DNA from: Gordonia liuliyuniae
GTDB taxonomy: Bacteria > Actinomycetota > Actinomycetes > Mycobacteriales > Mycobacteriaceae
NCBI RefSeq assembly: GCF_021739025.1
Contig: NZ_JAKKOT010000002.1
Span: forward strand, 558,001 to 622,000
Direction of reading: 5' to 3'
DNA: 64,000 bases
Part shown: in pieces, positions 1 through 64,000 of the stretch
Position numbering within the stretch: position 1 is the stretch's first letter
Layout of the letters: each line of letters begins with the position of its first letter
The notes under the pieces: generated by a model
Databases searched by the model: none
Told to the model about the DNA's origin: nothing
What the model saw: the letters and a program-made list of their open reading frames with translations, nothing else
Translations under genes and position numbers: made by a program

Positions 1-1407
1 GAGGCGTCGACCCATATCGGACATGAACACCTGGTTCGGGTCCACGCGACGTCGCGTCGCGATCCAGTCGTCGACCTTCGGGTACATGGCGTGGAAGGTC
101 TCGGCGGTGGTCCGCGAATCCTTCGCCGTGTACAGGCGTCCGCCGATCTCCATGACGCGGCGGTCCAGTTCGGAGACGAACTCGTGCAGGCCGCGTTTGA
201 TCGGGAAGTCGACGCAGATGTTCCAGCCGGGCATCGGGAAGCTCAGCGGAGCCTGGTTGCCTTCACCGAACAGTTTGAACACGTTGAGGAAGCTGACGTG
301 TCCGGACGCCTGGATGTCGTAGATGATGCCCTTGAACTCCTCGACGGCCTCCGGCGGAACGATGAACTGGTACTGCAGGAATCCGTGCGAGCCGTAGGCG
401 CGGTTCCAGTTCCCGAACAGATCCAACGGGTGGTAGAACTGCGTCAGATTCTGGATCTTGCCCTGGTAGTTGCCACCCATCCGGTAGTAGGCTTCGCCGA
501 CCATCGAGAAGTTCAATTTGTTGGCGAGCCCGTTCGGGAAGATGTCCGGGAAGTTGACGAGCGTGGGCGCGTCGAACTTCAACGGGTCCTTGGCGAGCTT
601 GTCGGGCAGCTGGTCGAGTGTCGCGAGCGACCCGCGCGAGAACGTGCCACGCCCCAGACGCGGGGGCTTGCTGATCGCGTCGAACCAACCGGAGCTGTAC
701 GTGTAGTTCTCTTCGGACCCGTCCATGTGGAGAGCGATGGTCTCGTCGAGGCTCTTGGTGACGGAGCCGTCGGCGATGAAGTAGGCGGTCTCGGTGCGCG
801 TCATCTTGATCTTGGCGCGCAGGATGATCCCGGTCAGGCCGATGCCGCCGATCGTGGCCCAGAAGATCGACGCGTCCGGGTCGTCCGTGCTGCCCTCAGG
901 GGTGAGGGTGAGGATCTCGCCGGAGGCCACCAGCAGGGTGATCTCGACGACGTGGTTGCCGAAGCTGCCGGAACTGTGATGGTTCTTGCCGTGGATGTCG
1001 CAGCCGATGGCGCCGCCGACCGTCACCTGACGAGTACCCGGCAGCACCGGGACCCAGAGGCCGTACGGCAGCACGACGCGCATCAGCGTGTCGAGGTCGA
1101 CGCCTGCGTCCAGATCGACGATCGCCGTCTCCGTGTCGATGTCGTAGATCCGGGTGAGCTGAGTCATGTCGATCGTCAGTCCGCCGGAGTTCTGCGCGTT
1201 CTCGCCGTACGACCGGCCGAGCCCCCGCGCGATCACTCCGCGTTTCAGATACGACGGCTTGTCCGCGTCCTGGTCGGCGACGCGTGCGACGGCGTCGGCG
1301 ACGACCTCGGGATACGGCGTGGTCAGCACATGCCCTTCGGTGGGCATCGTACGGCCCCAACCCATCAGAGTCCGAGTCTGGATTGGAAGTAGTTCTGAGT
1401 TCGTCAT
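1..1407 (-). CDS. dprE1: DprE1, decaprenylphosphoryl-beta-D-ribose 2'-oxidase (C-terminus cut by window edge)
   Basis: FAD-dependent oxidase that, with DprE2, epimerises decaprenylphosphoryl ribose to the arabinose donor for arabinogalactan and lipoarabinomannan. It starts at ATG 1407 and reads open to base 1 (469 codons), ending in SDMGRRL, so probably only the last three or so residues and the stop are missing. The FAD-binding stretch ([21 protein letters not shown]) and the substrate-site motif [15 protein letters not shown] are both clear. The Cys in that motif is residue 398 here and matches Cys387 of the M. tuberculosis enzyme, the residue trapped by benzothiazinones. In M. tuberculosis the gene lies beside the GtrA-like Rv3789; here a lipase gene separates it from the gtrA at 3248. 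Confidence 0.95.
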
Positions 1408-1519
1408 CGTCAGTAGAGGTTACCCGCCTCTCGTGTCCGACCGCCGTCTATGTGATGCCCGTCGTCTACATTCGTCTGTGAAGGCGAGGGAGGCCGCCGG
1501 GGGAACCGGAAGGAAAAGC

Positions 1520-1930
1520 ATGATCGTGGTCGGGTACGCAGGCGGTTCGCACGGACGGGCCTGCCTGGAGCAGGCCATCGACGAGGCATCGGTGCGCGGC
1601 ACCGGTGTGTTGGTGATCAACGCTGTGTCCGAAGGCGGGCGAGGCAGCTCGGCCCGCACCGTCCGGATCGTGGACGCAGACGAGATCGCGCAGGTCCAGG
1701 AGCGGCTGGTGGAATCGGGTGTGCCCTTCGAGATCCGGCAGCAGATCGGCGCCGATGCGTCCGAGGAACTTCTACGGGCGATAGACGAGCCGGACGCACA
1801 GCTTCTCGTGATCGGGATGCGTCGTCGCACTCAAGTGGGAAAGCTGTTGTTGGGCAGCACGTCCCAATACCTGTTGATCGAATGTGCGAAACCGGTGATG
1901 GTGGTGAAGCCGCAGCGGGCTACCGCATGA
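1520..1930 (+). CDS. Universal stress protein (UspA) family protein, single domain
   Basis: A 136-residue cytoplasmic protein with one Usp fold. The start at ATG 1520 is chosen because GGAAGG lies just upstream and the protein then begins directly with the first beta strand (MIVVGYAGGSHG). Near the C-terminus GMRRRTQVGKLLLGSTSQYL fits the ATP-binding signature G-x2-R-...-G-x-LLGS of nucleotide-binding Usp proteins. Members of this family help cells survive stress or growth arrest; the ligand here is inferred. The last 11 bases overlap the 3' end of the lipase gene on the other strand, so the two genes converge with no room for a separate terminator. Confidence 0.85.
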   Translation: MIVVGYAGGSHGRACLEQAIDEASVRGTGVLVINAVSEGGRGSSARTVRIVDADEIAQVQERLVESGVPFEIRQQIGADASEELLRAIDEPDAQLLVIGMRRRTQVGKLLLGSTSQYLLIECAKPVMVVKPQRATA

Positions 1931-3137
1931 TCCGTTTCAGGAACGGCGTCGAGTCCTTCATGGATGCGAGCACCGTGCCGGAGTGGTCCTGCGTCGGGTA
2001 GACGTGGAAGTCGACGGGCTGACCGGCAGCCCTCATCTGTGCGTACAGCGAGATCGCCGACGGTGCCGGGACATCGATGTCCTTCAGTCCCTGGCCGAGG
2101 AAGATCGGGCGGTCGTAACCGGAGTACGGGGTGCTCATGTAGTCGACGAGGGCGGCTTGGACGCCGGGGATCGACGCGAGCGGCCGAGTGAACCACGAGT
2201 TGATCTCGGCTCCGTCGAGCGCGGACTTGAGTTCGGGGTAGCAGAGCTTCTCGGCGAGCCGAACGACGCGTCGTCCCTTTGCGCTGAGCACACGCTCGGG
2301 GTGCAGGTCGCTACGGGCGTCGGCGAATCCGGCGACGATGTAGGCGGCGTACGTGGTGAGCCCCGACGGCAGCGCGACCGGTGGGAACTGCGGCCCCGCC
2401 TGCCACACGATGTGCTCGATGTTCGCGGGCGCCCCGGTCGCGACGACGCCGCGGTAGTCGAGCCCGCTGCCCTTCGACAGCGAGGTGGCCCGTCGCGCCG
2501 CATTGAGGGCTGCGCCCGCACCCTGCGACTGGCCGACGATCGCCCACGTCTTCGACAGGGGGAGACCCGCCTGTCGGGCTGCGATCACCGAGTCGACGGT
2601 CGATGTTGCCGCCACCTGTCCGCTCAAATAGCTCATCAGTCCTGGCGTCCCAAGACCCACGTAGTCGGTGGCCACCACCGCGTAGCCCTGGTCGAGCCAG
2701 TGGCCGAGGTATGCGACGTCACGGTCGCTGCGCGGCTGGGCCGACGGCGTACAGGTGTCACCGAGCCCGACAGTGCCGTGCGCCCACGCGATCACCTTGT
2801 GTCCGCCCGCGGGAGCCGGTCGCTTCGGGAGGAACACCGCGCCCGTGCTGACCGCGGGCTTCCCGTCGAAGTCGGGAGAGGAGTACAGGATCCGGTAGGC
2901 GTCGCCCGCAGCGGGCAGCGTGATCGACGGGTCGAGCGGCGTCTTGGCGAGCAGCGTGCCGTGGGCTCCGATCGGGCCGTCGTAGGAGCGTGCGTCCAGC
3001 CCCGACCAGACCGGCGTCGGCGTGGTCTCCGCATGTGCGGCGGGCGTCGTCAACGCCATGCCAGCGACCGTCGCACACGCCAATGCGGTGGCACAGAGAC
3101 GGCGGGTGAGGCGGTGAGCGGAGAAGGTGACGGGCAT
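1920..3137 (-). CDS. Secreted lipase of the LIP family (alpha/beta hydrolase)
   Basis: A 405-residue exported hydrolase similar to secretory lipases (PF03583) that are numerous in mycolic-acid bacteria. ATG 3137 gives a typical signal peptide: basic start, hydrophobic core, and AHA-ET cleavage near residue 33. The nucleophile elbow is GQSQGAG (Ser in G-x-S-x-G). WAHGTVGLGDTC probably forms the oxyanion-hole region, and the late motifs GLKDIDVP and TQDHSGTV supply candidate Asp and His. The expected product is an extracellular or cell-wall esterase acting on acylglycerols or similar esters; the substrate cannot be read from sequence. It is divergent from gtrA and convergent with the Usp gene. 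Confidence 0.85.
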   Translation of the reverse strand: MPVTFSAHRLTRRLCATALACATVAGMALTTPAAHAETTPTPVWSGLDARSYDGPIGAHGTLLAKTPLDPSITLPAAGDAYRILYSSPDFDGKPAVSTGAVFLPKRPAPAGGHKVIAWAHGTVGLGDTCTPSAQPRSDRDVAYLGHWLDQGYAVVATDYVGLGTPGLMSYLSGQVAATSTVDSVIAARQAGLPLSKTWAIVGQSQGAGAALNAARRATSLSKGSGLDYRGVVATGAPANIEHIVWQAGPQFPPVALPSGLTTYAAYIVAGFADARSDLHPERVLSAKGRRVVRLAEKLCYPELKSALDGAEINSWFTRPLASIPGVQAALVDYMSTPYSGYDRPIFLGQGLKDIDVPAPSAISLYAQMRAAGQPVDFHVYPTQDHSGTVLASMKDSTPFLKRIMR

Positions 3138-3247
3138 AGCTTTGGACCTTAGCCCGCGCGGCCGGTGATCGGCGAAAGGCTGCCCGAATCTGCTGTTCAC
3201 CGATTCTCCCGCGTCCGTCTGGGCGCGCGGACCGATAGGCTGGTCCG

Positions 3248-3766
3248 GTGTCAGACTCCACACCCGACGACGTCGACCGCGTTCCGTTCCCTGTGCACCC
3301 CGCACACGACGACTTCGCGACGCGGCACGCTCCCATGCCGATCGAGCTGCCGTTCGACGACGAAGAGGCGTCGACGAGCGTCGATCTCAAGACTCAGTTG
3401 GTTCGCTTCGTCGCGACCGGCGTGCTGTCAGCGGTGTTCGACTTCGCGCTCACCCTGCTACTTCAGAGCGTCGCCGGAGCCCCGTACTGGCTGGCGAAGG
3501 CATGCGGTTTCATCCTCGGCACCACCATCGCGTACCTGATCAACCGGCGTTGGACATTCCGGGCCGAACCGAGCAAGGCGCGTTTCATCGCCGTCGTCCT
3601 CCTGTACGCGGTGACGTTCTTTGTCAACATCGGCCTGTACAGCCTGCTGATGCACGAGTGGGGTTCGTCTCTCGTCGCCAGCGCTTGCGCTTTCGTCGTC
3701 GCGCAGGGCGTGGCGACCGTCATCAACTTCGTCGTCCAACGAACTGTGATCTTCAAGATCAGGTGA
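3248..3766 (+). CDS. GtrA-family membrane protein, Rv3789-like
   Basis: A 172-residue protein with a hydrophilic N-terminal arm of about 50 residues and four membrane segments. GtrA-family features include DFALTLLLQS and YLINRRWTFRAE after helix 2. In M. tuberculosis the GtrA protein Rv3789 sits next to dprE1 and has been proposed to move or anchor decaprenylphosphoryl arabinose machinery; proximity to dprE1 here supports the same role. The start is GTG 3248. A TAGGCT -10-like box at 3236-3241 would place the transcription start at or next to the GTG, so a leaderless mRNA is likely. Confidence 0.85.
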   Translation: MSDSTPDDVDRVPFPVHPAHDDFATRHAPMPIELPFDDEEASTSVDLKTQLVRFVATGVLSAVFDFALTLLLQSVAGAPYWLAKACGFILGTTIAYLINRRWTFRAEPSKARFIAVVLLYAVTFFVNIGLYSLLMHEWGSSLVASACAFVVAQGVATVINFVVQRTVIFKIR

Positions 3767-3770
3767 TTCT

Positions 3771-3843
3771 GACCTCAAGTTCCCCGCGCAGCCTCGGCAT
3801 CGCTCCACGGCGGATGGTGGCGCTGAGCGGGGAACTTGAGGTC
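3771..3843. terminator. Long inverted repeat between two convergent genes
   Basis: The arms at 3771-3792 and 3822-3843 are complementary over 22 bases with a single mismatch, separated by 29 bases. It starts 4 bases after the gtrA stop, and the right arm reaches the stop codon of the convergent DUF5685-type pseudogene. It probably acts as a bidirectional terminator. It is longer than usual and lacks a T-tract, so a small mobile or repeat origin cannot be excluded. Confidence 0.6.
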
Positions 3844-4641
3844 AACAATCGCAGCAGTCGCAACAATCGCAGCAGTCGGAGCCGTCGCATAGCGGCGAGC
3901 GGTACTTGTCCGTGCAGTGGTTCCAGTGGGTGGTGCACAGCGCCGGACCGCAGAACGTCACGCCGCTGAACGGGAGAATCCGCTGGTACCACGATCGGTT
4001 CGGTGGGAACGGCGGCGGATACGGCCATCCCTCCGGCCAGTCGAGAGGCTGCTGAGGAGGCCACGTCTGCAGGCCTGATCCGATCGCCTCGATCCGCGCG
4101 CGTTCACCTGCGCGGCGACGACGCCGGACGGCCTGGGCGACTCCGTCGACGAGAAGTGCGCGCAGAAGTCGGTCGTCGTGGAGTGCGAGATCCCGGTACC
4201 GGTGGGCGACGCGGGCGGCCAGCATCGTCGACCCCGCGAGCGCGAGTTCGTCGGACGTTCCGGTCGCGGTCAGCGGGTTGAATGCTCCGACTGCGTCGTC
4301 GGCAAGCCGATCGTCGACGGCGTCGAGGAGATGCGCGAGGCGACCGTAATCGGCTCCGATGTCGGCGAGCACGTCGCGGTTGGCAGGAGCTTGGGCCAGG
4401 TCGGCGCTGGAGGCGAAGACGGCGGCGCAGGCCTGCGCGGTCGGTTCGGTCAGCGCATCGAGGTCGGTCGACGTCGTCTCGATTTCGGCCTGACCATGAC
4501 GGCGTCGGTGTTCGTCGTCAGCCGGGCCGTCTGACCGTAATCGTCGCGCAATGACAGGCATAAGCCGCATAGATGCGCACGCCACTGGTCACGAAGATCG
4601 TCGTCGAGCACGTGCCGACACGGCTGGAGCAGTCCGAACAT
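3842..4641 (-). pseudogene. DUF5685-family protein, internally deleted and out of frame
   Basis: The family start is intact in one frame at 4641 (MFGLLQPCRHVLDDDLRDQW, then HLCGLCLSLRDDYGQ and TNTDAVMV). The family C-terminal half continues in another frame from about 4490 (QAEIETTSTDLDALTEPTAQ, later LLDAVDDRL and FNPLTATGT) and ends with a Cys-rich tail (CDGSDCCDCCDCCDC). Normal family members have roughly a hundred more residues between these halves, so I infer an internal deletion that also shifted the frame. The intact family has several conserved Cys and no firmly established function. A sequencing error alone would not explain the missing middle. Confidence 0.7.
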
Positions 4642-4706
4642 GCGTCGAATCTACTGTCGCGGACCGGGATTCCTTCGGAAGCGCAGTCGAAAGACAGGCC
4701 GGCGTG

Positions 4707-5726
4707 TCAGGAGAACTGCACGAGCGCCGTGCACTTGCCGAACACGCGTTTGCCGTTGACCGTCGCACCGAACGTGATCAGTCCGCGCTTGGTCTCCGGG
4801 TACAGCGTCTTGATCTTCGCCGTGTACTCGACGAAGGCCGCATCTGTCGGCGGAACGTAGACGGCGCTCGAGAAGCGGGCGCTGAGCTCGCGGAATGCGG
4901 CGGGATCGCCGACGAACTCCGACAGGTAGCCGGCCGCTGTGCCCAGGGTCAGCATGCCCTGCGCGACCACGGTGTCGAGCTTCGCGGCGGCGGCGAGCTC
5001 GTCGCTGTAGTGGATGGGGTTCGGGTCGCCTGCGACGCCGACGTAGTTGACGAGGTCGCCGCGCGTGAACTTCTGCCTGCGCGGCGGGATCTCCTGGCCT
5101 TCGGTCAGTGAGTCGAACGCGATCGCGCCGAACGCCCGCGGCTCGTCGTCGGGGATCTCGGCGGCTTCAGCGGGGACCAGCGGCAGCACGTGTGACCCAG
5201 CAGGCGAGAACATGACGTCGTCGACCATCGACTGGAACTCGTCGGTCAGACCGTCGCCGGACTCCCCGGGGCCGGCGAGCGTGGTCCACGACTCTTGCAT
5301 GACGCCCTTGTCGAGATCGCGGATGACAGTCTTGCCCGTGAACAGGTCGGCGCCGGCCGCGGACTTGTAGGAGTCCAGCGACACGTCCGACTTGAGGCGG
5401 TCGCCCGCGGTGACCGGCTTGTGGAACACGAACCGCTGCTCCACCTGCAGGACACCCGACTTCAGCGGGTTGCCTGGGATCATCTCGAACAGCTGGGCCT
5501 GCGCCTTGGTGCCGTCGAGGACGACGATCGTCAACGGTGCGAGCAGCCGGTCGTGGCCTGCGGCGGCCGACTTCGCCTCGTCCCAGTGGACGGGGTTGTC
5601 GTCGTGCAGGGCCCGAGCGAACTCGCGGATCTTCTCGCGGCCGACCTCGTAGTAGTCCTGAGTCGTGAACACCTTGCCGATCTCTGCTTCGATGGCCTTG
5701 GTGCGATCGGTTCCACTACTAGTCAT
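4707..5726 (-). CDS. Fused HadA/HadB-type (3R)-hydroxyacyl-ACP dehydratase
   Basis: A 339-residue protein with two hot-dog domains. The N-terminal half (residues about 10-160) resembles HadA (QDYYEVGREKIREFARALHD). The C-terminal half (about 205-339) carries the R-hydratase motif YVGVAGDPNPIHYSD with its catalytic Asp and His, as in HadB. The expected reaction is dehydration of 3-hydroxyacyl thioesters in FAS-II/mycolate elongation, or of 3-hydroxyacyl-CoA as for other double hot-dog proteins such as Rv0216; the sequence does not decide between them. A TAGAAT -10 box on the minus strand (5740-5735) lies so close to ATG 5726 that the transcript is probably leaderless. Confidence 0.85.
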   Translation of the reverse strand: MTSSGTDRTKAIEAEIGKVFTTQDYYEVGREKIREFARALHDDNPVHWDEAKSAAAGHDRLLAPLTIVVLDGTKAQAQLFEMIPGNPLKSGVLQVEQRFVFHKPVTAGDRLKSDVSLDSYKSAAGADLFTGKTVIRDLDKGVMQESWTTLAGPGESGDGLTDEFQSMVDDVMFSPAGSHVLPLVPAEAAEIPDDEPRAFGAIAFDSLTEGQEIPPRRQKFTRGDLVNYVGVAGDPNPIHYSDELAAAAKLDTVVAQGMLTLGTAAGYLSEFVGDPAAFRELSARFSSAVYVPPTDAAFVEYTAKIKTLYPETKRGLITFGATVNGKRVFGKCTALVQFS

Positions 5727-5734
5727 GAGTAACC

Positions 5735-5750
5735 ATTCTACCGAGCGGTA
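5735..5750 (-). promoter_or_regulatory. Leaderless promoter with overlapping palindromic operator
   Basis: On the minus strand TAGAAT (5740-5735) is a good -10 box for the dehydratase gene starting at 5726. A perfect palindrome TACCG-AG-CGGTA occupies 5739-5750 and touches the -10, the position expected for a repressor site (TetR-like in form). A one-mismatch version of the same 12-mer occurs at 26125-26136 in front of the acyl-CoA dehydrogenase operon. Confidence 0.5.
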
Positions 5751-5776
5751 AGCACGAGAATTACCACGCGTCTGCG

Positions 5777-6661
5777 TTATGACCCACTATTCACCTTCGC
5801 GATCACGTTCTCGCCGTACCAGTCGAGGTGTTCGATCTTCTTCTCGAGCGGTTCGGTGTCGTTCCCGACGACGTACGGGAGACGGAATCCGACGATCACA
5901 TCGGTGATGCCCTTGTCCTCGAGGCGCTTGCAGCCGTCGATTGTGTACGCGTCCATCGAGATCACGTGGATCTCGAACGGGTCGTTCTCCTTGCCCTCCG
6001 CTTTGCGGATCGCCGCGATCTTGTCGAGCAGGGCGTCGAGTTCCTCGCCGGGGCCGCCGCCGTGCATCCAGCCGTCGCCGCGGATCACCGCGCGCCGCAA
6101 CGCGAGGTCGGCGTGGCCGCCGACGAGCAGCGGAATCGGCTCGGTCGGCGTCGGCGACATCTTGATGCTCGGAATATCGTAGAACTCGCCGTGGAATTCG
6201 AAGTATCCGCCGGAGGTGAGGCCGCGGATGATGTCCATGCACTCGTTCATCCGCTTGCCGCGGCGTTTGAAGTCCACGCCCATGATGTCGTAGTCCTCCG
6301 GCCAGGGGCTGGTGCCGACACCCAACGACAAGCGGTTGTTCGTCAGATAGGCGACTGACGCAGCCTGCTTCGCGACGAGGGCGGGCGGCCGGATCGGCAG
6401 TTTGAGGACGAACGGTAGGAAACGCAGCGTCGTGGTCACCGCGCCCAGCGCCGCCGCTTGGATGAACGTTTCGATGAAGTCCTTGTCTTCCAAGAACTCT
6501 CGGTTTCCGTCCGGGGTGTACGGGTAGGTGGCGTCCGACACCTCCGGGTACGCGATCGAGTCGGGGATGGTCATCCCGGCGAAGCCGGACTTCTCCGCGG
6601 CCTGCGCGAGTGGTGCGTAGTAGCTGACGTCCGTCATGGCTTCGGCATAGGTGAATCGCAT
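5777..6661 (-). CDS. LLM-class F420-dependent oxidoreductase
   Basis: A 294-residue TIM-barrel protein of the luciferase-like monooxygenase superfamily. Family marks are the N-terminal strand MRFTYAEAM, the central NNRLSLGVGTSPWPEDYDIM (the family G-x-G region) and PLLVGGHADLALRRA late in the barrel. In mycolic-acid actinobacteria these proteins mostly use cofactor F420; flavin use cannot be excluded. The substrate is unknown, but a KstR-type box 12 bases upstream of the ATG suggests a link to sterol or lipid catabolism. It lies 50 bases upstream of the dehydratase gene, which has its own promoter signals. Confidence 0.85.
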   Translation of the reverse strand: MRFTYAEAMTDVSYYAPLAQAAEKSGFAGMTIPDSIAYPEVSDATYPYTPDGNREFLEDKDFIETFIQAAALGAVTTTLRFLPFVLKLPIRPPALVAKQAASVAYLTNNRLSLGVGTSPWPEDYDIMGVDFKRRGKRMNECMDIIRGLTSGGYFEFHGEFYDIPSIKMSPTPTEPIPLLVGGHADLALRRAVIRGDGWMHGGGPGEELDALLDKIAAIRKAEGKENDPFEIHVISMDAYTIDGCKRLEDKGITDVIVGFRLPYVVGNDTEPLEKKIEHLDWYGENVIAKVNSGS

Positions 6662-6672
6662 GACAGTCAGGG

Positions 6673-6686
6673 TAGAACACGTTCTA
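6673..6686. promoter_or_regulatory. KstR-type operator (TnnAACnnGTTnnA)
   Basis: TAGAACACGTTCTA is a perfect 14-base palindrome and an exact match to the published KstR consensus TnnAACnnGTTnnA. It lies 12 bases upstream of the ATG of the F420-type oxidoreductase, where a bound repressor would block transcription. KstR is the TetR repressor of cholesterol catabolism in mycobacteria and rhodococci. No kstR gene is seen in the window. Confidence 0.6.
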
Positions 6687-6739
6687 GTTAGATGTCGATG
6701 GATTGATTACGACGAGGCGACGCCGAGAAGATCGGTACG

Positions 6740-6782
6740 CTCAGCGGCCTCCGAGGGCAGTATGCCCTCGGAGGCCGCTGAG
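6740..6782. terminator. Strong 20-bp hairpin terminator
   Basis: The arms 6740-6759 and 6763-6782 are perfectly complementary over 20 bases with a 3-base loop. It sits 38 bases past the glfT1 stop in the minus direction and upstream of the divergent-facing oxidoreductase promoter, so it most likely ends the bpa-wzm-wzt-glfT1 transcript. An AATTTTT run follows on the plus side. Confidence 0.7.
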
Positions 6783-6820
6783 AAAGCCGAATTTTTACAC
6801 AGAGCCGGCGAACGCGCCGA

Positions 6821-7741
6821 TCAGCGCGTGTCGGGGCGTGCGAACCGTTCCCCGCGCCCCAACTTGCGGAGGCGCATCCACTCGCGGAAGCCTGCGACGT
6901 CACGCTGCTGGACGAGGAAGAACCATCCGAACCGCGCATACTCCTGGGGCAGGAGCTTGCGCATGCCGGGTTGGCTCATCAGGTAGCCGCGGTTGCGGTA
7001 GGTGAAGTACCGCTTCACCTCGTTGTCCGGGTACTGCGTGTGCATACGGCCGCCGAGGATCGGCCGGAACTCGTCGCTGCCGTCCGGGTGCAGATACGCG
7101 GTGGTCAGACAGGTGCCGAAGGCGATTCCCGAACGCGCGAGCCTGCGATGCATCTCCACCTCGTCGCCGCGGAAGAACAATCGAAGATCGGGCACGCCGA
7201 TCCGTTCGATCGTGTCCGCGGAGAACAGGGCGCCGTTCATCAGCGACGCGATACCGGGGAGAAGGTCGTCTGACCGCTCCGCTCCGGGCTGGGTGTCCGC
7301 GAACAGTTCGGAGCGCTTGCGCCGCCAGACGAGTCCACGTCGTAGCGGAAAAGCCAGTGCATCGGGGTCGGCGATGTTGACGACCACCGGAGACACCTGA
7401 CCGAGAGCGTGGCGGTCGGCGCAGTCGAGCAGCATCGTGAGGACCTCGGGGCCTTCGGGGCGGCCGTCGTCGTCGGCGCACCACACCCAGTCGGCTCCGA
7501 GCGCGAGCGCGTGCAGCATGCCGAGCGCGAATCCGCCCGCACCGCCCAGGTTGTGCTTCGACGGGATGTATGTGGTCTCGACCGGCTGGCCGTCGACGAG
7601 TTCGCGGACGGTCGGGTCGGCGTCATTGTCGACGACGATCAGGTGGTCGACGGGTCGGTTCTGATTCGCGACGACGTTCAGCGACTCGGCGAGCAGTTCG
7701 GGCCGTCGATGAGTGACGACGACGGCGACGACAGTGGTCAC
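6821..7741 (-). CDS. glfT1: GlfT1, galactofuranosyltransferase initiating galactan
   Basis: A 306-residue GT2 glycosyltransferase; the M. tuberculosis GlfT1 (Rv3782) is about the same length. It adds the first galactofuranose residues to the decaprenyl-PP-GlcNAc-Rha linker of arabinogalactan on the inner membrane face. Visible features are the GT-A start VVAVVVTHRRPELLAESL, the sugar-nucleotide/metal motif WCADDDGRPEG, and LFFRGDEVEMHRRLA further on. GTG 7741 is chosen because it overlaps the wzt stop (GTGA) and gives the family length; a longer reading to 7879 would run antiparallel into wzt codons. It is the last gene of the galactan-export operon, followed by a strong hairpin. Confidence 0.93.
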   Translation of the reverse strand: MTTVVAVVVTHRRPELLAESLNVVANQNRPVDHLIVVDNDADPTVRELVDGQPVETTYIPSKHNLGGAGGFALGMLHALALGADWVWCADDDGRPEGPEVLTMLLDCADRHALGQVSPVVVNIADPDALAFPLRRGLVWRRKRSELFADTQPGAERSDDLLPGIASLMNGALFSADTIERIGVPDLRLFFRGDEVEMHRRLARSGIAFGTCLTTAYLHPDGSDEFRPILGGRMHTQYPDNEVKRYFTYRNRGYLMSQPGMRKLLPQEYARFGWFFLVQQRDVAGFREWMRLRKLGRGERFARPDTR

Positions 7742-8547
7742 CGCGCGGCCTCGTCGTTCTCGGCGAGCACCTTGCGGACTTGGGCTGCGGCGTCGGGGCC
7801 CTGGTACGCGCCGACCACCTCTTCGATGCCGCCGTCCATGCGCACCTGGCCGTGATCGATCCACAGCGCGCGATCGCACAGTTGGGCGAGGAACTCGTTG
7901 GAGTGGCTGGCGAACACGAGGATGCCGGAGCGTTCGACCAGGGCCTGCAGTCGGACGCGGGCCTTCTTCATGAACTCGGCGTCGACGGCGCCGATGCCCT
8001 CGTCGAGGATCAGGATCTCGGGGTCGATGCTGGTGACCACGCCGAGCGCGAGCCGCACACGCATGCCGTTCGAGTAGGTGCGCAGCGGCATCGACAGGTA
8101 GTCGCCGAGCTCGGAGAACTCCGCGATCTCGTCCGTCTTGCGCAGCATCTCCTTGCGGCTCATACCGAGGAACATGCCGCGGATCAAGATGTTCTCGTAC
8201 CCGGAGATCTCCGGGTCCATGCCGACGCCGAGGTCGAAGACCGGCGCGACGCGGCCGCGTACCTTGCAGGACCCGCGTGTCGGCTCGTAGATCCCGGACA
8301 GCAGACGCAGCAGCGTCGACTTGCCTGCGCCGTTGTGGCCGACGAGGCCCACGCGGTCACCGTGCTCCAGGTGAAGGTTGATGTCGCGGACTGCTTCGAC
8401 GACGACGGTCTTCGACCCGTTGGAACCGATGACGCCGCCGGCGGCGCCGATGACCGCCTTCTTCAACGAACGGGTCTTGGCGTCGAAGATCGGGAAGTCG
8501 ACGCATGCGTCCCACGTGTCGACGCGGATGTCGGTGTTGTCTGCCAC
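7738..8547 (-). CDS. wzt: Wzt, ATPase of the galactan (O-antigen-type) ABC exporter
   Basis: A 269-residue ABC ATPase of the polysaccharide-export class. Walker A is GHNGAGKST, the signature is YSNGMRVRLALG, Walker B is EILILDEGIGAVD, and the switch His is in FASHSNE. It lacks the long C-terminal carbohydrate-binding domain of some Gram-negative Wzt proteins, as in the mycobacterial Rv3781. It energises flipping of lipid-linked galactan together with the Wzm permease encoded just upstream. The start is GTG 8547, 11 bases after the wzm stop, and the stop overlaps the glfT1 start. Confidence 0.93.
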   Translation of the reverse strand: MADNTDIRVDTWDACVDFPIFDAKTRSLKKAVIGAAGGVIGSNGSKTVVVEAVRDINLHLEHGDRVGLVGHNGAGKSTLLRLLSGIYEPTRGSCKVRGRVAPVFDLGVGMDPEISGYENILIRGMFLGMSRKEMLRKTDEIAEFSELGDYLSMPLRTYSNGMRVRLALGVVTSIDPEILILDEGIGAVDAEFMKKARVRLQALVERSGILVFASHSNEFLAQLCDRALWIDHGQVRMDGGIEEVVGAYQGPDAAAQVRKVLAENDEAAR

Positions 8548-8558
8548 GGGTGTGTCTC

Positions 8559-9437
8559 CTAAACCCAGTACGCCACGCGGGCACGGTAGTTGCGCATCAC
8601 GATGAGGGCGGCGGCGCACCCGAGCGCAGTGCACCCGAGCACGATGCCCCAGTGATAGAACTCGACGTGTTGGCCGAGCAGTGGTCCGCGGGAGATCTCC
8701 AAGTAGTGGAACATCGGGTTGAGCTCGACGAGCTTCATCCGGCTCGATCCTTCGCTGCCCACTGCGTCGAGGGTCTGCGCCGACCAGATGATCGGGGTCA
8801 TGAAGAAGACGAGACGCACGGTGGTCGTCAGAAGCTGACCGATGTCGCGGAATCGGGTCGACAGGATGCCGAAGACGATCGTGGCCCACGTCGCATTCAC
8901 GGCGAAGAGAGCTATCGCTGGGATCACGAGCAACGCCGACCAATCGATGGGTTGCGGAAACACCGCGAACACGATCGCGTAGATCACGATGTTGTGCGCG
9001 AAGATGATGAGGCTCCGCCATACCACCCGGTACACGTGGACGCTGATCGGCGCAGGCAGCTGTTTGATCAGACCTTCATTGGTGGAGAAGACGACCGACC
9101 CGTCGAGGACCGACGTCTCGATGAAGCCCCAGAAGATGAAGCCGAGCAGCACGTACGGCAGGAACACCTTGATGTCCTGGTTGAACAGTTCGCCGTACAG
9201 GATGCCCATGGCGACGGCGGTGACGCCGGTCGCGATGGTGATCCACAACGGTCCGAGGACCGAACGCTTGTAGCGCTGTTTGATGTCGGTCCAGCCCAGG
9301 TGCAGCCAGAGTTCGGAGGTTCGGAAACCGTCGACGAGATCCTGGATGCCTCGTCCGAACGTTCGCGAATCCGAGGTGGGCGGGGGCGGCGGGACAGTTC
9401 GACCGGCTGCTCCGCCGTCGTTGGCTACGGCTGACAC
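8559..9437 (-). CDS. wzm: Wzm, permease of the galactan ABC exporter
   Basis: An ABC-2 type permease of about 292 residues with six predicted membrane segments after a Pro-rich cytoplasmic start. The family-typical beginning of the membrane domain is ELWLHLGWTDIKQRYKRS, and EGLIKQLPAPISVHVYRVVW follows in the loop. With Wzt it exports the lipid-linked galactan precursor. I prefer GTG 9437, which leaves a 22-base gap to bpa and gives a length close to Rv3783; ATG 9500 would overlap bpa by 41 bases. The order bpa-wzm-wzt-glfT1 keeps the neighbours seen in mycobacteria. Confidence 0.9.
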   Translation of the reverse strand: MSAVANDGGAAGRTVPPPPPTSDSRTFGRGIQDLVDGFRTSELWLHLGWTDIKQRYKRSVLGPLWITIATGVTAVAMGILYGELFNQDIKVFLPYVLLGFIFWGFIETSVLDGSVVFSTNEGLIKQLPAPISVHVYRVVWRSLIIFAHNIVIYAIVFAVFPQPIDWSALLVIPAIALFAVNATWATIVFGILSTRFRDIGQLLTTTVRLVFFMTPIIWSAQTLDAVGSEGSSRMKLVELNPMFHYLEISRGPLLGQHVEFYHWGIVLGCTALGCAAALIVMRNYRARVAYWV

Positions 9438-9459
9438 AACGTCACAGCATACCGGCGGG

Positions 9460-10014
9460 TCACAGATACTGACCGGTGCTGTGGGTGTCGGACATGTCAC
9501 CGGGGCCGAGGGGGAGTACTCCCTGCCGCATCTGCTCGAGTTGGCTGCGTGCCGCCATCTGCTGTGCGAACAGCGCGGTTTGGATGCCGTGGAACACGCC
9601 TTCGAGCCATCCGACGAGCTGGGCTTGCGCGATGCGCAACTCGGCGTCGGTCGGTGTCTGATCGTCGGAGAAGGGGAGCGCGAGCCGGTCGAGCTCTTCC
9701 CGCAGTTCAGGGGCGAGACCGTCCTGCAGTTCGGCGATCGACGTGCGGTGGATGTCGGCGAGGCGGGTGCGGCTCGCGTCGTCGAGGGGAGCGGCGCGAA
9801 CCTCTTCCAGGAGTTGTTTGATCATGGTTCCGATCCGCATCACCTTGGCGGGCTGTTCCACCATGCCCGCGACGGGGTTCGATGCCGCGTCACCGTTCTC
9901 GGCGCCTGCTGCGGCGAATTCGATGGCCGGTTCGTCTGGTGTCGCCGACGGATCCGACGACAGCGGGTTTCCGGGGCCTGAAGTGCCGAACATCTCGGGA
10001 AGCATGGTCCCCAT
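9460..10014 (-). CDS. bpa: Bpa (PafE), ATP-independent bacterial proteasome activator
   Basis: A 184-residue protein of the DUF2587 family. Members form a dodecameric ring that docks on the 20S proteasome and admits unfolded proteins without ATP. The helical core begins at KVMRIGTMIKQLLEEVRAAP and includes AQAQLVGWLEGVFHGIQTAL. The C-terminus ends in GQYL, the conserved tail that inserts into the proteasome alpha ring. The M. tuberculosis homologue Rv3780 is likewise next to the Wzt/Wzm/GlfT1 genes. ATG 10014 is the obvious start. The acidic, low-complexity N-terminus (residues 1-50) is likely disordered. Confidence 0.93.
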   Translation of the reverse strand: MGTMLPEMFGTSGPGNPLSSDPSATPDEPAIEFAAAGAENGDAASNPVAGMVEQPAKVMRIGTMIKQLLEEVRAAPLDDASRTRLADIHRTSIAELQDGLAPELREELDRLALPFSDDQTPTDAELRIAQAQLVGWLEGVFHGIQTALFAQQMAARSQLEQMRQGVLPLGPGDMSDTHSTGQYL

Positions 10015-10076
10015 TGTGCCGCGTGCGTCGTCGTCCTGACGTGATCGGTGCGAGACAGGTGTCTATCGTTGGGGTC

Positions 10077-11273
10077 ATGCCGTTCGACATCGCCTCCGTG
10101 AGAGGACTGTTCCCCTCCCTGGGCGACGGCTGGATCCACCTCGATTCCCAGCGCGGAATGCAGATCCCCGACGCCGTAGCCTCCGCAGTCTCACGCGGCG
10201 TCCGGTCGTACCCGGTGCTCGGCGGCGGGCTGTCCCGCCAGTCGTTGGACGCGGCTGCGACGACGATGCAGGCGCGTCAGGCGATCGCCGACCTGCTCGG
10301 CGCGGACCCGGCGTGCGTCGTCTTCGGTCCGTCGCGGGGCGCGCTGGTGTCGGCGCTGGTCGAGTCCCTCCCGGTGACGTCGTGGATCGGCGACGGCGTC
10401 GTGCTGTCGGTCCTCGACGACGAGGAGAACATCGTGCCGTGGCTGCGTGGTGCGGCCAGGCACGGCGCAGCGGTCCGGTGGGCGCAGATTGACATCGAGG
10501 ACGGCTCGCTGCCGCCGTGGCAGTTCACCGATCTGGTCTCCGATCGGACGAGCGTGGTGTCGGTGGCGTTGGCGTCGTCGACGACGGGTGCGATCACCGA
10601 CATCGGGCAGATCGCCGGACATGCCCGCGCTGCGGGCGCGCTCACGGTGGTAGACGCGACGAGTGCGGCGCCGTTCGTCCCGCTGTCGATGAATGAGATG
10701 GGCGCGGACGTCGTGCTGGTGAGCGCGGAGCGGTGGGGCGGTCCGCGGATGTCGGCGATGGTGTTCGCTGATCAGTCGCGGATGGCGTCGTTGACGAATG
10801 TGTCGATGGACCCGCACGCGACCGGCCCCGCTCGGCTCGAACCATCGCCCACACCCACCGCGTGGCTCGCTGGACTGGTCGCCTCGGTGGAGGTGCTCGC
10901 CGGTCTCGATTCGTCGGCGACCGGGAATCGGCGTCGTCGGCTGACGACGTCGATGGACGGCGCCTACGAGTATCTGCAGCGCCTCACCTTCTATCTGGTG
11001 AACGCTCTCGACAATCTCGGACACGTCCAGGTGATCGGCGCCGACACGCACCGAGTTCCGCTCGTGAGCTTCCTGGTCGACGGGGTGAGCGCGGAGAAGG
11101 TCGGTGTTCGGTTGAACGACAACGGGATCAGCGCGCTGCACGCTGTACCGAACCGTGCTCTGGACGCGATCGGCGTCGCTGACGCAGGCGGCGCGGTGAC
11201 GGTCGGCCTCGGCGTCTACTCCACGCCGTACGAGATGGATCAGTTGGCGCGGGTGCTCGGTTCGTTCGGCTGA
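10077..11273 (+). CDS. Class V aminotransferase/cysteine desulfurase-fold protein lacking the PLP lysine (Rv3778c-like)
   Basis: A 398-residue protein with the fold-type I PLP architecture; the M. tuberculosis homologue Rv3778c has the same length and neighbours. The N-terminal substrate loop (GWIHLDSQRGMQIPDAVASA) and the VVDATSAAPFVPLSM segment match class V enzymes. Where the family has S-x-H-K-x-x-G-P, with Lys forming the internal aldimine, this protein reads SAERWGGP, so the catalytic Lys appears to be Arg. I therefore doubt ordinary aminotransferase activity. A PLP-binding scaffold or altered chemistry is possible. It is divergent from bpa. Confidence 0.85.
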   Translation: MPFDIASVRGLFPSLGDGWIHLDSQRGMQIPDAVASAVSRGVRSYPVLGGGLSRQSLDAAATTMQARQAIADLLGADPACVVFGPSRGALVSALVESLPVTSWIGDGVVLSVLDDEENIVPWLRGAARHGAAVRWAQIDIEDGSLPPWQFTDLVSDRTSVVSVALASSTTGAITDIGQIAGHARAAGALTVVDATSAAPFVPLSMNEMGADVVLVSAERWGGPRMSAMVFADQSRMASLTNVSMDPHATGPARLEPSPTPTAWLAGLVASVEVLAGLDSSATGNRRRRLTTSMDGAYEYLQRLTFYLVNALDNLGHVQVIGADTHRVPLVSFLVDGVSAEKVGVRLNDNGISALHAVPNRALDAIGVADAGGAVTVGLGVYSTPYEMDQLARVLGSFG

Positions 11274-11372
11274 GTGAGACTCGTCGAGGGCGGCCTCGAT
11301 TGGGAGTGACCGGAACCCCGACCGTATGGTTGCGTTCGAAAGTATGTAGTTCAGGGGGCTGAAGGGGCAGCG

Positions 11373-11858
11373 GTGTTGCAACAACATGACGGTGACGGGG
11401 GACTCGCACCGATTCTCGACAGCGCCGAGCGCGATCTGTGGCAGCAGTTCGTCACGGGCGGTTGGATGCTGTATCGGTCGCTGTTCAAGCAGATCGATTC
11501 GTCGTCGGCTTTGACGAGCGCCGATTGGCGCGTCCTCGAAGTATTGGCCACTGCGGAGGGGTTGCGGATCAGCGACCTCGCGGAGGCCACCCAGATTCCA
11601 CTGAGCACGGTGTCCCGCCAGGTGGCCCGCTTCATCGAGAACGGGTATGCGTCCCGTCTCGAGAACGTTGACTACGATGCCCGCCAGAAGTGGGTGATGA
11701 TCACCGATTCCGGTCGTGACATGGTGCAGCCGATCCTCGACGAACGCGACCGCGCCGTCCGACGACTCGTCATCGACTCACTGACCCCCGAAGAGTTCGA
11801 CACACTGTGCCGCACCTTCGGAAAGATCGGCGAGCGAATCGTCCGCGAAGGCCTGTAA
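11373..11858 (+). CDS. MarR-family transcriptional regulator
   Basis: A 161-residue winged-helix dimeric repressor. The recognition region reads LRISDLAEATQIPLSTVSRQ followed by ENVDYDARQKWVMITDSGRD, the wing typical of MarR proteins. The start is taken as GTG 11373; TTG 11376 would give nearly the same protein. The target and ligand are unknown. It lies between the aminotransferase-like gene (100 bases upstream) and the convergent quinone oxidoreductase, which is a natural but unproven target because MarR regulators often control such oxidoreductases. Confidence 0.88.
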   Translation: MLQQHDGDGGLAPILDSAERDLWQQFVTGGWMLYRSLFKQIDSSSALTSADWRVLEVLATAEGLRISDLAEATQIPLSTVSRQVARFIENGYASRLENVDYDARQKWVMITDSGRDMVQPILDERDRAVRRLVIDSLTPEEFDTLCRTFGKIGERIVREGL

Positions 11859-11925
11859 CGCGACCCTGCTCGACGGCGGAGCCCCTATGGGCGAACACCG
11901 CTTTCGATCGAGCGAGTTGAGGGCC

Positions 11926-12891
11926 TCACTCCATTGTCAGCAGCACTTTTCCGACGGCTTCGCCGGAGTTCAGTCGTTCGTGTGCGGCGTCGGCATCGTC
12001 GAAGCGGAACGTGGAGTCGATGATCGGTGCGATATCGCCGCTTTCGATGAGCGGCCAGGTCCGGGCGACTGTCTCGGCGACGATCATGGCCTTGGAACCG
12101 GGCCCGGTGACGGGTCGTGCGCGCAGCGTGGTTCCAATGACGGCGGCGCGCTTGGCCATGAGGGCGCCGATGTTGAGTTCGCCTTTGACGCCGCCCTGCA
12201 TTCCGATGATGACGAGTCGACCGCCGGTGGCGAGTGCTTTCACGTTCTTACCGAGGTACTTGGCTCCGATGATGTCGAGGATGACGTCGGCTCCGCCCTG
12301 TTCGGCGAGGACGTCGTCGAACTCTTGGGTCGTGTAGTCGATGAGGACGTCGGCGCCGAGTTCGCGGCAGCGTTCGAGTTTGGTCTGGTTACGTGCGGTC
12401 ACGGCGACTCGTGCGCCGAGCGCATGCGCGAGTTGGATTGCGTGGGTGCCGATCCCGCTGCTGCCGCCGTGTACCAGGAGTAGTTCGCCAGGTGTGAGGT
12501 GTCCAGTCATCACGACGTTCGACATCACGGTGCACGCGACTTCGGGGAGCGCCGCCGCCGAGACGAGGTCGATGCCCCGCGGCGCGGGCATCACTTGTGC
12601 TGCCGGAACGGCGACCTTCTCCGCGTAGCCGCCGCCCGCGAGTAGCGCGCAGACGTCGTCGCCGACCGCCCAGCCGGAGACGTCGTCGCCGATCGCCGAG
12701 ATCGTGCCGGAAGCTTCGAGCCCGAACACGTTCGACGCCCCCGGCGGCGGCGGGTACTTCCCTGCACGCTGCATGATGTCGGCGCGGTTGACGCCCGCCG
12801 CCGCGACATCGACGATCACCTCGCCGGGTGCCGGCTCTGGATCGGGTAGATCGACGATGTCCAGGCTCTGCGATTCGGGGATGGCGCGCAT
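11926..12891 (-). CDS. NAD(P)H:quinone oxidoreductase, zinc-free MDR family (Rv3777-like)
   Basis: A 321-residue medium-chain dehydrogenase/reductase of the quinone oxidoreductase (PIG3) type. The N-terminal GroES-like domain carries AAGVNRADIMQRAGKYPPPP. The Rossmann domain begins around LLLVHGGSSGIGTHAIQLA, with the NADPH loop GGSSGIG. No zinc-binding Cys cluster is seen, which separates it from alcohol dehydrogenases. It probably carries out NADPH-dependent reduction of quinones or enones in the cytoplasm. It follows the Rv3778c-like gene as in M. tuberculosis, with a MarR gene inserted between. ATG 12891 begins directly with the first strand. Confidence 0.88.
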   Translation of the reverse strand: MRAIPESQSLDIVDLPDPEPAPGEVIVDVAAAGVNRADIMQRAGKYPPPPGASNVFGLEASGTISAIGDDVSGWAVGDDVCALLAGGGYAEKVAVPAAQVMPAPRGIDLVSAAALPEVACTVMSNVVMTGHLTPGELLLVHGGSSGIGTHAIQLAHALGARVAVTARNQTKLERCRELGADVLIDYTTQEFDDVLAEQGGADVILDIIGAKYLGKNVKALATGGRLVIIGMQGGVKGELNIGALMAKRAAVIGTTLRARPVTGPGSKAMIVAETVARTWPLIESGDIAPIIDSTFRFDDADAAHERLNSGEAVGKVLLTME

Positions 12892-13017
12892 GACTCCAGT
12901 CTTCCACCGATCCGGCCGGTGGGCACGCCCGCCGAGCTCATGCGATAGCCTCGTCGGCGGAAGACTTGCTCCGCGTCGCTACGCGACTGCCGCAGATCGC
13001 GCGGGCCGTCTTTCGAA

Positions 13018-13102
13018 GGAAGCGTGGCAGAGCGGCCGAATGCACTCGCCTTGAAAGCGAGCGTGGGTAAAACCACCGGGGGTTCAAATCCCTCCGCTTC
13101 CG
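13018..13102 (+). tRNA. tRNA-Ser (anticodon UGA)
   Basis: An 85-base class II tRNA. The acceptor arms GGAAGCG (13018-13024) and CGCTTCC (13095-13101) pair fully, with G as discriminator. The anticodon loop CTTGAAA puts TGA at 13052-13054, closed by CTCGC/GCGAG. There is a long variable arm and a GGTTCAAATCC T-arm. CCA is not encoded. The DNA immediately 3' is accessory in character, so this tRNA may have served as an integration site; I did not find a second copy of its 3' end in the window. Confidence 0.95.
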
Positions 13103-13440
13103 CAGAGAAGGGCCAGGCTCTTACGCGTTCACCCGCCACGAATGACGAAACTGATGCGCGGGACGCTCTCGCCGCCGCTCTCTCCCGTGCGATACGTGCC
13201 GCCATCGAAGTCGGCTCACTGAGCTGCACGTGGGTAATCTGTGTCACACTATTTGCTGGCCGATTGCGGGTTGCTGTTACCGGTTGTAGCGTCAGTCTCA
13301 TCTGTTGTGGCGATTCGGGAGGAATCGTCCAGGTTGCCCGGGGGTTCACTACTCGTACATGCGAGTACTAGATATCCCTCGGGTCGGGGGCTGTGGCTTT
13401 TCTTCCCGCCGTGGTCGCCGTGTGAATGTGGGGGCAATTC
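13103..13440. other. Non-coding stretch after tRNA-Ser, with a palindrome before the porin gene
   Basis: I see no convincing gene in these 338 bases. A perfect inverted repeat, TACTCG (13350-13355) and CGAGTA (13362-13367) with a 6-base spacer, lies about 75 bases before the porin-like gene and may be its operator. The junction between tRNA and island should lie here. Confidence 0.5.
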
Positions 13441-14083
13441 GTGAAGAAGTTCATCGGCGTCATGTGCGTTGTTCTGGGCGCGTTGATCAGCGTCGCCGCG
13501 TTCGGCGTCCCTGGTGATGCGTCGGCTGGTCCGACGCGGTCGTTTGCTGACAAGTCCGTGACGCGTCATTCTGATGATGGGTGGACAGTACAAACTGTCT
13601 AAGTCGGGGGAGAAGATCCGGAGCGTGCCGGCGCTCAGTCGTGGGCATGGTTCGTATGAGGCGTTCTTGTCGTTGCGTGGTGCTGCGCGGATGTCGGGGT
13701 CCGGGACGGTGCCGGTGGACGCCGCTGTCGTCTCGACGGGCTTCCAAGTCTCGTGCCAGTGGCAGATGGACGGCGTCAACCTCGGGGTCACCGGCGGCCC
13801 GACCGCGCAAATGTCCATCTCCTATCCGCCCGCGATCGTGCTCGGCGCGCAGGTGATGCCGAACATTTCGACAACCCTGAAAAATGGTGTGTCGATCGAT
13901 GTCCCGTTCGGGCAGAAGCCGTTGCAGGGTCCGTCGGCTGGTGTCCGATTGGACGGAGTCCGTGTGGAGATCTCCGGATGCGTCGGCGCACGCCCAGCTG
14001 TGCGGGCGTATGTGCGGGTGGCGATGACGAGCAAGGCGAATGACAACACGTTCAACCTGTACGGCAAACCCCACCTGCTCTAA
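13441..14083 (+). pseudogene. MspA-family porin, frameshifted by one base (left copy)
   Basis: MspA-type porins are octameric beta-barrel channels in the mycolate outer membrane. GTG 13441 opens a signal peptide (VKKFIGVMCVVLGALIS, then DASAGP). The frame runs to WTVQTV and a stop at about 13602. The rest of the protein resumes in the +1 frame at KLSKSGEKIRSVPALS and ends at 14083 with NTFNLYGKPHLL. Comparison with the second copy at 47616 points to one extra base, C13591. The two copies differ at about a dozen of some 160 residues. MspA features include the late ISGCVG and the C-terminal beta-strands. Either the gene is dead or the base is a sequencing error. Confidence 0.8.
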
Positions 14084-14130
14084 CCCGTGCGCTTACCAAG
14101 CACCAGGAACTACTCGAATAGGAAAAACCG

Positions 14131-14478
14131 ATGATGGCACGTAAATCAGTAGGGAGCGTCGCAGCGGTCGTCGCGGTCGCGGGTGTGACCGCATCGCTGG
14201 TCGGTACTGGTGAGGCTGATGCGGCGACCCGCCACGGCATCAAGCTCTCGCATTCGCAGACTGTCGCGGTCTCCCAGCACGGGTTAGGGAACGCGTTCTC
14301 GGCGATCCCGTACATCCCGAACCTGGTCTACAACCCGGGCTGGGGACGCGGTATCCAACACGCTGCGAACGATGCGGCCCGCCACGGCGGCTGCATCAGC
14401 ATCGGGATCATCACCAGCCCAGGAGAATCCAATCTCGACTACGTCAGCGTCTACCCAGCACGATCCTGTGCACGCTAG
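14131..14478 (+). CDS. Small secreted protein of unknown function
   Basis: A 115-residue protein with an export signal (hydrophobic core VGSVAAVVAVAGVTASLVG, cleavage after EADA near residue 31). The mature part is about 84 residues with just two Cys, in HGGCISIG and ARSCAR, likely disulfide-linked outside the cell. I do not recognise the family. AGGAAA precedes the tandem ATG at 14131/14134; the second ATG is equally possible. It lies 47 bases behind the porin gene and 54 bases before the next gene, so it is probably co-transcribed. No counterpart is present in the second module copy. Confidence 0.7.
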   Translation: MMARKSVGSVAAVVAVAGVTASLVGTGEADAATRHGIKLSHSQTVAVSQHGLGNAFSAIPYIPNLVYNPGWGRGIQHAANDAARHGGCISIGIITSPGESNLDYVSVYPARSCAR

Positions 14479-14532
14479 CCGGCACTGAACACACCTGACC
14501 ACTGAGCACCAGCTATACCGGGGGACGCCGAC

Positions 14533-14916
14533 ATGACCACCAACACCAGCACGCAACCGCTGACTACTCCTGATCGGCCCAAGCATTCACGCCAGGCGCA
14601 GGCTCAGGATCATCAAACCGGCGCCGTTACGTCGCCAGTAACCAGTCCGCCGCCCCTTCCGCCTAGTAGCGCCGGTCAGGAATCGCCGGGTGTGGATCGG
14701 TCAGTGTCGGTGTGGACGATGTTGCTGTTCATCGCTGGGTGCGCGATTTTGGTGGTCGCTGCGTGGAATCTGCCGAACCTGATCCGGTGGGGAGACGACT
14801 ACGGAACCGTCCTGGTGTTCCTCGCGTTCTTTATGGTGATGTCGATCGGTGGCCGCTGGTTCTGGACCGGTATCGACGCCATCTGGAGCGCTGTCCGCGG
14901 CAAGGACCAGTCGTGA
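14533..14916 (+). CDS. Small protein with a Pro/Thr-rich cytoplasmic arm and two membrane helices
   Basis: A 127-residue protein of unknown family. Residues 1-55 are polar and rich in Thr, Gln and Pro. Two hydrophobic helices follow (VWTMLLFIAGCAILVVAAWN and VLVFLAFFMVMSIGGRWFW), then a short basic tail. GGGGGA precedes ATG 14533. The stop overlaps the GTG start of the large secreted protein by four bases (GTGA), so the two are translationally coupled. This suggests it works with that protein, for instance as a membrane partner in export; that role is inference only. Confidence 0.75.
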   Translation: MTTNTSTQPLTTPDRPKHSRQAQAQDHQTGAVTSPVTSPPPLPPSSAGQESPGVDRSVSVWTMLLFIAGCAILVVAAWNLPNLIRWGDDYGTVLVFLAFFMVMSIGGRWFWTGIDAIWSAVRGKDQS

Positions 14917-17486
14917 CCCGCGCGAACAAGACCGCTCGCATGCCTAGCGGGGCGAGACGTCGTGGTCCGGCTCTGGTGGCTGGTATTGGGACACTCGGTT
15001 TCACTGGTGCGATGTTTGCTGCCGGGTTCACCGGGGGTGCTGGTGATGCTGGTGCGGATGCGTTGTGTGATCAGATGCGCGCCCAGTACGGGCCGAGCTG
15101 GCCCTGCATTAGCGTGCCGACCTACACGCCGCCGCCGACGATGCCGACCCAGCCGAGCACTCCGAATGCTCCGGGAGCCCCGTCGGGGAACGGACCGGTC
15201 ATCGGCGGTGATCCCGGCCCGGGGCCTGGTCAGGGCAACGGCACACCCATCATCGGCGGAACCACCCCAGGACCCCGCGCGCCAGGAAACACGCGAGCTC
15301 CCGGGAACACGCACGTACCCGGTGTACCGACCAGACAGGCACCCGGTGTGACCACGGTTGCACCGGCTCCGACCCAGCGTGAGCGGCCCGGCCAGTCCGA
15401 TATCGCCCCGTTGCCCGGACGTACAACCGCGCCTGCGGATGTGCCGGTCGGGCAGCCGCATCCCGGATCGAGCAATGAAGCGTTTCTAAGTCCGTCGACG
15501 GACGGTGAGCCGACGATCCGGCTGCCGATATGGGTGATCGCCGGGGCTGCGGCCGTGGCTGCGGCCAGCCCGCGCGGGCGGTCGCTGCTCAAGCGTGGTG
15601 GTTCCACGCGAGCGACGGTAGGTCCGTCGCGAATGGTGTTGATGCACGACGAATCCTCGCCCACCACCTACCGGTTCGCGATGAACGTCCCCGACGGCGG
15701 CTACACCAAGGTCAACCCGGACGGGTCTGCGACGGTCTATGACAAGGACGGCAACGCGATTCGCCAGGTCGCGCGCCCGTGGGCGTTCGACGCGGCCGGG
15801 CGGCCACAAAAGACGTGGTACACCGTTGATGAGAACGGTGACCTGGTTCAGCACATCGAACCAGCAGACAACGCACTGTTTCCGATCCTGGCTGATCCCA
15901 CCGAGACTACTGGCGCGGCCGCTAGCGCTACCGCTGGCGCGTCGGTTGGTGCCTCGGCCGGTTCTGAAGCGCCAGCGGGAGAATCGGCAGGTGAGGGTGA
16001 CAATGCCATAGCCGGGATGCTGACACCACTGGTTCAGGGAGGCTCGACCGCGAACGGGCTGGGCCCGGAAGCAGGAGCACCCGCTACCCCCACACAGCCT
16101 GAGACCGCACCCGATCACATCCCCAACGCATTCGGAGTAGGCGAGCAGAAAGCTGAGCAACCAGCCCCAGATTCATCGGCACAGACCAACTCTGATGCGT
16201 TGGGTGATCTCATGAATCCGTCGTTCGACGGATCGGCGACTCCGGAGTCGTCTGAGCCTGAGTTCAATCCGTACAACCCGCTCACCTATCCCGAGACCGG
16301 TCAGGGCAGTGACGGGCAGACCCAGTCGGATCAGGCCCAGTCTGATGCGTTGGGCGACTTGTTGATGCCCTCGTTCGACGGGTCGGATAGCCCGGAGTCG
16401 TCTGAGCCTGAGTTCAACCCGTACAACCCGCTCACCTACCCCGAGACCAGTCAGAGCGGTGACGGGGACGGGCAAACCCAAGCGGATCAGGCCCAGTCGG
16501 ATGCGTTGGGTGAGCTCCTGATGCCCTCGTTCACCAAGGAGCCTCAGCCCGACGGGCGCGTCGATGCTCCTGCTGCGGGTCAGTCGATGACCTATACCGA
16601 GTGGCTGCGGTACACCAACAATCAACGGTTGGACGGCAGAGTCCATGAGCGGGTCGCCGACGACGGCACTCTGTCCTACTACGATCTGTCTCGCGGCCCC
16701 AACGGCGAACAAATCGAAGGCCCCGTCACCGGCTTCGGCACCGCCCTCGAGAACGAGACCGTCTACAACTTCGGCGACGGAACCGGCAAAACCGGGACAG
16801 GACAACCAGCAGTACAAGACACCAACGGCAACTGGTGGGTCATCAACCACAACGGCCCGAACGGGAGTTTCACCAGGTCAGCGGTCGTCAACGGTGAGAA
16901 GCTGGAGATCGCGGTCACCCCGCTCCCGCACGGTGGCTACCTAGAGTACGACCGTAGCGGCACCAACATCCTGCGCGAGTTCGACCGCCACGGAAACCTT
17001 ATCGGCGCATACCGTATCAATCCCGACGACCCTGAAGATTCCATCCCGCGCCATATCGGCAAATGGCTCCAACAGCCCGACCGGGCATTCATTATCAGCG
17101 AGGGCGGCACCGAACTCGGCGCGCTCGGAGCAGGACTAGCTGAGGCAGCCGACCGCGCCAGCGGATCCCAAGCCGCAACCGTCGCCCGCTGGGCAAAACG
17201 ATTCAATAGAGCAGGCGTAACCGGAACAGCCCTGACCGAAGGCGCGCAGGCTTTAACCGGAGAAAAGCCCCCAGTACAGGCAATAGCGGACGGCATCGGA
17301 ATCGCCTCTGCCGGCTACATTGGAGGCACAATCGGGGCGTCTGTGGGAGGTCCCGTGGGAGCTGCCGTCGGTGCCTACACCGGAGCTCTCCTGTACGAAC
17401 ACAAGCAAGGCATAATCGACGCAGTGAAAGACCCAGTCGACGGCATGAAAAAGCTCGGCGGCACCATCGTCGGCTGGCTCAGCTAA
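14913..17486 (+). CDS. Large secreted polymorphic-toxin-like protein with C-terminal glycine zipper (left copy)
   Basis: An 857-residue protein. Order of parts: an export signal or anchor (about 18-45, ending ADA); a conserved two-Cys block ALCDQMRAQYGPSWPC, then PTYTPPPTMPTQP; a long Pro/Gly/Thr linker; a second hydrophobic segment (about 206-222); a domain with VNPDGSATVYDKDGN and LFPILADPTET, a type common in actinobacterial toxin-like secreted proteins; an acidic repeat region (about 427-540); a globular C-terminal part; and a hydrophobic Gly-rich tail (about 795-830; GGTIGASVGGPVGAAVGAY). The Gly-zipper tail suggests membrane insertion. The first 60 or so mature residues nearly match the protein at 46202. 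GTG 14913 overlaps the preceding stop. The toxin role is inference. Confidence 0.75.
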   Translation: MTRANKTARMPSGARRRGPALVAGIGTLGFTGAMFAAGFTGGAGDAGADALCDQMRAQYGPSWPCISVPTYTPPPTMPTQPSTPNAPGAPSGNGPVIGGDPGPGPGQGNGTPIIGGTTPGPRAPGNTRAPGNTHVPGVPTRQAPGVTTVAPAPTQRERPGQSDIAPLPGRTTAPADVPVGQPHPGSSNEAFLSPSTDGEPTIRLPIWVIAGAAAVAAASPRGRSLLKRGGSTRATVGPSRMVLMHDESSPTTYRFAMNVPDGGYTKVNPDGSATVYDKDGNAIRQVARPWAFDAAGRPQKTWYTVDENGDLVQHIEPADNALFPILADPTETTGAAASATAGASVGASAGSEAPAGESAGEGDNAIAGMLTPLVQGGSTANGLGPEAGAPATPTQPETAPDHIPNAFGVGEQKAEQPAPDSSAQTNSDALGDLMNPSFDGSATPESSEPEFNPYNPLTYPETGQGSDGQTQSDQAQSDALGDLLMPSFDGSDSPESSEPEFNPYNPLTYPETSQSGDGDGQTQADQAQSDALGELLMPSFTKEPQPDGRVDAPAAGQSMTYTEWLRYTNNQRLDGRVHERVADDGTLSYYDLSRGPNGEQIEGPVTGFGTALENETVYNFGDGTGKTGTGQPAVQDTNGNWWVINHNGPNGSFTRSAVVNGEKLEIAVTPLPHGGYLEYDRSGTNILREFDRHGNLIGAYRINPDDPEDSIPRHIGKWLQQPDRAFIISEGGTELGALGAGLAEAADRASGSQAATVARWAKRFNRAGVTGTALTEGAQALTGEKPPVQAIADGIGIASAGYIGGTIGASVGGPVGAAVGAYTGALLYEHKQGIIDAVKDPVDGMKKLGGTIVGWLS
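16191..16535 (+). repeat. In-frame tandem repeats, 150/156 bp plus a partial unit
   Basis: Unit 1 (16191-16340) and unit 2 (16341-16496) each encode about 50 residues beginning SDALGDL and containing PEFNPYNPLTYPET. A third partial unit (16497-16535) encodes SDALGELLMPSF. The units are acidic and rich in Ser, Gln and Asp and form a spacer inside the large secreted protein. They could change copy number by recombination without breaking the frame. Confidence 0.85.
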
Positions 17487-17528
17487 AAGCTGTATCAGCA
17501 CCGCAATCGCTGCAGGAACGAGGATCTG

Positions 17529-17846
17529 ATGAGTGAAGGAACACTCTCATGGATTGTCTTGATCGGCTTCATTGTCCTATTCGTAGCGCCAATGTTTGCT
17601 GTTCGCCTTATAGAGAAACTCCGTATGCTGTGGTCTGTTCTATTAGTGCTCGCTGGATCCATCCCTGTAACCGTAGCTATAGTTGTCGACTCTGGAGTTC
17701 TTGTTGGTCTCGGCATGATTCCTGTAATGGTCGTCGGATTATGGGGGTGGGCGTTTGTTCAGGCGAACAATTATCATTTCACGAAGAAGAAGTTGAATTC
17801 TCAGTTTCCTCGAATATTTCGCGATAACAAGAATGAATTGAAGTAG
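17529..17846 (+). CDS. Small three-helix membrane protein, candidate immunity protein (left module)
   Basis: A 105-residue protein with three hydrophobic helices (LSWIVLIGFIVLFVAP, VLLVLAGSIPVTVAIVV, GLGMIPVMVVGLWGWAFV) and a basic C-terminal tail. It is preceded by a good ribosome site (AGGAACGAGG) and lies 42 bases behind the large secreted protein. Its codon use is visibly more AT-rich than its surroundings, a sign of separate acquisition. A polytopic protein directly behind a protein with a membrane-inserting tail is the arrangement of pore-forming toxin immunity genes. The right module has a different four-helix protein in the same place. The immunity role is inference. Confidence 0.7.
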   Translation: MSEGTLSWIVLIGFIVLFVAPMFAVRLIEKLRMLWSVLLVLAGSIPVTVAIVVDSGVLVGLGMIPVMVVGLWGWAFVQANNYHFTKKKLNSQFPRIFRDNKNELK

Positions 17847-17888
17847 TTGCCGCGTTAACCAGTGGGCAAATTGAGAAAGTAGGCGTGC

Positions 17889-18386
17889 ATGAGTGATGGG
17901 GATCAGGGGCTTGCTGGGTCTCTTAGGGTGCAGGGGTTTATCGACGGGGGTCTGGATTCGGCCAGTTATCAGCCCGTTCCGGAGTTGTGGGCGCGGATTC
18001 CGGCGGAGGCGATGGATGTTGTTGCTCCGGCCAATCGTATTGGCAGAGGTTGGTCACCTACCTCGGTGCTCATCGAGTGCAGGTTGGGTGCGATGCCGGG
18101 AGATGAGGTCGTCACGCTCGGTGTCGAACACGAGCTCCGGGACGTATTCTCAGGGAACGGTAGCGTCCGTCCACTGGCCGATATCCCGGGCCGTGGAAAG
18201 ACTGTCGGCCTAGCGGGAGGTTTCCTCTACGAGGGAATGGACCTGTGGTCAGACACACAGTACGTCTTCGACTCTAGTCGTCTCGTGCTGAGACAGCAGA
18301 CGTTCACCTGTGAACTCTCGCGTCGAAACGAATACATCGACGCAATGCGTGAAATCCGCGACTGGTTTATGACAATCGTGCAGTAG
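17889..18386 (+). CDS. Hypothetical cytoplasmic protein, 165 aa
   Basis: I do not recognise the family. The protein has no signal peptide or membrane helix. It shows an alpha/beta pattern (ELWARIPAEAMDVVAP, then TSVLIECRLGAM) and ends in a helix with aromatic residues (REIRDWFMTIV). The layout is faintly like LpqN/LpqT-type single-domain proteins, but without confidence. It lies 42 bases downstream of the membrane protein in the same direction, so it is probably the last gene of the left module and might also contribute to protection or regulation. ATG 17889 has a weak ribosome site. Confidence 0.6.
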   Translation: MSDGDQGLAGSLRVQGFIDGGLDSASYQPVPELWARIPAEAMDVVAPANRIGRGWSPTSVLIECRLGAMPGDEVVTLGVEHELRDVFSGNGSVRPLADIPGRGKTVGLAGGFLYEGMDLWSDTQYVFDSSRLVLRQQTFTCELSRRNEYIDAMREIRDWFMTIVQ

Positions 18387-18426
18387 TGCAGATTGTATCT
18401 CCTACACGGCGGCTTCTTTGGGGGAG

Positions 18427-18507
18427 ATGATCTGGACCATTGTGTTTACGCTCGTCGTTATTGGAATATTTGGTGTTGGGTTCGTCGCTGGACGGAGTGG
18501 AGGGTAG
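18427..18507 (+). CDS. Possible 26-residue single-helix membrane peptide
   Basis: ATG 18427 opens a frame of 26 codons coding for one hydrophobic helix (MIWTIVFTLVVIGIFGVGFV) followed by AGRSGG and a stop. A purine run (GGGGGAG) precedes it, although the spacing is short. It follows the left module on the same strand. It could be a real small membrane peptide or chance; nothing but composition supports it. Confidence 0.3.
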   Translation: MIWTIVFTLVVIGIFGVGFVAGRSGG

Positions 18508-18665
18508 GTCAGCTTGTGGCCTCTATGGGCGTCTGCTTGTTCGATGGCTTCTCTTCTATCCGGTTGTGCGACGTTCGTGGAATCTCACGATCGATCGTTC
18601 ATGAGACACCCCCGATCGCTGATCTGTTCGTGCAGGTCGTGGTGTGTAACCTGACTTTTATCAAT

Positions 18666-19195
18666 TTAGTGCGCACTTCTGATCGCTCCGAGGGTCGCAG
18701 CCGGGTCGTCCGGTAGCGGGTCTGCGGCGGTGACGGTCTGATCGCCGACGCGGGTCTCGATGGTCCTGTAGCGGCGGGTGGTGGTCACGAACTTCTTGAT
18801 CGACCAGCCCGTTCGTTCCTCGATCACGCGGGTCACCGCGAGCGCCATGACGATCGCCAGGCGTGCCCGGATGGAGTCCTCGGTCCGATGGTAGATCGGC
18901 CGTGCCGCCAAATCACCTTTTGACACGGGTGAAAGTCTTCTCGATCCGCCACAGCTGGTGGTGGGCGCCGATCACGAACTCCGGTGTCGGCGCATCGATG
19001 TTGGTGATGTAAGCCTTCCACCCAGCCACGTCCGTGCCTTCGTCTCCAACTCGCGATTGACGCTCTTATCCGCACCGGTGAGGGTGACGAACCGGTTGCG
19101 CTTGACCGGGGTCATCCCGGCTACGGCCTTCTCGGCCTTGCCGACCTGCTCGTTGACCCCACGCAGACATCCGGATCCGCGGCCAACACGTCATA
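18666..19195 (-). mobile_element. IS1634/IS4-type transposase remnant (C-terminal part, frameshifted)
   Basis: Read on the minus strand, the DNA encodes the C-terminal third of a DDE transposase broken over frames. The pieces are EKAVAGMTPVKRNRFVTL and GADKSVNRELETKA, then PEFVIGAHHQLWRIEKTF, and finally GDLAARPIYHRTEDSI, EERTGWSIKKFVTTTRRYRT and DPLPDD. The frame changes near 18916, where a stop follows KTFTRVKR. The N-terminal half and terminal inverted repeats are missing. It marks past insertion at the downstream edge of the left module. Confidence 0.8.
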
Positions 19196-19529
19196 GCCGA
19201 AACTCCACTCGAAGGCGACGCCGCCGACATCATCGCCAAACTCCGGGCGTCAGCAGGGCACTAAAATGGCACGAGTCAGGTCTGACTGAAATCCGGAGAG
19301 TCCTTAAACTGACCGCGCTTCTGTCATATCGATCGGCGGTGCGGCGGACCTGGACGCGTCTCGGCGAACCCGACCCGATGAGGCGCGGGGTGGACCGACT
19401 CAGGGACGCCGGCTCCCCCTGTAGCAGTAGTGACAGTCCCGCCGCGCCGGGAACTCGGTAGGGCCGGCCCAGGCCCCGGAGCTCGACATCCCAATGGACT
19501 TCCGAATACGTTCCGAATACGATTGACGC
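19196..19529. other. Non-coding stretch between transposase remnant and toxin-antitoxin genes
   Basis: I see no full gene here. A short plus-strand fragment ending at a stop near 19264 (DAADIIAKLRASAGH) looks like the tail of a lost gene. The last 30 bases hold the antitoxin promoter region with a tandem repeat. Confidence 0.4.
19500..19523 (+). promoter_or_regulatory. Tandem 11-bp direct repeat and -10 box of the toxin-antitoxin operon
   Basis: TTCCGAATACG occurs twice head to tail at 19500-19510 and 19511-19521. A TACGAT -10-like box at 19518-19523 places the start of transcription at about the antitoxin ATG (19530), so the mRNA is probably leaderless. Repeats overlapping the promoter are expected for autoregulation by antitoxin or the toxin-antitoxin complex. 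Confidence 0.55.
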
Positions 19530-19991
19530 ATGACCACACCAGCGTTCCGCACCACCACGCGTCGCTCCTCGGACTTGAGCAAGCACTCCGCAGAGGTCTT
19601 CACTGAGGCCGAGGACCACCCGGTGACCGTGACTCGTCGCGACGGCGAAGACCTCGTGCTGATGTCTCGGCGTCACCTCGAGAGCCGCAACCGAATGCTG
19701 GAGTTCGCGGCACAGCTGATTGGCGTGGCAGTAAACGACAACGGCTCCGTCGCCGACCGGATGGCGAACGCGTTCCCGTGGATGCTCGCACTGTCGGCGG
19801 AGGATCGGGAGACCTGCGCACAGGACCTCGTCGACGCCGCGCGTGCCTCGTTCTTCACCGACCAGCCACATCGTGTACTCGCGGAGCTGACCTCGTGGCG
19901 CGAGACGGCAACCGCACTGGCCGCCGGCCTCGGCCAGACTGATGTCGAGTGGCTCGATGACGACGATGCCGCCACGGTCGAGCGTCCGTAG
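19530..19991 (+). CDS. Antitoxin, Phd/YefM-like, with long C-terminal region
   Basis: A 153-residue protein. Residues 1-60 resemble Phd/YefM-type antitoxins: a set-up strand and helix (FRTTTRRSSDLSKHSAEVFT) and then PVTVTRRDGEDLVLMSRRHLE, the family strand pair. Most antitoxins of this class are about 80-90 residues; the additional C-terminal helical part (LIGVAVNDNGSVADRM onwards) could be the toxin-binding arm. It ends two bases before the toxin start. Tandem repeats over its promoter suggest autoregulation. Confidence 0.75.
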   Translation: MTTPAFRTTTRRSSDLSKHSAEVFTEAEDHPVTVTRRDGEDLVLMSRRHLESRNRMLEFAAQLIGVAVNDNGSVADRMANAFPWMLALSAEDRETCAQDLVDAARASFFTDQPHRVLAELTSWRETATALAAGLGQTDVEWLDDDDAATVERP

Positions 19992-19993
19992 TC

Positions 19994-20338
19994 GTGGGGC
20001 AGCGCGACGAGGCTGTCCCTCGGCCAACGAAGAAGTCTGAGTACGCGATCAAGTTCGCGTCAGCTGGCGCGAAGAAGGGATGGAGGGATCTCGCGGCGAC
20101 GATTCGCGGCCCATTGGCCGACGCCTGGGATTTCCTCACCCGGACGCCGACTAGAGAAACTCCGACGAACTACCCGCTCCGCGGCGATCTCGAACGGGTC
20201 ACGCGGAACGGGCAGACCCACGACCGCTGGCAGCACAAGCCGACGGCCAAGGGAGACGCTCGCATCTGGTTCTACGTGCAGGACCACGCGGTGTTCCTGG
20301 AGCAGGTGCATACCAATCATCCGAATGAGACCAAGTAA
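19994..20338 (+). CDS. RelE/ParE-superfamily toxin
   Basis: A 114-residue protein starting at GTG 19994, two bases after the antitoxin stop. It has the RelE-like pattern of an N-terminal helix pair (FASAGAKKGWRDLAAT), RGDLERVTRNGQTHDRWQHK, and the closing strands ARIWFYVQDHAVFLEQV. RelE-type toxins are ribosome-dependent RNases, and ParE types poison gyrase; the sequence does not settle which. The pair sits at the right edge of the tRNA-Ser island, where toxin-antitoxin genes often stabilise mobile DNA. Confidence 0.75.
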   Translation: MGQRDEAVPRPTKKSEYAIKFASAGAKKGWRDLAATIRGPLADAWDFLTRTPTRETPTNYPLRGDLERVTRNGQTHDRWQHKPTAKGDARIWFYVQDHAVFLEQVHTNHPNETK

Positions 20339-20344
20339 CTCCTG

Positions 20345-20458
20345 TAGCACGGTCGACCAGGGCGACGCATACGCTGCCCGCGAACCGGCCCCGGTAGACG
20401 ATGCCGTCGAGCTCGTCGTGAGCGCGGTGGATGGTGCGTCGGGCCGCAACGCAGCGAT
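20345..20458 (-). pseudogene. Possible C-terminal remnant of a RES-domain protein
   Basis: On the minus strand the frame reads RRTIHRAHDELDGIVYRGRF then GSVCVALVDRAT, which resembles the last strands of RES-domain toxins (DGI-x-Y-x-SR, then C-x-ALF). There is no N-terminal part and the reading runs on into the antisense of the RelE-like gene. A weak call based on pattern only. Confidence 0.3.
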
Positions 20459-20468
20459 GTCCCCACTT

Positions 20469-20487
20469 TTTCAATCAATGATTGAAA
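20469..20487. promoter_or_regulatory. Perfect 19-bp palindrome in the promoter of the flavin oxidoreductase gene
   Basis: TTTCAATCAATGATTGAAA is a perfect palindrome ending 21 bases before the ATG at 20509. Its size and AT-rich form fit a TetR-family operator. No regulator gene is adjacent, so the cognate protein would be encoded elsewhere. Confidence 0.6.
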
Positions 20488-20508
20488 CGGTGGCGTACCC
20501 TTCGATCT

Positions 20509-22623
20509 ATGGCTAGAACAAGTTCCTATCCGTACCTCCTCGGGCGGGGCCAGATCGGCCCGATGCCACTGCGCAACCGGGTCGTCCTGCCCGCGATGGA
20601 CATGAACGTCTGCGTCGACGGCGTCATCGAGCAGGAGGACATCGATCACTACGCCGCACGCGCGGCCGGCGGTACCGGCCTGATCATCACCGGGGCGGCA
20701 GCGGTCGCGTACCCGATCGGCGCCACCAGCACGAAAGAGCCGGGGCTATCCGAGGACCGGTTCATCCCCGGCCTCAAGGCACTGGCCGATGCCGTTCACG
20801 AGGCGGGCGGCAAGCTCTGCGTGCAGAGCACGCACCACGGCAAGGTCGCCCGCATCGACACCCTCAACGACCGCCCGCTGCTGGTGCCGTCGAAGCCGAA
20901 CTACACCTACGACATGTCTGCGCTCGTCGACAGCACCCCCGAAGAACTCGGGAAGATGGCCGCCGTCACCGGCGGCAAGACAGGGTCCACCCACACCGCC
21001 ACCGCCGACGACATCGCCTGGCTGATCCAGACCTGGACCGAGGCCGCCGTCCGTTGCCGACAGGCGGGCGTCGACGCCATCGAGATCCACTGCGCCCACG
21101 GTTATGTCCTCGGCGCATTCCTCAACCGGATCGACAACCTGCGCGACGACGAGTACGGCGGCAGCCTGACCAATCGTGCCCGGCTGGCCTGCGAGGTCAT
21201 CGCCTCGGTCAAGGCCGCGGTCGGTGACACGATGGCCGTGCTGGTGCGCGTCGCAGGGGCCGAGTTCGGCCAGGAAGGTGCGCTCACGAACGACGAGGCG
21301 TGCGCCGCGTCGGCCCTGTTCGAAGAGGTAGGCGCCGACGCCATTCACGTGACCGGCTGGGGGCGCAACCCGTTCTCCAACTTCACTGACGGCCCGCTGC
21401 CGAACAAGGTCGGCGCCTACCTCGATCTGGCGGCCGAGATCAAGAAGCATGTACAGATCCCGGTCATCGCCGTCGGGCGCATGCTCCCCGACGTCGCCGA
21501 GGAGGCGATCGCGGCAGGCCGCATCGACTTCGCTGCAATGGGCCGCCAGCTGTTGGCCGATCCGGAGTTGGTCAACAAGCTCGCCGCCGATACGCCCGAG
21601 CAGGTCCGCCCGTGCATCAACTGCTACGTGTGCGTGCAGGAGAACTTCTGGGATGACACCCCGCTGTGCGCGGTCAATCCGGCCCTGGGCGACGAGAGGC
21701 TCCTTCCGCTGCAACCGGCGCGTCGCGGTAAACGGGTCGTCGTCGTGGGCGCCGGACCGTCGGGCCTGGAAACCGCACGCCTGCTCACCCTGCGCGGCCA
21801 CCACGTCACCGTCGTCGACAAATCCGATCGCCTCGGCGGGACCCTGTGGTTCTCGACTCTGACCACCCCGGACAACGAACGACTGCTCGACTGGCTGACC
21901 GCCGAGATGAAGCGGTTGAACATCGAGATCCGACTCAAGACCACCGCGACCCCGGAGCTGATTCGCGGCCTCGCCCCCGACCACGTCGTCGTCGCCACCG
22001 GCGCCGTGCGCCCCCGCCCCGACATTCCCGGTGGTGATCTACCGCATGTCCACACCGGCGATACTCTGCGAAACCTGATGTTGGGCAACGCCGCGGCTTC
22101 CGACGGGTCACTCGTCCTGCGCGCCATGGGCAAGCTCGGCAAGCTGTCGGGCGTCACCAAGAGTCCTACGGCGATTCGCCGACTCACGCGGTCGTTCCTG
22201 CCGATGGGGCACGACGTCGTAGTGATCGGCGGATCGCTGGTCGGCCTAGAGCTCGCGGAGTGGCTGGCCGACCGCGGACGCAACGTAACCCTTCTCGAAT
22301 CCGGTACGCCCCTCGGACTGCCGATGGCCATGCCGCGCCGCTGGACCGCGGTGCGCCGGGCCGCCGAACTCGGCGTGCACGTGCACCGCCAGGCGACGGT
22401 CACCCGCATCACGTCCGATGCCGTCGAGTTCACCGTCAAGGATGAGGCACATACGGCGCCGGCCTCGATGGTGGTCTACGCCGCCGACACGGCGGCCGAC
22501 GCTCCGCTCGCGCGCGAACTCGAGGCGACGGGAATCCCCGTCGAGGTGGTCGGCGACGCCGGGCAGGTCGACTACATCGAAGGTGCGATTCACTCGGCGT
22601 GGAAGTTCGCCACGGCGTACTGA
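20509..22623 (+). CDS. NADH:flavin oxidoreductase / FAD-dependent 2-enoate-reductase-type enzyme
   Basis: A 704-residue multidomain enzyme like 2,4-dienoyl-CoA reductase (FadH) or 2-enoate reductase. Residues about 1-370 form an Old Yellow Enzyme-type FMN barrel (NRVVLPAMDMNVCVDGV; IEIHCAHGYVLGAFLN). A CxxCxxC-x11-C motif (CINCYVCVQENFWDDTPLC) binds a 4Fe-4S cluster. The second half is an FAD/NAD(P) reductase with VVVVGAGPSGLETARLL and VVVIGGSLVGLELAEWL. It should pass electrons from NAD(P)H through FAD and the cluster to FMN to saturate an enone or dienoyl-CoA. ATG 20509 follows the 19-bp palindrome; a longer reading from 20482 would start inside it. Confidence 0.88.
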   Translation: MARTSSYPYLLGRGQIGPMPLRNRVVLPAMDMNVCVDGVIEQEDIDHYAARAAGGTGLIITGAAAVAYPIGATSTKEPGLSEDRFIPGLKALADAVHEAGGKLCVQSTHHGKVARIDTLNDRPLLVPSKPNYTYDMSALVDSTPEELGKMAAVTGGKTGSTHTATADDIAWLIQTWTEAAVRCRQAGVDAIEIHCAHGYVLGAFLNRIDNLRDDEYGGSLTNRARLACEVIASVKAAVGDTMAVLVRVAGAEFGQEGALTNDEACAASALFEEVGADAIHVTGWGRNPFSNFTDGPLPNKVGAYLDLAAEIKKHVQIPVIAVGRMLPDVAEEAIAAGRIDFAAMGRQLLADPELVNKLAADTPEQVRPCINCYVCVQENFWDDTPLCAVNPALGDERLLPLQPARRGKRVVVVGAGPSGLETARLLTLRGHHVTVVDKSDRLGGTLWFSTLTTPDNERLLDWLTAEMKRLNIEIRLKTTATPELIRGLAPDHVVVATGAVRPRPDIPGGDLPHVHTGDTLRNLMLGNAAASDGSLVLRAMGKLGKLSGVTKSPTAIRRLTRSFLPMGHDVVVIGGSLVGLELAEWLADRGRNVTLLESGTPLGLPMAMPRRWTAVRRAAELGVHVHRQATVTRITSDAVEFTVKDEAHTAPASMVVYAADTAADAPLARELEATGIPVEVVGDAGQVDYIEGAIHSAWKFATAY

Positions 22624-22697
22624 CCGGCCGGCTGGGGCGTCGGCCAGTTGGCTGATCCGGAAGTCGTTGCGGTGGAAAGCGAATAGACTCGAATGTC

Positions 22698-23597
22698 GTG
22701 AGCCGTAAACCGTCCCGGTGGACCCCCGCGCTGCTGATCAGCCTCGTCGTGACTCTCCTCGTGGCCGGTTGCGGCTCCGACGGCGGTGATCGGCAGACCG
22801 ACGAATCGAAGCCGCCGGCCTCAGGTGCAGTCGATGCCGACCTGGCGGGCCGGGTCCCGGACGACATCCGGGCGGCGGGCGAGCTCACGGTCGGCACCAG
22901 CGCACCGTACGAGCCGATGGTCGGCATGGGCGAGGACGGACAGTTGACCGGCTTCGACGTCGACGTGTTGAATGGGGTCGCCAAACTCCTCGGCCTACGA
23001 CTCAACCTGCAGCAGACCAAGTTCGAGCAGATCCTCCCGGGAGTCGTCGACGGAACCTATGACGTGGGTTCGCGCGGATTCTTCGACACTCGGGCCCGCC
23101 AGAAGACCATGGACATGGTGACCTACTTCCGTGGCGGCACCCAGTGGGCGCAGCGGTCCGGTGACACGGTCGACCCGAACAACGCATGCGGGCGCACCGT
23201 CGCAGCAGCGGCCGGTACCGTCCAGCACACGGTCGAGCTGCCCGCCAAGAGCAAGGCGTGCGTGACAGTCGGCGACAAACCCATCAAGATCGTCGCCGCA
23301 CCCACCCAGGACGACGCGGTCCGTGCGCTCACCGACGGGTCGGCCGACGCGATGTCCGCCGACTCCGTCGTGGTCGCGACGACTGTCCGCCGAAGCGCCG
23401 ACGAACTGACCGCAGCGGGCGAGGTGTTCGACTCCCAGCCGTACGGGTTCGCGATCGCGAAGAAGTCACCGTTGGGCGAGGTACTGCAGTCCGCCGTCCA
23501 GAAACTGATCGACCGAGGCGAGATGACGACGATCGCTCAGAAGTGGGGGCTCGACGGCGAGATCAACGCTTCGACCATCAACGGAGCGACCATATGA
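22698..23597 (+). CDS. Solute-binding lipoprotein of an ABC transporter (family 3, amino-acid type)
   Basis: A 299-residue periplasm-side lipoprotein. The signal peptide ends in the lipobox LLVAGC, so Cys near residue 26 is lipidated. Family-3 binding-protein marks are ELTVGTSAPYEPMVGMGED, LTGFDVDVLNGVAKLLG and RGFFDTRARQKTMDMVTYF. The ligand is probably an amino acid or similar polar compound. No permease or ATPase gene is next to it, so it is an orphan or works with a transporter elsewhere. A TAGACT -10 box at 22684-22689 suggests a leaderless GTG start. The stop overlaps the next gene (ATGA). Confidence 0.88.
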   Translation: MSRKPSRWTPALLISLVVTLLVAGCGSDGGDRQTDESKPPASGAVDADLAGRVPDDIRAAGELTVGTSAPYEPMVGMGEDGQLTGFDVDVLNGVAKLLGLRLNLQQTKFEQILPGVVDGTYDVGSRGFFDTRARQKTMDMVTYFRGGTQWAQRSGDTVDPNNACGRTVAAAAGTVQHTVELPAKSKACVTVGDKPIKIVAAPTQDDAVRALTDGSADAMSADSVVVATTVRRSADELTAAGEVFDSQPYGFAIAKKSPLGEVLQSAVQKLIDRGEMTTIAQKWGLDGEINASTINGATI

Positions 23598-24571
23598 GAA
23601 TGCGCACGCTCGGCCGTCTGATCACCGCGTCGACTGTCGCGGTAGCGCTCGCGCTGACGAGCTGCGCCGCGGATGACGACGCGGCCTCGGACGCCACCCC
23701 TGCCGAGCCGGCAGACCGCGGGGCTGCGGCCCGTGCTCTCGCGAACGTCGAATCGACGTCGGACGTGACCGTCGACCGATACCTGTATCCGACGACGACG
23801 GGCGACCGCGACGATCGACAGAACTGGGCGGACGTGTATCTGCCGCCCGGCGACCACGAGCCGGGCACCGTACCTCTGGTCGTGCTCGTCCACGGTGGCG
23901 GATGGCAGTCGAAACTCGGCGCCGATGTGTTCGTGTCGCTGTCTCGGCGGCTCGCCGAGCGAGGCCTCGCCGTCTACAACCTTGAGTATCGGCGGGTCGG
24001 CTCCGGCGGCGGATGGCCGACCACGTTCAAAGACGTCGCCGCCGCGCTCGACTTCGTTCCGAACGTTCAAGCGGCGCTGCCGGAGATCTCGACGGACGAC
24101 GCCGTAGTCGCCGGACACTCGGCGGGCGGCCAACTGGCGATGTGGTCGGGGACTCGTCACAATCTCGAAGACGACGAGATCGGCGCCGGGCCGGAGTTCC
24201 GGCCCACCTATGTGATCTCGCTGGCCGGGACACTCGATATGCGGCAGGCGGCGCTCAATGGCAATCCGCGTGCCCGCAACGTGATGGGCGGTATGCCCAG
24301 CGAGGTGCCCGACCACTACGCGTCGGTCAGCCCGATCGAGAACATCGACCCCGACGTTCCGATCATCGCGATGACCGGCACCGCCGACACCGTTGTCGCA
24401 CCCAGCATGGCGACGAAGTATGTGAGAGCGGTCAAGAAGGCTGGCGGCCGTGGAGCTCTCGTGAGGTTCCCCGGCGTCGACCACACCCAGATCGTCGCCT
24501 CAGATTCGGCGACCTTCCCGCAGATCATCGAAACGATCAGTCGGGCGGCGCACAACGCCCACCGTGACTGA
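23594..24571 (+). CDS. Lipoprotein alpha/beta hydrolase (carboxylesterase-like)
   Basis: A 325-residue lipoprotein with lipobox ALTSC near residue 21. The hydrolase fold shows the oxyanion-hole motif LVHGGGWQSK and the nucleophile elbow AGHSAGGQLA (Ser in G-x-S-x-G). Late TGTADTVV and VDHTQI give the likely Asp and His of the triad. The HGGGW form is typical of the BD-FAE/carboxylesterase group. It overlaps the solute-binding protein gene by four bases (ATGA), so the two are co-translated. The pair may release a small molecule from an ester outside the cell and capture it; that functional link is inference. Confidence 0.85.
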   Translation: MRMRTLGRLITASTVAVALALTSCAADDDAASDATPAEPADRGAAARALANVESTSDVTVDRYLYPTTTGDRDDRQNWADVYLPPGDHEPGTVPLVVLVHGGGWQSKLGADVFVSLSRRLAERGLAVYNLEYRRVGSGGGWPTTFKDVAAALDFVPNVQAALPEISTDDAVVAGHSAGGQLAMWSGTRHNLEDDEIGAGPEFRPTYVISLAGTLDMRQAALNGNPRARNVMGGMPSEVPDHYASVSPIENIDPDVPIIAMTGTADTVVAPSMATKYVRAVKKAGGRGALVRFPGVDHTQIVASDSATFPQIIETISRAAHNAHRD

Positions 24572-24635
24572 ACCGACGGGGATTGAATCGACGCCGAGGG
24601 AAGCTGACAGCCGAGGATGCTGACAGGCCGCGGCT

Positions 24636-25727
24636 TCAGTACACGGACATCGCGTCGACGACCTCGGTCTGCATACCGGCCAGGTACCAGACGAGCGCGA
24701 GCAGCGCCCACACGAGACATGAGGCCCCGGCCCAGACCGCGATGTTGGCGCGGCGGTAGTGGACCAGGCACGCCGTGTACTCGCGGAGGAACGCGGCGGG
24801 CAGATAGTAGGCGGCGGTCGGTGCGCCGACGACCGTGGCGTCCAGCCCGAGGCCGCGCGTCAGGGACGCAGTGCGCAAGACGTGGAAGTCGCTCGTGACG
24901 ACGGTCAACTTCGGCGCGGCACAGCCGATGCCCGCGAGCACTGCACGCGAGTTGACCAGGTTCTCCTCGGTGGTCGTCGACGTGTCTTCGCGGACGATCC
25001 GATTCTCGTCCACGCCGGCGTCCACCGCGTACCGCGCCATCGCCTCCGCTTCGGAGACGACCTCGTCGTCGCCTTTGCCGCCGGACATCAGGAGCAGCGG
25101 CTCGTGGCTCGGATCCGTTGCCGCGTCGAGCATCTCGATTCCGCGGTCGATCCGGGCACCCAGCAGTGGCGTCACCGAGTCGCCGGAGAGTCCTGCGCCC
25201 AGGACGATGACGGCGTCGGACGGCGCAGGCCTGCTGAAACGTCCGTACACGGCCGCATACGCGGTGTAACCGCCGAGTGTGATCACCACGATGGCGATCG
25301 GGATCACGACGAACGGCACGAGCAGTGCGATCGTGAGGTACGAGTCGACAGTGGCCAACGCGATCCCGGTGGCGACCGTCGCGGCGAGAACCGCCAACAG
25401 GAACAGACCGAATGCGGCCGGCACCAGGGTCGCGACCCGAAGGCCTTCGCGGCGGACCACGACGACAGCGTTGAACAGCAGATACACACCCGTCGCGAAC
25501 AAGACGACGAGCACCAGCATCACGGGACCGAAGACGGCGATGTCAGTGAGATCGGACTCCGGTGACAGTGCTGCGCACAGCAAGACGATGAAGACCCAGG
25601 TGGCGGTGGTGCATCCGATGATGGCCATGCCGTAACTCGTCCGTCGAGGCTCCCGAACGATCCGGGTCACCGTCACCGTCCACAGAGCAAGAGTGAGAAC
25701 TCCGAAGCAGATTGTCGTGATCGTCAT
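24636..25727 (-). CDS. YdcF/SanA-like DUF218 membrane protein
   Basis: A 363-residue protein with about five N-terminal membrane helices (residues 1-165), a DUF218 domain (about 175-320) and a final helix near the C-terminus. DUF218 landmarks are SDAVIVLGAGLSGDSVTPLL, LLMSGGKGDDEVVSEAEAM, VREDTSTTTEENLVNS and VVTSDFHVLRTASL. Members are linked to envelope integrity and vancomycin sensitivity, but the reaction is not well defined. It is a single gene, convergent with the hydrolase gene. ATG 25727 begins inside the first helix, as is common here. Confidence 0.85.
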   Translation of the reverse strand: MTITTICFGVLTLALWTVTVTRIVREPRRTSYGMAIIGCTTATWVFIVLLCAALSPESDLTDIAVFGPVMLVLVVLFATGVYLLFNAVVVVRREGLRVATLVPAAFGLFLLAVLAATVATGIALATVDSYLTIALLVPFVVIPIAIVVITLGGYTAYAAVYGRFSRPAPSDAVIVLGAGLSGDSVTPLLGARIDRGIEMLDAATDPSHEPLLLMSGGKGDDEVVSEAEAMARYAVDAGVDENRIVREDTSTTTEENLVNSRAVLAGIGCAAPKLTVVTSDFHVLRTASLTRGLGLDATVVGAPTAAYYLPAAFLREYTACLVHYRRANIAVWAGASCLVWALLALVWYLAGMQTEVVDAMSVY

Positions 25728-26119
25728 GACTGCACTCTATGGCCGGCGGTACCGGAGCCGTGGATGCACCGCGTACTGATCTCGGGCAGCGGGGTCACCA
25801 CCTGAAATATTCACGCGTACCGATGTCGCCGACGTGGCACGTTTCCGCGAACCCGCTGGCGGCGGGTCGCGCCCGGGCGCGTCGATCGAAGGTCGCGATC
25901 GGGGCGGTGCCGGGTCTCCCGCTGTGGAAAGAATCCGCAGGTCAAACAGGCGATAGTGTCCGAATTTCCGCGATGGGAAGTGTCGCAGTCCGGATGGATC
26001 TGCCGGTCGCGCGCGGGACGATATCTCGTTCTGGTGCACCAGGGAGGCTCTTTGAAAAAGGACGCCGACGAGTCGGCGCTCATGTGCGCGCAGTCCAGCC
26101 GGGGCGATTCAGACCGGGG
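25728..26119. other. Non-coding stretch upstream of the catabolic operon
   Basis: I see no gene that I can support in these 392 bases. Short open frames exist on both strands but lack family features and ribosome sites. It separates the divergent YdcF-like gene from the promoter of the acyl-CoA dehydrogenase operon. Confidence 0.5.
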
Positions 26120-26148
26120 TTGCCTACCGTGCGGCAGGTAGATAGCGT
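26120..26148 (+). promoter_or_regulatory. Promoter with operator in the spacer, driving the igr-like operon
   Basis: TTGCCT (26120-26125) and TAGCGT (26143-26148) are separated by 17 bases. The spacer region holds an imperfect palindrome, CTACC (26124-26128) and GGTAG (26137-26141), an ideal repressor position. The core TACCGTGCGGCA differs by one base from the palindrome in front of the HadAB gene. The TetR encoded at the operon's end (34308) is a candidate ligand-responsive repressor. Confidence 0.5.
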
Positions 26149-26207
26149 GTGACCACCCCCACAATCCCAGGGAGATACCCACCGACTCCGAGGGAGACCG
26201 AACCTCG

Positions 26208-27389
26208 ATGTACCTCCACCTATCTGATGAGATTCGCGAGTTGCGCCAGGCGCTTCGCGGCTACTTCACACGACTCCTCACTCCCGAGATCCGCAGCGCC
26301 TTGCTCAGCGAGGGCGAGGCAGGCGGCCCCACACGTGACCGAGTCCTCCGCCAGATCGGCAGCGACGGATGGCTCGGCCTCGGCTGGCCGGTCGAATACG
26401 GCGGCCAGGGTCGCGGCGAAGCCGCCCAGTACGTGTTCTTCGACGAGGCGTACCGAGCAATGGCGCCCATCCCGATGATCACGCTCACCACTGTCGGGCC
26501 CACGCTGATGAAATACGGAACGCAGGAGCAGAAGGCATACTTCCTCCCGCGGATCCTTGCGGGAGAACTGGTCTTCGCGATTGGCTACACCGAACCCTCA
26601 GCCGGGACCGACCTCGCCTCGCTGAGCACACGGGCGGTCCGTGACGGCGACGTTTACGTGATCAACGGCGGCAAGGTATTCACCTCGAGCGCCGACGGCG
26701 CCGACTGGATTTGGCTAGCGGCTCGCACCGATCCTGATGCTCCCAAGCACAAGGGCATCTCGCTGATTCTCGTGCCGACCACTGATCCCGGATTCTCGGT
26801 CACGCCCGTTCGCTGTCTCGGCGATGCAAGCACTACTGCCACGTATTACAGCGACGTGCGAGTACCGGCATCCAACGTCGTGGGTGAGGTGAACGGCGGC
26901 TGGCGGATGATCACGACACAGCTCAACCACGAGCGAGTCGGCCTCGCCGCGTACTCGGGGATGTGCGAGGGATTCCTCGACGACGTCCGCGCGTGGGCCA
27001 ACGAGCAGCGCACTGCCGACGGCGGGCGGCTCAGTGACCAGGGCTGGGTCCGTTCGCTTCTCGCTGAGGCGACTGCGCAGTTGCGTGCGATGCGCCTGAT
27101 GAACTGGCGGCTCGTCTCTGCCGCCGCCGATGGCGACGTCCATCCCGGCAACGCCTCGGCGGCCAAGGTCTTCGCGACCGAATCGGTGGTCGACGTGTAT
27201 CGCAAGCTGCTCGAGATCACCGGCCCGCGAGGCCTGCGCGTGACCGACGAGCCGTGGCGGTTCGACGGCGGTCGACTGGCGCACCTGAACTTGTCGGCGC
27301 AGATCAACACCTTCGGCGGCGGTGTCGCCGAAGTCCAACGAGAGATTGTCGCGTGGACGCGACTTGGCATGACGAGGAGCGCACGATGA
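26208..27389 (+). CDS. Acyl-CoA dehydrogenase, ChsE2/FadE29-like subunit
   Basis: A 393-residue flavoprotein resembling FadE29 (ChsE2) of the M. tuberculosis igr operon. Shared stretches are LGWPVEYGGQGRGEAAQ, FAIGYTEPSAGTDLASLSTR (FAD/substrate region), KHKGISLILV and the late TFGGGVAEVQREIVA. In igr, FadE28 and FadE29 form one heterotetrameric dehydrogenase acting on the three-carbon side chain of a steroid CoA. The next gene encodes the FadE28-like partner and overlaps by four bases, which supports an obligate complex. The substrate is probably a steroid or other branched acyl-CoA; which one is unknown. Confidence 0.85.
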   Translation: MYLHLSDEIRELRQALRGYFTRLLTPEIRSALLSEGEAGGPTRDRVLRQIGSDGWLGLGWPVEYGGQGRGEAAQYVFFDEAYRAMAPIPMITLTTVGPTLMKYGTQEQKAYFLPRILAGELVFAIGYTEPSAGTDLASLSTRAVRDGDVYVINGGKVFTSSADGADWIWLAARTDPDAPKHKGISLILVPTTDPGFSVTPVRCLGDASTTATYYSDVRVPASNVVGEVNGGWRMITTQLNHERVGLAAYSGMCEGFLDDVRAWANEQRTADGGRLSDQGWVRSLLAEATAQLRAMRLMNWRLVSAAADGDVHPGNASAAKVFATESVVDVYRKLLEITGPRGLRVTDEPWRFDGGRLAHLNLSAQINTFGGGVAEVQREIVAWTRLGMTRSAR

Positions 27390-28528
27390 CCGAGACGGTG
27401 ACAACTGACCCCGCGCCGTGCATGGACTTTCACCTATCGGAGGAAGAGAACGGCCTCGTCGAGGCGGCAGTCGCGATGTTCTCCGAGCTCAGCACTGACG
27501 CCGCCGTTGTGGCAGGGGAGGAGGACGAGACTGCGTACGACGAGCGCATCTGGTCGCACCTCGTGGACGGCGGTCTACTCGAAGCGATCCTCCCATCCTC
27601 AGCAGGCGGCACCGGCCTCGGCATGTCGGGATTGGTCCAAGTCTTGCGCGTACAGGGCATGCACCTCGCTCGGGTTCCGCTCGCATCTACCGCGGTGGCC
27701 GCCCTCGCGATCGCTTCGCTGGGCGGGCCGTCGGCAACCCTCGCACAGATCGTCGCGGGCTCGGCACGGGTCGCGGCGCTGCTCCCTGAGGCGCTCACCC
27801 GCGTCGACGGAGCCGCAGCGTCCGCTGGCTTCACTCTCACCGGGGCAGTCGACTTCGGTTATCTGGCTCCGGCCGCCACCCATGTGATGGTCACGTTCCA
27901 CACCCTCGACGGCGAACGGGTCGCCGTCGTTCCCGTCGACCGAATCGGAGTCTCGCTCGATCATTGGCGCGGCATCAGCGGCCAACTCCATGCCGCCGTA
28001 ACCTTCATCGACGTGCAGATCGCCGCCGAGGAACTCGTCGGCGTCGGGTCGGATGCCGCTGGGTGGGTCCGGAGGCACTTGCTGGTTGCCGTGGCGGCAT
28101 TGCAGGGCGGGGTGTGCCACGAAGCCGTCCGCCGCACAGCGTCGTACGTCTCCGAACGCGAGCAGTTCGGCCGTCCCCTCTCGACCAACCAGGGCGTCGC
28201 CATGCGCGCCGCCGACGCGTCGATCGATTCCGAGGTGATCGAGCTTACCGTTCTCGACGCCGCCTTCGGACTGGACGCGGCGCGTACCGAGCCCGGCGAG
28301 AGTGTCGACGTCCACGAGAGCGCTCTGGTCGCAGCGTGGTGGGCGAAGCAGGCTGGGATCCGGGTCGTCCACGCCACCCAACACTTGCACGGGGGCGCAG
28401 GCGCCGACCTGGACAACCACATCCATCGATTCTTCGTATGGGCGCGTGAGATCGACATCCTCTGGGGTGCAGCCGATTCGATCCGGGACGAACTCGGCGC
28501 GCTCGTGACGACCAAGGACGAACAGTGA
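27386..28528 (+). CDS. Acyl-CoA dehydrogenase, ChsE1/FadE28-like subunit
   Basis: A 380-residue partner subunit, longer than FadE28 (about 339 residues) because of an extended N-terminus. Features are MDFHLSEEENGLVEAAVAMF, YVSEREQFGRPLSTNQGVAM and the C-terminal THLHGG-type motif QHLHGGAGADLDNHIHR. In heteromeric steroid acyl-CoA dehydrogenases each half supplies part of the FAD and active site, so both subunits are needed. The start at ATG 27386 overlaps the previous stop (ATGA). This is the second gene of an eight-gene coupled operon. Confidence 0.85.
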   Translation: MTETVTTDPAPCMDFHLSEEENGLVEAAVAMFSELSTDAAVVAGEEDETAYDERIWSHLVDGGLLEAILPSSAGGTGLGMSGLVQVLRVQGMHLARVPLASTAVAALAIASLGGPSATLAQIVAGSARVAALLPEALTRVDGAAASAGFTLTGAVDFGYLAPAATHVMVTFHTLDGERVAVVPVDRIGVSLDHWRGISGQLHAAVTFIDVQIAAEELVGVGSDAAGWVRRHLLVAVAALQGGVCHEAVRRTASYVSEREQFGRPLSTNQGVAMRAADASIDSEVIELTVLDAAFGLDAARTEPGESVDVHESALVAAWWAKQAGIRVVHATQHLHGGAGADLDNHIHRFFVWAREIDILWGAADSIRDELGALVTTKDEQ

Positions 28529-30024
28529 GTACCCCACCGGTATCGACGCTGAAGGGCGGGGTCGTCGGCACCCTTGTCGTGCTTGTCTTCGCCGAAGTCG
28601 TCGCAGCATTTGAGACCACGATGGCGACCCAATTGCTGTACACCCCCGGAGAGTTCTTCACCAAAGACCTGTCGGCGCTGATCTGGATCGTCACCGTCTA
28701 CGCGTTGGCCGCGGCGCTCGCGACCTGCTTCGTCGGACGTCTTGGTGACCAATTCGGTCGGCGGAACGTACTGATCGCCGTGCTGATCGTCTCTCTGGTC
28801 GGCTCGGTGATCAGTGCGTGCGCCCCGTCTTTGACCGTCCTCATCGCCGGCCGCGCTCTGCAAGGCGTCAGCGGGGCGATCCTTCCGCTGACGATCGGAA
28901 TCGTCCGCGCGTCGTTCCCGGCGGGCCGGGTCGCGCTCGGAGTGGCCGTAGTGAGCACGTCAGCACTGGTCGCGGGCGCCTCGGGTTCCCTAGTCGGCGG
29001 CGTGCTGCTCGATCACGCAACCTGGCACTGGATCTTCTGGTCTGCCGCCATTCTCGCAGGAGTGTCAGCCTTCCTGGCCTGCACCATGATTCGGCGCGAC
29101 CCGCCCGAGACCTTGGCGTCGGCGAAGGGTATCGACTGGTTCGGCGGCATCCTGTTCGGCGGTGGCATAGCTGCGACACTCTATGGCGCAACCACGAGCA
29201 AAGATCTCGGCTGGAACAGCACGCAGGTCCTGGTGTTCATCGTCATCGGTGTGGCAGCCCTGGTGCTCTGGTATCAGTGGGAGCGCCGCATCGCCGACCC
29301 GATGATCGATCTAGCCATGTTCGCCGACCGAAAATTCTCACTCGGTATGGTCGCGACCGCGTTGATCGCACTCGGCCCGATCGGCATGGGGACGGTCCTC
29401 TCGATCACCCTGTATCGCACGCCCAACGTCATCAACTCCCCGAGCGGCGACATTTCCCTGCCGGTCGGCCTGGGATACAGCGCGACGATGGCCGGCGTCC
29501 TCGGATTCCTCACCGCCGCAGCGTCATTCGCGATCGCTCCGTTGATCGGAAGAATCAGTCAGAACTATGGTGCTCGGACCGGCCTCATGGCCGGCTCGGG
29601 TCTGGTCATCGTCGGCTTCGGGATCGTCTCCTTTGCCCCGACGGATCCGGTCGTCGTCATCGCCGGGCTGCTGCTGAGCGTCTTCGGAAACGGATTCCTG
29701 TATGCGGGAATGCCGACGGTGATCGTCGAATGCGTCACTCCCGAGCACACGTCGACCGCCACCGGGATCAATGCGGTGGTGCGCACTACCTTCCAAGCGG
29801 TCGCCGCGTCGCTGGTGGCCATTCTGCTCACCGTGTCACCGATCATCCTCGGCGACAACAGTTTCACATCCCGAACCGGTCTGAACCTGGTGGTCGGCGT
29901 CTGCATTGCCGCCTGTCTGCTCACCATGGTGGTCGTCTCGCGGATCCCCGCGCAGCAGCCACCGCACGCGCAGGGCGAACCGTCCGCTGCCCCTTCCCCT
30001 GCTCTCGATGAGGAGATCCGATGA
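28525..30024 (+). CDS. MFS transporter, DHA2-like
   Basis: A 499-residue integral membrane protein with about 14 predicted helices. The MFS motif A region is GRLGDQFGRRNVLIAV after helix 2, and GRALQGVSGAILPL fits the DHA2 pattern. DHA2 proteins are usually drug or metabolite exporters driven by protons. Its place inside a catabolic operon, coupled by four-base overlaps at both ends (GTGA and ATGA), suggests it imports the substrate or exports an intermediate. The direction cannot be told from sequence. The C-terminal tail is Pro/Ala-rich and cytoplasmic. Confidence 0.85.
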   Translation: MSTPPVSTLKGGVVGTLVVLVFAEVVAAFETTMATQLLYTPGEFFTKDLSALIWIVTVYALAAALATCFVGRLGDQFGRRNVLIAVLIVSLVGSVISACAPSLTVLIAGRALQGVSGAILPLTIGIVRASFPAGRVALGVAVVSTSALVAGASGSLVGGVLLDHATWHWIFWSAAILAGVSAFLACTMIRRDPPETLASAKGIDWFGGILFGGGIAATLYGATTSKDLGWNSTQVLVFIVIGVAALVLWYQWERRIADPMIDLAMFADRKFSLGMVATALIALGPIGMGTVLSITLYRTPNVINSPSGDISLPVGLGYSATMAGVLGFLTAAASFAIAPLIGRISQNYGARTGLMAGSGLVIVGFGIVSFAPTDPVVVIAGLLLSVFGNGFLYAGMPTVIVECVTPEHTSTATGINAVVRTTFQAVAASLVAILLTVSPIILGDNSFTSRTGLNLVVGVCIAACLLTMVVVSRIPAQQPPHAQGEPSAAPSPALDEEIR

Positions 30025-31703
30025 ACACCGTCCTGACCACTCGCGATGCGTTGGACCGTCGCGCCGACGACGACCACGTCGGGTTGCTGTTCGAAGACGA
30101 GTCCTGGACCTGGCGCCAGTTCGTCTCCGAGAGTCGTCGGCGCGCGAACATGATGCTCGCCCTGCACGACGACGCACGCCCATTCCACATCGGTGTGATG
30201 CTCGAAAACGAACCGGAGTTCCTGTTCCTGGTCGGTGCGGCCGCATATTCGGGCGCGACAGCTGTCGGCGTCAACTTCACCCGTCGGGGCGAAGAGCTGG
30301 CCAGAGACATTCGCTTCACCGATGTCGAAATCCTCGTCACGACATCAGAATTGATGGCGCATCTCGACGGCGCCGACACCGGCATCTCGTCGGACCGCGT
30401 ACTGTTGCTCGACGACCCCGCCTACGCCGACCTGCTCGGTCGCCACTCCGATGACCGGCCGGACGTGGAGTCGCCAGGGGATCCGCAGACCCAACTGCTG
30501 CTGATGTTCACCTCGGGTTCGACCGGGTCGCCGAAGGCGGTGATCTGCTCGACCGGACGCATGGCGCGCACCATCGACTACGCACACATGGGTGTGACCC
30601 GCGATGACATTCCCTATAACTGCATGCCGCTCTTTCACGGCAACGCGTTGTTCGCGTGCTGGGCTCCCGCCGTCAACGTCGGCGCGGCGTTCGCGATGGC
30701 CCGGAGGTTCTCGGCGTCGAGATTCGTCCCCGATCTGATCAAATACAACGTCACCTACTTCAACTATGTCGGTCGCGCCCTCGCCTACCTGCTGGCACAG
30801 CCCGAACGGGAGGAGGAAGCGCACACCAGGCTGCGAGCCTGCTTCGGCACTGAGGCATCGGATCTGGACCGTCGCGAATTCCATCGACGTTTCGGAGTCT
30901 GGCCGACGGAGTCGTACGGATCCAGCGAGGGTGGCTTGAGCATCAGCCGAACCGAGGACTCACCTCCCGGATCTCTCGGCCTGCCGCATGCGGGCACCGA
31001 CGCCGCGGTGATGAACCGCGAGACGATGACCGAGTGCCCGCGCGCGCTCTTCGACGAGAAGGGACGCATTCGGAATGCGGACGAGGCGACAGGCGAGCTG
31101 GTGAATATGCGTGGCGCCGCTGGCTTCGAAGGGTATTACCGAGATCAGGCCGCGATGGACGAACGCATCCGCGGCGAGATCTTCCTCACCGGAGATCTCG
31201 GGTACCGGGACGAGCAGGGCTACTTCTACTACGCGGGCCGCGGAAGTGATCGGCTCCGGGTCGACAGCGAGAACTTCTCGGCGGCCCCGATCGAGAGGAT
31301 TCTGGCCCGCTTCGACCACGTCCAGGTCGCGCTCGTCTACCCGGTGCCCGATGCGCGCACCGGTGACCAGGTGATGGCGACGCTGCAGGTCGCGGATCCG
31401 ACGTCGTTCGATCCGGCCGCGTTCGCAGAGTTCCTCGCCGCCCAGTCGGATCTCGGAGCCAAGTGGGCTCCGAGATACGTCCGTGTGGTCGAGGACGTAC
31501 CGGTAACCGCGACGCGCAAGGTCGACAAGCCTCGCCTGCGCCGGCACGGGTGGGACGTTGCCGAACCGGTGTACTACCGCCCGACTGCGGCACTCGCATA
31601 CACCCCGATCGACGCGGGGATCCGCGACGACATCGCACAGCGGTTCGCCGAGTGTGGTCGCGCCAACCTCGTTCCCGAAGGTCAAACGAAGGAGATGCCA
31701 TGA
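30021..31703 (+). CDS. Acyl-CoA synthetase (FadD17-like AMP-binding enzyme)
   Basis: A 560-residue adenylate-forming enzyme. The P-loop motif LLLMFTSGSTGSPKAV, the A5 region TESYGSSEGGLS, the hinge TGDLGYRDEQGYFYYAGRGSDR and the C-terminal Lys in ATRKVDKPRLR are all present. It should activate a carboxylic acid to its CoA thioester before the dehydrogenase step. Similarity in pattern to FadD17, a steroid-region ligase of M. tuberculosis, suggests a steroid side-chain acid, but this rests on pattern recognition. It is coupled to both neighbours by ATGA overlaps. Confidence 0.88.
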   Translation: MNTVLTTRDALDRRADDDHVGLLFEDESWTWRQFVSESRRRANMMLALHDDARPFHIGVMLENEPEFLFLVGAAAYSGATAVGVNFTRRGEELARDIRFTDVEILVTTSELMAHLDGADTGISSDRVLLLDDPAYADLLGRHSDDRPDVESPGDPQTQLLLMFTSGSTGSPKAVICSTGRMARTIDYAHMGVTRDDIPYNCMPLFHGNALFACWAPAVNVGAAFAMARRFSASRFVPDLIKYNVTYFNYVGRALAYLLAQPEREEEAHTRLRACFGTEASDLDRREFHRRFGVWPTESYGSSEGGLSISRTEDSPPGSLGLPHAGTDAAVMNRETMTECPRALFDEKGRIRNADEATGELVNMRGAAGFEGYYRDQAAMDERIRGEIFLTGDLGYRDEQGYFYYAGRGSDRLRVDSENFSAAPIERILARFDHVQVALVYPVPDARTGDQVMATLQVADPTSFDPAAFAEFLAAQSDLGAKWAPRYVRVVEDVPVTATRKVDKPRLRRHGWDVAEPVYYRPTAALAYTPIDAGIRDDIAQRFAECGRANLVPEGQTKEMP

Positions 31704-32239
31704 TCAGCGACCCGTTGACGAGCGTCACGGCGATCATCGAGCGAGGCCACGAACGGGTGAGCGTCGCCCGTGACACCGTGAATCGACCGATGATTCATCA
31801 TCTGTGTGAGGCGCTCGGGGACACCGATGCCCGCTGCTTCGACCCCGACGTGGCGCGGGCCGCCGGATACTCCGACGTGATCGCACCGGTATCGGCGCTG
31901 CAGGTCTGGAACATGACAAATCCGTCCGAGCCGGAGATTCGCACGGACGTCGAAGACGCGTACAGCGCGGTCAGCGACGCCGGATACTCGGCCGTGGTCG
32001 CCGTCAACAGCGACCAGGAGTACGACCGGGCGCTCGTGCCGGGCGACCTGCTCACCGCACACGAGCGCGTCGAGTCGATAGTCGGTCCGAAGACGACCGG
32101 GCTCGGTGAGGGGTACTTCATCACGACACTCGTCACCTATACCGACCAGAACGACGTACGCGTGGGAACCATGCGTTTCCGCACGCTCTGGTATGACCCC
32201 AGCAAACGCGACACAGCAGATCGAAAGGAAGAGCGATGA
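31700..32239 (+). CDS. MaoC-like hot-dog protein, equivalent to the N-terminal half of ChsH2
   Basis: A 179-residue hot-dog-fold protein of the MaoC N-terminal type. Recognisable parts are DTVNRPMIHHLCEALGDTDA, YSDVIAPVSALQVWNM and the core strand ALVPGDLLTAHERVES. In the M. tuberculosis igr operon this domain is fused in ChsH2 to a DUF35 domain. Here the DUF35 part is a separate gene starting in the last four bases of this one. The hot-dog half should pair with the ChsH1-like protein (32649) as an enoyl-CoA hydratase. The start is ATG 31700, which overlaps the ligase stop. Confidence 0.8.
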   Translation: MISDPLTSVTAIIERGHERVSVARDTVNRPMIHHLCEALGDTDARCFDPDVARAAGYSDVIAPVSALQVWNMTNPSEPEIRTDVEDAYSAVSDAGYSAVVAVNSDQEYDRALVPGDLLTAHERVESIVGPKTTGLGEGYFITTLVTYTDQNDVRVGTMRFRTLWYDPSKRDTADRKEER

Positions 32240-32652
32240 CCGATGCGCTTCGACCCCGCCCGTCCGTCAACCTCGACAACGGCTTCGTCTTCGAGGCACT
32301 GAACGACGGCCGACTCGTCATCCAGAAGTGCGATGGATGCGCGGAACTCCGTCATCCGCCGGTGCCGATGTGCCCGTCATGCCACAGTCTCGACTGGCAC
32401 GGCGAAGAGATGTCGGGCCGCGGAACGCTGTTCAGTTACGTCGTGCTGCATCACCCGGTGGTGCCGCCGTTCCGACCCGGATACGTCGTGGCGCTGGTCG
32501 AACTCGAGGAAGGCGCCCGTGTCGTGATGCCACTGGAGGACGTCGCACGCGATGACATCGAGATCGGAATGGCGCTGAGCGTCGCCCCCGAACGGATGGA
32601 CGACGAACTGACCCTTCCCGTGGCGCGGGTGCGTGCGGAGGTGCCCGCATGA
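32236..32652 (+). CDS. DUF35 OB-fold zinc protein (stand-alone equivalent of the ChsH2 C-terminus)
   Basis: A 138-residue protein with a zinc rubredoxin-like ribbon (C-x2-C-x10-C-x2-C: CDGC then CPSC) followed by an OB fold (LFSYVVLHHPVVPPFRPGYV). DUF35 proteins bind thiolase-fold partners and organise acyl-CoA binding. In igr the DUF35 domain of ChsH2 assembles with Ltp2 to form the aldolase. The Ltp2-like gene two positions downstream is the expected partner. It overlaps both neighbours by four bases. Its separation from the MaoC gene is the main departure from the igr layout. Confidence 0.85.
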   Translation: MTDALRPRPSVNLDNGFVFEALNDGRLVIQKCDGCAELRHPPVPMCPSCHSLDWHGEEMSGRGTLFSYVVLHHPVVPPFRPGYVVALVELEEGARVVMPLEDVARDDIEIGMALSVAPERMDDELTLPVARVRAEVPA

Positions 32653-33083
32653 CGCGCACGCTGAACCGTCCGCCCATCACCGACGTCGGAACGACGCTTC
32701 CCGAGTCGACGGTGCCGATCACGGCGACACTGATCGTCTCGGGCGCGATCGCGACCCGCGACTTCCAGAAGGTGCATCACGATCGTGACGTCGCTGTAGC
32801 CGCGGGCACCAAAGACATATTCATGAACATTCTCAGCACTAACGGACTAGTGAACCGATACGTGACGGAATGGGCGGGCCCGACGTCGCGGATCACCCGC
32901 ATCAACATCCGACTCGGGGCGCCCAACTTCCCCGGCGACACGATGACGTTCACCGGCGAGGTGACCGCCCGCGACGGCGACGACCTCACGGTCGCGTTGG
33001 TCGGGACGAACAGCATGGGCGCGCATGTCACGGGAACCGTGCAGGTGGGGTTCCGGACCGACGAGACACAGGGGCAGAAATGA
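32649..33083 (+). CDS. MaoC-like enoyl-CoA hydratase subunit, ChsH1-like
   Basis: A 144-residue single hot-dog protein. RDFQKVHHDRDVAVAAGTKD carries the MaoC-type catalytic Asp/His region, followed by NRYVTEWAGPTSRITRINI. ChsH1 supplies the active site of the ChsH1-ChsH2 hydratase that hydrates the steroid enoyl-CoA made by ChsE1-ChsE2. The gene order (DUF35, ChsH1-like, Ltp2-like) is as in igr, and four-base overlaps join it to both neighbours. The substrate is inferred from context. Confidence 0.82.
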   Translation: MTRTLNRPPITDVGTTLPESTVPITATLIVSGAIATRDFQKVHHDRDVAVAAGTKDIFMNILSTNGLVNRYVTEWAGPTSRITRINIRLGAPNFPGDTMTFTGEVTARDGDDLTVALVGTNSMGAHVTGTVQVGFRTDETQGQK

Positions 33084-34255
33084 GCAATATCAGCGACAAA
33101 GCAGTGATCGCAGGCATCGGCGCCACCGAATTCTCGAAGGCGTCCGGTCGTTCCGAGCTCCAACTGGCGCTCGAGGCGAGTCTCGCCGCCTGCACAGACG
33201 CAGGTGTCGACCCGCGAACGATCGATGGGATGGTGACGTATTCGATGGACACCTCGCCGACCATCGACGTCGCTCGCGGCCTCGGTTGCGACAACATCGA
33301 CTTCTTCAGTCTCGTCGACTACGGCGGCGGCGCTGCGGCCGGCACCATCGCGCACGCGGCGATGGCCGTCGCCTCCGGTATGGCGACGACCGTGCTCTGC
33401 TATCGCGCGTTCAACGAACGCAGTGGCGCCCGGTTCGGTCAGGCGATGAGCACCGAGGGGTTCGCGCCGGACGCGCGTGCGACGCACTTCTCGTGGTATC
33501 TGCCGTCCGGGCTGATGACGCCCGCCTCGTGGGTCGCGATGTTCGCCCAGCGGTACCTGCACTTGTCCGCCGCGACGAGCGAGGACTTCGGTCGCGTCGC
33601 CGTCGGAGTCCGGGACTTCGCGGCGACAAACCCGAAGGCGTGGTTCTACGGGCGTCCGATCACGCTGGAGGAACATCAGGCGTCGCGGTGGATCGCCGAA
33701 CCGCTGCACCTGCTGGACTGCTGCCAGGAGTCCGACGGCGGTCAGGCGTTCATCGTCACCACACCCGAGCGTGCCAAAGACCTCGCAGGTGAGGCGGTGA
33801 CCATCCGGTCCGCTGCTCAAGGCTCGGGCTACGACCAGCATGCGATGACGAGCTATTACCGCAAGGACGGTGATCGAGCGCTGCCCGAGATGGGGGGCAT
33901 CGCTCGACGTCTGTGGGCGGACACCGGTCTCACCACGACAGACATCGACACGGCGGTGCTGTACGACCATTTCACCCCGTTCGTGCTGGCCCAGCTCGAG
34001 GAGTTCGGTTTCTGTGAGCCAGGCGAGGCGAAGGACTTCATTCGCGACGGGCACACAGTCCGCGGCGGCTCGCTGCCGGTGAACACGCACGGCGGCCAAC
34101 TCGGCGAGGCCTACATCCATGGCATGAACGGCATTGCCGAGGGGGTACGGCAGATCCGAGGCACGGCCGTGAACCAGGTCGACAACGCGCGAAACGTGCT
34201 CGTCACCGCGGGCACCGGAGTGCCGACGTCAGCGCTCATCCTTGGTGGGGGCTGA
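33080..34255 (+). CDS. Thiolase-fold lipid-transfer protein, Ltp2-like aldolase
   Basis: A 391-residue protein with the thiolase fold of sterol carrier/lipid-transfer proteins. Markers are VIAGIGATEFSKASGRSELQ, DYGGGAAAGTIAHAAMAV and the C-terminal GSLPVNTHGGQLGEAYIHGM. The usual thiolase nucleophile Cys is not at the expected place (the segment reads DYGGGAA), as in Ltp2, which acts as a retro-aldolase. With the DUF35 protein it should cleave a tertiary hydroxyacyl-CoA to release propionyl-CoA or a similar unit from a ketone. It is the last gene of the coupled operon, followed by a hairpin. Confidence 0.85.
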   Translation: MSNISDKAVIAGIGATEFSKASGRSELQLALEASLAACTDAGVDPRTIDGMVTYSMDTSPTIDVARGLGCDNIDFFSLVDYGGGAAAGTIAHAAMAVASGMATTVLCYRAFNERSGARFGQAMSTEGFAPDARATHFSWYLPSGLMTPASWVAMFAQRYLHLSAATSEDFGRVAVGVRDFAATNPKAWFYGRPITLEEHQASRWIAEPLHLLDCCQESDGGQAFIVTTPERAKDLAGEAVTIRSAAQGSGYDQHAMTSYYRKDGDRALPEMGGIARRLWADTGLTTTDIDTAVLYDHFTPFVLAQLEEFGFCEPGEAKDFIRDGHTVRGGSLPVNTHGGQLGEAYIHGMNGIAEGVRQIRGTAVNQVDNARNVLVTAGTGVPTSALILGGG

Positions 34256-34264
34256 TCCTGGGTG

Positions 34265-34292
34265 CGCTGGAGTGACCCGCTGCACTCCAGCG
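34265..34292. terminator. Hairpin terminator between convergent operon and TetR gene
   Basis: CGCTGGAGTG (34265-34274) and CACTCCAGCG (34283-34292) pair perfectly over 10 bases with an 8-base loop, followed by GTCCGTTT. It lies 9 bases after the Ltp2-like stop and 15 bases before the end of the opposing TetR gene, so it can serve both. Confidence 0.7.
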
Positions 34293-34307
34293 GTCCGTTT
34301 AGTCCGG

Positions 34308-34877
34308 TCAGGACTGCAACAGTCCGCGGATCACGTCCACTGCGACTTCCTGACGAGACTGGTCGTCGACGTCGGCAAGCGGGATTCGGTCATGAGCGTA
34401 GGTGAACTCCCGCTGCAAGATGTCCATTCCGAGCATCACGCGCACGCGTGTCTCGGCGTCGGCGCCCGGCGGCGTCGCCAGCTCAATGGCGCGCTCGATG
34501 TGCTGTCGGAAGCGCTCGTCCAATCCGTTGTCGTCGAATTCCCATGACCGCTTGCTCAGCAGGGTGATGACCCGCCGGTCCGACTGCAGTAGCGCGCCGT
34601 ATGTCATCACGAAACGCCACCGGTCCTCGAACTCGTCGTACCGCGCGGGCGTCTCGCCGAGAAAGACGTCGATGCGCTGAAGCAATGGCTCCACGATTGC
34701 CATGAGGAGGCTGTCTTTGCTCGGAAAATGGTAGTAGAGCGACGCCTTGGTAATCCCGGCCTCAGCTGCGATCGCGCTCAGTGGCGATTCGACATAGCCA
34801 CGCGTGAGGAACAGCTCCGTGGCGATTTCGACGATTCGATCGCGAGTACTTCCGCTGATGTTGCTCGTGGTAGCCAT
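34308..34877 (-). CDS. TetR-family regulator, likely controlling the catabolic cluster
   Basis: A 189-residue repressor. The HTH domain (residues about 12-58) reads RIVEIATELFLTRGYVESPL and ITKASLYYHFPSKDSLLMAI, the classic TetR pattern. The ligand domain is unassigned. It converges with the igr-like operon and is upstream of, but separate from, the SnoaL/LLM genes. By position it is a good candidate to sense a pathway intermediate such as an acyl-CoA and repress the operon through the palindrome at 26124-26141; no operator of that form is seen in front of its own gene. Confidence 0.85.
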   Translation of the reverse strand: MATTSNISGSTRDRIVEIATELFLTRGYVESPLSAIAAEAGITKASLYYHFPSKDSLLMAIVEPLLQRIDVFLGETPARYDEFEDRWRFVMTYGALLQSDRRVITLLSKRSWEFDDNGLDERFRQHIERAIELATPPGADAETRVRVMLGMDILQREFTYAHDRIPLADVDDQSRQEVAVDVIRGLLQS

Positions 34878-34920
34878 CTATTCGATGCTATACGGCGGGT
34901 GAGCAGGCGCTCATATCCGA

Positions 34921-35391
34921 TCAGGCCTCGAAGGGGCGCGGCCGCGCTCGCTTCACCGGATGTAGGTCGATTAGATCGATCGTGATCGTCCGGTCAGCGA
35001 TCAGCCACCGTCCGGTTGAGTGGTCGTACTCGTCGGTGTAGCGAAGGTGCCAGGTCAAGTCGTCCGCACCCTTGCCCGCCGACGTGACGTGGTGGGCCAC
35101 ACACTTGACGCTTCCGCGCGCGCGGCCCGATCCGGCGGTGGAGACCACCGCTCCGGCGAGTGCGTGATAGGTGACGGCGAACGCACCTAGGCGGCTCAGC
35201 TCGTCTACGATTGCCGATCTTCCGCCGCACGCCCGGACGGGCCCCATCTCGTCGGGCGGGTCCGGCGCCGTAAGCACCGCGTTGGGGACGAACAGGTCAC
35301 CGATGCGCTCGAACTCTCTCGCGTCGGCGAGGTGCGCGTACCCGGCAACGAGATCGTCAATCTGACGACGGTCATCGAGTGTCAGCATCAT
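34921..35391 (-). CDS. SnoaL-like (NTF2-fold) protein
   Basis: A 156-residue alpha+beta-barrel protein. It begins LDDRRQIDDLVAGYAHLADA, continues FERIGDLFVPNAVLTAPDPP, and ends with TGRWLIADRTITIDLIDLHP, the typical SnoaL/ketosteroid-isomerase-like layout. Such folds include steroid isomerases and hydratases as well as non-enzymes. Coupled by ATGA overlap to the upstream LLM oxidoreductase and placed in the KstR2-box operon, a role on a cyclic ketone or lactone is plausible but not shown. Confidence 0.8.
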   Translation of the reverse strand: MMLTLDDRRQIDDLVAGYAHLADAREFERIGDLFVPNAVLTAPDPPDEMGPVRACGGRSAIVDELSRLGAFAVTYHALAGAVVSTAGSGRARGSVKCVAHHVTSAGKGADDLTWHLRYTDEYDHSTGRWLIADRTITIDLIDLHPVKRARPRPFEA

Positions 35392-36266
35392 CGCAGTTGC
35401 AGCCTGTCGGCGCAGGCAGACACTTCGTCCTTGAGCTCGTCGAGGTCCGCGGTCTCGGTGGTCGCGAGCACGAGTCGGTTGGCGCCGATGCCCTCCAACG
35501 ACGCCACGCCTTCCAAATCGATCCGCGACGCGAGGTGACCCAGGGACAGGTCGATGGCGTCAGCATCCCGGCCAGCAGCGTCGGCGGCCGTGCGCATCAG
35601 ATCCAGGAGTTCAATCAGCTGCTTACCACGCACGCCGAGTGGCTGAAAACCGTCGCCCAACCGACCTGCGCGACGTGCGGCGGCTCGGCTGTGTCCGCCG
35701 ATGTGGATCGGTACACCGGAAGCCTGTGCAGGCTTGGGGTAGCTGACTGCACCGTGGTACGAGAAGAACTCCCCGGCGTGGTCGACGCCCCCGGCTCCGC
35801 CCGCCCACAGCTGGCGAAGGACCGCGATCTGTTCGTCAGCGCGGCGGCCGCGCGCAGCGAACGGGACATCGCACGCCTCGAGCTCTTCCTGCATCCACCC
35901 CATTCCGACGCACACGCGCAATCGCCCTTTGGAGAGCCGGTCGAGTGTCGCCAACCGCTTGGCAAGCACCACGGGGTGATGGTTCGGCAGGACCAAGACG
36001 CCGGTCGCGAGCCCGAGCGTATCGGTGTGGGCTGCGAGGAATGACAGCAGATCGAGTGGGTCGGGCAGGTCGCAGTCTGCGCTCAGATCGACACGCCCGG
36101 AAGGGTCGTATGGATACTCGCTGGAGTACCGGCTCATCATCACGGTGTGCTCGACCAGCACCAGCGATTCGAACCCGCACGTCTCCACGTGCTGCGCGAA
36201 TGTCGCCATCCAGTCGGGGTCGGCCGATTGTCCAGCTCCAGGAGGAGCGATCACCGCGAATTTCAT
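35388..36266 (-). CDS. LLM-class F420-dependent oxidoreductase
   Basis: A 292-residue luciferase-like TIM barrel. Marks are MKFAVIAPPGAGQSADPDWM, LVLPNHHPVVLAKRLATLDR, GRLRVCVGMGWMQEELEACD and PIHIGGHSRAAARRAGRLGD. The cofactor is probably F420 as for most actinobacterial members. ATG 36266 is preferred because it starts at the first strand; the frame is open to 36368, but that would read through the KstR2-like box 22 bases upstream. With the SnoaL-like gene it forms a two-gene operon next to the mycofactocin-type SDR. Confidence 0.85.
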   Translation of the reverse strand: MKFAVIAPPGAGQSADPDWMATFAQHVETCGFESLVLVEHTVMMSRYSSEYPYDPSGRVDLSADCDLPDPLDLLSFLAAHTDTLGLATGVLVLPNHHPVVLAKRLATLDRLSKGRLRVCVGMGWMQEELEACDVPFAARGRRADEQIAVLRQLWAGGAGGVDHAGEFFSYHGAVSYPKPAQASGVPIHIGGHSRAAARRAGRLGDGFQPLGVRGKQLIELLDLMRTAADAAGRDADAIDLSLGHLASRIDLEGVASLEGIGANRLVLATTETADLDELKDEVSACADRLQLR

Positions 36267-36287
36267 ACCTACACCCTTCAAATCCCA

Positions 36288-36301
36288 ACCAAGCGCTTGT
36301 T
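36288..36301. promoter_or_regulatory. KstR2-type operator (AnCAAGnnCTTGnT)
   Basis: ACCAAGCGCTTGTT matches the published KstR2 consensus AnCAAGnnCTTGnT at every fixed position. It lies 22 bases upstream of the LLM oxidoreductase ATG. KstR2 represses genes for degrading the last steroid rings (HIP pathway). Similar CAAGCGCTTG sites are also used by other TetR proteins, so the cognate regulator could be a different one, including the TetR at 34308. Confidence 0.55.
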
Positions 36302-36349
36302 TGGTCAGCATACGACTGTTGAGCGTTCCCCGCGTGGCCTCCGCGAACA

Positions 36350-36378
36350 TTGACGTCACTGAAGCCAATGGCTACAGT
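36350..36378 (+). promoter_or_regulatory. Sigma-70-type promoter for the SDR gene
   Basis: TTGACG (36350-36355) and TACAGT (36373-36378) are separated by exactly 17 bases. Transcription would begin near 36385, leaving a 5' leader of about 125 bases before ATG 36511. It points away from the LLM gene. Confidence 0.6.
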
Positions 36379-36510
36379 GACTGGGGTCACCGATCGGCGA
36401 CCACCTGAGTCTGCGCTTCCACAGTTCTGCGGCACGCCTAGGAAGGACCCCTGATCGCGGCCGAGCCTCATTCGCTTGAGCCCCAGTAGATCTCAACAAT
36501 CAGGAGAATC

Positions 36511-37326
36511 ATGACCCAAGTACGTCGGTTCGAAGGTAAGACCGCGTTCATCACCGGTGCAGCGCGTGGGCAAGGGCGAGCCGAAGCAGTCCGGTTGGCG
36601 AGCGAGGGCGCCGACATCATCGCCGTCGACATCTGCAAGTCCTTTGATTTCCCCGCCTATCCCGGAGCGACCTCAGACGACCTGGCTGTGACCGTCGGTG
36701 AGGTCGAAGCGCTCGGACGACGCATTGTGGCGACGGAGGTAGACGTTCGTGACTACGACGCACTTCAGCAGGCGGTGGCAGACGGGGTCGGCGAACTCGG
36801 CCGGCTCGACGTGATCATCGCGAACGCTGGTGTCTGCAGCGCGGCCACAACGTGGGAACACGCGCTGGACCAGTGGCAGGAGACCATCGACGTGAACCTG
36901 ACCGGGGTGTTCCACACGGTGAAGGCCGCGGTGCCGATCCTGCTCAAGCAGGGACAAGGTGGAGCCATTGTGATGACGAGTTCCGTTGCGGGGCTGCGCG
37001 GGGTACCGTTCGCAGCCGCCTACTCGGCGAGCAAGCACGGGGTCGTCGGCCTGTGTAGGACACTCGCGAACGAACTCGGGCAGCACCGGATTCGCGTCAA
37101 CACCGTTCACCCCGCCGGGGTGAACACCGATATGCAACCCGTCGATATGCAGCAGTTGATTACGGAGCACGCCGACACCTTGGGTCCCATCTTCATGAAT
37201 GCGCTGCCGGACACCATGAGCGACGCCGAAGACATAGCCGCGACAGTGGCGTGGTTGGCCTCCGACGAGGCTCGCCATGTCACTGGATCGCAGATTCCCG
37301 TCGACCTGGGAACCCTCATTCGCTGA
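36511..37326 (+). CDS. Mycofactocin-type SDR oxidoreductase (carveol-dehydrogenase-like)
   Basis: A 271-residue short-chain dehydrogenase. The cofactor loop is TGAARGQGRAEAVRLASEG, followed by the insert-bearing ADIIAVDICKSFDFPAYPG and SDDLAVTVGEVEALGRRIVA, which marks the mycofactocin-associated SDR group. The catalytic residues are in MTSSVAGLRG and AYSASKHGVVGL (Ser, Tyr, Lys). Such enzymes hold NAD(H) tightly and pass electrons to mycofactocin when oxidising secondary alcohols. Its own promoter and the shared intergenic region with the LLM gene place it in the same catabolic setting. AGGAG precedes ATG 36511. Confidence 0.88.
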   Translation: MTQVRRFEGKTAFITGAARGQGRAEAVRLASEGADIIAVDICKSFDFPAYPGATSDDLAVTVGEVEALGRRIVATEVDVRDYDALQQAVADGVGELGRLDVIIANAGVCSAATTWEHALDQWQETIDVNLTGVFHTVKAAVPILLKQGQGGAIVMTSSVAGLRGVPFAAAYSASKHGVVGLCRTLANELGQHRIRVNTVHPAGVNTDMQPVDMQQLITEHADTLGPIFMNALPDTMSDAEDIAATVAWLASDEARHVTGSQIPVDLGTLIR

Positions 37327-37424
37327 CTGGGCGTTGCCGGGAAGGCCTTCCGATGGAACGAATCGGGGGCGAGGGCGACTCGCAACGCGTCGATCTCCCG
37401 CGCGAGGTGCGTCACTACCTGGCT

Positions 37425-37543
37425 CGTCGCCGACTACGGCGTCAGATGGGTCGGCGTTTTACCTCGCGATCGCGGGTTGCCCGACCCTGGTCGCACTGCT
37501 CGTCATGAAGGAGACGCGTGATGTGGACCTCGATCGCGTGTAG
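37425..37543 (+). pseudogene. C-terminal remnant of an MHS-type MFS transporter
   Basis: The frame ending at 37543 reads SAFYLAIAGCPTLVALLVMK followed by ETRDVDLDRV, typical of the last helix and tail of metabolite:proton symporters (ETR-x-x-DLD). No N-terminal portion or usable start is present. The region 37327-37598 otherwise holds nothing I can support. Confidence 0.6.
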
Positions 37544-37598
37544 CCGGAAACCAGTGGGACGGACACGGCGCACAGAAACGGCAGAGCCGAGGCGCGGA

Positions 37599-38069
37599 TC
37601 AACGGCCCGCTCGACGCGCCCCCGGGCCCGGTGCGGTATGGACACCCCGGCGGTCGTCGATCCGATGACCGGCTTCGCAGTGCAGTTCGAGGTCGACGCG
37701 GGCGCCGCAGTCGTCGTGCCGGACCTCGAGCGACGGTCCTTCTGGGCCGGCGCGATGGGCGTCGCCCCAGGCTCGCAACGACAACAGAACGGGCTGGAGG
37801 TCGAGTCCGGCATCGGTGAGCCGATACTCCTTGCGGCGCCGGGCGCCGGGTTCTGTGTAGTCCGCCGCATACAGGACTTCCTCGTCGACGAGCTTGTGGA
37901 GTCGGTGTGCAAGCACCGAGTCGGAGGCCCCGGTATGCTCTTTGATCTGGTCGAATCGGCGGATTCCGTTGAACACTTCGCGCAGGATCAGCACACTCCA
38001 GCGGTCGCCGATCACGTCGAGGCTGCGCTGGACCGAGCAGTTGTCGGTGTCGTAGTCGAGCCAGTTCAC
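37599..38069 (-). CDS. HxlR-family winged-helix regulator
   Basis: A 156-residue regulator. It starts MNWLDYDTDNCSVQRSLDVI, then GDRWSVLILREVFNGIRRFD, HTGASDSVLAHRLHKLVDEE and the wing DYTEPGARRRKEYRLTDAG, the standard HxlR layout with a conserved Cys near the N-terminus (residue 11) that can sense redox or electrophiles in some members. The C-terminal 40 residues are polar and basic. It is divergent from the thioesterase gene, with clear palindromes between them. Confidence 0.88.
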   Translation of the reverse strand: MNWLDYDTDNCSVQRSLDVIGDRWSVLILREVFNGIRRFDQIKEHTGASDSVLAHRLHKLVDEEVLYAADYTEPGARRRKEYRLTDAGLDLQPVLLSLRAWGDAHRAGPEGPSLEVRHDDCGARVDLELHCEAGHRIDDRRGVHTAPGPGARRAGR

Positions 38070-38081
38070 GTCGTGAATCCT

Positions 38082-38142
38082 ATCTGACTTCGTGATTGAC
38101 AGTCAGCATCTCTGGATCTAACTTCGATTACAGAAGTCAGAT
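38082..38142. promoter_or_regulatory. Divergent hxlR/thioesterase control region with promoter and nested palindromes
   Basis: TTGACA (38096-38101), 17 bases, TAACTT (38119-38124) form a plus-strand promoter for the thioesterase gene. ATCTGACTTC (38082-38091) and GAAGTCAGAT (38133-38142) are perfect inverted arms flanking it. ACTTC (38121-38125) with GAAGT (38133-38137) makes a smaller palindrome over the -10 and start site. All fit binding by the adjacent HxlR protein. Confidence 0.6.
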
Positions 38143-38173
38143 GTGGTGAAGGCGTCGTTGATAGGAGAGTGTT

Positions 38174-38596
38174 GTGGCAGACGGTTCCGGAATGCCTGAT
38201 GTGGGTATCGACGCTGCGAGCGAGTTCTTGAAGGCCTCCGGGCTTGAGGTGACTCTCGCGACGGGCACGCGGGTGGAAGGTCACGTCGACCTGGACGAGC
38301 GCCATCACACGCCGTGGGGTGTGGTGCACGGTGGCGTCTACGCGACATTCGTCGAGAGCGCTGGCAGTATCGGTGCGAGTGCCGCGGTCGCCGACAGTGG
38401 TCAGTTCGCCGTCGGCGTGCACAATGCGACCGACTTCCTGCGGCCGTCGAAGGGCGGTCGGGCGACGGTGGTGGCCGAGCCGATTCAACAGGGGCGGACC
38501 CAGCAACTCTGGCTCGTCGAGGTCGCCGACGAGTCGACCGGGAAGACTCTCGCGCGCGGGCAGTTGAGACTGCAGAACGTTCCGTTGCCAGAATGA
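38174..38596 (+). CDS. PaaI-type hot-dog thioesterase
   Basis: A 140-residue hot-dog protein. The family motif HHTPWGVVHGGVYATFVESA is clear; HGG and the following Glu form the usual active-site region of PaaI/ComA-type acyl-CoA thioesterases. It also has NATDFLRPSKGGRATVVAEP. Likely substrates are aromatic or short acyl-CoAs. The GTG 38174 start follows AGGAGAG. It is probably co-transcribed with the cysteine hydrolase gene, which starts 4 bases after its stop, and controlled by the divergent HxlR regulator. Confidence 0.88.
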   Translation: MADGSGMPDVGIDAASEFLKASGLEVTLATGTRVEGHVDLDERHHTPWGVVHGGVYATFVESAGSIGASAAVADSGQFAVGVHNATDFLRPSKGGRATVVAEPIQQGRTQQLWLVEVADESTGKTLARGQLRLQNVPLPE

Positions 38597-38600
38597 TCAG

Positions 38601-39221
38601 GTGATCGATTACCTGGTACCGCACTGGGCGCGGTCCGCGCTCGTCCTGGTCGACGTCCAGCAGGACTTCGTCGAATCGGTGGCGGGGACGCGAGATGTGC
38701 TCCCCGCGCTCGTGCACTTGAGCGAGGCGTTCCGGGCGGCAGGCCGACCCATCGTGCATGTCGTCCGCTCCTACGTCGCCGGAGAGTCGGACGTCGACCT
38801 TGTTCGACGGGCTTCGATCGAAGCTGGGCATGCACCCGTCCGGCCGGGCACGGTCGGTGCCCAGATCCCGGCCGAGTTGCTCCCCGGCGCAGTCGACCTC
38901 GACTGGGATCTCCTGCGATCGGGAAGGCCGCAGGAGATCGGCCCCGGCGAACGTGTCCTCTACAAGCCTCGTTGGTCGGCCTTCCACCGCACGGTGCTGG
39001 ATGACGTGCTGCGCACAGCCGGAGTCGACACGGTGGTCGTCGCCGGATGCAACCTGCCGAACTGTCCGCGCGCGACCTTGTTCGACGCGTCCGAGCGCGA
39101 CTACCGGACGGTGCTCGTCGCCGACGCGACCTCGCAGGTCACCGATGGCCGTCTCGCTGACCTGGAGTTGATCGGCACCCGGTTGCGCAGCGTCGACGAC
39201 GTAGTGCGCGGCCTGTCCTGA
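38601..39221 (+). CDS. Cysteine hydrolase, isochorismatase family
   Basis: A 206-residue alpha/beta enzyme. The catalytic Asp is in LVLVDVQQDFVESV, the Lys in LYKPRWSAFHRTVLDD, and the Cys in VAGCNLPNCPRATLFDAS. Isochorismatase-like hydrolases act on amides or enol ethers such as nicotinamide, ureidoacids or isochorismate; the substrate is not evident. The GTG 38601 start, four bases after the thioesterase stop, indicates one operon under HxlR control. Confidence 0.87.
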   Translation: MIDYLVPHWARSALVLVDVQQDFVESVAGTRDVLPALVHLSEAFRAAGRPIVHVVRSYVAGESDVDLVRRASIEAGHAPVRPGTVGAQIPAELLPGAVDLDWDLLRSGRPQEIGPGERVLYKPRWSAFHRTVLDDVLRTAGVDTVVVAGCNLPNCPRATLFDASERDYRTVLVADATSQVTDGRLADLELIGTRLRSVDDVVRGLS

Positions 39222-39286
39222 CTTCACGGCTCGACAATCGCGCCCGGCCGCGTCGCGGACGCGATCAGGAGAGCGGCGAGCAGTGA

Positions 39287-39703
39287 CCCCACTGCTCCGA
39301 CCACCGTCAAATCGTTCGTGCGGCAAAGCTTCTCGACCGAATCGTCGACCCGCGAGCGGACCTCGTCGCCTTCGGGGAGGCGTGGTCGACTCCCGAGCCG
39401 GAGACTGCTCTGCATTTCGCGATGGTCCGGCAGGTCAACGCGGATGCCGAGCACATCGATCCGGGCGTCCTCGCCGCCTGGCAGGACGCGGGTCCCCGGC
39501 GCGTGCGCGACGCGATCGCGGGTCACCTGCGCAGGCACGCGGACGACGGCGTCTTTCACATCGACGACGAGCGGATCGCCGCGGTCCAACTCGTCCAACT
39601 GACCGCAGGTTCGGTCGACTCCGTCGCCGGTGTGGACGCCGGGCAGATGGTGCGAGCAGGTGTTGACGTCTTTCTCGCCGCCTACGGTGCAGCCCGGTCG
39701 TGA
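39287..39703 (+). pseudogene. TetR-family regulator remnant lacking the DNA-binding domain
   Basis: The open frame from about 39287 has no start codon until 39422. It encodes what looks like a TetR ligand-binding half (AAKLLDRIVDPRADLVAFGE, ALHFAMVRQVNADAEHID, GVLAAWQDAGPRRVRDAI, VQLTAGSVDSV) ending at 39703. No helix-turn-helix is present upstream. I infer a 5' truncation. A short protein from ATG 39422 could still be made, but it would not bind DNA. Confidence 0.55.
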
Positions 39704-39748
39704 AGCAGATCGGGCGTGAGGGCCCCGATCGTGATAGATCATGACCTC

Positions 39749-40660
<912 letters not shown>

Positions 40661-40695
40661 CCGATACCCGGGCTCCGGGACCGATGCAGGGCCGG

Positions 40696-41115
40696 TCAGA
40701 GGATCTGGTCGAAGGCCTTCTCTTCGACGCGGCGGGTGATCCGCCAGCCGTCCGCGGTGCGGACGAACGCGTCGACGTACCAGATTCCGCAGTACATGAC
40801 CTGTTTCGGCTCGTCGGACAGGACCATCGGGTTGAAGCACATGGTCCGCCCGGTCGCGGTGTCGCCGTCGATCGACAGATCGAAGTTGCCGAGCATGTGG
40901 GCGTACGCGGGGAACCTCGGCAGGATGTCGGCCAACCACGCCTTCACCTCGGGGAACGGTCCCTGTGTGCCGCCGGAGGCGCTGTAGTCGATGTAGGCGT
41001 CGGGCGTGAACAGTCGGTCGAGGTCATCGAAGCGGCGCGAATCGATCGCCGTCGAATAGTCGATCATCAACTGCTGGATCTCGAAGCGGTCTGAGATCTC
41101 CTGCAACTCCATCAT
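40696..41115 (-). CDS. SnoaL-like (NTF2-fold) protein
   Basis: A 139-residue protein of the same broad fold as the one at 34921 but clearly distinct. It reads LQEISDRFEIQQLMIDYSTA, RFDDLDRLFTPDAYIDYSAS, AHMLGNFDLSIDGDTATGRT and ends GWRITRRVEEKAFDQIL. These landmarks fit SnoaL_4-type proteins annotated near steroid, polyketide and aromatic metabolism; no reaction can be assigned. The start is ATG 41115 or one of two nearby in-frame ATGs (41133, 41112). It converges with the dehydrogenase gene. Confidence 0.82.
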   Translation of the reverse strand: MMELQEISDRFEIQQLMIDYSTAIDSRRFDDLDRLFTPDAYIDYSASGGTQGPFPEVKAWLADILPRFPAYAHMLGNFDLSIDGDTATGRTMCFNPMVLSDEPKQVMYCGIWYVDAFVRTADGWRITRRVEEKAFDQIL

Positions 41116-41143
41116 GTGGGCGCCAACCTCCATCCGCGTCCGG

Positions 41144-41551
41144 TCATTCGCCTGCGGTCTCGGCTTCGGCCTGTTCTTTCGCCCGACGACGGTCTGCGTG
41201 CAACGACCGGACCCGGCGCTCCTCACGGAGCACCTCGACATGCTGCTCCCGTTCCGCGGCGAGCCAGTCGGGCATCTCCGCGAGAAGCGCGTTGATCTGT
41301 TCTGTGGTCAGTGCCTCGGTGATCTCGCCGCGCACCAGCCCGGAATTCGAGATGCCGAGCTTGCCCGCGACGAGATTCTTCGGGTGTGGGCCGTTGGCAC
41401 GCAGGTCCCGCAGCCACTGCGGTGGATCGGTCTGCAGTGCAGCGAGTTCGGTACGACTGATGGTGCCATCGCGGAACTCGGCCGGGGTCGCGGGCAGGTA
41501 CACGTCCAGCTTCTTGGCTGCGGTGGCCGGTTTCATCGACTGCGAACTCAT
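41144..41551 (-). CDS. DUF5997 family protein
   Basis: A 135-residue cytoplasmic protein. Recognisable parts are MKPATAAKKLDVYLPATPAE, FRDGTISRTELAALQTDPP, PHPKNLVAGKLGISNSGLVR and ITEALTTEQINALLAEMPDW, then a charged coiled-coil-like tail. The family is common in actinobacteria, has no known function, and is usually found next to a LysR-substrate-domain gene, as here (divergent, 32 bases apart). The GISNSGLVRG stretch looks helix-turn-helix-like, so a DNA-binding role is possible. Confidence 0.85.
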   Translation of the reverse strand: MSSQSMKPATAAKKLDVYLPATPAEFRDGTISRTELAALQTDPPQWLRDLRANGPHPKNLVAGKLGISNSGLVRGEITEALTTEQINALLAEMPDWLAAEREQHVEVLREERRVRSLHADRRRAKEQAEAETAGE

Positions 41552-41583
41552 GAGACCAGCGTATCGGGCGGTAGCCTCGTTTC

Positions 41584-42324
41584 GTGAGCACGGCCGATAC
41601 CCCGCAGCGTTTCCGCTTGGCCTATGTGCCGGGCGCGACCCCCGCCAAGTGGGTGCGGATCTGGCAGGACCGGAGGCCGGACGCACCCCTCGAACTCGTC
41701 CCGTTCGACGTCGCAGCGACGGCGTCGGCCGTCGCCGACGGTGCCGTGGACATGGCGCTCACGCGCCTGCCTGATGCCCTCGACCACGCCGATCCCGGCC
41801 CGCACCACAGCATTTCGCTCTACCAGGAGACGACAGTCGTCGTCGTCCCGAAGGATCACCTGCTGACCGCGGTCGACGAACTCACTCTCGCCGACATCGC
41901 CGACGAACAGTTCCTGTGGCCCGCCGACGAACCGATCATCGTCCCAGACCGTCCGGGCAGTGCCATCGCGCATCGACCCGAGACCACGGCGGACGCTGTC
42001 GAACTCGTCGCGGCGGGCGTCGGCCTCCTGGTGGTCCCGCAGTCGTTGGCGCGGCTGCACCACCGGAAGGACCTCGTCTACCGGCCGGTGACGGATGCGC
42101 CGACCAGTACCGTCGGATTGCTCTGGCCGGATCCCACCACACCTCTCGCCGACGAGTTCATCGGCATCGTCCGAGGTCGGCGCGCCACCTCGTCGCGCGG
42201 AGACGCTGAGCCCGCACCCAAACGGTCCGCCAGGGAGAAGGCCGCAGCCAAGCGCGCCGCCCGCGAAGCCGCCGGAAAGGTGCCGGGGAGAGGCAAGGGC
42301 GCGAAGCGCCGTCGCACCCGCTGA
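41584..42324 (+). CDS. LysR-type substrate-binding domain protein without HTH, with basic tail
   Basis: A 246-residue protein. Residues 8-195 match the effector-binding domain of LysR regulators (FRLAYVPGATPAKWVRIWQ, FDVAATASAVADGAVDMAL, VVVVPKDHLLTAV, GLLVVPQSLARL). There is no N-terminal helix-turn-helix. The last 45 residues are very rich in Lys, Arg and Ala (SAREKAAAKRAAREAAGK, then AKRRRTR), like histone-H1-type nucleic-acid-binding tails. It may sense a ligand and act with the divergent DUF5997 protein. GTG 41584 is the only sensible start. Confidence 0.82.
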   Translation: MSTADTPQRFRLAYVPGATPAKWVRIWQDRRPDAPLELVPFDVAATASAVADGAVDMALTRLPDALDHADPGPHHSISLYQETTVVVVPKDHLLTAVDELTLADIADEQFLWPADEPIIVPDRPGSAIAHRPETTADAVELVAAGVGLLVVPQSLARLHHRKDLVYRPVTDAPTSTVGLLWPDPTTPLADEFIGIVRGRRATSSRGDAEPAPKRSAREKAAAKRAAREAAGKVPGRGKGAKRRRTR

Positions 42325-42399
42325 CCCACACGTCAGCCTCAACGACAACAGAACTGGGGCTGCGACGACGCCGCGCCCACGTGCGAGCCGGCCTTGATC

Positions 42400-43017
42400 T
42401 CACTCACGGACTGCGCACACCTGGAACTCGGGGAATCTGTGGAAGCCCTCGGCGGGTCTGCTGACCATCCGCCACACTTCGACGAAGCCTGCGGCGGCTA
42501 GGGCGTCGACGATGGTGTCGGGGTGCCAGCGCCAGGCTCGCGAGACCGCGTGGTCGAACTCCCGCACGCCCGGCTCGTCGGACGACTGCCCGGCCAGCAG
42601 GATGATCGAGCCCGGTCGGAGACGGGCGGCCCAGTCATGCAAGGTCTCTCGGACGGCCTCGGGCGCCAGGTGGATGAGGCTGTACCGGGCGATGACACCG
42701 GCCGCCCGACCCAGATCGACGGTGCGCAATGACGCGTCGTCGTCGACGGCGTCCAGGTCGGGGTGCGCCTGGCGAGCCTGGTCGCGCATTCCGCGGCTCG
42801 GGTCCACGGCGGTGACCGCGAACCGCGCCGTCTTCAGGTATGCCGCCACGTGTCCGATCCCGCAGCCGACGTCGACGACCCCGGTGCCAAGGCCTGCGGC
42901 GCGGACGTGGACGGCGAACGCGTCGACCGCAGACTGCTCCAACGGCGACTGGAACGCACCCTCGATGAGTTCGGCGTAGGTCTGGGCGAGCACGTCGTAT
43001 CCGGGTTGATGGCTCAC
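42400..43017 (-). CDS. Class I SAM-dependent methyltransferase
   Basis: A 205-residue Rossmann-fold methyltransferase. Motif I is GVVDVGCGIGHVAAYLKTA, the acidic end of strand 2 is VTAVDPSRGM, and post-motif strands include VIARYSLIHLAPEAVRETL and SIILLAGQSSDEPGVREFD. The methyl acceptor is unknown. ATG 43017 gives the usual short N-terminal helix (YDVLAQTYAELIEGAF). It is a single gene at the edge of the second accessory region. Confidence 0.87.
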   Translation of the reverse strand: MSHQPGYDVLAQTYAELIEGAFQSPLEQSAVDAFAVHVRAAGLGTGVVDVGCGIGHVAAYLKTARFAVTAVDPSRGMRDQARQAHPDLDAVDDDASLRTVDLGRAAGVIARYSLIHLAPEAVRETLHDWAARLRPGSIILLAGQSSDEPGVREFDHAVSRAWRWHPDTIVDALAAAGFVEVWRMVSRPAEGFHRFPEFQVCAVRE

Positions 43018-43248
43018 ACCGAGTATCTAACGTGGTGGGTGTCCGGGTACGCGACTCGGATGCCCAGATCGGTGGGGTGAGGCTCACACCAAGCTGCCGC
43101 AGTTTTGGCTCGGGAGGGGACTGGCCGCCCTACCGCTTCTGGACGCCCTGGAAGCTGATTGAGAGCTGCTGCGAACCGTCGCTGTTTAGAGGCCTGCCTG
43201 CAGGGTGATCCACGGGCCGAGCATCTTCGACAGCAAGGAACCTCCGCA
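43018..43248. other. Junction between core gene and IS110 remnant
   Basis: I see no gene in these 231 bases. The right half is probably the left end of the IS110 element preceding its transposase, since no other feature is seen there. Confidence 0.4.
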
Positions 43249-43738
43249 ATGCCAGATCGCCAGCAGGTCCACGTCGGAATCGACGTCGGCAAGACCGCAC
43301 ACCACGTGTGCGCCATAGACGAGAACGGATCAGTGATCGTCAGCCGCCGGGTCCTCAACGACCAGTGCGACCTCGAAGAGGTCATCTCCCAAATCGTCCC
43401 GGCAGAAAGAGAGGTCGAGGCCACTTGGGCTCTCGACCTCACCAACGAACTCGCCGCCATGGTGATCACCACACTGCTCAACAGCGGTCAGACAATCAAG
43501 TACGTACCCGGGGTACTGGTCAACAGCATGTCTCGGACGTTCCGCGGTGAAGGCAAAACCGATGCACGCGACGCGAAAGTCATCGCCGAAACCGTCCGAC
43601 TACGCGGCGACCTCGCCACCGTCAGCGGGCCAGACGGGCTCGTCAACACTCTCACCATCTTGACCAGCCACCGCGAAGAACTCAACGCCGAATGGGTAGC
43701 AGGGGTCAACCGGATCCGGTCACTGATCGTATCAATCT
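43249..43738 (+). mobile_element. IS110-family transposase, 5' part only, cut by an ISL3 element
   Basis: ATG 43249 starts an IS110-type DEDD transposase: QVHVGIDVGKTAHHVCAID (first Asp), then EATWALDLTNELAAMVI and GKTDARDAKVIAETVRLR. After about 163 residues the reading enters the ISL3 left end at 43739 and stops at 43764. The C-terminal Ser-containing domain is missing and is not found beyond the ISL3 element, so DNA was lost as well as interrupted. Confidence 0.85.
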
Positions 43739-45190
43739 GGCTCTTCGCCTTTGAGAGTGCGTAGCTGATGTCCGGCGGTGTCGGCGGTGACCACAAGATG
43801 TAGGCGGGCCCTGGGGTGTGAGTATGAGAGTTCCTACACACCACACTCACACGACCAGGACCCATGGACGAGCCTACTTGCGCTGTTGCTGACACGATCT
43901 GCCGAACCATCGAACTTGGCGTCGCGATTACCGGAGCGGGGATCGATCGCGACGGTTCTACGCATATCTTCTGCGAGGTTCGCGATCCTGATCCGAGATG
44001 CCCCGAGTGCGCAACTGCAGGTCAAGCACGGGATCGAGTCGACCGGGTCTTGACTGACGCCCCGGCGGCCGGGCACCGGGTTCTGCTGCACGTGGCGGTC
44101 CCACGCTTCGTCTGCCACGCTGCGGACTGCTCGAAATCGATCTTCCGCGCTGACATCAGCGGCATTGTCCGGCCCCGAGCGGCGGTCACGAGGCGGACAG
44201 AACGTTGGATCCTGCGGCGCATTGTGATCGACAAGATGAGTGTGGCGGCCGTCGCCGCGAACCTCGGGATCGCCTGGAAGAGCGTCAATCAGATCGCTGT
44301 CGATGCGGCCCGCGGACTCGCCTACGATGGCGGTCATCTCGACGGTGTCCGCCACCTCGGTGTGGACGAACACAAGTGGAAACACGTGCGCGGACAAGGC
44401 GATTCAAGCTGGGTGACCGTGCTGATCGACCTGACCCCAGTCATCGACTGCACCGGTCCGGCCCGGCTGCTCGACATGATCGCCGGACGGTCCAAACAAG
44501 TCCTAAAAACGTGGATGACTGCCCGCGACCAGCGGTTCCGGGATCGAGTGAAGGTCGTGGCGATGGACGGGTTCACCGGCTACACGAGCGCCACCGCCGA
44601 AGAACTCCCGAAGGCCCGGATCGTGATGGACCCGTTCCACGTCGAGCTTCTCGCCGGCGAGAAGCTCGACCGCTGCCGCACTCGCATCCAACAGGCCACC
44701 TGCGGCCACCGTGGCCGCACAGGCGACCCCCTCTACAGAATCCGACGGATCCTGCATACCCGCACCGACCTGCTCACCGACAAGCAGAAGATTCTGCTGT
44801 TCGAGTCGTTGACCAGCCACGATGAACACGTCGCAGTCGACGTCACCCACCAAGTGTATTTGCAGGTCATCGCCGCCTACGAGCATCCGCGCCGTCGCGA
44901 GCGCAAGAAGCTGATGTGGAAGATCCTCACACGAATCCGCGCCGGCCTGCCTCCCGGCCTGGACGAGTTGGCTCAACTCGGCCGCACCCTGTGGAACCGC
45001 CGCAAGGAAGTCCTGGCCTACTTCGACGTCGGCGTCTCCAACGGACCCGTCGAAGCCATCAACGGACGCCTGGAACACCTACGCGGCATCGCACAAGGCT
45101 TCCGCAACCTCGACCACTACATCTTGCGGTCACTACGACACTCCGGACAACTCGCCGAACGCATCAACGCACTCTGAAATCCGAAGAGCC
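43739..45190 (+). mobile_element. ISL3-family insertion sequence, complete
   Basis: Terminal inverted repeats of about 24 bases: left GGCTCTTCGCCTTTGAGAGT from 43739, and the right end, read inward from 45190, GGCTCTTCGGATTTCAGAGT, sharing GGCTCTTCG and AGAGTGCGT with three mismatches between. One transposase gene lies inside. ISL3 elements usually make 8-base target duplications, but the flanks here (ATCAATCT and ACAAATCG) do not match, so a deletion or recombination probably followed insertion. Confidence 0.88.
43864..45177 (+). CDS. ISL3-family transposase
   Basis: A 437-residue transposase. The N-terminal zinc ribbon shows CPEC and CHAADCSKS, followed by a helix-turn-helix (MSVAAVAANLGIAWKSVNQI). 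The DDE catalytic core has HLGVDEHKWKHVRG, VVAMDGFTGYTSATAEELPK and VSNGPVEAINGRLEHLRGIA, with the acidic residues expected for ISL3. The ends of the gene fall just inside both inverted repeats. No frameshift is seen, so the element may be active. Confidence 0.92.
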   Translation: MDEPTCAVADTICRTIELGVAITGAGIDRDGSTHIFCEVRDPDPRCPECATAGQARDRVDRVLTDAPAAGHRVLLHVAVPRFVCHAADCSKSIFRADISGIVRPRAAVTRRTERWILRRIVIDKMSVAAVAANLGIAWKSVNQIAVDAARGLAYDGGHLDGVRHLGVDEHKWKHVRGQGDSSWVTVLIDLTPVIDCTGPARLLDMIAGRSKQVLKTWMTARDQRFRDRVKVVAMDGFTGYTSATAEELPKARIVMDPFHVELLAGEKLDRCRTRIQQATCGHRGRTGDPLYRIRRILHTRTDLLTDKQKILLFESLTSHDEHVAVDVTHQVYLQVIAAYEHPRRRERKKLMWKILTRIRAGLPPGLDELAQLGRTLWNRRKEVLAYFDVGVSNGPVEAINGRLEHLRGIAQGFRNLDHYILRSLRHSGQLAERINAL

Positions 45191-45198
45191 ACAAATCG

Positions 45199-45434
45199 TG
45201 GCTTGCGTCACGTCGATCGGACATGAAGTCATCCTCAGCGAAGAGAACGTCGACGGCGACGATCTCATCACTCTCGAGGTCGACGACATGCTGATCGACA
45301 TGGAGCACGAGCAAGCCCTTCGAATGTGGGCATCACTCGGCGCCATGCTCAAAGACATCCCGAGTCGACGGTGCATGACTAAGTGTGAGGTACCCCAGGT
45401 GATCTCGCTACCTCTGCCAGGGCTCGCCGGGTGA
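45199..45434 (+). CDS. Small hypothetical protein or remnant next to ISL3
   Basis: GTG 45199, just outside the ISL3 right end, opens a frame of 78 residues with an acidic, hydrophobic pattern (ITLEVDDMLIDMEHEQALRM). The frame is continuous with DNA inside the IS, so the original start may have been lost. I do not recognise a family. Remnant or chance frame are both possible. Confidence 0.35.
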
Positions 45435-45621
45435 ATTGAACGACGATAGGAGGCGCGGGCGCTCTCCTCCGACCAGCGAGAGGGGTTCGCCTGTCGGAGG
45501 CCGACCAGCCTCCTGTCGTCGCTTGGCGCCCGATCCTCGATAGGCAACAGGGGACCACCGCGGAGCGAGCGCAGCTTTCGTCAGCTCGAAAGGCACCGAA
45601 AAGACCGATCCGTGCAGCAGG
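45435..45621. other. Non-coding stretch between ISL3 flank and the right module
   Basis: No gene with recognisable features. A minus-strand frame spans 45408-45683 but shows no family likeness and overlaps the end of the right module. Confidence 0.4.
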
Positions 45622-45801
45622 CTACGGAAACGGTCCGTATTGCAGGAACCGTCGTATCCAAGGGTGGCGCTCCATCCATGCACTCATTCGGACACCGTTC
45701 TCGCTCTCGGCCTGCTGACGCAATCTCCCTTCGAGGAATTCGCGCATTCTCGAAAATATTCCACTTTTCCCCTCGGGGTTATTCGCACTCAATTCTTCCA
45801 C
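45622..45801 (-). CDS. Small basic hypothetical protein at the end of the right module
   Basis: GTG 45801 opens a 59-residue frame (VEELSANNPEGKSGIFSRMR, then RHPWIRRFLQYGPFP) overlapping the 3' end of the membrane-protein gene by 23 bases. Purine-rich AAGGAAAAGGGA lies just upstream. It has a charged helix and an aromatic C-terminus. I do not recognise it. The overlap suggests it belongs to the module, but it has no likeness to the last genes of the left module. Confidence 0.45.
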   Translation of the reverse strand: MEELSANNPEGKSGIFSRMREFLEGRLRQQAESENGVRMSAWMERHPWIRRFLQYGPFP

Positions 45802-46189
45802 TCCCTTTTCCTTTTGCTGTTGCCGCGACCCAGAGATCAACTGCGTTACCAATAATGCAGGCCACACCGATGCCGATTATAATTGATGAGAATATCGCAC
45901 TGTCACCAATTGTGTATCTGAATGAGCCAAAGGAAACGAGCCCGACTCCCGCGGCGATACATAGCGAGGAGAAGACAAGCCCGGGGAGGAGCCAACGCAA
46001 TAGGGCGATAACCCCTATAGCCACCAGAACAATAAGTGATAGCCACACTCCAGAGCCGATGGGCTGCGGATCGCGGAATATCCAGGACACTAGAACGCCG
46101 ACTCCTATAAAGGCCAGCGCAACGACCACTATTGAGGCCACATGCTTGGGCGCCAACGTCGGCACATCTCGATCGTCTGCCATCTTCAC
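45779..46189 (-). CDS. Small four-helix membrane protein, candidate immunity protein (right module)
   Basis: A 136-residue protein with four hydrophobic helices (VASIVVVALAFIGVGVLVSW, VWLSLIVLVAIGVIALLRWL, FSSLCIAAGVGLVSF, AIFSSIIIGIGVACII). GGGAGG lies upstream of ATG 46189, which is 12 bases after the stop of the large secreted protein. The DNA is unusually AT-rich for this genome. It holds the same position as the three-helix protein at 17529 but is unrelated in sequence, which is what one expects if each protein matches its own secreted partner. The immunity role is inference. Confidence 0.7.
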   Translation of the reverse strand: MKMADDRDVPTLAPKHVASIVVVALAFIGVGVLVSWIFRDPQPIGSGVWLSLIVLVAIGVIALLRWLLPGLVFSSLCIAAGVGLVSFGSFRYTIGDSAIFSSIIIGIGVACIIGNAVDLWVAATAKGKGSGRIECE

Positions 46190-46201
46190 CTTCTCGCCTC
46201 C

Positions 46202-47578
46202 CTATACCAGATCTCGGATGTCAGACTGCCCACCGTTTGGGCCTTGCGCCGAGTCGGGGTTATGATCTGGCCCACCCTGCCCCGGGGTGGGGCTTTCCTG
46301 GGGCTCCTTTTTCGGATCTTGCGCGAACGCTCCACCGTCACCCTCGTCCCCTTCGGTGCCGGACCCGCTTCCATTATGATCCGACTGGTCCGGCTGTTCC
46401 GTACTCCCCCCAAGATCTGGTTGTTCTGGTTGTTCCGGCTGGGTTGGTTGTTCTGGCTGGGCTGGTTGTTCCGGCTGGGTAGGTTGTTCTGGCTGGGCTG
46501 GTTGTTCCGGTTGTTCCGGCCGGGCTGGCTGTTCGGGTTCCGGGTCCGTAGGATCAGGCGCCTTCTGTGGGTGCCCGTCCAAGCCATTCTTCCACTCGAA
46601 GAACCCTCTAAGGAATGGATCCGTTAGGAATTCCTTAGCGCCCTCCGTAAGGAACTTCGATAGAAGCTTCCGAAGCACGCCCCAAACAGCCTGACCGAAG
46701 ATCAGCTCGCCCAGGGATCTCGCTGCGAGGCCAGCCAGCCATGCAGCCGCCCCGGCAAGTGCGGTCTCTGGAAACGCCGCGAGAATACCTATTGCAAGTA
46801 GTGTCGTAATTGCCACCATGAGGATTGATTTCCCAATGACGCCCAGGACTCTTCCTGACGTACCCTTAAAGAGCCCTCCACCGACACAGCCGCCGTCGTC
46901 GTGGTGGCCTAGGATGCAGAATCCCATCTTTTGGATGGACCGTGTCCCTTCGTCTGGCGAAGGGTTGCGCAGGTTGAAGTTTCTGGGGCTCTCTGGGTTG
47001 TGGTTCGGCAGGGTCTGGACATCGGCCGGCGTGGGCTTGAGGTCCGGAATCGTCGAATCGGGGGCGGTGCGGTCAGGTGAGCCGGTCGAACCGGGGGCAG
47101 TCGTCCGGTACGGGTCGGATGGCTGATCGCCACGTGAGTCGGATTCTGATCGCTGCGCGCCCTGGGTAGGAACAATCGGTGTCCCGTTACCCTCCCCAGC
47201 AGATGGTCCCGCGTCTCCTCCGATAACCGGACCATTGCCCGACGGTGCGCCCGGTGCGTTCGGGGTGGTCGGCTGAGTGGGCATGGTCGGTGGCGGTGTG
47301 TAGGTCGGCACCGATATGCATGGCCAGGCCGGTCCATGCTCGGCGCGCATCTGGTCACACAGCGCATCGGCGCTCGCGCGGCCGGCGCCGAATCCCGACA
47401 CTAGGACAGCGATCATCGCAGCGAGCAGGCCGACGCAGACGGTCACTGAGACCGCTTGCACCGTCCGGCGCCTACCTCCTGACCGACGGCCAGAGTTTCT
47501 GCTCACGCGCGATCGCCCAAGCACGTCTGGACAGACATCGTCTATCGCTGCGTCAGCATGATTGCTTCGCATCTTCAC
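46202..47578 (-). CDS. Large secreted polymorphic-toxin-like protein (right copy)
   Basis: A 458-residue protein. Order of parts: basic N-terminus, hydrophobic export segment (about 40-65) ending ASADA; the conserved block ALCDQMRAEHGPAWPC then PTYTPPPTMPTQP and NAPGAPSGNGPVIGGD; a polar linker; a middle part with GFCILGHHDDGGCVGGG; a strongly hydrophobic region (about 245-305) with two or three helices; and a long PEQP-type repeat with an acidic tail. Up to the VIGGD motif it nearly matches the left protein at 14913, after which the two are unrelated. It lies 37 bases behind the porin gene. GTG 47578 with AAGGAG upstream is preferred over ATG 47572. Confidence 0.75.
   Translation of the reverse strand: MKMRSNHADAAIDDVCPDVLGRSRVSRNSGRRSGGRRRTVQAVSVTVCVGLLAAMIAVLVSGFGAGRASADALCDQMRAEHGPAWPCISVPTYTPPPTMPTQPTTPNAPGAPSGNGPVIGGDAGPSAGEGNGTPIVPTQGAQRSESDSRGDQPSDPYRTTAPGSTGSPDRTAPDSTIPDLKPTPADVQTLPNHNPESPRNFNLRNPSPDEGTRSIQKMGFCILGHHDDGGCVGGGLFKGTSGRVLGVIGKSILMVAITTLLAIGILAAFPETALAGAAAWLAGLAARSLGELIFGQAVWGVLRKLLSKFLTEGAKEFLTDPFLRGFFEWKNGLDGHPQKAPDPTDPEPEQPARPEQPEQPAQPEQPTQPEQPAQPEQPTQPEQPEQPDLGGSTEQPDQSDHNGSGSGTEGDEGDGGAFAQDPKKEPQESPTPGQGGPDHNPDSAQGPNGGQSDIRDLV
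46418..46545 (-). repeat. Pro-Glu-Gln-Pro low-complexity repeat
   Basis: The coding strand carries a run of short units encoding PEQP, with PAQPEQPTQPEQP alternating. It forms an extended Pro-rich spacer after the hydrophobic region of the right secreted protein. Slippage in such a tract would change its length in frame. Confidence 0.85.
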
Positions 47579-47615
47579 GCGCTCCTTACGAACGTGCCTG
47601 TCACCAAATGCCAGG

Positions 47616-48218
47616 TCATAGCAGGTGCGGCTTGCCGTAGAGGTTGAAGGTGTTGTCGTTGGCCTTAGTCGTCATGGCCACACGCACATACGCCCGTACT
47701 GCCGGGCGGGCGCCCACGCACCCGGAGATCTCCACGCGGACCCCGTCGAGCCGGACACCCGCCGCAGGACCCGCGAGAGCCTTCTGTCCGAACGGGACAT
47801 CGACCGACACCCCGTTCTTGAGCGTTGTCGAGATGTTCGGCATGACCTGCGCGCCTAGAACGACGGCGGGCGGATACGAGATCGACATCTGGGCAGTCGG
47901 ACCAGCAGTAATCCCGACGTTCACACCGTCCATCTGCCACTGACAGGACACCTGAAACCCGGTCGAGACTACGGCCGCGTCCACTGGAACTTTGCCCGAT
48001 CCCGAGATCTCCGCGGCACCACGAAGGGACAGGAATGCTTCATACGATCCATGACCGCGACTGAGCGCCGGCACGCTCCTGATCTTCTCCCCAGACTTCG
48101 ATAGCTTCACTGTCCAAGCATCGTCGGAATGCTTGGATAGTGACTGATCGGCAAACGCGCGGGCGGGTCCGGCCGACGCCTCACCGCCGCCAGCAAAACC
48201 TACAAACGCAACAAGCAC
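47616..48218 (-). CDS. MspA-family porin (right copy), start codon uncertain
   Basis: MspA-type outer-membrane channel. Mature features are FADQSLSKHSDDAWTVKLSK, VVSTGFQVSCQWQMDGVNVG, VEISGCVGARPAVRAYVRVA and the end NTFNLYGKPHLL. The only in-frame start I find is GTG 48218, giving 200 residues but a clipped signal peptide with no basic residues (VLVAFVGFAGGGEASA). By alignment with the left copy (GTGAAGAAG), the natural start would be at 48248, where the codon is GCG (GCG-AAG-AGA). So this copy may have lost its start codon or may use an unusual one. The body is intact and nearly identical to the left copy. Confidence 0.8.
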   Translation of the reverse strand: MLVAFVGFAGGGEASAGPARAFADQSLSKHSDDAWTVKLSKSGEKIRSVPALSRGHGSYEAFLSLRGAAEISGSGKVPVDAAVVSTGFQVSCQWQMDGVNVGITAGPTAQMSISYPPAVVLGAQVMPNISTTLKNGVSVDVPFGQKALAGPAAGVRLDGVRVEISGCVGARPAVRAYVRVAMTTKANDNTFNLYGKPHLL

Positions 48219-48248
48219 CGCACCAATGACGCCAAAAACTCTCTTCGC

Positions 48249-48714
48249 CGAGACTCCCCTTGGGGGCAGTAGTATTTCGACGTTCTAAAGTACATACAGG
48301 GCTGTGCGATGATCTTAAAGGCCCCCGCAGCCCTGGCTGATTCCTCCCTGAACCGCCGAACTGGACAGTCTGGACGGTACGCCCGGCCTAGTGTCGGAGC
48401 AATCGCACGGCAAATAGTGTGACAGGCATCATACTTCGAATCCAACGGAAGCCGGTGGGGCGTCTTGCTACTCAATGAACCGCAAACTGCGCCCCAACTA
48501 CTAGCGGTTCTCAATCAGCGCGGGCCTAGCCTGGCCGAGCCTAGGCTAGCGGGGTTCGCGGACACAGCGTCGTTCCCGAACGCGCGCAGCGGGCACAGCT
48601 CGAAGACACTCGGCGACTGAGGGCCCACTATCCCGCGTCGACGATCGGAACCGTGTCCGGATCGGCGACGGGTCGTGGACAATAGCGATGTTTGGACGAT
48701 CGATGGTCACATAT
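48249..48714. other. Non-coding stretch upstream of the right module
   Basis: No gene seen in these 466 bases. It should hold the promoter of the right module, reading leftward. A small stem CTAGCCT (48526-48532) with AGGCTAG (48543-48549) is the only structure I can point to; it might end transcription of the frameshifted LysR gene. Confidence 0.45.
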
Positions 48715-49636
48715 CTACCCGATGGAGTTGCCACCGCGATTGAGAGTCCTCCTCGCGATACGCACGAGATCGGCTGCCGGGCCGCGGAGTTCGCGCGGCG
48801 GACGCCAGACGGCGCGCAGCGAACGAGTCAGGTCGAGACCGTCGACGTCCACGGTCCGCACGGTGCCCGACCGAGCGTCGCCGGCGATCGCGAGGGTGCT
48901 CAAGACGGCGGGGCCGACGCCCGCAGCCACCGAGGTGCGGATCGCGGCGCTGCTGCCGAGCTCCAGGAGTGGGTCGGCCTGCGCATAGCCGGACAGGGCA
49001 TCGTCGAGTGTCGTCCGGGTGCCCGAGCCCGGCTCCCTGACGAGGAGGGGAGTCGAGGCGAGCTCTTCCGCGGTCACCGTCCGTCGCCGCCTCGTCCAAG
49101 GATGATCGGGCGGGACCACCAGGACGAGACGGTCGCGGGCGACAACGGTGCTGCACAGGTTGGACGGGACCGTCGGCGACTCGACGAAGCCGAGGTCGCA
49201 CGCGTCGTTCGCGAGCGAGACGAACACGGTTGACGAGTTCTGCACGCGCAGGTGGACGGTGACTTCGGGGAACCGGCCGCGGAACTCGCCGAGCCACCGG
49301 GGGGAGCAGATGCTCGGCGACGGTCATCGACGCGCCGACCGTGAGCTCGGCGGTGTGGTCGGTGTGCAGGCCGGAAGCGACGTCGAGCAGCCGTGTCGCG
49401 TCATCGAGGGTGCGCCGCGCCCAGTGCACGAGAACGGTGCCCTGGGGAGTGAGCGTCGAGCCGGCGGTCGCGCGCTTGAGCAACGGGACTCCGAGCTGTC
49501 GCTCCAGACGGCCGATCGATCGGCTCGCATTCGGCTGCGCGATGCCCGACGCACGCGCCGCCGCACTCAGGCTGCCGTGATCGTCGACGCCGACGAGTAG
49601 TTCGAGTGCGCCGAGGTCGAGCGATCGCAAGTCCAC
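48715..49636 (-). pseudogene. LysR-family regulator with a one-base frameshift
   Basis: ATG 49636 starts a normal LysR HTH (LDLGALELLVGVDDHGSLSA, ASGIAQPNASRSIGRLERQL) that runs to AEHLLPP. It then changes frame: the effector domain continues in another frame as QNSSTVFVSLANDACDLGFV to the stop at 48715. The change falls at a run of six G (49299-49304; C on the coding strand), where one extra base would explain it. It may be a true mutation, a slippage-prone phase-variable site, or a sequencing error. It is divergent from the YeiH-type transporter, its probable target. Confidence 0.8.
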
Positions 49637-49666
49637 GCGATCACTGTACCTGGGTAGATGCGAAAT

Positions 49667-49709
49667 TGATATGGTGCCGACATATCACATCGATATGTAT
49701 ATATATCGA
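49667..49709. promoter_or_regulatory. Two AT-rich palindromes between lysR and yeiH-like gene
   Basis: TGATATG (49667-49673) and CATATCA (49681-49687) pair with a 7-base spacer. TCGATAT (49690-49696) and ATATCGA (49703-49709) pair with a 6-base spacer. Paired dyads of this kind in a divergent lysR promoter are typical LysR recognition and activation sites. Confidence 0.6.
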
Positions 49710-49753
49710 GAAGTCGGGTTCCAGTCGGAGGTCGATCTGCCGAAGCTGAATAC

Positions 49754-50743
49754 ATGACGATCCTCAAGACGCAGATGTCCGGTGCGGCTCCCGGTCTGGT
49801 GTTCGCCGCCCTCGGAACCGCGTGTGCGGTGGCGATCAACACGGTGCTGCCCGCCGTCAGCCCGCTGTTGATCGCGATCGTGCTCGGGGCGGTGTGCGCG
49901 AACGTCGTGGCGTTGCCCGCGGCGATCCGACCGGGTTTGGCGATCGTGTCGAAGGGTGTCCTGCGCGTCGGCGTGGCGCTGTTGGGACTCCAACTCGTTC
50001 TCGGCGACATCCTCGGTCTCGGATTTGGGGTGATCGCCGTGGTCGTCGTCGTGGTCGGCGGTGGAATCGCCGGGACCCTCTGGATCGGAAAACGCCTCGG
50101 CATTCCCTTCAGTCAGCGACTGCTCATCGCGTGCGGCAGTTCGATCTGTGGTGCGGCCGCAGTCGCTGCCGTCGACGGCATTGTCGACGCCGAGGAGGAA
50201 GACGTGGCCGCGGCCATCGCGTGCGTCGTTGTATTCGGCACGCTGATGATTCCGACGCTGCCCTTCCTGGCGCACTTGTGCGGGTTGTCCGACGCCGACG
50301 CCGGAGTGTGGGTCGGCGGGTCGATCCACGAGGTCGCGCAGGTGGTCGCCGCAGGCGGAATGATCGGAGGCAGCGCGCTCGCCATCGCGGTCGTCGTCAA
50401 ACTGGCGCGAGTCGTGATGCTCGCTCCGGTGCTGGCGGTGATCAGTATTCGTCAACGTTCGGCGAGCGGCGACGGCGGGAACCGCCCGCCGCTGGTCCCG
50501 CTGTTCGTACTCGGCTTCCTCGCCTGCGTGGCGCTTCGTTCCTGCGGCATTCTGCCCGACCGCGTGCTCGACGTGGGCGAGCAGATCCAGGTGTTCGCAC
50601 TGACCGGCGCCATGTTCGCGCTCGGTGTCGGAGTTCGACTTTCGTTGTTCCGATCCGTCGGTTCGCGGCCATTCCTCTTGGCGGCGTGGGCGACGGTGCT
50701 CGTCGGCGCCCTCGGTCTGGGAGGCGCGCTCATCGTCGGGTGA
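49754..50743 (+). CDS. YeiH/UPF0324-family transporter (putative sulfate exporter)
   Basis: A 329-residue polytopic membrane protein with about 10 helices. Family stretches are PLLIAIVLGAVCANVVALPA, GLAIVSKGVLRVGVALLGLQ, LLIACGSSICGAAAVAAVDG and VWVGGSIHEVAQVVAAGGMI. The family is annotated as sulfate exporters and is regularly divergent from a LysR regulator, as here; the true solute is not well established. With the LysR frameshifted, its expression may be altered. ATG 49754 follows the double palindrome. Confidence 0.87.
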   Translation: MTILKTQMSGAAPGLVFAALGTACAVAINTVLPAVSPLLIAIVLGAVCANVVALPAAIRPGLAIVSKGVLRVGVALLGLQLVLGDILGLGFGVIAVVVVVVGGGIAGTLWIGKRLGIPFSQRLLIACGSSICGAAAVAAVDGIVDAEEEDVAAAIACVVVFGTLMIPTLPFLAHLCGLSDADAGVWVGGSIHEVAQVVAAGGMIGGSALAIAVVVKLARVVMLAPVLAVISIRQRSASGDGGNRPPLVPLFVLGFLACVALRSCGILPDRVLDVGEQIQVFALTGAMFALGVGVRLSLFRSVGSRPFLLAAWATVLVGALGLGGALIVG

Positions 50744-50872
50744 CTCCAAGCGCGATGAAGTAAGCGACAATTCCGCCGATGCGTAATTGTCGGACCCTGT
50801 TGCTAGTCTGCAGTCAGAAGGTAAGAACAGGTCCTGACCAGTGGAATCGATGGATTCGAGGGGGTGGTTTCG

Positions 50873-52357
50873 GTGAGTGAGTCAATATCCGACGACGTTC
50901 TCCCGGAGTCGCCTGTCGCTCTGCTGAAATTGATGAACGCGGCCGCCGCGAAGCTGAACGACGTCTCGTTCACCTCGGCGGCGGCCGGGGATCTGCTCGT
51001 TGCGGCGGAGACCAACGAGCAGATGCGCGCTCGTGTGGAGGCGGCGACGACGGGTCTGATGATCGAACTGTCGGATCGTTTCGCGTTCCAGGCTCAGGGC
51101 TATATGACGGTGCAGAAGTATCTGACCAATGGGCTGCGGTTGGGAGTGCGTGAGGCGAATGCGCGGATCGCGTTGATGTTCGCGACTGGCGAGTTTCGGT
51201 CGGTGGTCGGTGATCGGCTTACGGCGCGTAATCCGGCGGCTGCGAGGGCTTTGCGTGATGGTGTGATCAATCGTGGGCATGTCGCCGAGATCTCCGCGGT
51301 GATCGACAAGATTCCCGCCCGGGTCGATCCCGACACGGTCGCTGCCGCTGAAGCGCAACTGGCTGAAGTTGCTCGGACGCTCTCCCCGGAGGGGGTTCGC
51401 ACGGCTGGGCGGCGTCTGCTCGGCCATCTCGACCCTGATGGGGAGCTGACCGATGATGCCGATCGTCGACGGACTCGGGGGTTCACGCTGGGGCCGCAAG
51501 ATGCGCGGCTGATGTCGACGTTGCGGGCGTCGATCACTCCGGCGTTGCGGGCCAAACTCGATGTGGTGCTTGGCGCGTGGGCTGCGCCCGGGATGAACAA
51601 CCCGGAGGACCCGGAGTCGCCGCATGGCGCTGTGGATCGGGGCGATCTGGATGAGGCCGTCCTGATCGCGGCGCGCGACCGCGACACTCGTACGACGGCG
51701 CAGCGCAATCATGACGCGCTGGCCGCGATGGTCGATTTCGTCCTCGGTCACGGCGCGTTGGGGCGCCCGGATCGGCTGCCGGCCGAGCTGGTGGTGACGG
51801 TTACTGATCAGGAGTTGGCCGCCGACGCCGGGGTCGCGTTGACCGCGACCGGCGCGCACATCCCGGTGAAAGAGCTCGTCGAGTTGGCTGCTCATGCGGT
51901 GCCGCGTCTGGCGGTGTTCAAGAACGCCACGTCGGAGGTGTTGTATCTCGGGCGTGGTCGGCGGTTCGCGTCGAAGGCCCAGCGGTTGGCGATGTTCGTC
52001 CGCGACCGTGGGTGCACCGCTCCCGGTTGCAATGTTCCGTTCTCGCGCACCGAAGCCCACCATGTGGTGCGGTGGGAGAACGGTGGTCGCACTGACCTGG
52101 TGAACCTCGGCGCCGCGTGTGGCAGACACAACCGCGCGGAAGGTGTCGGTCCCGGTAAATGGGAGACGGCCATCGTCGCCGGCAGGGGAGTCAATGTCGG
52201 TCGGGTCGGGTGGCGGCCGTCTGGAAGCGCTCGCGGTTGGCAGGTCAATCCGATCCATCACATCGGGCAGTGTCCGGGTCTGCTTCCGCACGGTCCGCCC
52301 CGCGGGGCGAGTTCGGCCGTGGAGACCCTGCTCTCCCGCCTCCTCTCCGCCGCCTGA
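50873..52357 (+). CDS. DUF222 protein with C-terminal HNH nuclease domain (13E12-repeat type)
   Basis: A 494-residue protein. The N-terminal DUF222 region has AAATTGLMIELSDRFAFQAQ and VREANARIALMFATGEF. The C-terminal HNH domain reads RDRGCTAPGCNVPF then EAHHVVRWENGGRTDLVNL and ACGRHNRAEG, with zinc Cys pairs and the HH-N-H residues. These proteins are abundant in actinobacteria, often in multiple copies per genome, with unclear roles in DNA transactions. GTG 50873 (start MSESISDD) is preferred to GTG 50864. Confidence 0.88.
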   Translation: MSESISDDVLPESPVALLKLMNAAAAKLNDVSFTSAAAGDLLVAAETNEQMRARVEAATTGLMIELSDRFAFQAQGYMTVQKYLTNGLRLGVREANARIALMFATGEFRSVVGDRLTARNPAAARALRDGVINRGHVAEISAVIDKIPARVDPDTVAAAEAQLAEVARTLSPEGVRTAGRRLLGHLDPDGELTDDADRRRTRGFTLGPQDARLMSTLRASITPALRAKLDVVLGAWAAPGMNNPEDPESPHGAVDRGDLDEAVLIAARDRDTRTTAQRNHDALAAMVDFVLGHGALGRPDRLPAELVVTVTDQELAADAGVALTATGAHIPVKELVELAAHAVPRLAVFKNATSEVLYLGRGRRFASKAQRLAMFVRDRGCTAPGCNVPFSRTEAHHVVRWENGGRTDLVNLGAACGRHNRAEGVGPGKWETAIVAGRGVNVGRVGWRPSGSARGWQVNPIHHIGQCPGLLPHGPPRGASSAVETLLSRLLSAA

Positions 52358-52683
52358 GCCGGCGTTCCCTCGACCAGCTGGGGCGAGCGCCGGGCACAGG
52401 TGCGCGGGCGGATACGCCTATGCGCGCCAGCCGTCGACGACTGCGGTCGCCGCCCGCGCAGGGTCAGCTGCTGACGGCCAATGCCCGCGACTTCCAGCAA
52501 CTCGTCGTCCGGTTCGATTCCCGCTGCTCGGCGCGGGACCCCATCTCCCCAAGTGGAGGGGATTCGTCAAGCGCTCCGCGGACAAGAACGCGGTCGGGCT
52601 CTGGCATGAGACCTATGTGATCGGGTGCAGCGACGTCGTCCCAGCGCATGGCGGTGTGAGTGCGGATCTTCCCGGCTGTGCCG
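52358..52683. other. Intergenic stretch with a trace of a DUF4188-type gene
   Basis: No complete gene. At about 52550-52625 the plus strand reads WRGFVKRSADKNAVGLWHET then YVI, which resembles the conserved end of DUF4188 proteins (GIWHETY). It has no start and no upstream body, so it would be a decayed fragment. Confidence 0.3.
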
Positions 52684-54450
52684 TCACGCGATCGGCAGGT
52701 CGCCTTCGGCGTCGCGGAGGAAATCGCCGCTGACCTTCAGTGCGGGCGTCGAGCTGTCGCCGCCGACGACCAGAGTCGCGAACGCGAGATCGTCGACGAT
52801 GCCTGCGAACCAGCCGTGCGAATGCTTGTTGTCGCCGAACTCAGCGGTCCCCGTCTTGCCGCCGAGCCCCGGAATGTCGCGCAGACTCGTCGCCGTCCCC
52901 GACATGACCGCTTCCCGCATCGCCGATCGGATCGGGGTCGCGACGTCGGCGGGAATCGTGGCGCGCTCGGTGTTCGACCCGGTGCGCAGCCCGTCGATCA
53001 GCGTGGGAGTTACCGTCTTCCGGTCCGCCAGCGACGCCTCGACGACCGCCATCCCGAAGGGCGACGCCGTGACCGCCCCCTGCCCGATACCGCTCTCCAC
53101 CTTCTTCGCCGGAGTGTCGGCCGTCGGCACCTCTCCGGTGATCGTCGTCAGACCCGGCACCGTGTAGTCGACGCCCAGGCCGAAGGTGCGGGCCGTGTCG
53201 GCGAGATCAGTGTCGCCGAGCCTCGTCGACAACCCGGCCATCGTCGTATTGCACGAGCGAGCGAATGCAGTGTGCAACGGGACGGTGCCGAGATCGAACT
53301 CGTCCTCGTTCGGGATCTTCCGATCGCCGAACGTCTGCGTTCCGGGGCAGGCGAGCCGGGCGTTCGCCGTGGTCACCCCCGCTTTCAAGGCGCTCGCCGT
53401 CGTGATCGTCTTGAACGTCGACCCCGGCGCGTACAGGCCGGTCAGTGCGATCGGTCCGTCCTCGTCGGCCGCGGAATTCTGGGCCACGGCCAGGATCCCG
53501 CCCGTCGACGGCCGGATCGCGACAATCATCGCGGGACGCTTCTCTTCAGCGACGGCGTCGTTCGCCGCCTGCGTAAGCGCGACGTCCAGCGTGGTGCGCA
53601 CCGGAGCCGGAGTCCTACCGGGGAACTTCTGGACATCGCTCGTAGGCTCGCCGTCAGCGTTCACCACGGTGACGGCGGCGCCCGCCGCTGCGTCGACCAC
53701 CGTCCGCCAATGCTCTTCGAGGCCGCTCGTCGCAGGCGACCGCAGATTCTTCTCCGCGGTCAACAACCGCCCCTCGGTACGCGTCGTCACACCGTCGATG
53801 CGCTCGAGCGAACCGACCCGTTTCGCATCCGCTGCACGCAGCGCGACGACCGTCTGCGGACCCTGCTTCCCGCGAAGCCCGGCACGGATCGACGACGCGG
53901 ACACCTCCGGTGCGACCGCCTTCAGCTTCCCCGCCAGCGCAGACGCCGACGCCGATTCGGCCGACTCCGATTTCCCGGCGTCGAGCGACACGACCGTCAC
54001 CGTCTGCCAGGTGAGCAGCGGACGGTTCTGTCGATCCGTCACCGGAGTGTCGAAACTCTTCAGGTCGCTGTACAGCAGGCGGCCGCCCGCTTGGAGACTC
54101 CGGTGAATGAGGGTCGGCGACCACGTCACGTGGTCGCCCGACGTCTCGACTGGCGTCCGGTAGGTGACCGTGCGGTCCTTCGGGAGCGTCCATGTCCACG
54201 TGAACTCGGTGTCGTCGTCGTTCACCGAGACGTCCGCGGTGGCCTCGCCCATCCCGTCGAACGTGTCGGTGAACGCCTTCCTCGCGGTAGGTCCCTCGGT
54301 CGTGGTTTCGGCCGCCGCGACCGGATCGTGGCCGGTCAACGCGCCGGCGAGCCTCTCGGTGGGTGACTCATCGGATCCGCAGGCGACGCCGAAGCCTGCT
54401 ATGAGCGCCACGACCGTCGCCGCGGCGATGCGTCGCGTCGTGATCAGCAC
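52684..54450 (-). CDS. Penicillin-binding lipoprotein (class B-like transpeptidase, Rv2864c-like)
   Basis: A 588-residue exported lipoprotein (lipobox region IAGFGVAC). An N-terminal MecA/NTF2-like domain (about 30-145) precedes a dimerisation part and the transpeptidase domain (from about 300). Its motifs are YAPGSTFKTITTA (SxxK), ARSCNTTMAGL (SxN) and GLGGKTGTAEFGD (KTG). The layout matches the M. tuberculosis lipoprotein Rv2864c, which has peptidoglycan cross-linking capacity and binds carbapenems. GTG 54450 is chosen so that the signal peptide begins at VLITTRRIAAATVVALIAG; the frame is open to 54543. Confidence 0.88.
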   Translation of the reverse strand: MLITTRRIAAATVVALIAGFGVACGSDESPTERLAGALTGHDPVAAAETTTEGPTARKAFTDTFDGMGEATADVSVNDDDTEFTWTWTLPKDRTVTYRTPVETSGDHVTWSPTLIHRSLQAGGRLLYSDLKSFDTPVTDRQNRPLLTWQTVTVVSLDAGKSESAESASASALAGKLKAVAPEVSASSIRAGLRGKQGPQTVVALRAADAKRVGSLERIDGVTTRTEGRLLTAEKNLRSPATSGLEEHWRTVVDAAAGAAVTVVNADGEPTSDVQKFPGRTPAPVRTTLDVALTQAANDAVAEEKRPAMIVAIRPSTGGILAVAQNSAADEDGPIALTGLYAPGSTFKTITTASALKAGVTTANARLACPGTQTFGDRKIPNEDEFDLGTVPLHTAFARSCNTTMAGLSTRLGDTDLADTARTFGLGVDYTVPGLTTITGEVPTADTPAKKVESGIGQGAVTASPFGMAVVEASLADRKTVTPTLIDGLRTGSNTERATIPADVATPIRSAMREAVMSGTATSLRDIPGLGGKTGTAEFGDNKHSHGWFAGIVDDLAFATLVVGGDSSTPALKVSGDFLRDAEGDLPIA

Positions 54451-54599
54451 GGTCGCCCGCGTTCGATGACGACGGCCCGGATGTGTCGAAGCATGTCCAT
54501 GCCCCGAATCTAACCTGTCGGCGACTTCGTTGACGTGACGCACACCACGCCCTACGATATGACATCAATCAGAAAATGTATGACGTAAAGGTGAATGTG

Positions 54600-56135
54600 A
54601 TGAGATTGGGAAGCCGTGCTGTCGTGCTCGGAGGAAGCGTCGCGGGAATGTGCGCGGCAGGCGCCGCCGCCGAGTACTTCGACGAAGTGCTCGTCCTGGA
54701 ACGCGATGTGATCCCCGAGGACGCCGAGCACCGCCGCGGTGTGCCGCAGAGCAAACATCCGCACTTCCTGCTCAACTCCGGCCGCCGCGCGATGGACCGG
54801 ATCTTCCCCGGATTCGAGGACGCGCTCATCGAGGCGGGCGCACTGCACATGATGCCGTCGCAGGCCGCGGCTCACTGCGAGGGCGCCGGCTGGGTCCCGC
54901 GCGGGGAAAGCACCATGTCGATGGTCTACTCGTCACGGCTCCTCATCGAGCGGACGCTCCGGGCCAAGCTCGCCGACGTGTCGAACGTCGAGGTCGAGGA
55001 GGGCGTGGCCGTCGTCGGACTCGAGACCGTCGGGGGCGGCTCCGACGCCGGACGGGTCACCGGCGTCTGGGTCACTGGACGCGAGACCGGATCGAGCCGA
55101 GACCTGGTGGACGCGGACCTCGTCATCGACACCCTCGGCCGCGGATCACAGGTCTCCAAGTGGCTGACCAAGGCAGGTTGGTCCGAAACGCCGATCCAGT
55201 CGCTGGACGCGGGCGTCACCTATACGTCGCGCTGGTACCAGAAGCCGGCCGACCTGCCCGACTGGTGGTGGTGGGCGCAGATGTCGGTGATGCCCACGGC
55301 CGAGACCCGACCGCATCCGCCCGAGCACGATTTCCTCTGCCAGATCTTCCCGATCGAAGGGGACCGCGTCCTGGTGACGATGGGTTCGTGGGGCCATCCG
55401 ATGCCGCGCGAGGACGAGGAATTCGTCGAGACCGTCCACAAACTGCGGGCGCCGGCGTTCGGCCAGGCCGTCGATCTGTGCGAGCCGATCTCGGACGTGT
55501 TCGTCACGAAGTCGACGGGGAACCGTCGCAGGCGGTACGACGAGCTGGAGAACCCGCCCGCCGGCCTCGTCGTGATCGGCGACGCCATCTGCGGATTCAA
55601 TCCGTTCTACGCGCAGGGTATGAGCTCGGCGAGCAAGTGTGCGGTGCTGCTGGCCGATCATCTGCAGGGCGCGTCGGCGGTGGACGGAGCGTTCACCAAG
55701 AACTACTTCGCGGCCCAGCGATCGCTGCTCGACGACATCTGGACGCTCGCCCTGGCCCGCGACCAGGGTTACGCGAACGCGGAGGGTACGGAGCTCGCCC
55801 CGCAGTGGCGGCAGCGGCTCGCGTTCCGCGGGGCATGGCCGATCTTCAACCACATCTCGGCGACAGTCCGCGAGGACGCGAAGGTCGAAGAGCACTTCAC
55901 CGCGGTGTTCAACCTCGACGAGTCGGTCACCGACATGGTCAAGAGCCCACGCGTCCTGTTCGGGCTCGCCCGGCACGGGGTGAAACGACTGTTCGGCCGG
56001 ACCCGACTGCCGATGGGCTTCGACTGCGAACTTCCCCCGCCGTCGGACATCTGGCGCGACGGCGTCCCGACGCCGGGCGGCCGCGCCCAAGTCATTCCGC
56101 GGGGCGTCGACCCGCGCAGCCTGGCGCGGGCGTAG
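54600..56135 (+). CDS. FAD-dependent oxidoreductase (monooxygenase/epoxidase-like)
   Basis: A 511-residue flavoprotein. The dinucleotide-binding start is AVVLGGSVAGMCAAGAAAE with Glu/Arg at the end of strand 2 (VLVLERDVIP). VVIGDAICGFNPFYAQGMSS is the second FAD motif (GD-x(5)-P) found in group A monooxygenases and geranylgeranyl reductases. KHPHFLLNSGRRAMDRIFPG suggests a hydrophobic substrate. ATG 54600 is favoured by AAAGG upstream; 54576 is possible. The next gene, for a membrane protein, starts 9 bases downstream, so the pair may modify a membrane lipid. The substrate is unknown. Confidence 0.82.
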   Translation: MRLGSRAVVLGGSVAGMCAAGAAAEYFDEVLVLERDVIPEDAEHRRGVPQSKHPHFLLNSGRRAMDRIFPGFEDALIEAGALHMMPSQAAAHCEGAGWVPRGESTMSMVYSSRLLIERTLRAKLADVSNVEVEEGVAVVGLETVGGGSDAGRVTGVWVTGRETGSSRDLVDADLVIDTLGRGSQVSKWLTKAGWSETPIQSLDAGVTYTSRWYQKPADLPDWWWWAQMSVMPTAETRPHPPEHDFLCQIFPIEGDRVLVTMGSWGHPMPREDEEFVETVHKLRAPAFGQAVDLCEPISDVFVTKSTGNRRRRYDELENPPAGLVVIGDAICGFNPFYAQGMSSASKCAVLLADHLQGASAVDGAFTKNYFAAQRSLLDDIWTLALARDQGYANAEGTELAPQWRQRLAFRGAWPIFNHISATVREDAKVEEHFTAVFNLDESVTDMVKSPRVLFGLARHGVKRLFGRTRLPMGFDCELPPPSDIWRDGVPTPGGRAQVIPRGVDPRSLARA

Positions 56136-56144
56136 GGGGCGACG

Positions 56145-57377
56145 ATGGCCGTCTGCGACCCGGACACTCCGGCATTCGTCATCACCCGGTATCTCGGTTT
56201 CGTCTGTGAGGACGCGAACCCGATCGTAACCCTGCGCAATCCGCTCGATCTCGCGAATTGGACGCTGCCGATCCTCGAACTCCTGATCGTCGTCGGCGCG
56301 ATCCTCGCGCTCGTGCACGCCGTGCGCAGGCTTCGCCGCGACGGCGACCCGACGAACCTCGCACTGTGGTTCGGGTCGCTGGTCTACCTGTTCATCATCG
56401 AACCGCCGCTGTACTTTCCGGAATGGTTCGGCATGCAGGACGCGATGGGCTTCATGTTCGCCCACAACGTCTTCACCGTCGACCTCATGTACGACAGACT
56501 GCCGCTCTACATCGTGTGCTTCTATCCGGCGATGAGTCAGGTGGCCTACGAGATCGTCCGCGCCCTCGGCTTCTTCGATGGCGGTAAATGGTCGGCGCTG
56601 CGCGGTTCGGTGGTGTTCGGTCTCGTCTACCAGGTGTTCTACGAGATCTTCGACCAGCTCGGACCGCAACTGAAATGGTGGGCGTGGAACGTCGACGAGC
56701 CGTTCTACGGCGCGCAGCCCGACGTCCTCGGGAATCCATCGGCCGTCCCGTTGTTCGAATCGGTCCCGTGGAGCAGCGCGTGGCTGTTCGCGACCGTCTC
56801 GTTCGCGGTCCTGACGTTCATGTGCGTCGTCTTGGTGAAGAATCCGACGACCCAGGGTCGTTCGGTTAGGGGCTGGTCGCTCACCTGGCGGATCGTCGTC
56901 GCAGGTGCGGTCGCGGTGGTGTCCATGCCGCTGCTGTCGATCACCACTGCGGTCTTCGGGCGGGGCGACGGAGCGAACCTGACCGCGCAGACAGTGGTGT
57001 TCGCGATCCAAGTGTTCGGTGTCTGGGTGATCGGACTGGCTCTGCTCGCGTGGCAGCTGCGTCGTCTGCCTGCGACGTCGGCCCGACCGGCACGCGAGGC
57101 TGCGCCGTTCCTACGCTTCTTCCCCTGGCTGTTCCTCGGCGTGCACGCGGTCCTCTGGATCGTCGTGCTGCCGTCGTACTTCGGGGCCGTAGACGGCGTG
57201 ACCGGCTCCGACGCCTCGCCGGAGTCCGGGACGCCGACCGGCAGCCTCCCGTACGTGATCGGCTGCTATGTGATCGCGATCGGGGTTCTGACCCTCGCCG
57301 TTCGACGCGGCAGAGCCGAGCGTGTCGAGTCCGCAGAGTCCGATTCGGCGTCGGACGAGACGGCGACGACCGTGTGA
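56145..57377 (+). CDS. Polytopic membrane protein of unknown function paired with a flavoprotein
   Basis: A 410-residue protein with about eight membrane helices. Striking acidic-aromatic loops lie between them (FIIEPPLYFPEWFGMQDAM, WWAWNVDEPFYGAQPDVLG), reminiscent of membrane enzymes that place polar residues at the bilayer surface, such as AveC-like cyclases, but I do not recognise a family with confidence. The C-terminus is charged and cytoplasmic. It sits between the flavoprotein gene (9 bases upstream) and a TetR gene (4 bases downstream), making a compact three-gene unit. Confidence 0.75.
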   Translation: MAVCDPDTPAFVITRYLGFVCEDANPIVTLRNPLDLANWTLPILELLIVVGAILALVHAVRRLRRDGDPTNLALWFGSLVYLFIIEPPLYFPEWFGMQDAMGFMFAHNVFTVDLMYDRLPLYIVCFYPAMSQVAYEIVRALGFFDGGKWSALRGSVVFGLVYQVFYEIFDQLGPQLKWWAWNVDEPFYGAQPDVLGNPSAVPLFESVPWSSAWLFATVSFAVLTFMCVVLVKNPTTQGRSVRGWSLTWRIVVAGAVAVVSMPLLSITTAVFGRGDGANLTAQTVVFAIQVFGVWVIGLALLAWQLRRLPATSARPAREAAPFLRFFPWLFLGVHAVLWIVVLPSYFGAVDGVTGSDASPESGTPTGSLPYVIGCYVIAIGVLTLAVRRGRAERVESAESDSASDETATTV

Positions 57378-57381
57378 GAAC

Positions 57382-57975
57382 ATGGCCGGTGTGAGGACTC
57401 GTGGTTGGCAGGGGGATCTGCCGCAGAGCGCCGATGAGGCCCGTGATCGGATCCTTCAAGCGGCCACCCGTTGTGTCGAACGGTTCGGGTTGCGAAAGAC
57501 GCGTCTGGGCGACGTCGCCGAAGAGGCAGGCGTCACCCGGCAGACCGTCTACCGCTACTTCTCCTCGGTGCACGACATGCTCGCGGCTGTCGCCGCGGCC
57601 GGGGCCGGCGACTTCCTCGACCGGATGGGCGAGGAACTGGGGTGGGTGGAGACCGTCGACGACGCGATCACCGAGACGATCCTCTACTGCCTGCGCCGAC
57701 TCCCCGAGGAGCCCGCCCTCGGGCTCATGCTCCGCGAAGGCGAAGGGGAGTTGTTCACGCGGGAGGCCACGTCGTCGGGCGCCGTCGCACTCGGTGCGGA
57801 GATGCTGCGCCGACTGAACGTCGACTGGAACGGCGAAGGCTACGACAGCACCGCCATGGAGGGGCTGGCCGAACTCGTCATGCGGATCTGGTTGAGCTTC
57901 CAGCTCTACCCGAACCATCCACCCAGGTCCGACGACGAGCTGCGGACGTTCATCCGGACCTGGGTGTGCGGGTAG
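57382..57975 (+). CDS. TetR-family regulator of the flavoprotein/membrane-protein unit
   Basis: A 197-residue repressor. The HTH reads ARDRILQAATRCVERFGLRK, then LGDVAEEAGVTRQTVYRYFS. The ligand domain has AITETILYCLRRLPEEPALG. It begins 4 bases after the membrane-protein gene and is probably co-transcribed, suggesting self-regulation of the unit. ATG 57382 is preferred. Likely operator sequences in front of 54600 are not clear enough to call. Confidence 0.85.
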   Translation: MAGVRTRGWQGDLPQSADEARDRILQAATRCVERFGLRKTRLGDVAEEAGVTRQTVYRYFSSVHDMLAAVAAAGAGDFLDRMGEELGWVETVDDAITETILYCLRRLPEEPALGLMLREGEGELFTREATSSGAVALGAEMLRRLNVDWNGEGYDSTAMEGLAELVMRIWLSFQLYPNHPPRSDDELRTFIRTWVCG

Positions 57976-58029
57976 GCAGCTCGACAACAGAGTTGAGGCT
58001 GCGCCGTCGGTGAACTGCGGGTCGGTGAG

Positions 58030-58443
58030 TTATTCGAAGTCGGCACCGACGTTCGGGGGCGACGCCGCGAGGAGCGCGTTCTCGTCGTCGCTGAAGGTGC
58101 GTGAACGCGACAGGAAGCGAACGCCCTCCGGGGCTTCCAACGAGAAGCCCGCACCACGCCCGGGAACGACGTCGAGAATCAGCTGGGTGTGCTTCCACAA
58201 CTCGAACTGGTCGCCGTTGATCCAGACACGGACCTCGGGGAGCGGATCGGGGAGGCCGATCGTGCCGACCAGCACGTCGCGTTGCCCGATCCGGTACTCG
58301 CCGACCGGATAACACATGGGCGCCGACCCGTCACAGCATCCGCCCGACTGGTGGATCATCAGACCGCCGTGCAGTTCGGAGAGCTTCGTGAGGAGTTCGA
58401 CGGCGGACTCCGTCGCCGTCACCCGATCCGGGGTCTCAGACAT
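58030..58443 (-). CDS. DUF779 family protein, aldehyde dehydrogenase partner
   Basis: A 137-residue small protein. Family marks are HGGLMIHQSGGCCDGSAPMC (a Cys-rich motif, possibly metal-binding), YRIGQRDVLVGTI and the acidic LILDVVPGRGAGFSLEAPEG. DUF779 genes regularly follow an aldehyde dehydrogenase gene, as here, and are thought to assist it, though the mechanism is unknown. It is separated from that gene by a strong hairpin, so its expression may be lower. ATG 58443 has AAAGGA upstream. Confidence 0.88.
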   Translation of the reverse strand: MSETPDRVTATESAVELLTKLSELHGGLMIHQSGGCCDGSAPMCYPVGEYRIGQRDVLVGTIGLPDPLPEVRVWINGDQFELWKHTQLILDVVPGRGAGFSLEAPEGVRFLSRSRTFSDDENALLAASPPNVGADFE

Positions 58444-58516
58444 GACCGTTGTCCTTTCACCATCAGTGTTGTGTTCGAGGTTAGGCGCCTCGACCCGGCT
58501 CGACAGCGGGTTGGTA

Positions 58517-58549
58517 CTCGCCCGGGCCGGGGTCGCCGGCCCGGGCGAG
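58517..58549. terminator. GC-rich hairpin between aldehyde dehydrogenase and DUF779 genes
   Basis: CTCGCCCGGGCCGG (58517-58530) and its perfect complement (58536-58549) form a 14-bp stem with a 5-base loop, 11 bases past the aldehyde dehydrogenase stop. No T-run follows. It may attenuate read-through to the DUF779 gene or protect the upstream mRNA's 3' end. Confidence 0.65.
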
Positions 58550-58560
58550 GTCTAGGGGGC

Positions 58561-60084
58561 TTAGAAGAAGCCCTTGGCGCTCTGTGCGTAACCGACCAGC
58601 AGGTTCTTGGTCTGCTGGTAGTGGCCGAGCATCATCAGGTGGTTCTCGCGGCCGACACCGGACTGCTTGTATCCGCCGAAGGCGGCGTGCGCCGGGTAGT
58701 CGTGGTAGGTGTTCGTCCACACACGGCCGGCTTGGATGTCGCGACCGGCCCGGTAGGCGACGGCGCCGTTACGGCTCCACACGCCCGCGCCGAGACCGTA
58801 CAGGGTGTCGTTGGCGATCGAGATCGCCTCGTCGTAGTCGGAGAACGATGCGACCGACAGGACGGGGCCGAAGATCTCCTCCTGGAACACCCGCATGTTG
58901 TTGCTTCCTGCGAACACGGTCGGCTGAATGTAGAAGCCGCCCGACAGGTCGCCGCCCAGGTCGGCGGGCTCGCCGCCGGTGAGGATCTTCGCGCCCTCCT
59001 CCTTGCCGATCGCGAGGTAGGAGCGGATCTTCTCCCACTGGTCGCTCGAGGCCTGCGCGCCCATCATCGTGTCGGTGTCGAGCGGGTTGCCCTGCTTGAT
59101 CGAGGCGACGCGTGCGACAGCCTTCTCCATGAAGTCGTCGTACATGCCCTTCTGAACGAGGGCACGGCTCGGACACGTGCAGACCTCGCCCTGGTTGAGG
59201 GCGAACATCGAGAAGCCCTCCAACGCGCGGTCGAGGAAACCGTCGTCGGACGACATCACGTCGTCGAAGAAGATGTTCGGGCTCTTGCCGCCCAGCTCGA
59301 GGGTGACGGGGATCAGGTTCTCGCTCGCGTACTGCATGATCAGGCGGCCCGTGGTGGTCTCACCGGTGAACGCGATCTTGCGAATCCGGTTGCTCGACGC
59401 CAGCGGCTTGCCGGCCTCCACACCGAAACCGTTAACGATGTTGAGGACACCGTCCGGCAGCAGATCGGAGATGAGGCTCACCAGGTAGAGGATCGACGAC
59501 GGCGTCTGCTCGGCAGGCTTCATGACGATGGCGTTGCCCGCTGCGAGCGCAGGCGCCAGCTTCCACGTCGCCATCAGGATCGGGAAGTTCCACGGGATGA
59601 TCTGTCCGACGACACCGAGCGGCTCGTGGAAGTGGTAGGCGACCGTGTCCTTGTCGATCTCCGAGATGCCACCTTCCTGGGCGCGGATGGCGCCCGCGAA
59701 GTAGCGGAAATGGTCGACGGCGAGCGGAATGTCGGCGGCGAGCGTTTCACGGACCGCCTTGCCGTTCTCCCACGACTCGGCGACCGCGATCTTCTCGAGG
59801 TTCTCTTCGATGCGGTCGGCGATCTTATTGAGGATCACCGCGCGCTCGGCGACCGACGTCTTGCCCCACGCGGGCGCTGCGGCGTGTGCGGCGTCGAGCG
59901 CGAGATCGATGTCCTCAGCGGTCGAACGAGCGACCTCACAGAATGTCTGGCCGTCGACCGGAGACGGATTCTCGAAGTACTGGCCCTTCACGGGCGGCGT
60001 CCACTTGCCGCCGATCCAGTTGTCGTAGCGGGACTCGAAACTCATGACCGAACCGGTGGTGCCGGGCTTCGCGTAGACAGTCAT
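58561..60084 (-). CDS. NAD-dependent aldehyde dehydrogenase (acetaldehyde-type)
   Basis: A 507-residue enzyme. Landmarks are [40 protein letters not shown], the catalytic Glu in [14 protein letters not shown], and the catalytic Cys in [14 protein letters not shown]. It ends with the group's usual [15 protein letters not shown]. This branch oxidises acetaldehyde and other small aldehydes after alcohol oxidation, and typically travels with DUF779. ATG 60084 fits the family start (MTVYAKPG) and has AAGGAG upstream. The upstream region has repeated TTGCA/TGCAA half-sites. Confidence 0.9.
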
Positions 60085-60152
60085 CGCTGACTCCTTCTCA
60101 TGTCGCTTTGCAGGACGGTTAGTGATGTGAGGCACACAGTAGGCTCGAGATG

Positions 60153-60179
60153 GTTGCAGTGACGTTGCAACGGCGCAAC
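60153..60179. promoter_or_regulatory. Clustered TTGCAA half-sites between the aldehyde dehydrogenase and embC genes
   Basis: GTTGCA (60153-60158) and TGCAAC (60166-60171) are perfect inverted arms, and GTTGC (60164-60168) with GCAAC (60175-60179) makes an overlapping second pair. In Corynebacterium the regulators RamA/RamB control aldehyde and alcohol dehydrogenase genes, and RamB sites contain TTGCAA. The match is partial, so the regulator is a guess. Confidence 0.45.
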
Positions 60180-60236
60180 TGACGGCAGGGCGATCACTCA
60201 CGGAAGACTCAGGTGACATGGCCTAGCATCGACGCG

Positions 60237-63200
60237 ATGCCTACTCCGACTACAGCGCGCGCTCGGACGTACGCGATCATCGCGGCTGTGGCCGGGACGA
60301 TCGCGATCGCAGCAGCGGTAGCTACACCGTTCCTGCCGGTCACCCAGCACGATGCGGCCATTGACTGGCCGACCGGACAACAGCTCGACCCCGCGAACGG
60401 GTCGATCGTCGCCCCGTTGGCCACGCAAACGCCCGCAGGGCTCGATGTGACGATCGGGCGCGACACGCTCATGCAGGACGAGTCGACGACGATCGTCTCG
60501 ACCATGCCGTCGTCAGCCGAAGGGTTCCGCGACAACGCGCTCGCGATCACCGCCTCGCCCCGTGGCGCTTCGGTCGTCGTCCGCGGCGTCGAGGTCGCGT
60601 CGGCCACCCGCGGTGAGCTCGCAGACGTCGACCGTCTGCACGTGTGGACCGACGGCCCGACGGTGTTCGCGCAGTTCGTCGGTCTCGGACCAGCCGCCAC
60701 GGATGAGGACGCGCAGAAGCCGCTCGTCGCGGGCGTGTTCACCGGGCTCGACGCGGCGCAGGTCGGAGCGGCACAGCAGTCGGGTCTCGCCGTGCACGTC
60801 GACGTCGACAACCGGTTCGATCTGACGCCGACGATCCTCAAGTGGCTCGCCCTGGTCGTCGGCGTGATCGCCGCCGCGATCGCGTTGTTCGCGGCGTACC
60901 GACTCGACGTGCTCGGCGGCTACCGCCACCGGTTCGCTCCCAAAGGTCGTTGGCGACTCCTGATCCCGCGCACTGCGGACATCCTGGTGACGGCCGCGCT
61001 CGTCGTCTGGCATTTCCTCGGAGCCGGATCGTCCGACGACGGCTACATCCTGACGATGGGTCGCAACGCCGACGACGCCGGATTCCTCGGCTCCTATTAT
61101 CGCTGGTTCAACGTGCCCGAAGCGCCGTTCGACTGGTACTACTCGTTCCTCGGTCACTGGGCCGAGATCTCGACCGCGACCGTGTGGATGCGGCTGCCCG
61201 CACTCGTCGCGGGCCTGGTGTCGTGGTTCATCCTGTCCCGTGTCCTCCTGCCGCGTCTCGGCGTCGCGCTGCGCCGCTCCCACCTCGCCGTCCTCACCGC
61301 GGCGGCAGTGTTCGTGGCATTTTGGATGCCGTTCGCGAGCGGTCTGCGCAGCGAGACCGTCATCATCCTCGGTTCGCTCCTCACCTGGTGGATGGTCGAG
61401 CGCACCGTCGCAACGCGTCAACTCCTGCCCGCGGCGCTCGCCGCCCTGTTCGCCGGCCTGACGATGGCCGTCGCACCGCATGGGATCATCGCGCTCGCCG
61501 TCCTCATCGCAGGCAGCAGGCCCATGCTGCGGGCGGTGCGCGCCCGCCGCCGCGACGTCGGGCTGGTGGCGCTCGTGGCACCGGTCGGCGCCGCGTTCGC
61601 GTTAGTCGTGCTGATCGTCTTCCGTCAGCAGACCATCGCGACCGTCGCCGAAGCCATCCGCGTCCGGTACACGGTCGGGCCGACCGCCACCTGGTACCAG
61701 GAACTGCTGCGCTACTACTTCCTGACGCTCTCGCACGACGACGGGGCCCTCGCCCGCCGTCTACCCGTCCTGATCTTGGTCCTCGCGCTGCTCGCGACGC
61801 TCGCTGTGCTGTTGCGGCGCAAGCACATCCCCGGGATTGCGCGCGGTCCCGTCTGGCGTCTGGTCGGCGCCACCCTGCTGACCGTCCTGCTCCTATCGTT
61901 CACGCCGACCAAGTGGACCGTCCAGTTCGGCGTCTTCACCGGACTCGGCTCCGCTCTCGCCGCCGTCGTGGTCGTCGTGATGGCGCAGCAGGCGCGTCGC
62001 AGCGCCCGCGACTTCTGGATCTACCTCGCTGCGTTGATGCTCGCGTGCGCCGGGGCGACGGCCGGAGCCAATGCGTGGGGCTGGGGTTTCGACCTCGGAA
62101 TCTCGTGGTCGGACAAGATCCCCAGCCTGGCCGGGCAGCCGCTCCCGACGATCATCCTGGTCCTCACGGGAATCTGCTTCCTCGCCGCGATCTGGTGCCA
62201 TGTGCGTCCGCCCCGCCCCGTGGCGGAGCGGTCCGGCTGGCGTGCCGCGATGCGGTCGGCGCCCATGCTGATCATCGTCGTCGCGCTGCTGCTCGCCGAG
62301 TTCGCGCTGTTCGCGCGGGCCGCAGTCGTCCGCTCGGACACGTACACCCACCTGTCCGCCGACCTGCGTTCACTCACCGGCGACACGTGCGGCATGGCCG
62401 ACGACGTCCTCGTCGAGCCCGACTCGAACGCGGGCATGCTCACGCCGATCGGCACCGACAGCGCGTCGAAGGCGCTGGCCGGCGATGAGCGCGGGTTCTC
62501 CCCCGACGGTGTCGCCGACGACCTGGTCCCCGAGAACATCGGGATCGGCGCGGGCACCATTCATACCGGGCGCAAGGTCTCGCGGTCGTTCTCGGTGACC
62601 CTCGGAACGCCCGGCACCACCGGTGGGCGCGGCCCGACGACCGTCAACGGGTCGACGGCCGCCCTGCCGTTCGGCCTGAATCCGGCGACCACACCGGTCC
62701 TCGGCAGTTACGGCTATGACGACGGCACCGCGACGTTGACGTCGTCGTGGTACCGACTGCCCGCGCGTGACGTCTCGCCGCTCCTGGTGATCTCGGCTGC
62801 CGGATCGATCCACTCGATCGACGAGGACGACGCGAGTCGTCCCGGGCGGTCGCTGATCGTCGAGTTCGGCCGGGCAGGCGCCGGAAACGAGTTCCAGACC
62901 ATCTCGCAGGTGATCCCGATCGACCCCGACTGGGGAGCGAACCGCCCGTGGCGCAACCTGCGGATCCCGATGGCTGATGTGCCGAAGGACGCGACCGCGA
63001 TGCGGATCGTCGCCGACGACTCCAACGTCAATCCCGACGAGTGGCTGGCGATCACCCCGCCGCGCGCACCGCGACTGAAGACGCTCGACACGGTCGTCGG
63101 CCACGAGCAGCCGGTGCTCCTGGACCTGTCGGTCGGCGCCCAGTTCCCGTGCCAGCAGCCGATGACCGCGCACCGTGGCGTGTTCGACGTGCCTGCCTGG

Positions 63201-63473
63201 CAGATCGCGCCCGACCAGATCACCGCCGGGTCGAAGTCGAAGTCGTGGCAGCACATCTCCGGCGGCGGCATCGAGGGAGTCGTCGACGCGGCCACCGCGC
63301 CGTCCACCGCCTCCACTTATCTGGAGAACGACTGGCATCAGGACTGGGGCGCGTTGATCAAACTGACGCCGTTGATGCCCGACGCGCCGCAGGCGCACGT
63401 GAGCACCGATACGAGCACCGGCTGGGGCTGGCACCGGACCGGACCGATCAGGGCGGTGGAGCCGAGTGAGTGA
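60237..63473 (+). CDS. embC: Arabinosyltransferase, EmbC-type
   Basis: A 1078-residue GT-C membrane enzyme; mycobacterial Emb proteins are about 1090. It transfers arabinose from decaprenylphosphoryl arabinose to growing arabinan on the outer face of the membrane. The first helix (about 11-35) is followed by an extracytoplasmic domain. The catalytic acidic motif is GAGSSDDGYILTMGRNADDA, and WMPFASGLRSETVIILG is the conserved proline-rich region. The C-terminal carbohydrate-binding domain covers about 720-1078. Ethambutol acts on these enzymes. ATG 60237 is preferred over GTG 60213. Assignment to EmbC rather than EmbA/B is by gene order. Confidence 0.9.
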   Translation: MPTPTTARARTYAIIAAVAGTIAIAAAVATPFLPVTQHDAAIDWPTGQQLDPANGSIVAPLATQTPAGLDVTIGRDTLMQDESTTIVSTMPSSAEGFRDNALAITASPRGASVVVRGVEVASATRGELADVDRLHVWTDGPTVFAQFVGLGPAATDEDAQKPLVAGVFTGLDAAQVGAAQQSGLAVHVDVDNRFDLTPTILKWLALVVGVIAAAIALFAAYRLDVLGGYRHRFAPKGRWRLLIPRTADILVTAALVVWHFLGAGSSDDGYILTMGRNADDAGFLGSYYRWFNVPEAPFDWYYSFLGHWAEISTATVWMRLPALVAGLVSWFILSRVLLPRLGVALRRSHLAVLTAAAVFVAFWMPFASGLRSETVIILGSLLTWWMVERTVATRQLLPAALAALFAGLTMAVAPHGIIALAVLIAGSRPMLRAVRARRRDVGLVALVAPVGAAFALVVLIVFRQQTIATVAEAIRVRYTVGPTATWYQELLRYYFLTLSHDDGALARRLPVLILVLALLATLAVLLRRKHIPGIARGPVWRLVGATLLTVLLLSFTPTKWTVQFGVFTGLGSALAAVVVVVMAQQARRSARDFWIYLAALMLACAGATAGANAWGWGFDLGISWSDKIPSLAGQPLPTIILVLTGICFLAAIWCHVRPPRPVAERSGWRAAMRSAPMLIIVVALLLAEFALFARAAVVRSDTYTHLSADLRSLTGDTCGMADDVLVEPDSNAGMLTPIGTDSASKALAGDERGFSPDGVADDLVPENIGIGAGTIHTGRKVSRSFSVTLGTPGTTGGRGPTTVNGSTAALPFGLNPATTPVLGSYGYDDGTATLTSSWYRLPARDVSPLLVISAAGSIHSIDEDDASRPGRSLIVEFGRAGAGNEFQTISQVIPIDPDWGANRPWRNLRIPMADVPKDATAMRIVADDSNVNPDEWLAITPPRAPRLKTLDTVVGHEQPVLLDLSVGAQFPCQQPMTAHRGVFDVPAWQIAPDQITAGSKSKSWQHISGGGIEGVVDAATAPSTASTYLENDWHQDWGALIKLTPLMPDAPQAHVSTDTSTGWGWHRTGPIRAVEPSE

Positions 63474-63486
63474 GCGGTCGGAACCT

Positions 63487-64000
63487 ATGAGCGAAGTGGA
63501 GAACGTGGACACGCCGCAGGAGGACGTTGCCGCCGGGTCGACCGGACCTGGCGCGCGCACCGTGAAGATCGCGAAGATCGTTGCGGTCGTGGCGGGTGCG
63601 CTCGGCGCGCTGCTCGCCGTGATCGCCCCGATCCTGCCGGTCTCGTACACGCAGACCGAGCTGAACTGGCCGCAGGCCACCGAACAGGGTGCGTCGCCGG
63701 TCGTGCAGAGTGTCGCCGCACCCAACGTCTCGTACGTGCCGGTCGACATGGACCTCGCCGTGCCGTGCCGTCTGGCCGCCGACCTCCCGAAGGACGGTGG
63801 CGTCCTCCTGTCGACCGTGCCCGCGCCCGGTGAGGACGCGGGGACCGTCGGCCTGTTCGTGCGTGCGACCGCCGATCGGATCCTGGTGACCCAGCGCAAC
63901 GCAGTGGTCCTGAATGTGCCGCGCACCGACGCGCAGCGGTCCGCCGACTGCCGCATCGTCGTGCACGCCGACACCGACGGCACCCGCGGCGCCGTGGAAG
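63487..64000 (+). CDS. Second Emb arabinosyltransferase, EmbA-like (N-terminus only, cut by window edge)
   Basis: The open frame runs off the right edge. The 171 residues seen include a polar start, a first membrane helix (IVAVVAGALGALLAVIAPIL), then VSYTQTELNWPQATEQGASP and LPKDGGVLLSTVPAPGEDAG, TVGLFVRATADRILV, close to the EmbA pattern. ATG 63487 is preferred; an in-frame GTG at 63466 would overlap the embC stop. It is co-transcribed with embC. Confidence 0.85.
   Translation, partial: MSEVENVDTPQEDVAAGSTGPGARTVKIAKIVAVVAGALGALLAVIAPILPVSYTQTELNWPQATEQGASPVVQSVAAPNVSYVPVDMDLAVPCRLAADLPKDGGVLLSTVPAPGEDAGTVGLFVRATADRILVTQRNAVVLNVPRTDAQRSADCRIVVHADTDGTRGAVE

What the first reader, a model, noticed from the sequence alone, without database searches (positions are those of the whole stretch)
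46202..47578. Right secreted protein: same head, different hydrophobic core and PEQP spacer
It carries the conserved head but then a region of two or three helices and a PEQP repeat tail not found in the left copy. The adjacent membrane protein is a four-helix type instead of three-helix. The paired divergence supports cognate effector-immunity specificity.
Basis: seen in the sequence. Interest (0 to 1): 0.6.

Follow-up and report, generated by a model that had tools for sequence, protein, structure and literature searches.

The report
Porin-linked swappable toxin and immunity pair
This Gordonia gene most likely makes a secreted protein that shares its front end with a family of interchangeable bacterial toxins, each encoded next to an outer-membrane porin gene and followed by its own antidote gene; the family is apparently undescribed and could show how proteins cross the waxy mycobacterial-type outer membrane.

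Summary
On the minus strand the right locus reads mspA-family porin, secreted 'head' protein (46202-47578), four-helix membrane protein (45779-46189). The head is taken to be the mature N-terminus after the signal peptide. Left and right match at DNA level over mspA (81%) and the 66-codon head (77%). Just outside the head, on both sides, similarity falls to or near background.

The genome, a Gordonia, carries five such head genes, each beside an mspA gene. Heads occur in 18 of 59 Gordonia and 24 of 401 family genomes, with different C-termini. One relative ends in a curated toxin domain (Tox-REase-5). Loci that share a C-terminus tend to share downstream genes (13 of 26 pairs; at most 6 in 5000 permutations).

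Decisive for this copy: Jongsikchunia kroppenstedtii carries the same pair; effector domain and four-helix membrane protein are both homologous to the right pair. The right membrane protein shows no relation to the left one.

Best reading: a polymorphic toxin-immunity system with a mycomembrane porin partner, analogous to Neisseria MafAB. The right copy is a rarer sub-type lacking the usual two-helix partner and probably acts on membranes. Head dS (about 1.5) argues against a recent left-right exchange. Toxicity, immunity and porin-mediated export are inferred, not shown.

The parts
47619..48284 (-). mspA-family porin gene, first gene of the right locus (stop 47616-47618; no ATG/GTG/TTG ahead of its signal peptide, so the start is uncertain)
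   Evidence: Pfam MspA PF09203 E 6.9e-33; one of nine MspA-family genes of the genome, five of them beside head genes
46202..47578 (-). secreted effector with the conserved head; likely start ATG 47572
47369..47572 (-). signal peptide or N-terminal membrane segment ending ..GRASA before DALC
   Evidence: hydrophobic segment 43-59; A-x-A before D in nearly all aligned relatives
47174..47368 (-). head: DALCDQMRAEHGPAWPCISVPTYTPPPT...GEGNGTPI (two invariant Cys), taken as the mature N-terminus
   Evidence: alignment A1; 18 of 59 Gordonia genomes
46925..47173 (-). Pro-rich linker; DNA similarity to the left copy ends at its start
46874..46924 (-). Cys motif GFCILGHHDDGGCVGG, shared with Jongsikchunia
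46580..46861 (-). helical effector domain: one hydrophobic, one weakly hydrophobic and two amphipathic helices
   Evidence: (low confidence); homologous to L056
46391..46537 (-). PEQP-type repeat spacer
   Evidence: tandem array 46417-46539
46205..46390 (-). polar Gly/Asp/Pro-rich tail ending ..DIRDLV (Jongsikchunia relative ends ..NPNELV)
45779..46189 (-). four-helix membrane protein, proposed cognate immunity protein; likely start ATG 46183, 18 nt after the effector stop
43864..45177 (+). ISL3-family transposase about 600 bp beyond the immunity gene (flank, not part of the system)
   Evidence: PF01610 E 8.5e-51
13444..14083 (+). left-locus mspA, frameshifted near 13590 (comparator)
14533..14916 (+). 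left-locus two-helix partner gene, absent from the right locus
14913..17486 (+). left head protein with partner helix, pretoxin module and a Gly-rich hydrophobic C-terminus
17529..17846 (+). left three-helix membrane protein, candidate left immunity protein
17889..18386 (+). second downstream gene of the left locus, 36% identical to a gene downstream of paralogue L007

Best explanation
The locus is one copy of a polymorphic toxin-immunity family of Gordonia and relatives. A signal peptide takes the effector across the inner membrane (inferred). Its mature N-terminus, the head with two invariant cysteines, docks on the mspA-family porin encoded just upstream, which displays it or lets it out across the mycomembrane (inferred). 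The part after the head is interchangeable and carries the toxic activity (swapping shown by sequence; activity inferred). In the right copy this part is a Cys motif plus a helical hydrophobic domain followed by a repeat spacer, which probably inserts into or disrupts the membrane of a neighbouring related cell (inferred). The four-helix membrane protein downstream protects the producer by binding the toxin in the membrane (pairing shown by conservation; protection inferred).
For: Five head genes in the genome, each beside an mspA gene, out of nine MspA-family genes in all. An MspA match lies within 1.7 kb upstream of 42 of 53 head matches across loci. C-termini are polymorphic behind one head; L033 carries Tox-REase-5 above the curated cut-off (30.9 against 25 bits). 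C-terminus type predicts the downstream gene: 13 of 26 homologous C-terminus pairs share downstream homologues, permutation mean 0.9, maximum 6 in 5000. The right pair recurs as a pair in Jongsikchunia kroppenstedtii: effector domain 36% identical, z 17 against hydropathy-preserving shuffles; membrane protein 32% over 120 aa, BLASTP E 3e-5, z 11, four helices at similar spacing. The right membrane protein shows no relation to the left one. Effector and membrane protein genes lie 18 nt apart. Head dN/dS about 0.06. A polytopic membrane partner fits a membrane-acting toxin, since nearly all known polymorphic-toxin immunity proteins are cytoplasmic (PMC3482391).
Against: The right effector domain matches no known toxin: no Pfam, NCBIfam or PADLOC hit over cut-off and nothing convincing in the PDB by sequence. 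Structure models are poor (pLDDT 53 and 59). Only two examples of this sub-type's effector domain are known, in two genomes. The hydrophobic domain is internal, followed by a spacer and tail, unlike the usual C-terminal toxin. The right mspA has no ordinary start codon ahead of its signal peptide and the left one is frameshifted, so an intact adjacent porin may not be needed at every locus. Nothing was tested at the bench.
Confidence: 0.72

Rival explanations
1. Polymorphic surface protein (adhesin, phage-variable antigen or envelope scaffold): the head anchors variable extracellular domains at the porin, and the downstream genes are chaperones or anchors and not immunity proteins.
For: Pro-rich and repeat spacers and Cys-containing domains suit surface proteins. 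The right effector domain has no recognised enzymatic motif.
Against: A curated nuclease-toxin domain sits at the C-terminus of L033, and other C-termini carry nuclease-like VEIKSG or VDLKTG motifs. Downstream partners change with the C-terminus and not with the head.
Confidence: 0.13
2. Freely released bacteriocin-like pore former: the right sub-type (no two-helix partner, Cys pair plus hydrophobic domain) is a stand-alone bacteriocin that only borrows the head for export.
For: Right, L056, L098, L099 and L108 all lack both the two-helix gene and the partner helix and carry Cys residues near the C-terminal hydrophobic part; Fisher p 7e-6, with related loci not independent.
Against: They keep the head and, with one exception, an adjacent mspA gene, so they belong to the same family. 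The right protein is large (458 aa) with a long spacer.
Confidence: 0.1
3. Degenerate copy: the right gene is a decaying relic that lost the partner gene and toxin module, its hydrophobic part and tail being filler.
For: The right mspA lacks an ordinary start codon, IS elements lie nearby, and several family members in other genomes are broken.
Against: The effector and membrane protein frames are intact; both are conserved with Jongsikchunia at 32-36% identity including the Cys motif; the head shows strong purifying selection.
Confidence: 0.05

Closest known systems
Neisseria MafA/MafB polymorphic toxins (PMC3482391)
   Same: Lineage-restricted conserved domain directly after the signal peptide, invariant upstream partner gene for a surface protein, polymorphic C-termini, immunity gene downstream.
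   Different: The partner is an MspA-family porin and not a lipoprotein; the head matches no Pfam model; usually a two-helix membrane protein gene sits between the two; the host has a mycomembrane.
Mycobacterium tuberculosis CpnT/TNT (PMC8593097)
   Same: Toxin domain at the C-terminus of a protein linked to an outer-membrane channel in a mycolic-acid bacterium.
   Different: CpnT is itself the outer-membrane protein and is exported by ESX-4; here a signal peptide and a separate MspA-family gene. ESX motifs and WXG100 genes were not formally searched for here.
Type V / two-partner secretion toxins (TpsA-TpsB, CdiA-CdiB)
   Same: Dedicated porin-like outer-membrane protein encoded beside a polymorphic toxin with a conserved N-terminal docking domain (PMC3482391).
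   Different: From general knowledge, TpsB is a single-chain barrel with POTRA domains, whereas MspA is an octamer of small subunits (PMC3377714). Similarity is of layout only.
Pore-forming colicins and other membrane-acting bacteriocins
   Same: Hydrophobic helical toxin domain with a polytopic membrane immunity protein (general knowledge).
   Different: No sequence match; hydrophobic domain internal, followed by spacer and tail.

Membership tests
Polymorphic toxin systems | conserved N-terminal trafficking part with interchangeable C-termini | tested here: met
   one head, many unrelated C-termini across 53 head matches
Polymorphic toxin systems | C-terminal toxin domain | tested here: inconclusive
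   met for relative L033, Tox-REase-5; the right copy has no recognised toxin domain
Polymorphic toxin systems | cognate immunity gene directly downstream | tested here: met
   paired conservation with L056 and permutation test; neutralisation itself not tested
Polymorphic toxin systems | toxicity relieved by the immunity protein | not testable with these tools
   bench experiment
MspA porin family (partner gene) | PF09203 match over cut-off | tested here: met
   114.5 against 22.9 bits
MspA porin family (partner gene) | octameric channel in the mycomembrane | not testable with these tools
   known for M. smegmatis MspA (PMC3377714); no PDB chain matched by phmmer at E 0.01
MafB-type toxins | MafB-N domain (DUF1020) and MafA lipoprotein partner | tested here: not met
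   no Pfam hit in the right effector; the partner is MspA family. Works like it, is not a member
CpnT/TNT | TNT domain or ESX export motif | tested here: inconclusive
   no TNT match among Pfam or NCBIfam hits of the right or left effector; ESX motif not searched

The most novel reading that the evidence does not exclude
A dedicated MspA-family porin is the mycomembrane exit or docking site for a family of polymorphic toxins, the head threading into or plugging the porin: a route for proteins across the mycomembrane that does not depend on the type VII (ESX) systems, with two sub-types (with and without a two-helix helper).
Probability: 0.35. Interest if true: 0.85.

Novelty: new variant of a known kind. 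Interest (0 to 1): 0.66.

Why it matters
How proteins cross the mycolic-acid outer membrane is an old open question, and MspA-type porins are known for small solutes. A family in which most toxin genes sit behind their own mspA gene gives a testable candidate route. It would also add antagonism by polymorphic toxins to Gordonia and relatives and give a set of new effector and immunity families. Searches of an open-access library found no description of it, but most subscription papers are not held there.

Tried and rejected
Domain searches of the right pair in Pfam, NCBIfam and PADLOC gave nothing over cut-off. A profile search of the PDB gave only weak hits, mostly to helical repeat or 'DHT03' proteins and one transporter. 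AlphaFold models were too poor for a fold search, so none was run. Plasmid, phage and viral collections gave no match. The right-type domain is absent from the 58 other Gordonia genomes; it was found in 2 of 401 family genomes (own, and one whose match fits the Jongsikchunia locus) and in 1 of 397 order genomes (own). Recent gene conversion between left and right was considered and rejected on dS. The promoter scan was uninformative: 1 found, 0.8 expected. A first pattern test of the partner-helix association was too narrow (p 0.011); hydropathy and a profile gave 36/0 against 1/5, partly judged by eye for distant members.

Full report
What is there. On the minus strand, 48284 to 45779, three genes lie close together: an mspA-family porin gene (PF09203 E 6.9e-33), the head protein (46202-47578) and a small membrane protein (45779-46189). 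The gap between the mspA stop and the likely ATG of the head gene is 43 nt and holds AAGGAG; the head gene stop and the likely ATG of the membrane protein gene are 18 nt apart. An ISL3-type transposase lies about 600 bp further on. The immunity candidate is poor in G+C (53% against 65% for the window), as is the left one (44%).

The head. In nearly all aligned relatives the segment ending in A-x-A is followed by DALC, so the mature protein most likely begins with DALCDQMRA..GP.WPC.SVPTYTPPPT and runs to GNGTPI; both cysteines are invariant. This is the conserved head. Between right and left it is 77% identical in DNA and 88% in protein, with dN 0.09 and dS 1.5, so it is held by selection.

The edges. 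Identity ends right after GNGTPI, near 47174; the next 600 nt align no better than, or slightly above, shuffles (17 against 12.6 +/- 1.4 for right-left; 13 against about 12.7 for the other three). The 135 nt before the head are also at background. The four other paralogues, left included, remain alignable with each other on both sides (208-263 against about 13.5 downstream). So the edge is sharp, and the right copy is the odd one of five. Because the head itself is near synonymous saturation, this does not show a recent exchange between left and right.

The family. The genome, a Gordonia by its relatives, has five head genes, all beside mspA genes; four other MspA-family genes stand elsewhere. 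Heads occur in 18 of 59 Gordonia genomes, one with seven or more copies, in 24 of 401 genomes and 6 of 31 genera of the family, and in an even sample of the order only in Gordonia (2 of 397 genomes). In 42 of 53 head matches an mspA match lies within 1.7 kb upstream, and in 42 of 53 a small two-helix protein gene lies just before the head gene. Some rows are contig ends, broken copies, or one broken copy counted twice.

Polymorphic C-termini and partners. After a Pro-rich linker most members have a short hydrophobic 'partner' helix (W.IAGAAA..A.PR), many a conserved pretoxin module ending ILADP, and then unrelated C-termini: Tox-REase-5 in L033, nuclease-like VEIKSG or VDLKTG motifs in others, and Gly-rich hydrophobic stretches in several, among them the left copy. 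Of 26 locus pairs with homologous C-termini, 13 also have homologous downstream genes; shuffling loci gave a mean of 0.9 and a maximum of 6 in 5000. Related loci are not independent, so this is strong but not a clean probability.

The right pair. A head search of named genomes brought in Jongsikchunia kroppenstedtii (L056). There the order is mspA 27-677, small secreted protein 712-1131, head protein 1217-2566, membrane protein 2577-2951. Its effector shares the right copy's GFC.LGHH..G.C.GG motif, hydrophobic domain and Pro-rich tail (36% identity; z 29 and 17 against plain and hydropathy-preserving shuffles), and its membrane protein matches the right one (32% over 120 aa, E 3e-5; z 13 and 11; four helices each), while the right and left membrane proteins do not match. 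The right-type domain is in none of the other 58 Gordonia genomes, and the membrane protein is single-copy in its own genome. The front of the locus tells another story: right mspA and head are nearest to paralogues of the own genome and close relatives (mspA 84% and head 88% at best, against 36% and 61% to Jongsikchunia; mspA clade of 11 rows with 100/100 support). The front follows the lineage and the back does not. Because effector (36%), membrane protein (32%) and mspA (36%) are about equally diverged between the two genera, an old shared locus whose front was homogenised inside each lineage explains this as well as a transfer of the back half.

Two sub-types. The right copy, L056, L098, L099 and L108 lack both the two-helix gene and the partner helix; the 36 assessable loci with the two-helix gene have a partner-like helix; L041 is the one exception (helix without gene). 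Fisher p 7e-6, with the caveats that distant members were scored by hydropathy and that loci are related. This suggests that the two-helix protein and the partner helix act together, and that the right copy works without them.

Mechanism and standing. Shown by sequence: intact effector and membrane protein genes, conserved head, interchangeable C-termini, paired conservation of effector and membrane protein, linkage to mspA. Inferred: secretion by the signal peptide, docking on the porin, membrane damage by the helical domain, protection by the membrane protein. A polytopic membrane partner is unusual, as nearly all immunity proteins in the large survey are cytoplasmic (PMC3482391), which favours a toxin acting in the membrane. 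The nearest layout known is Neisseria MafA/MafB (PMC3482391); the nearest in mycolic-acid bacteria is CpnT, which uses ESX-4 (PMC8593097). Neither is the same family.

Noticed in passing
window 13574-13600 and L006 around 5330-5400: The left mspA carries a one-base insertion relative to the right and L007 copies, splitting it into two frames; paralogue L006 is split at the same place with the same flanking peptides.
   Followed up: partly
window 48200-48290: The right mspA frame has no ATG, GTG or TTG ahead of its signal peptide; only a CTG near 48266 or a GTG at 48218 inside the hydrophobic stretch.
   Followed up: partly
window 13600-14080 and L007 3494-4150: Left and L007 mspA are 96% identical (dS 0.17) while their heads are 85% identical (dS 0.74), a hint of recent homogenisation of mspA between loci.
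   Followed up: no
window 14131-14478; L056 712-1131; L041, L037, L030: Small secreted proteins of 115-139 aa lie next to mspA in several loci; possibly one family with a role in the system.
   Followed up: no
genome G029 (L036-L042): Seven or more head loci in one genome, several cut short, one split by an IS3-type element.
   Followed up: partly
window 43159-45177: IS110-type transposase N-terminal part (PF01548 E 9e-38) next to an ISL3 transposase (PF01610 E 8.5e-51).
   Followed up: yes
L008, L027, L112, L114: A shared hydrophobic module (F.IDDF or LVDD...AEYG) precedes different end domains, maybe a translocation module.
   Followed up: no
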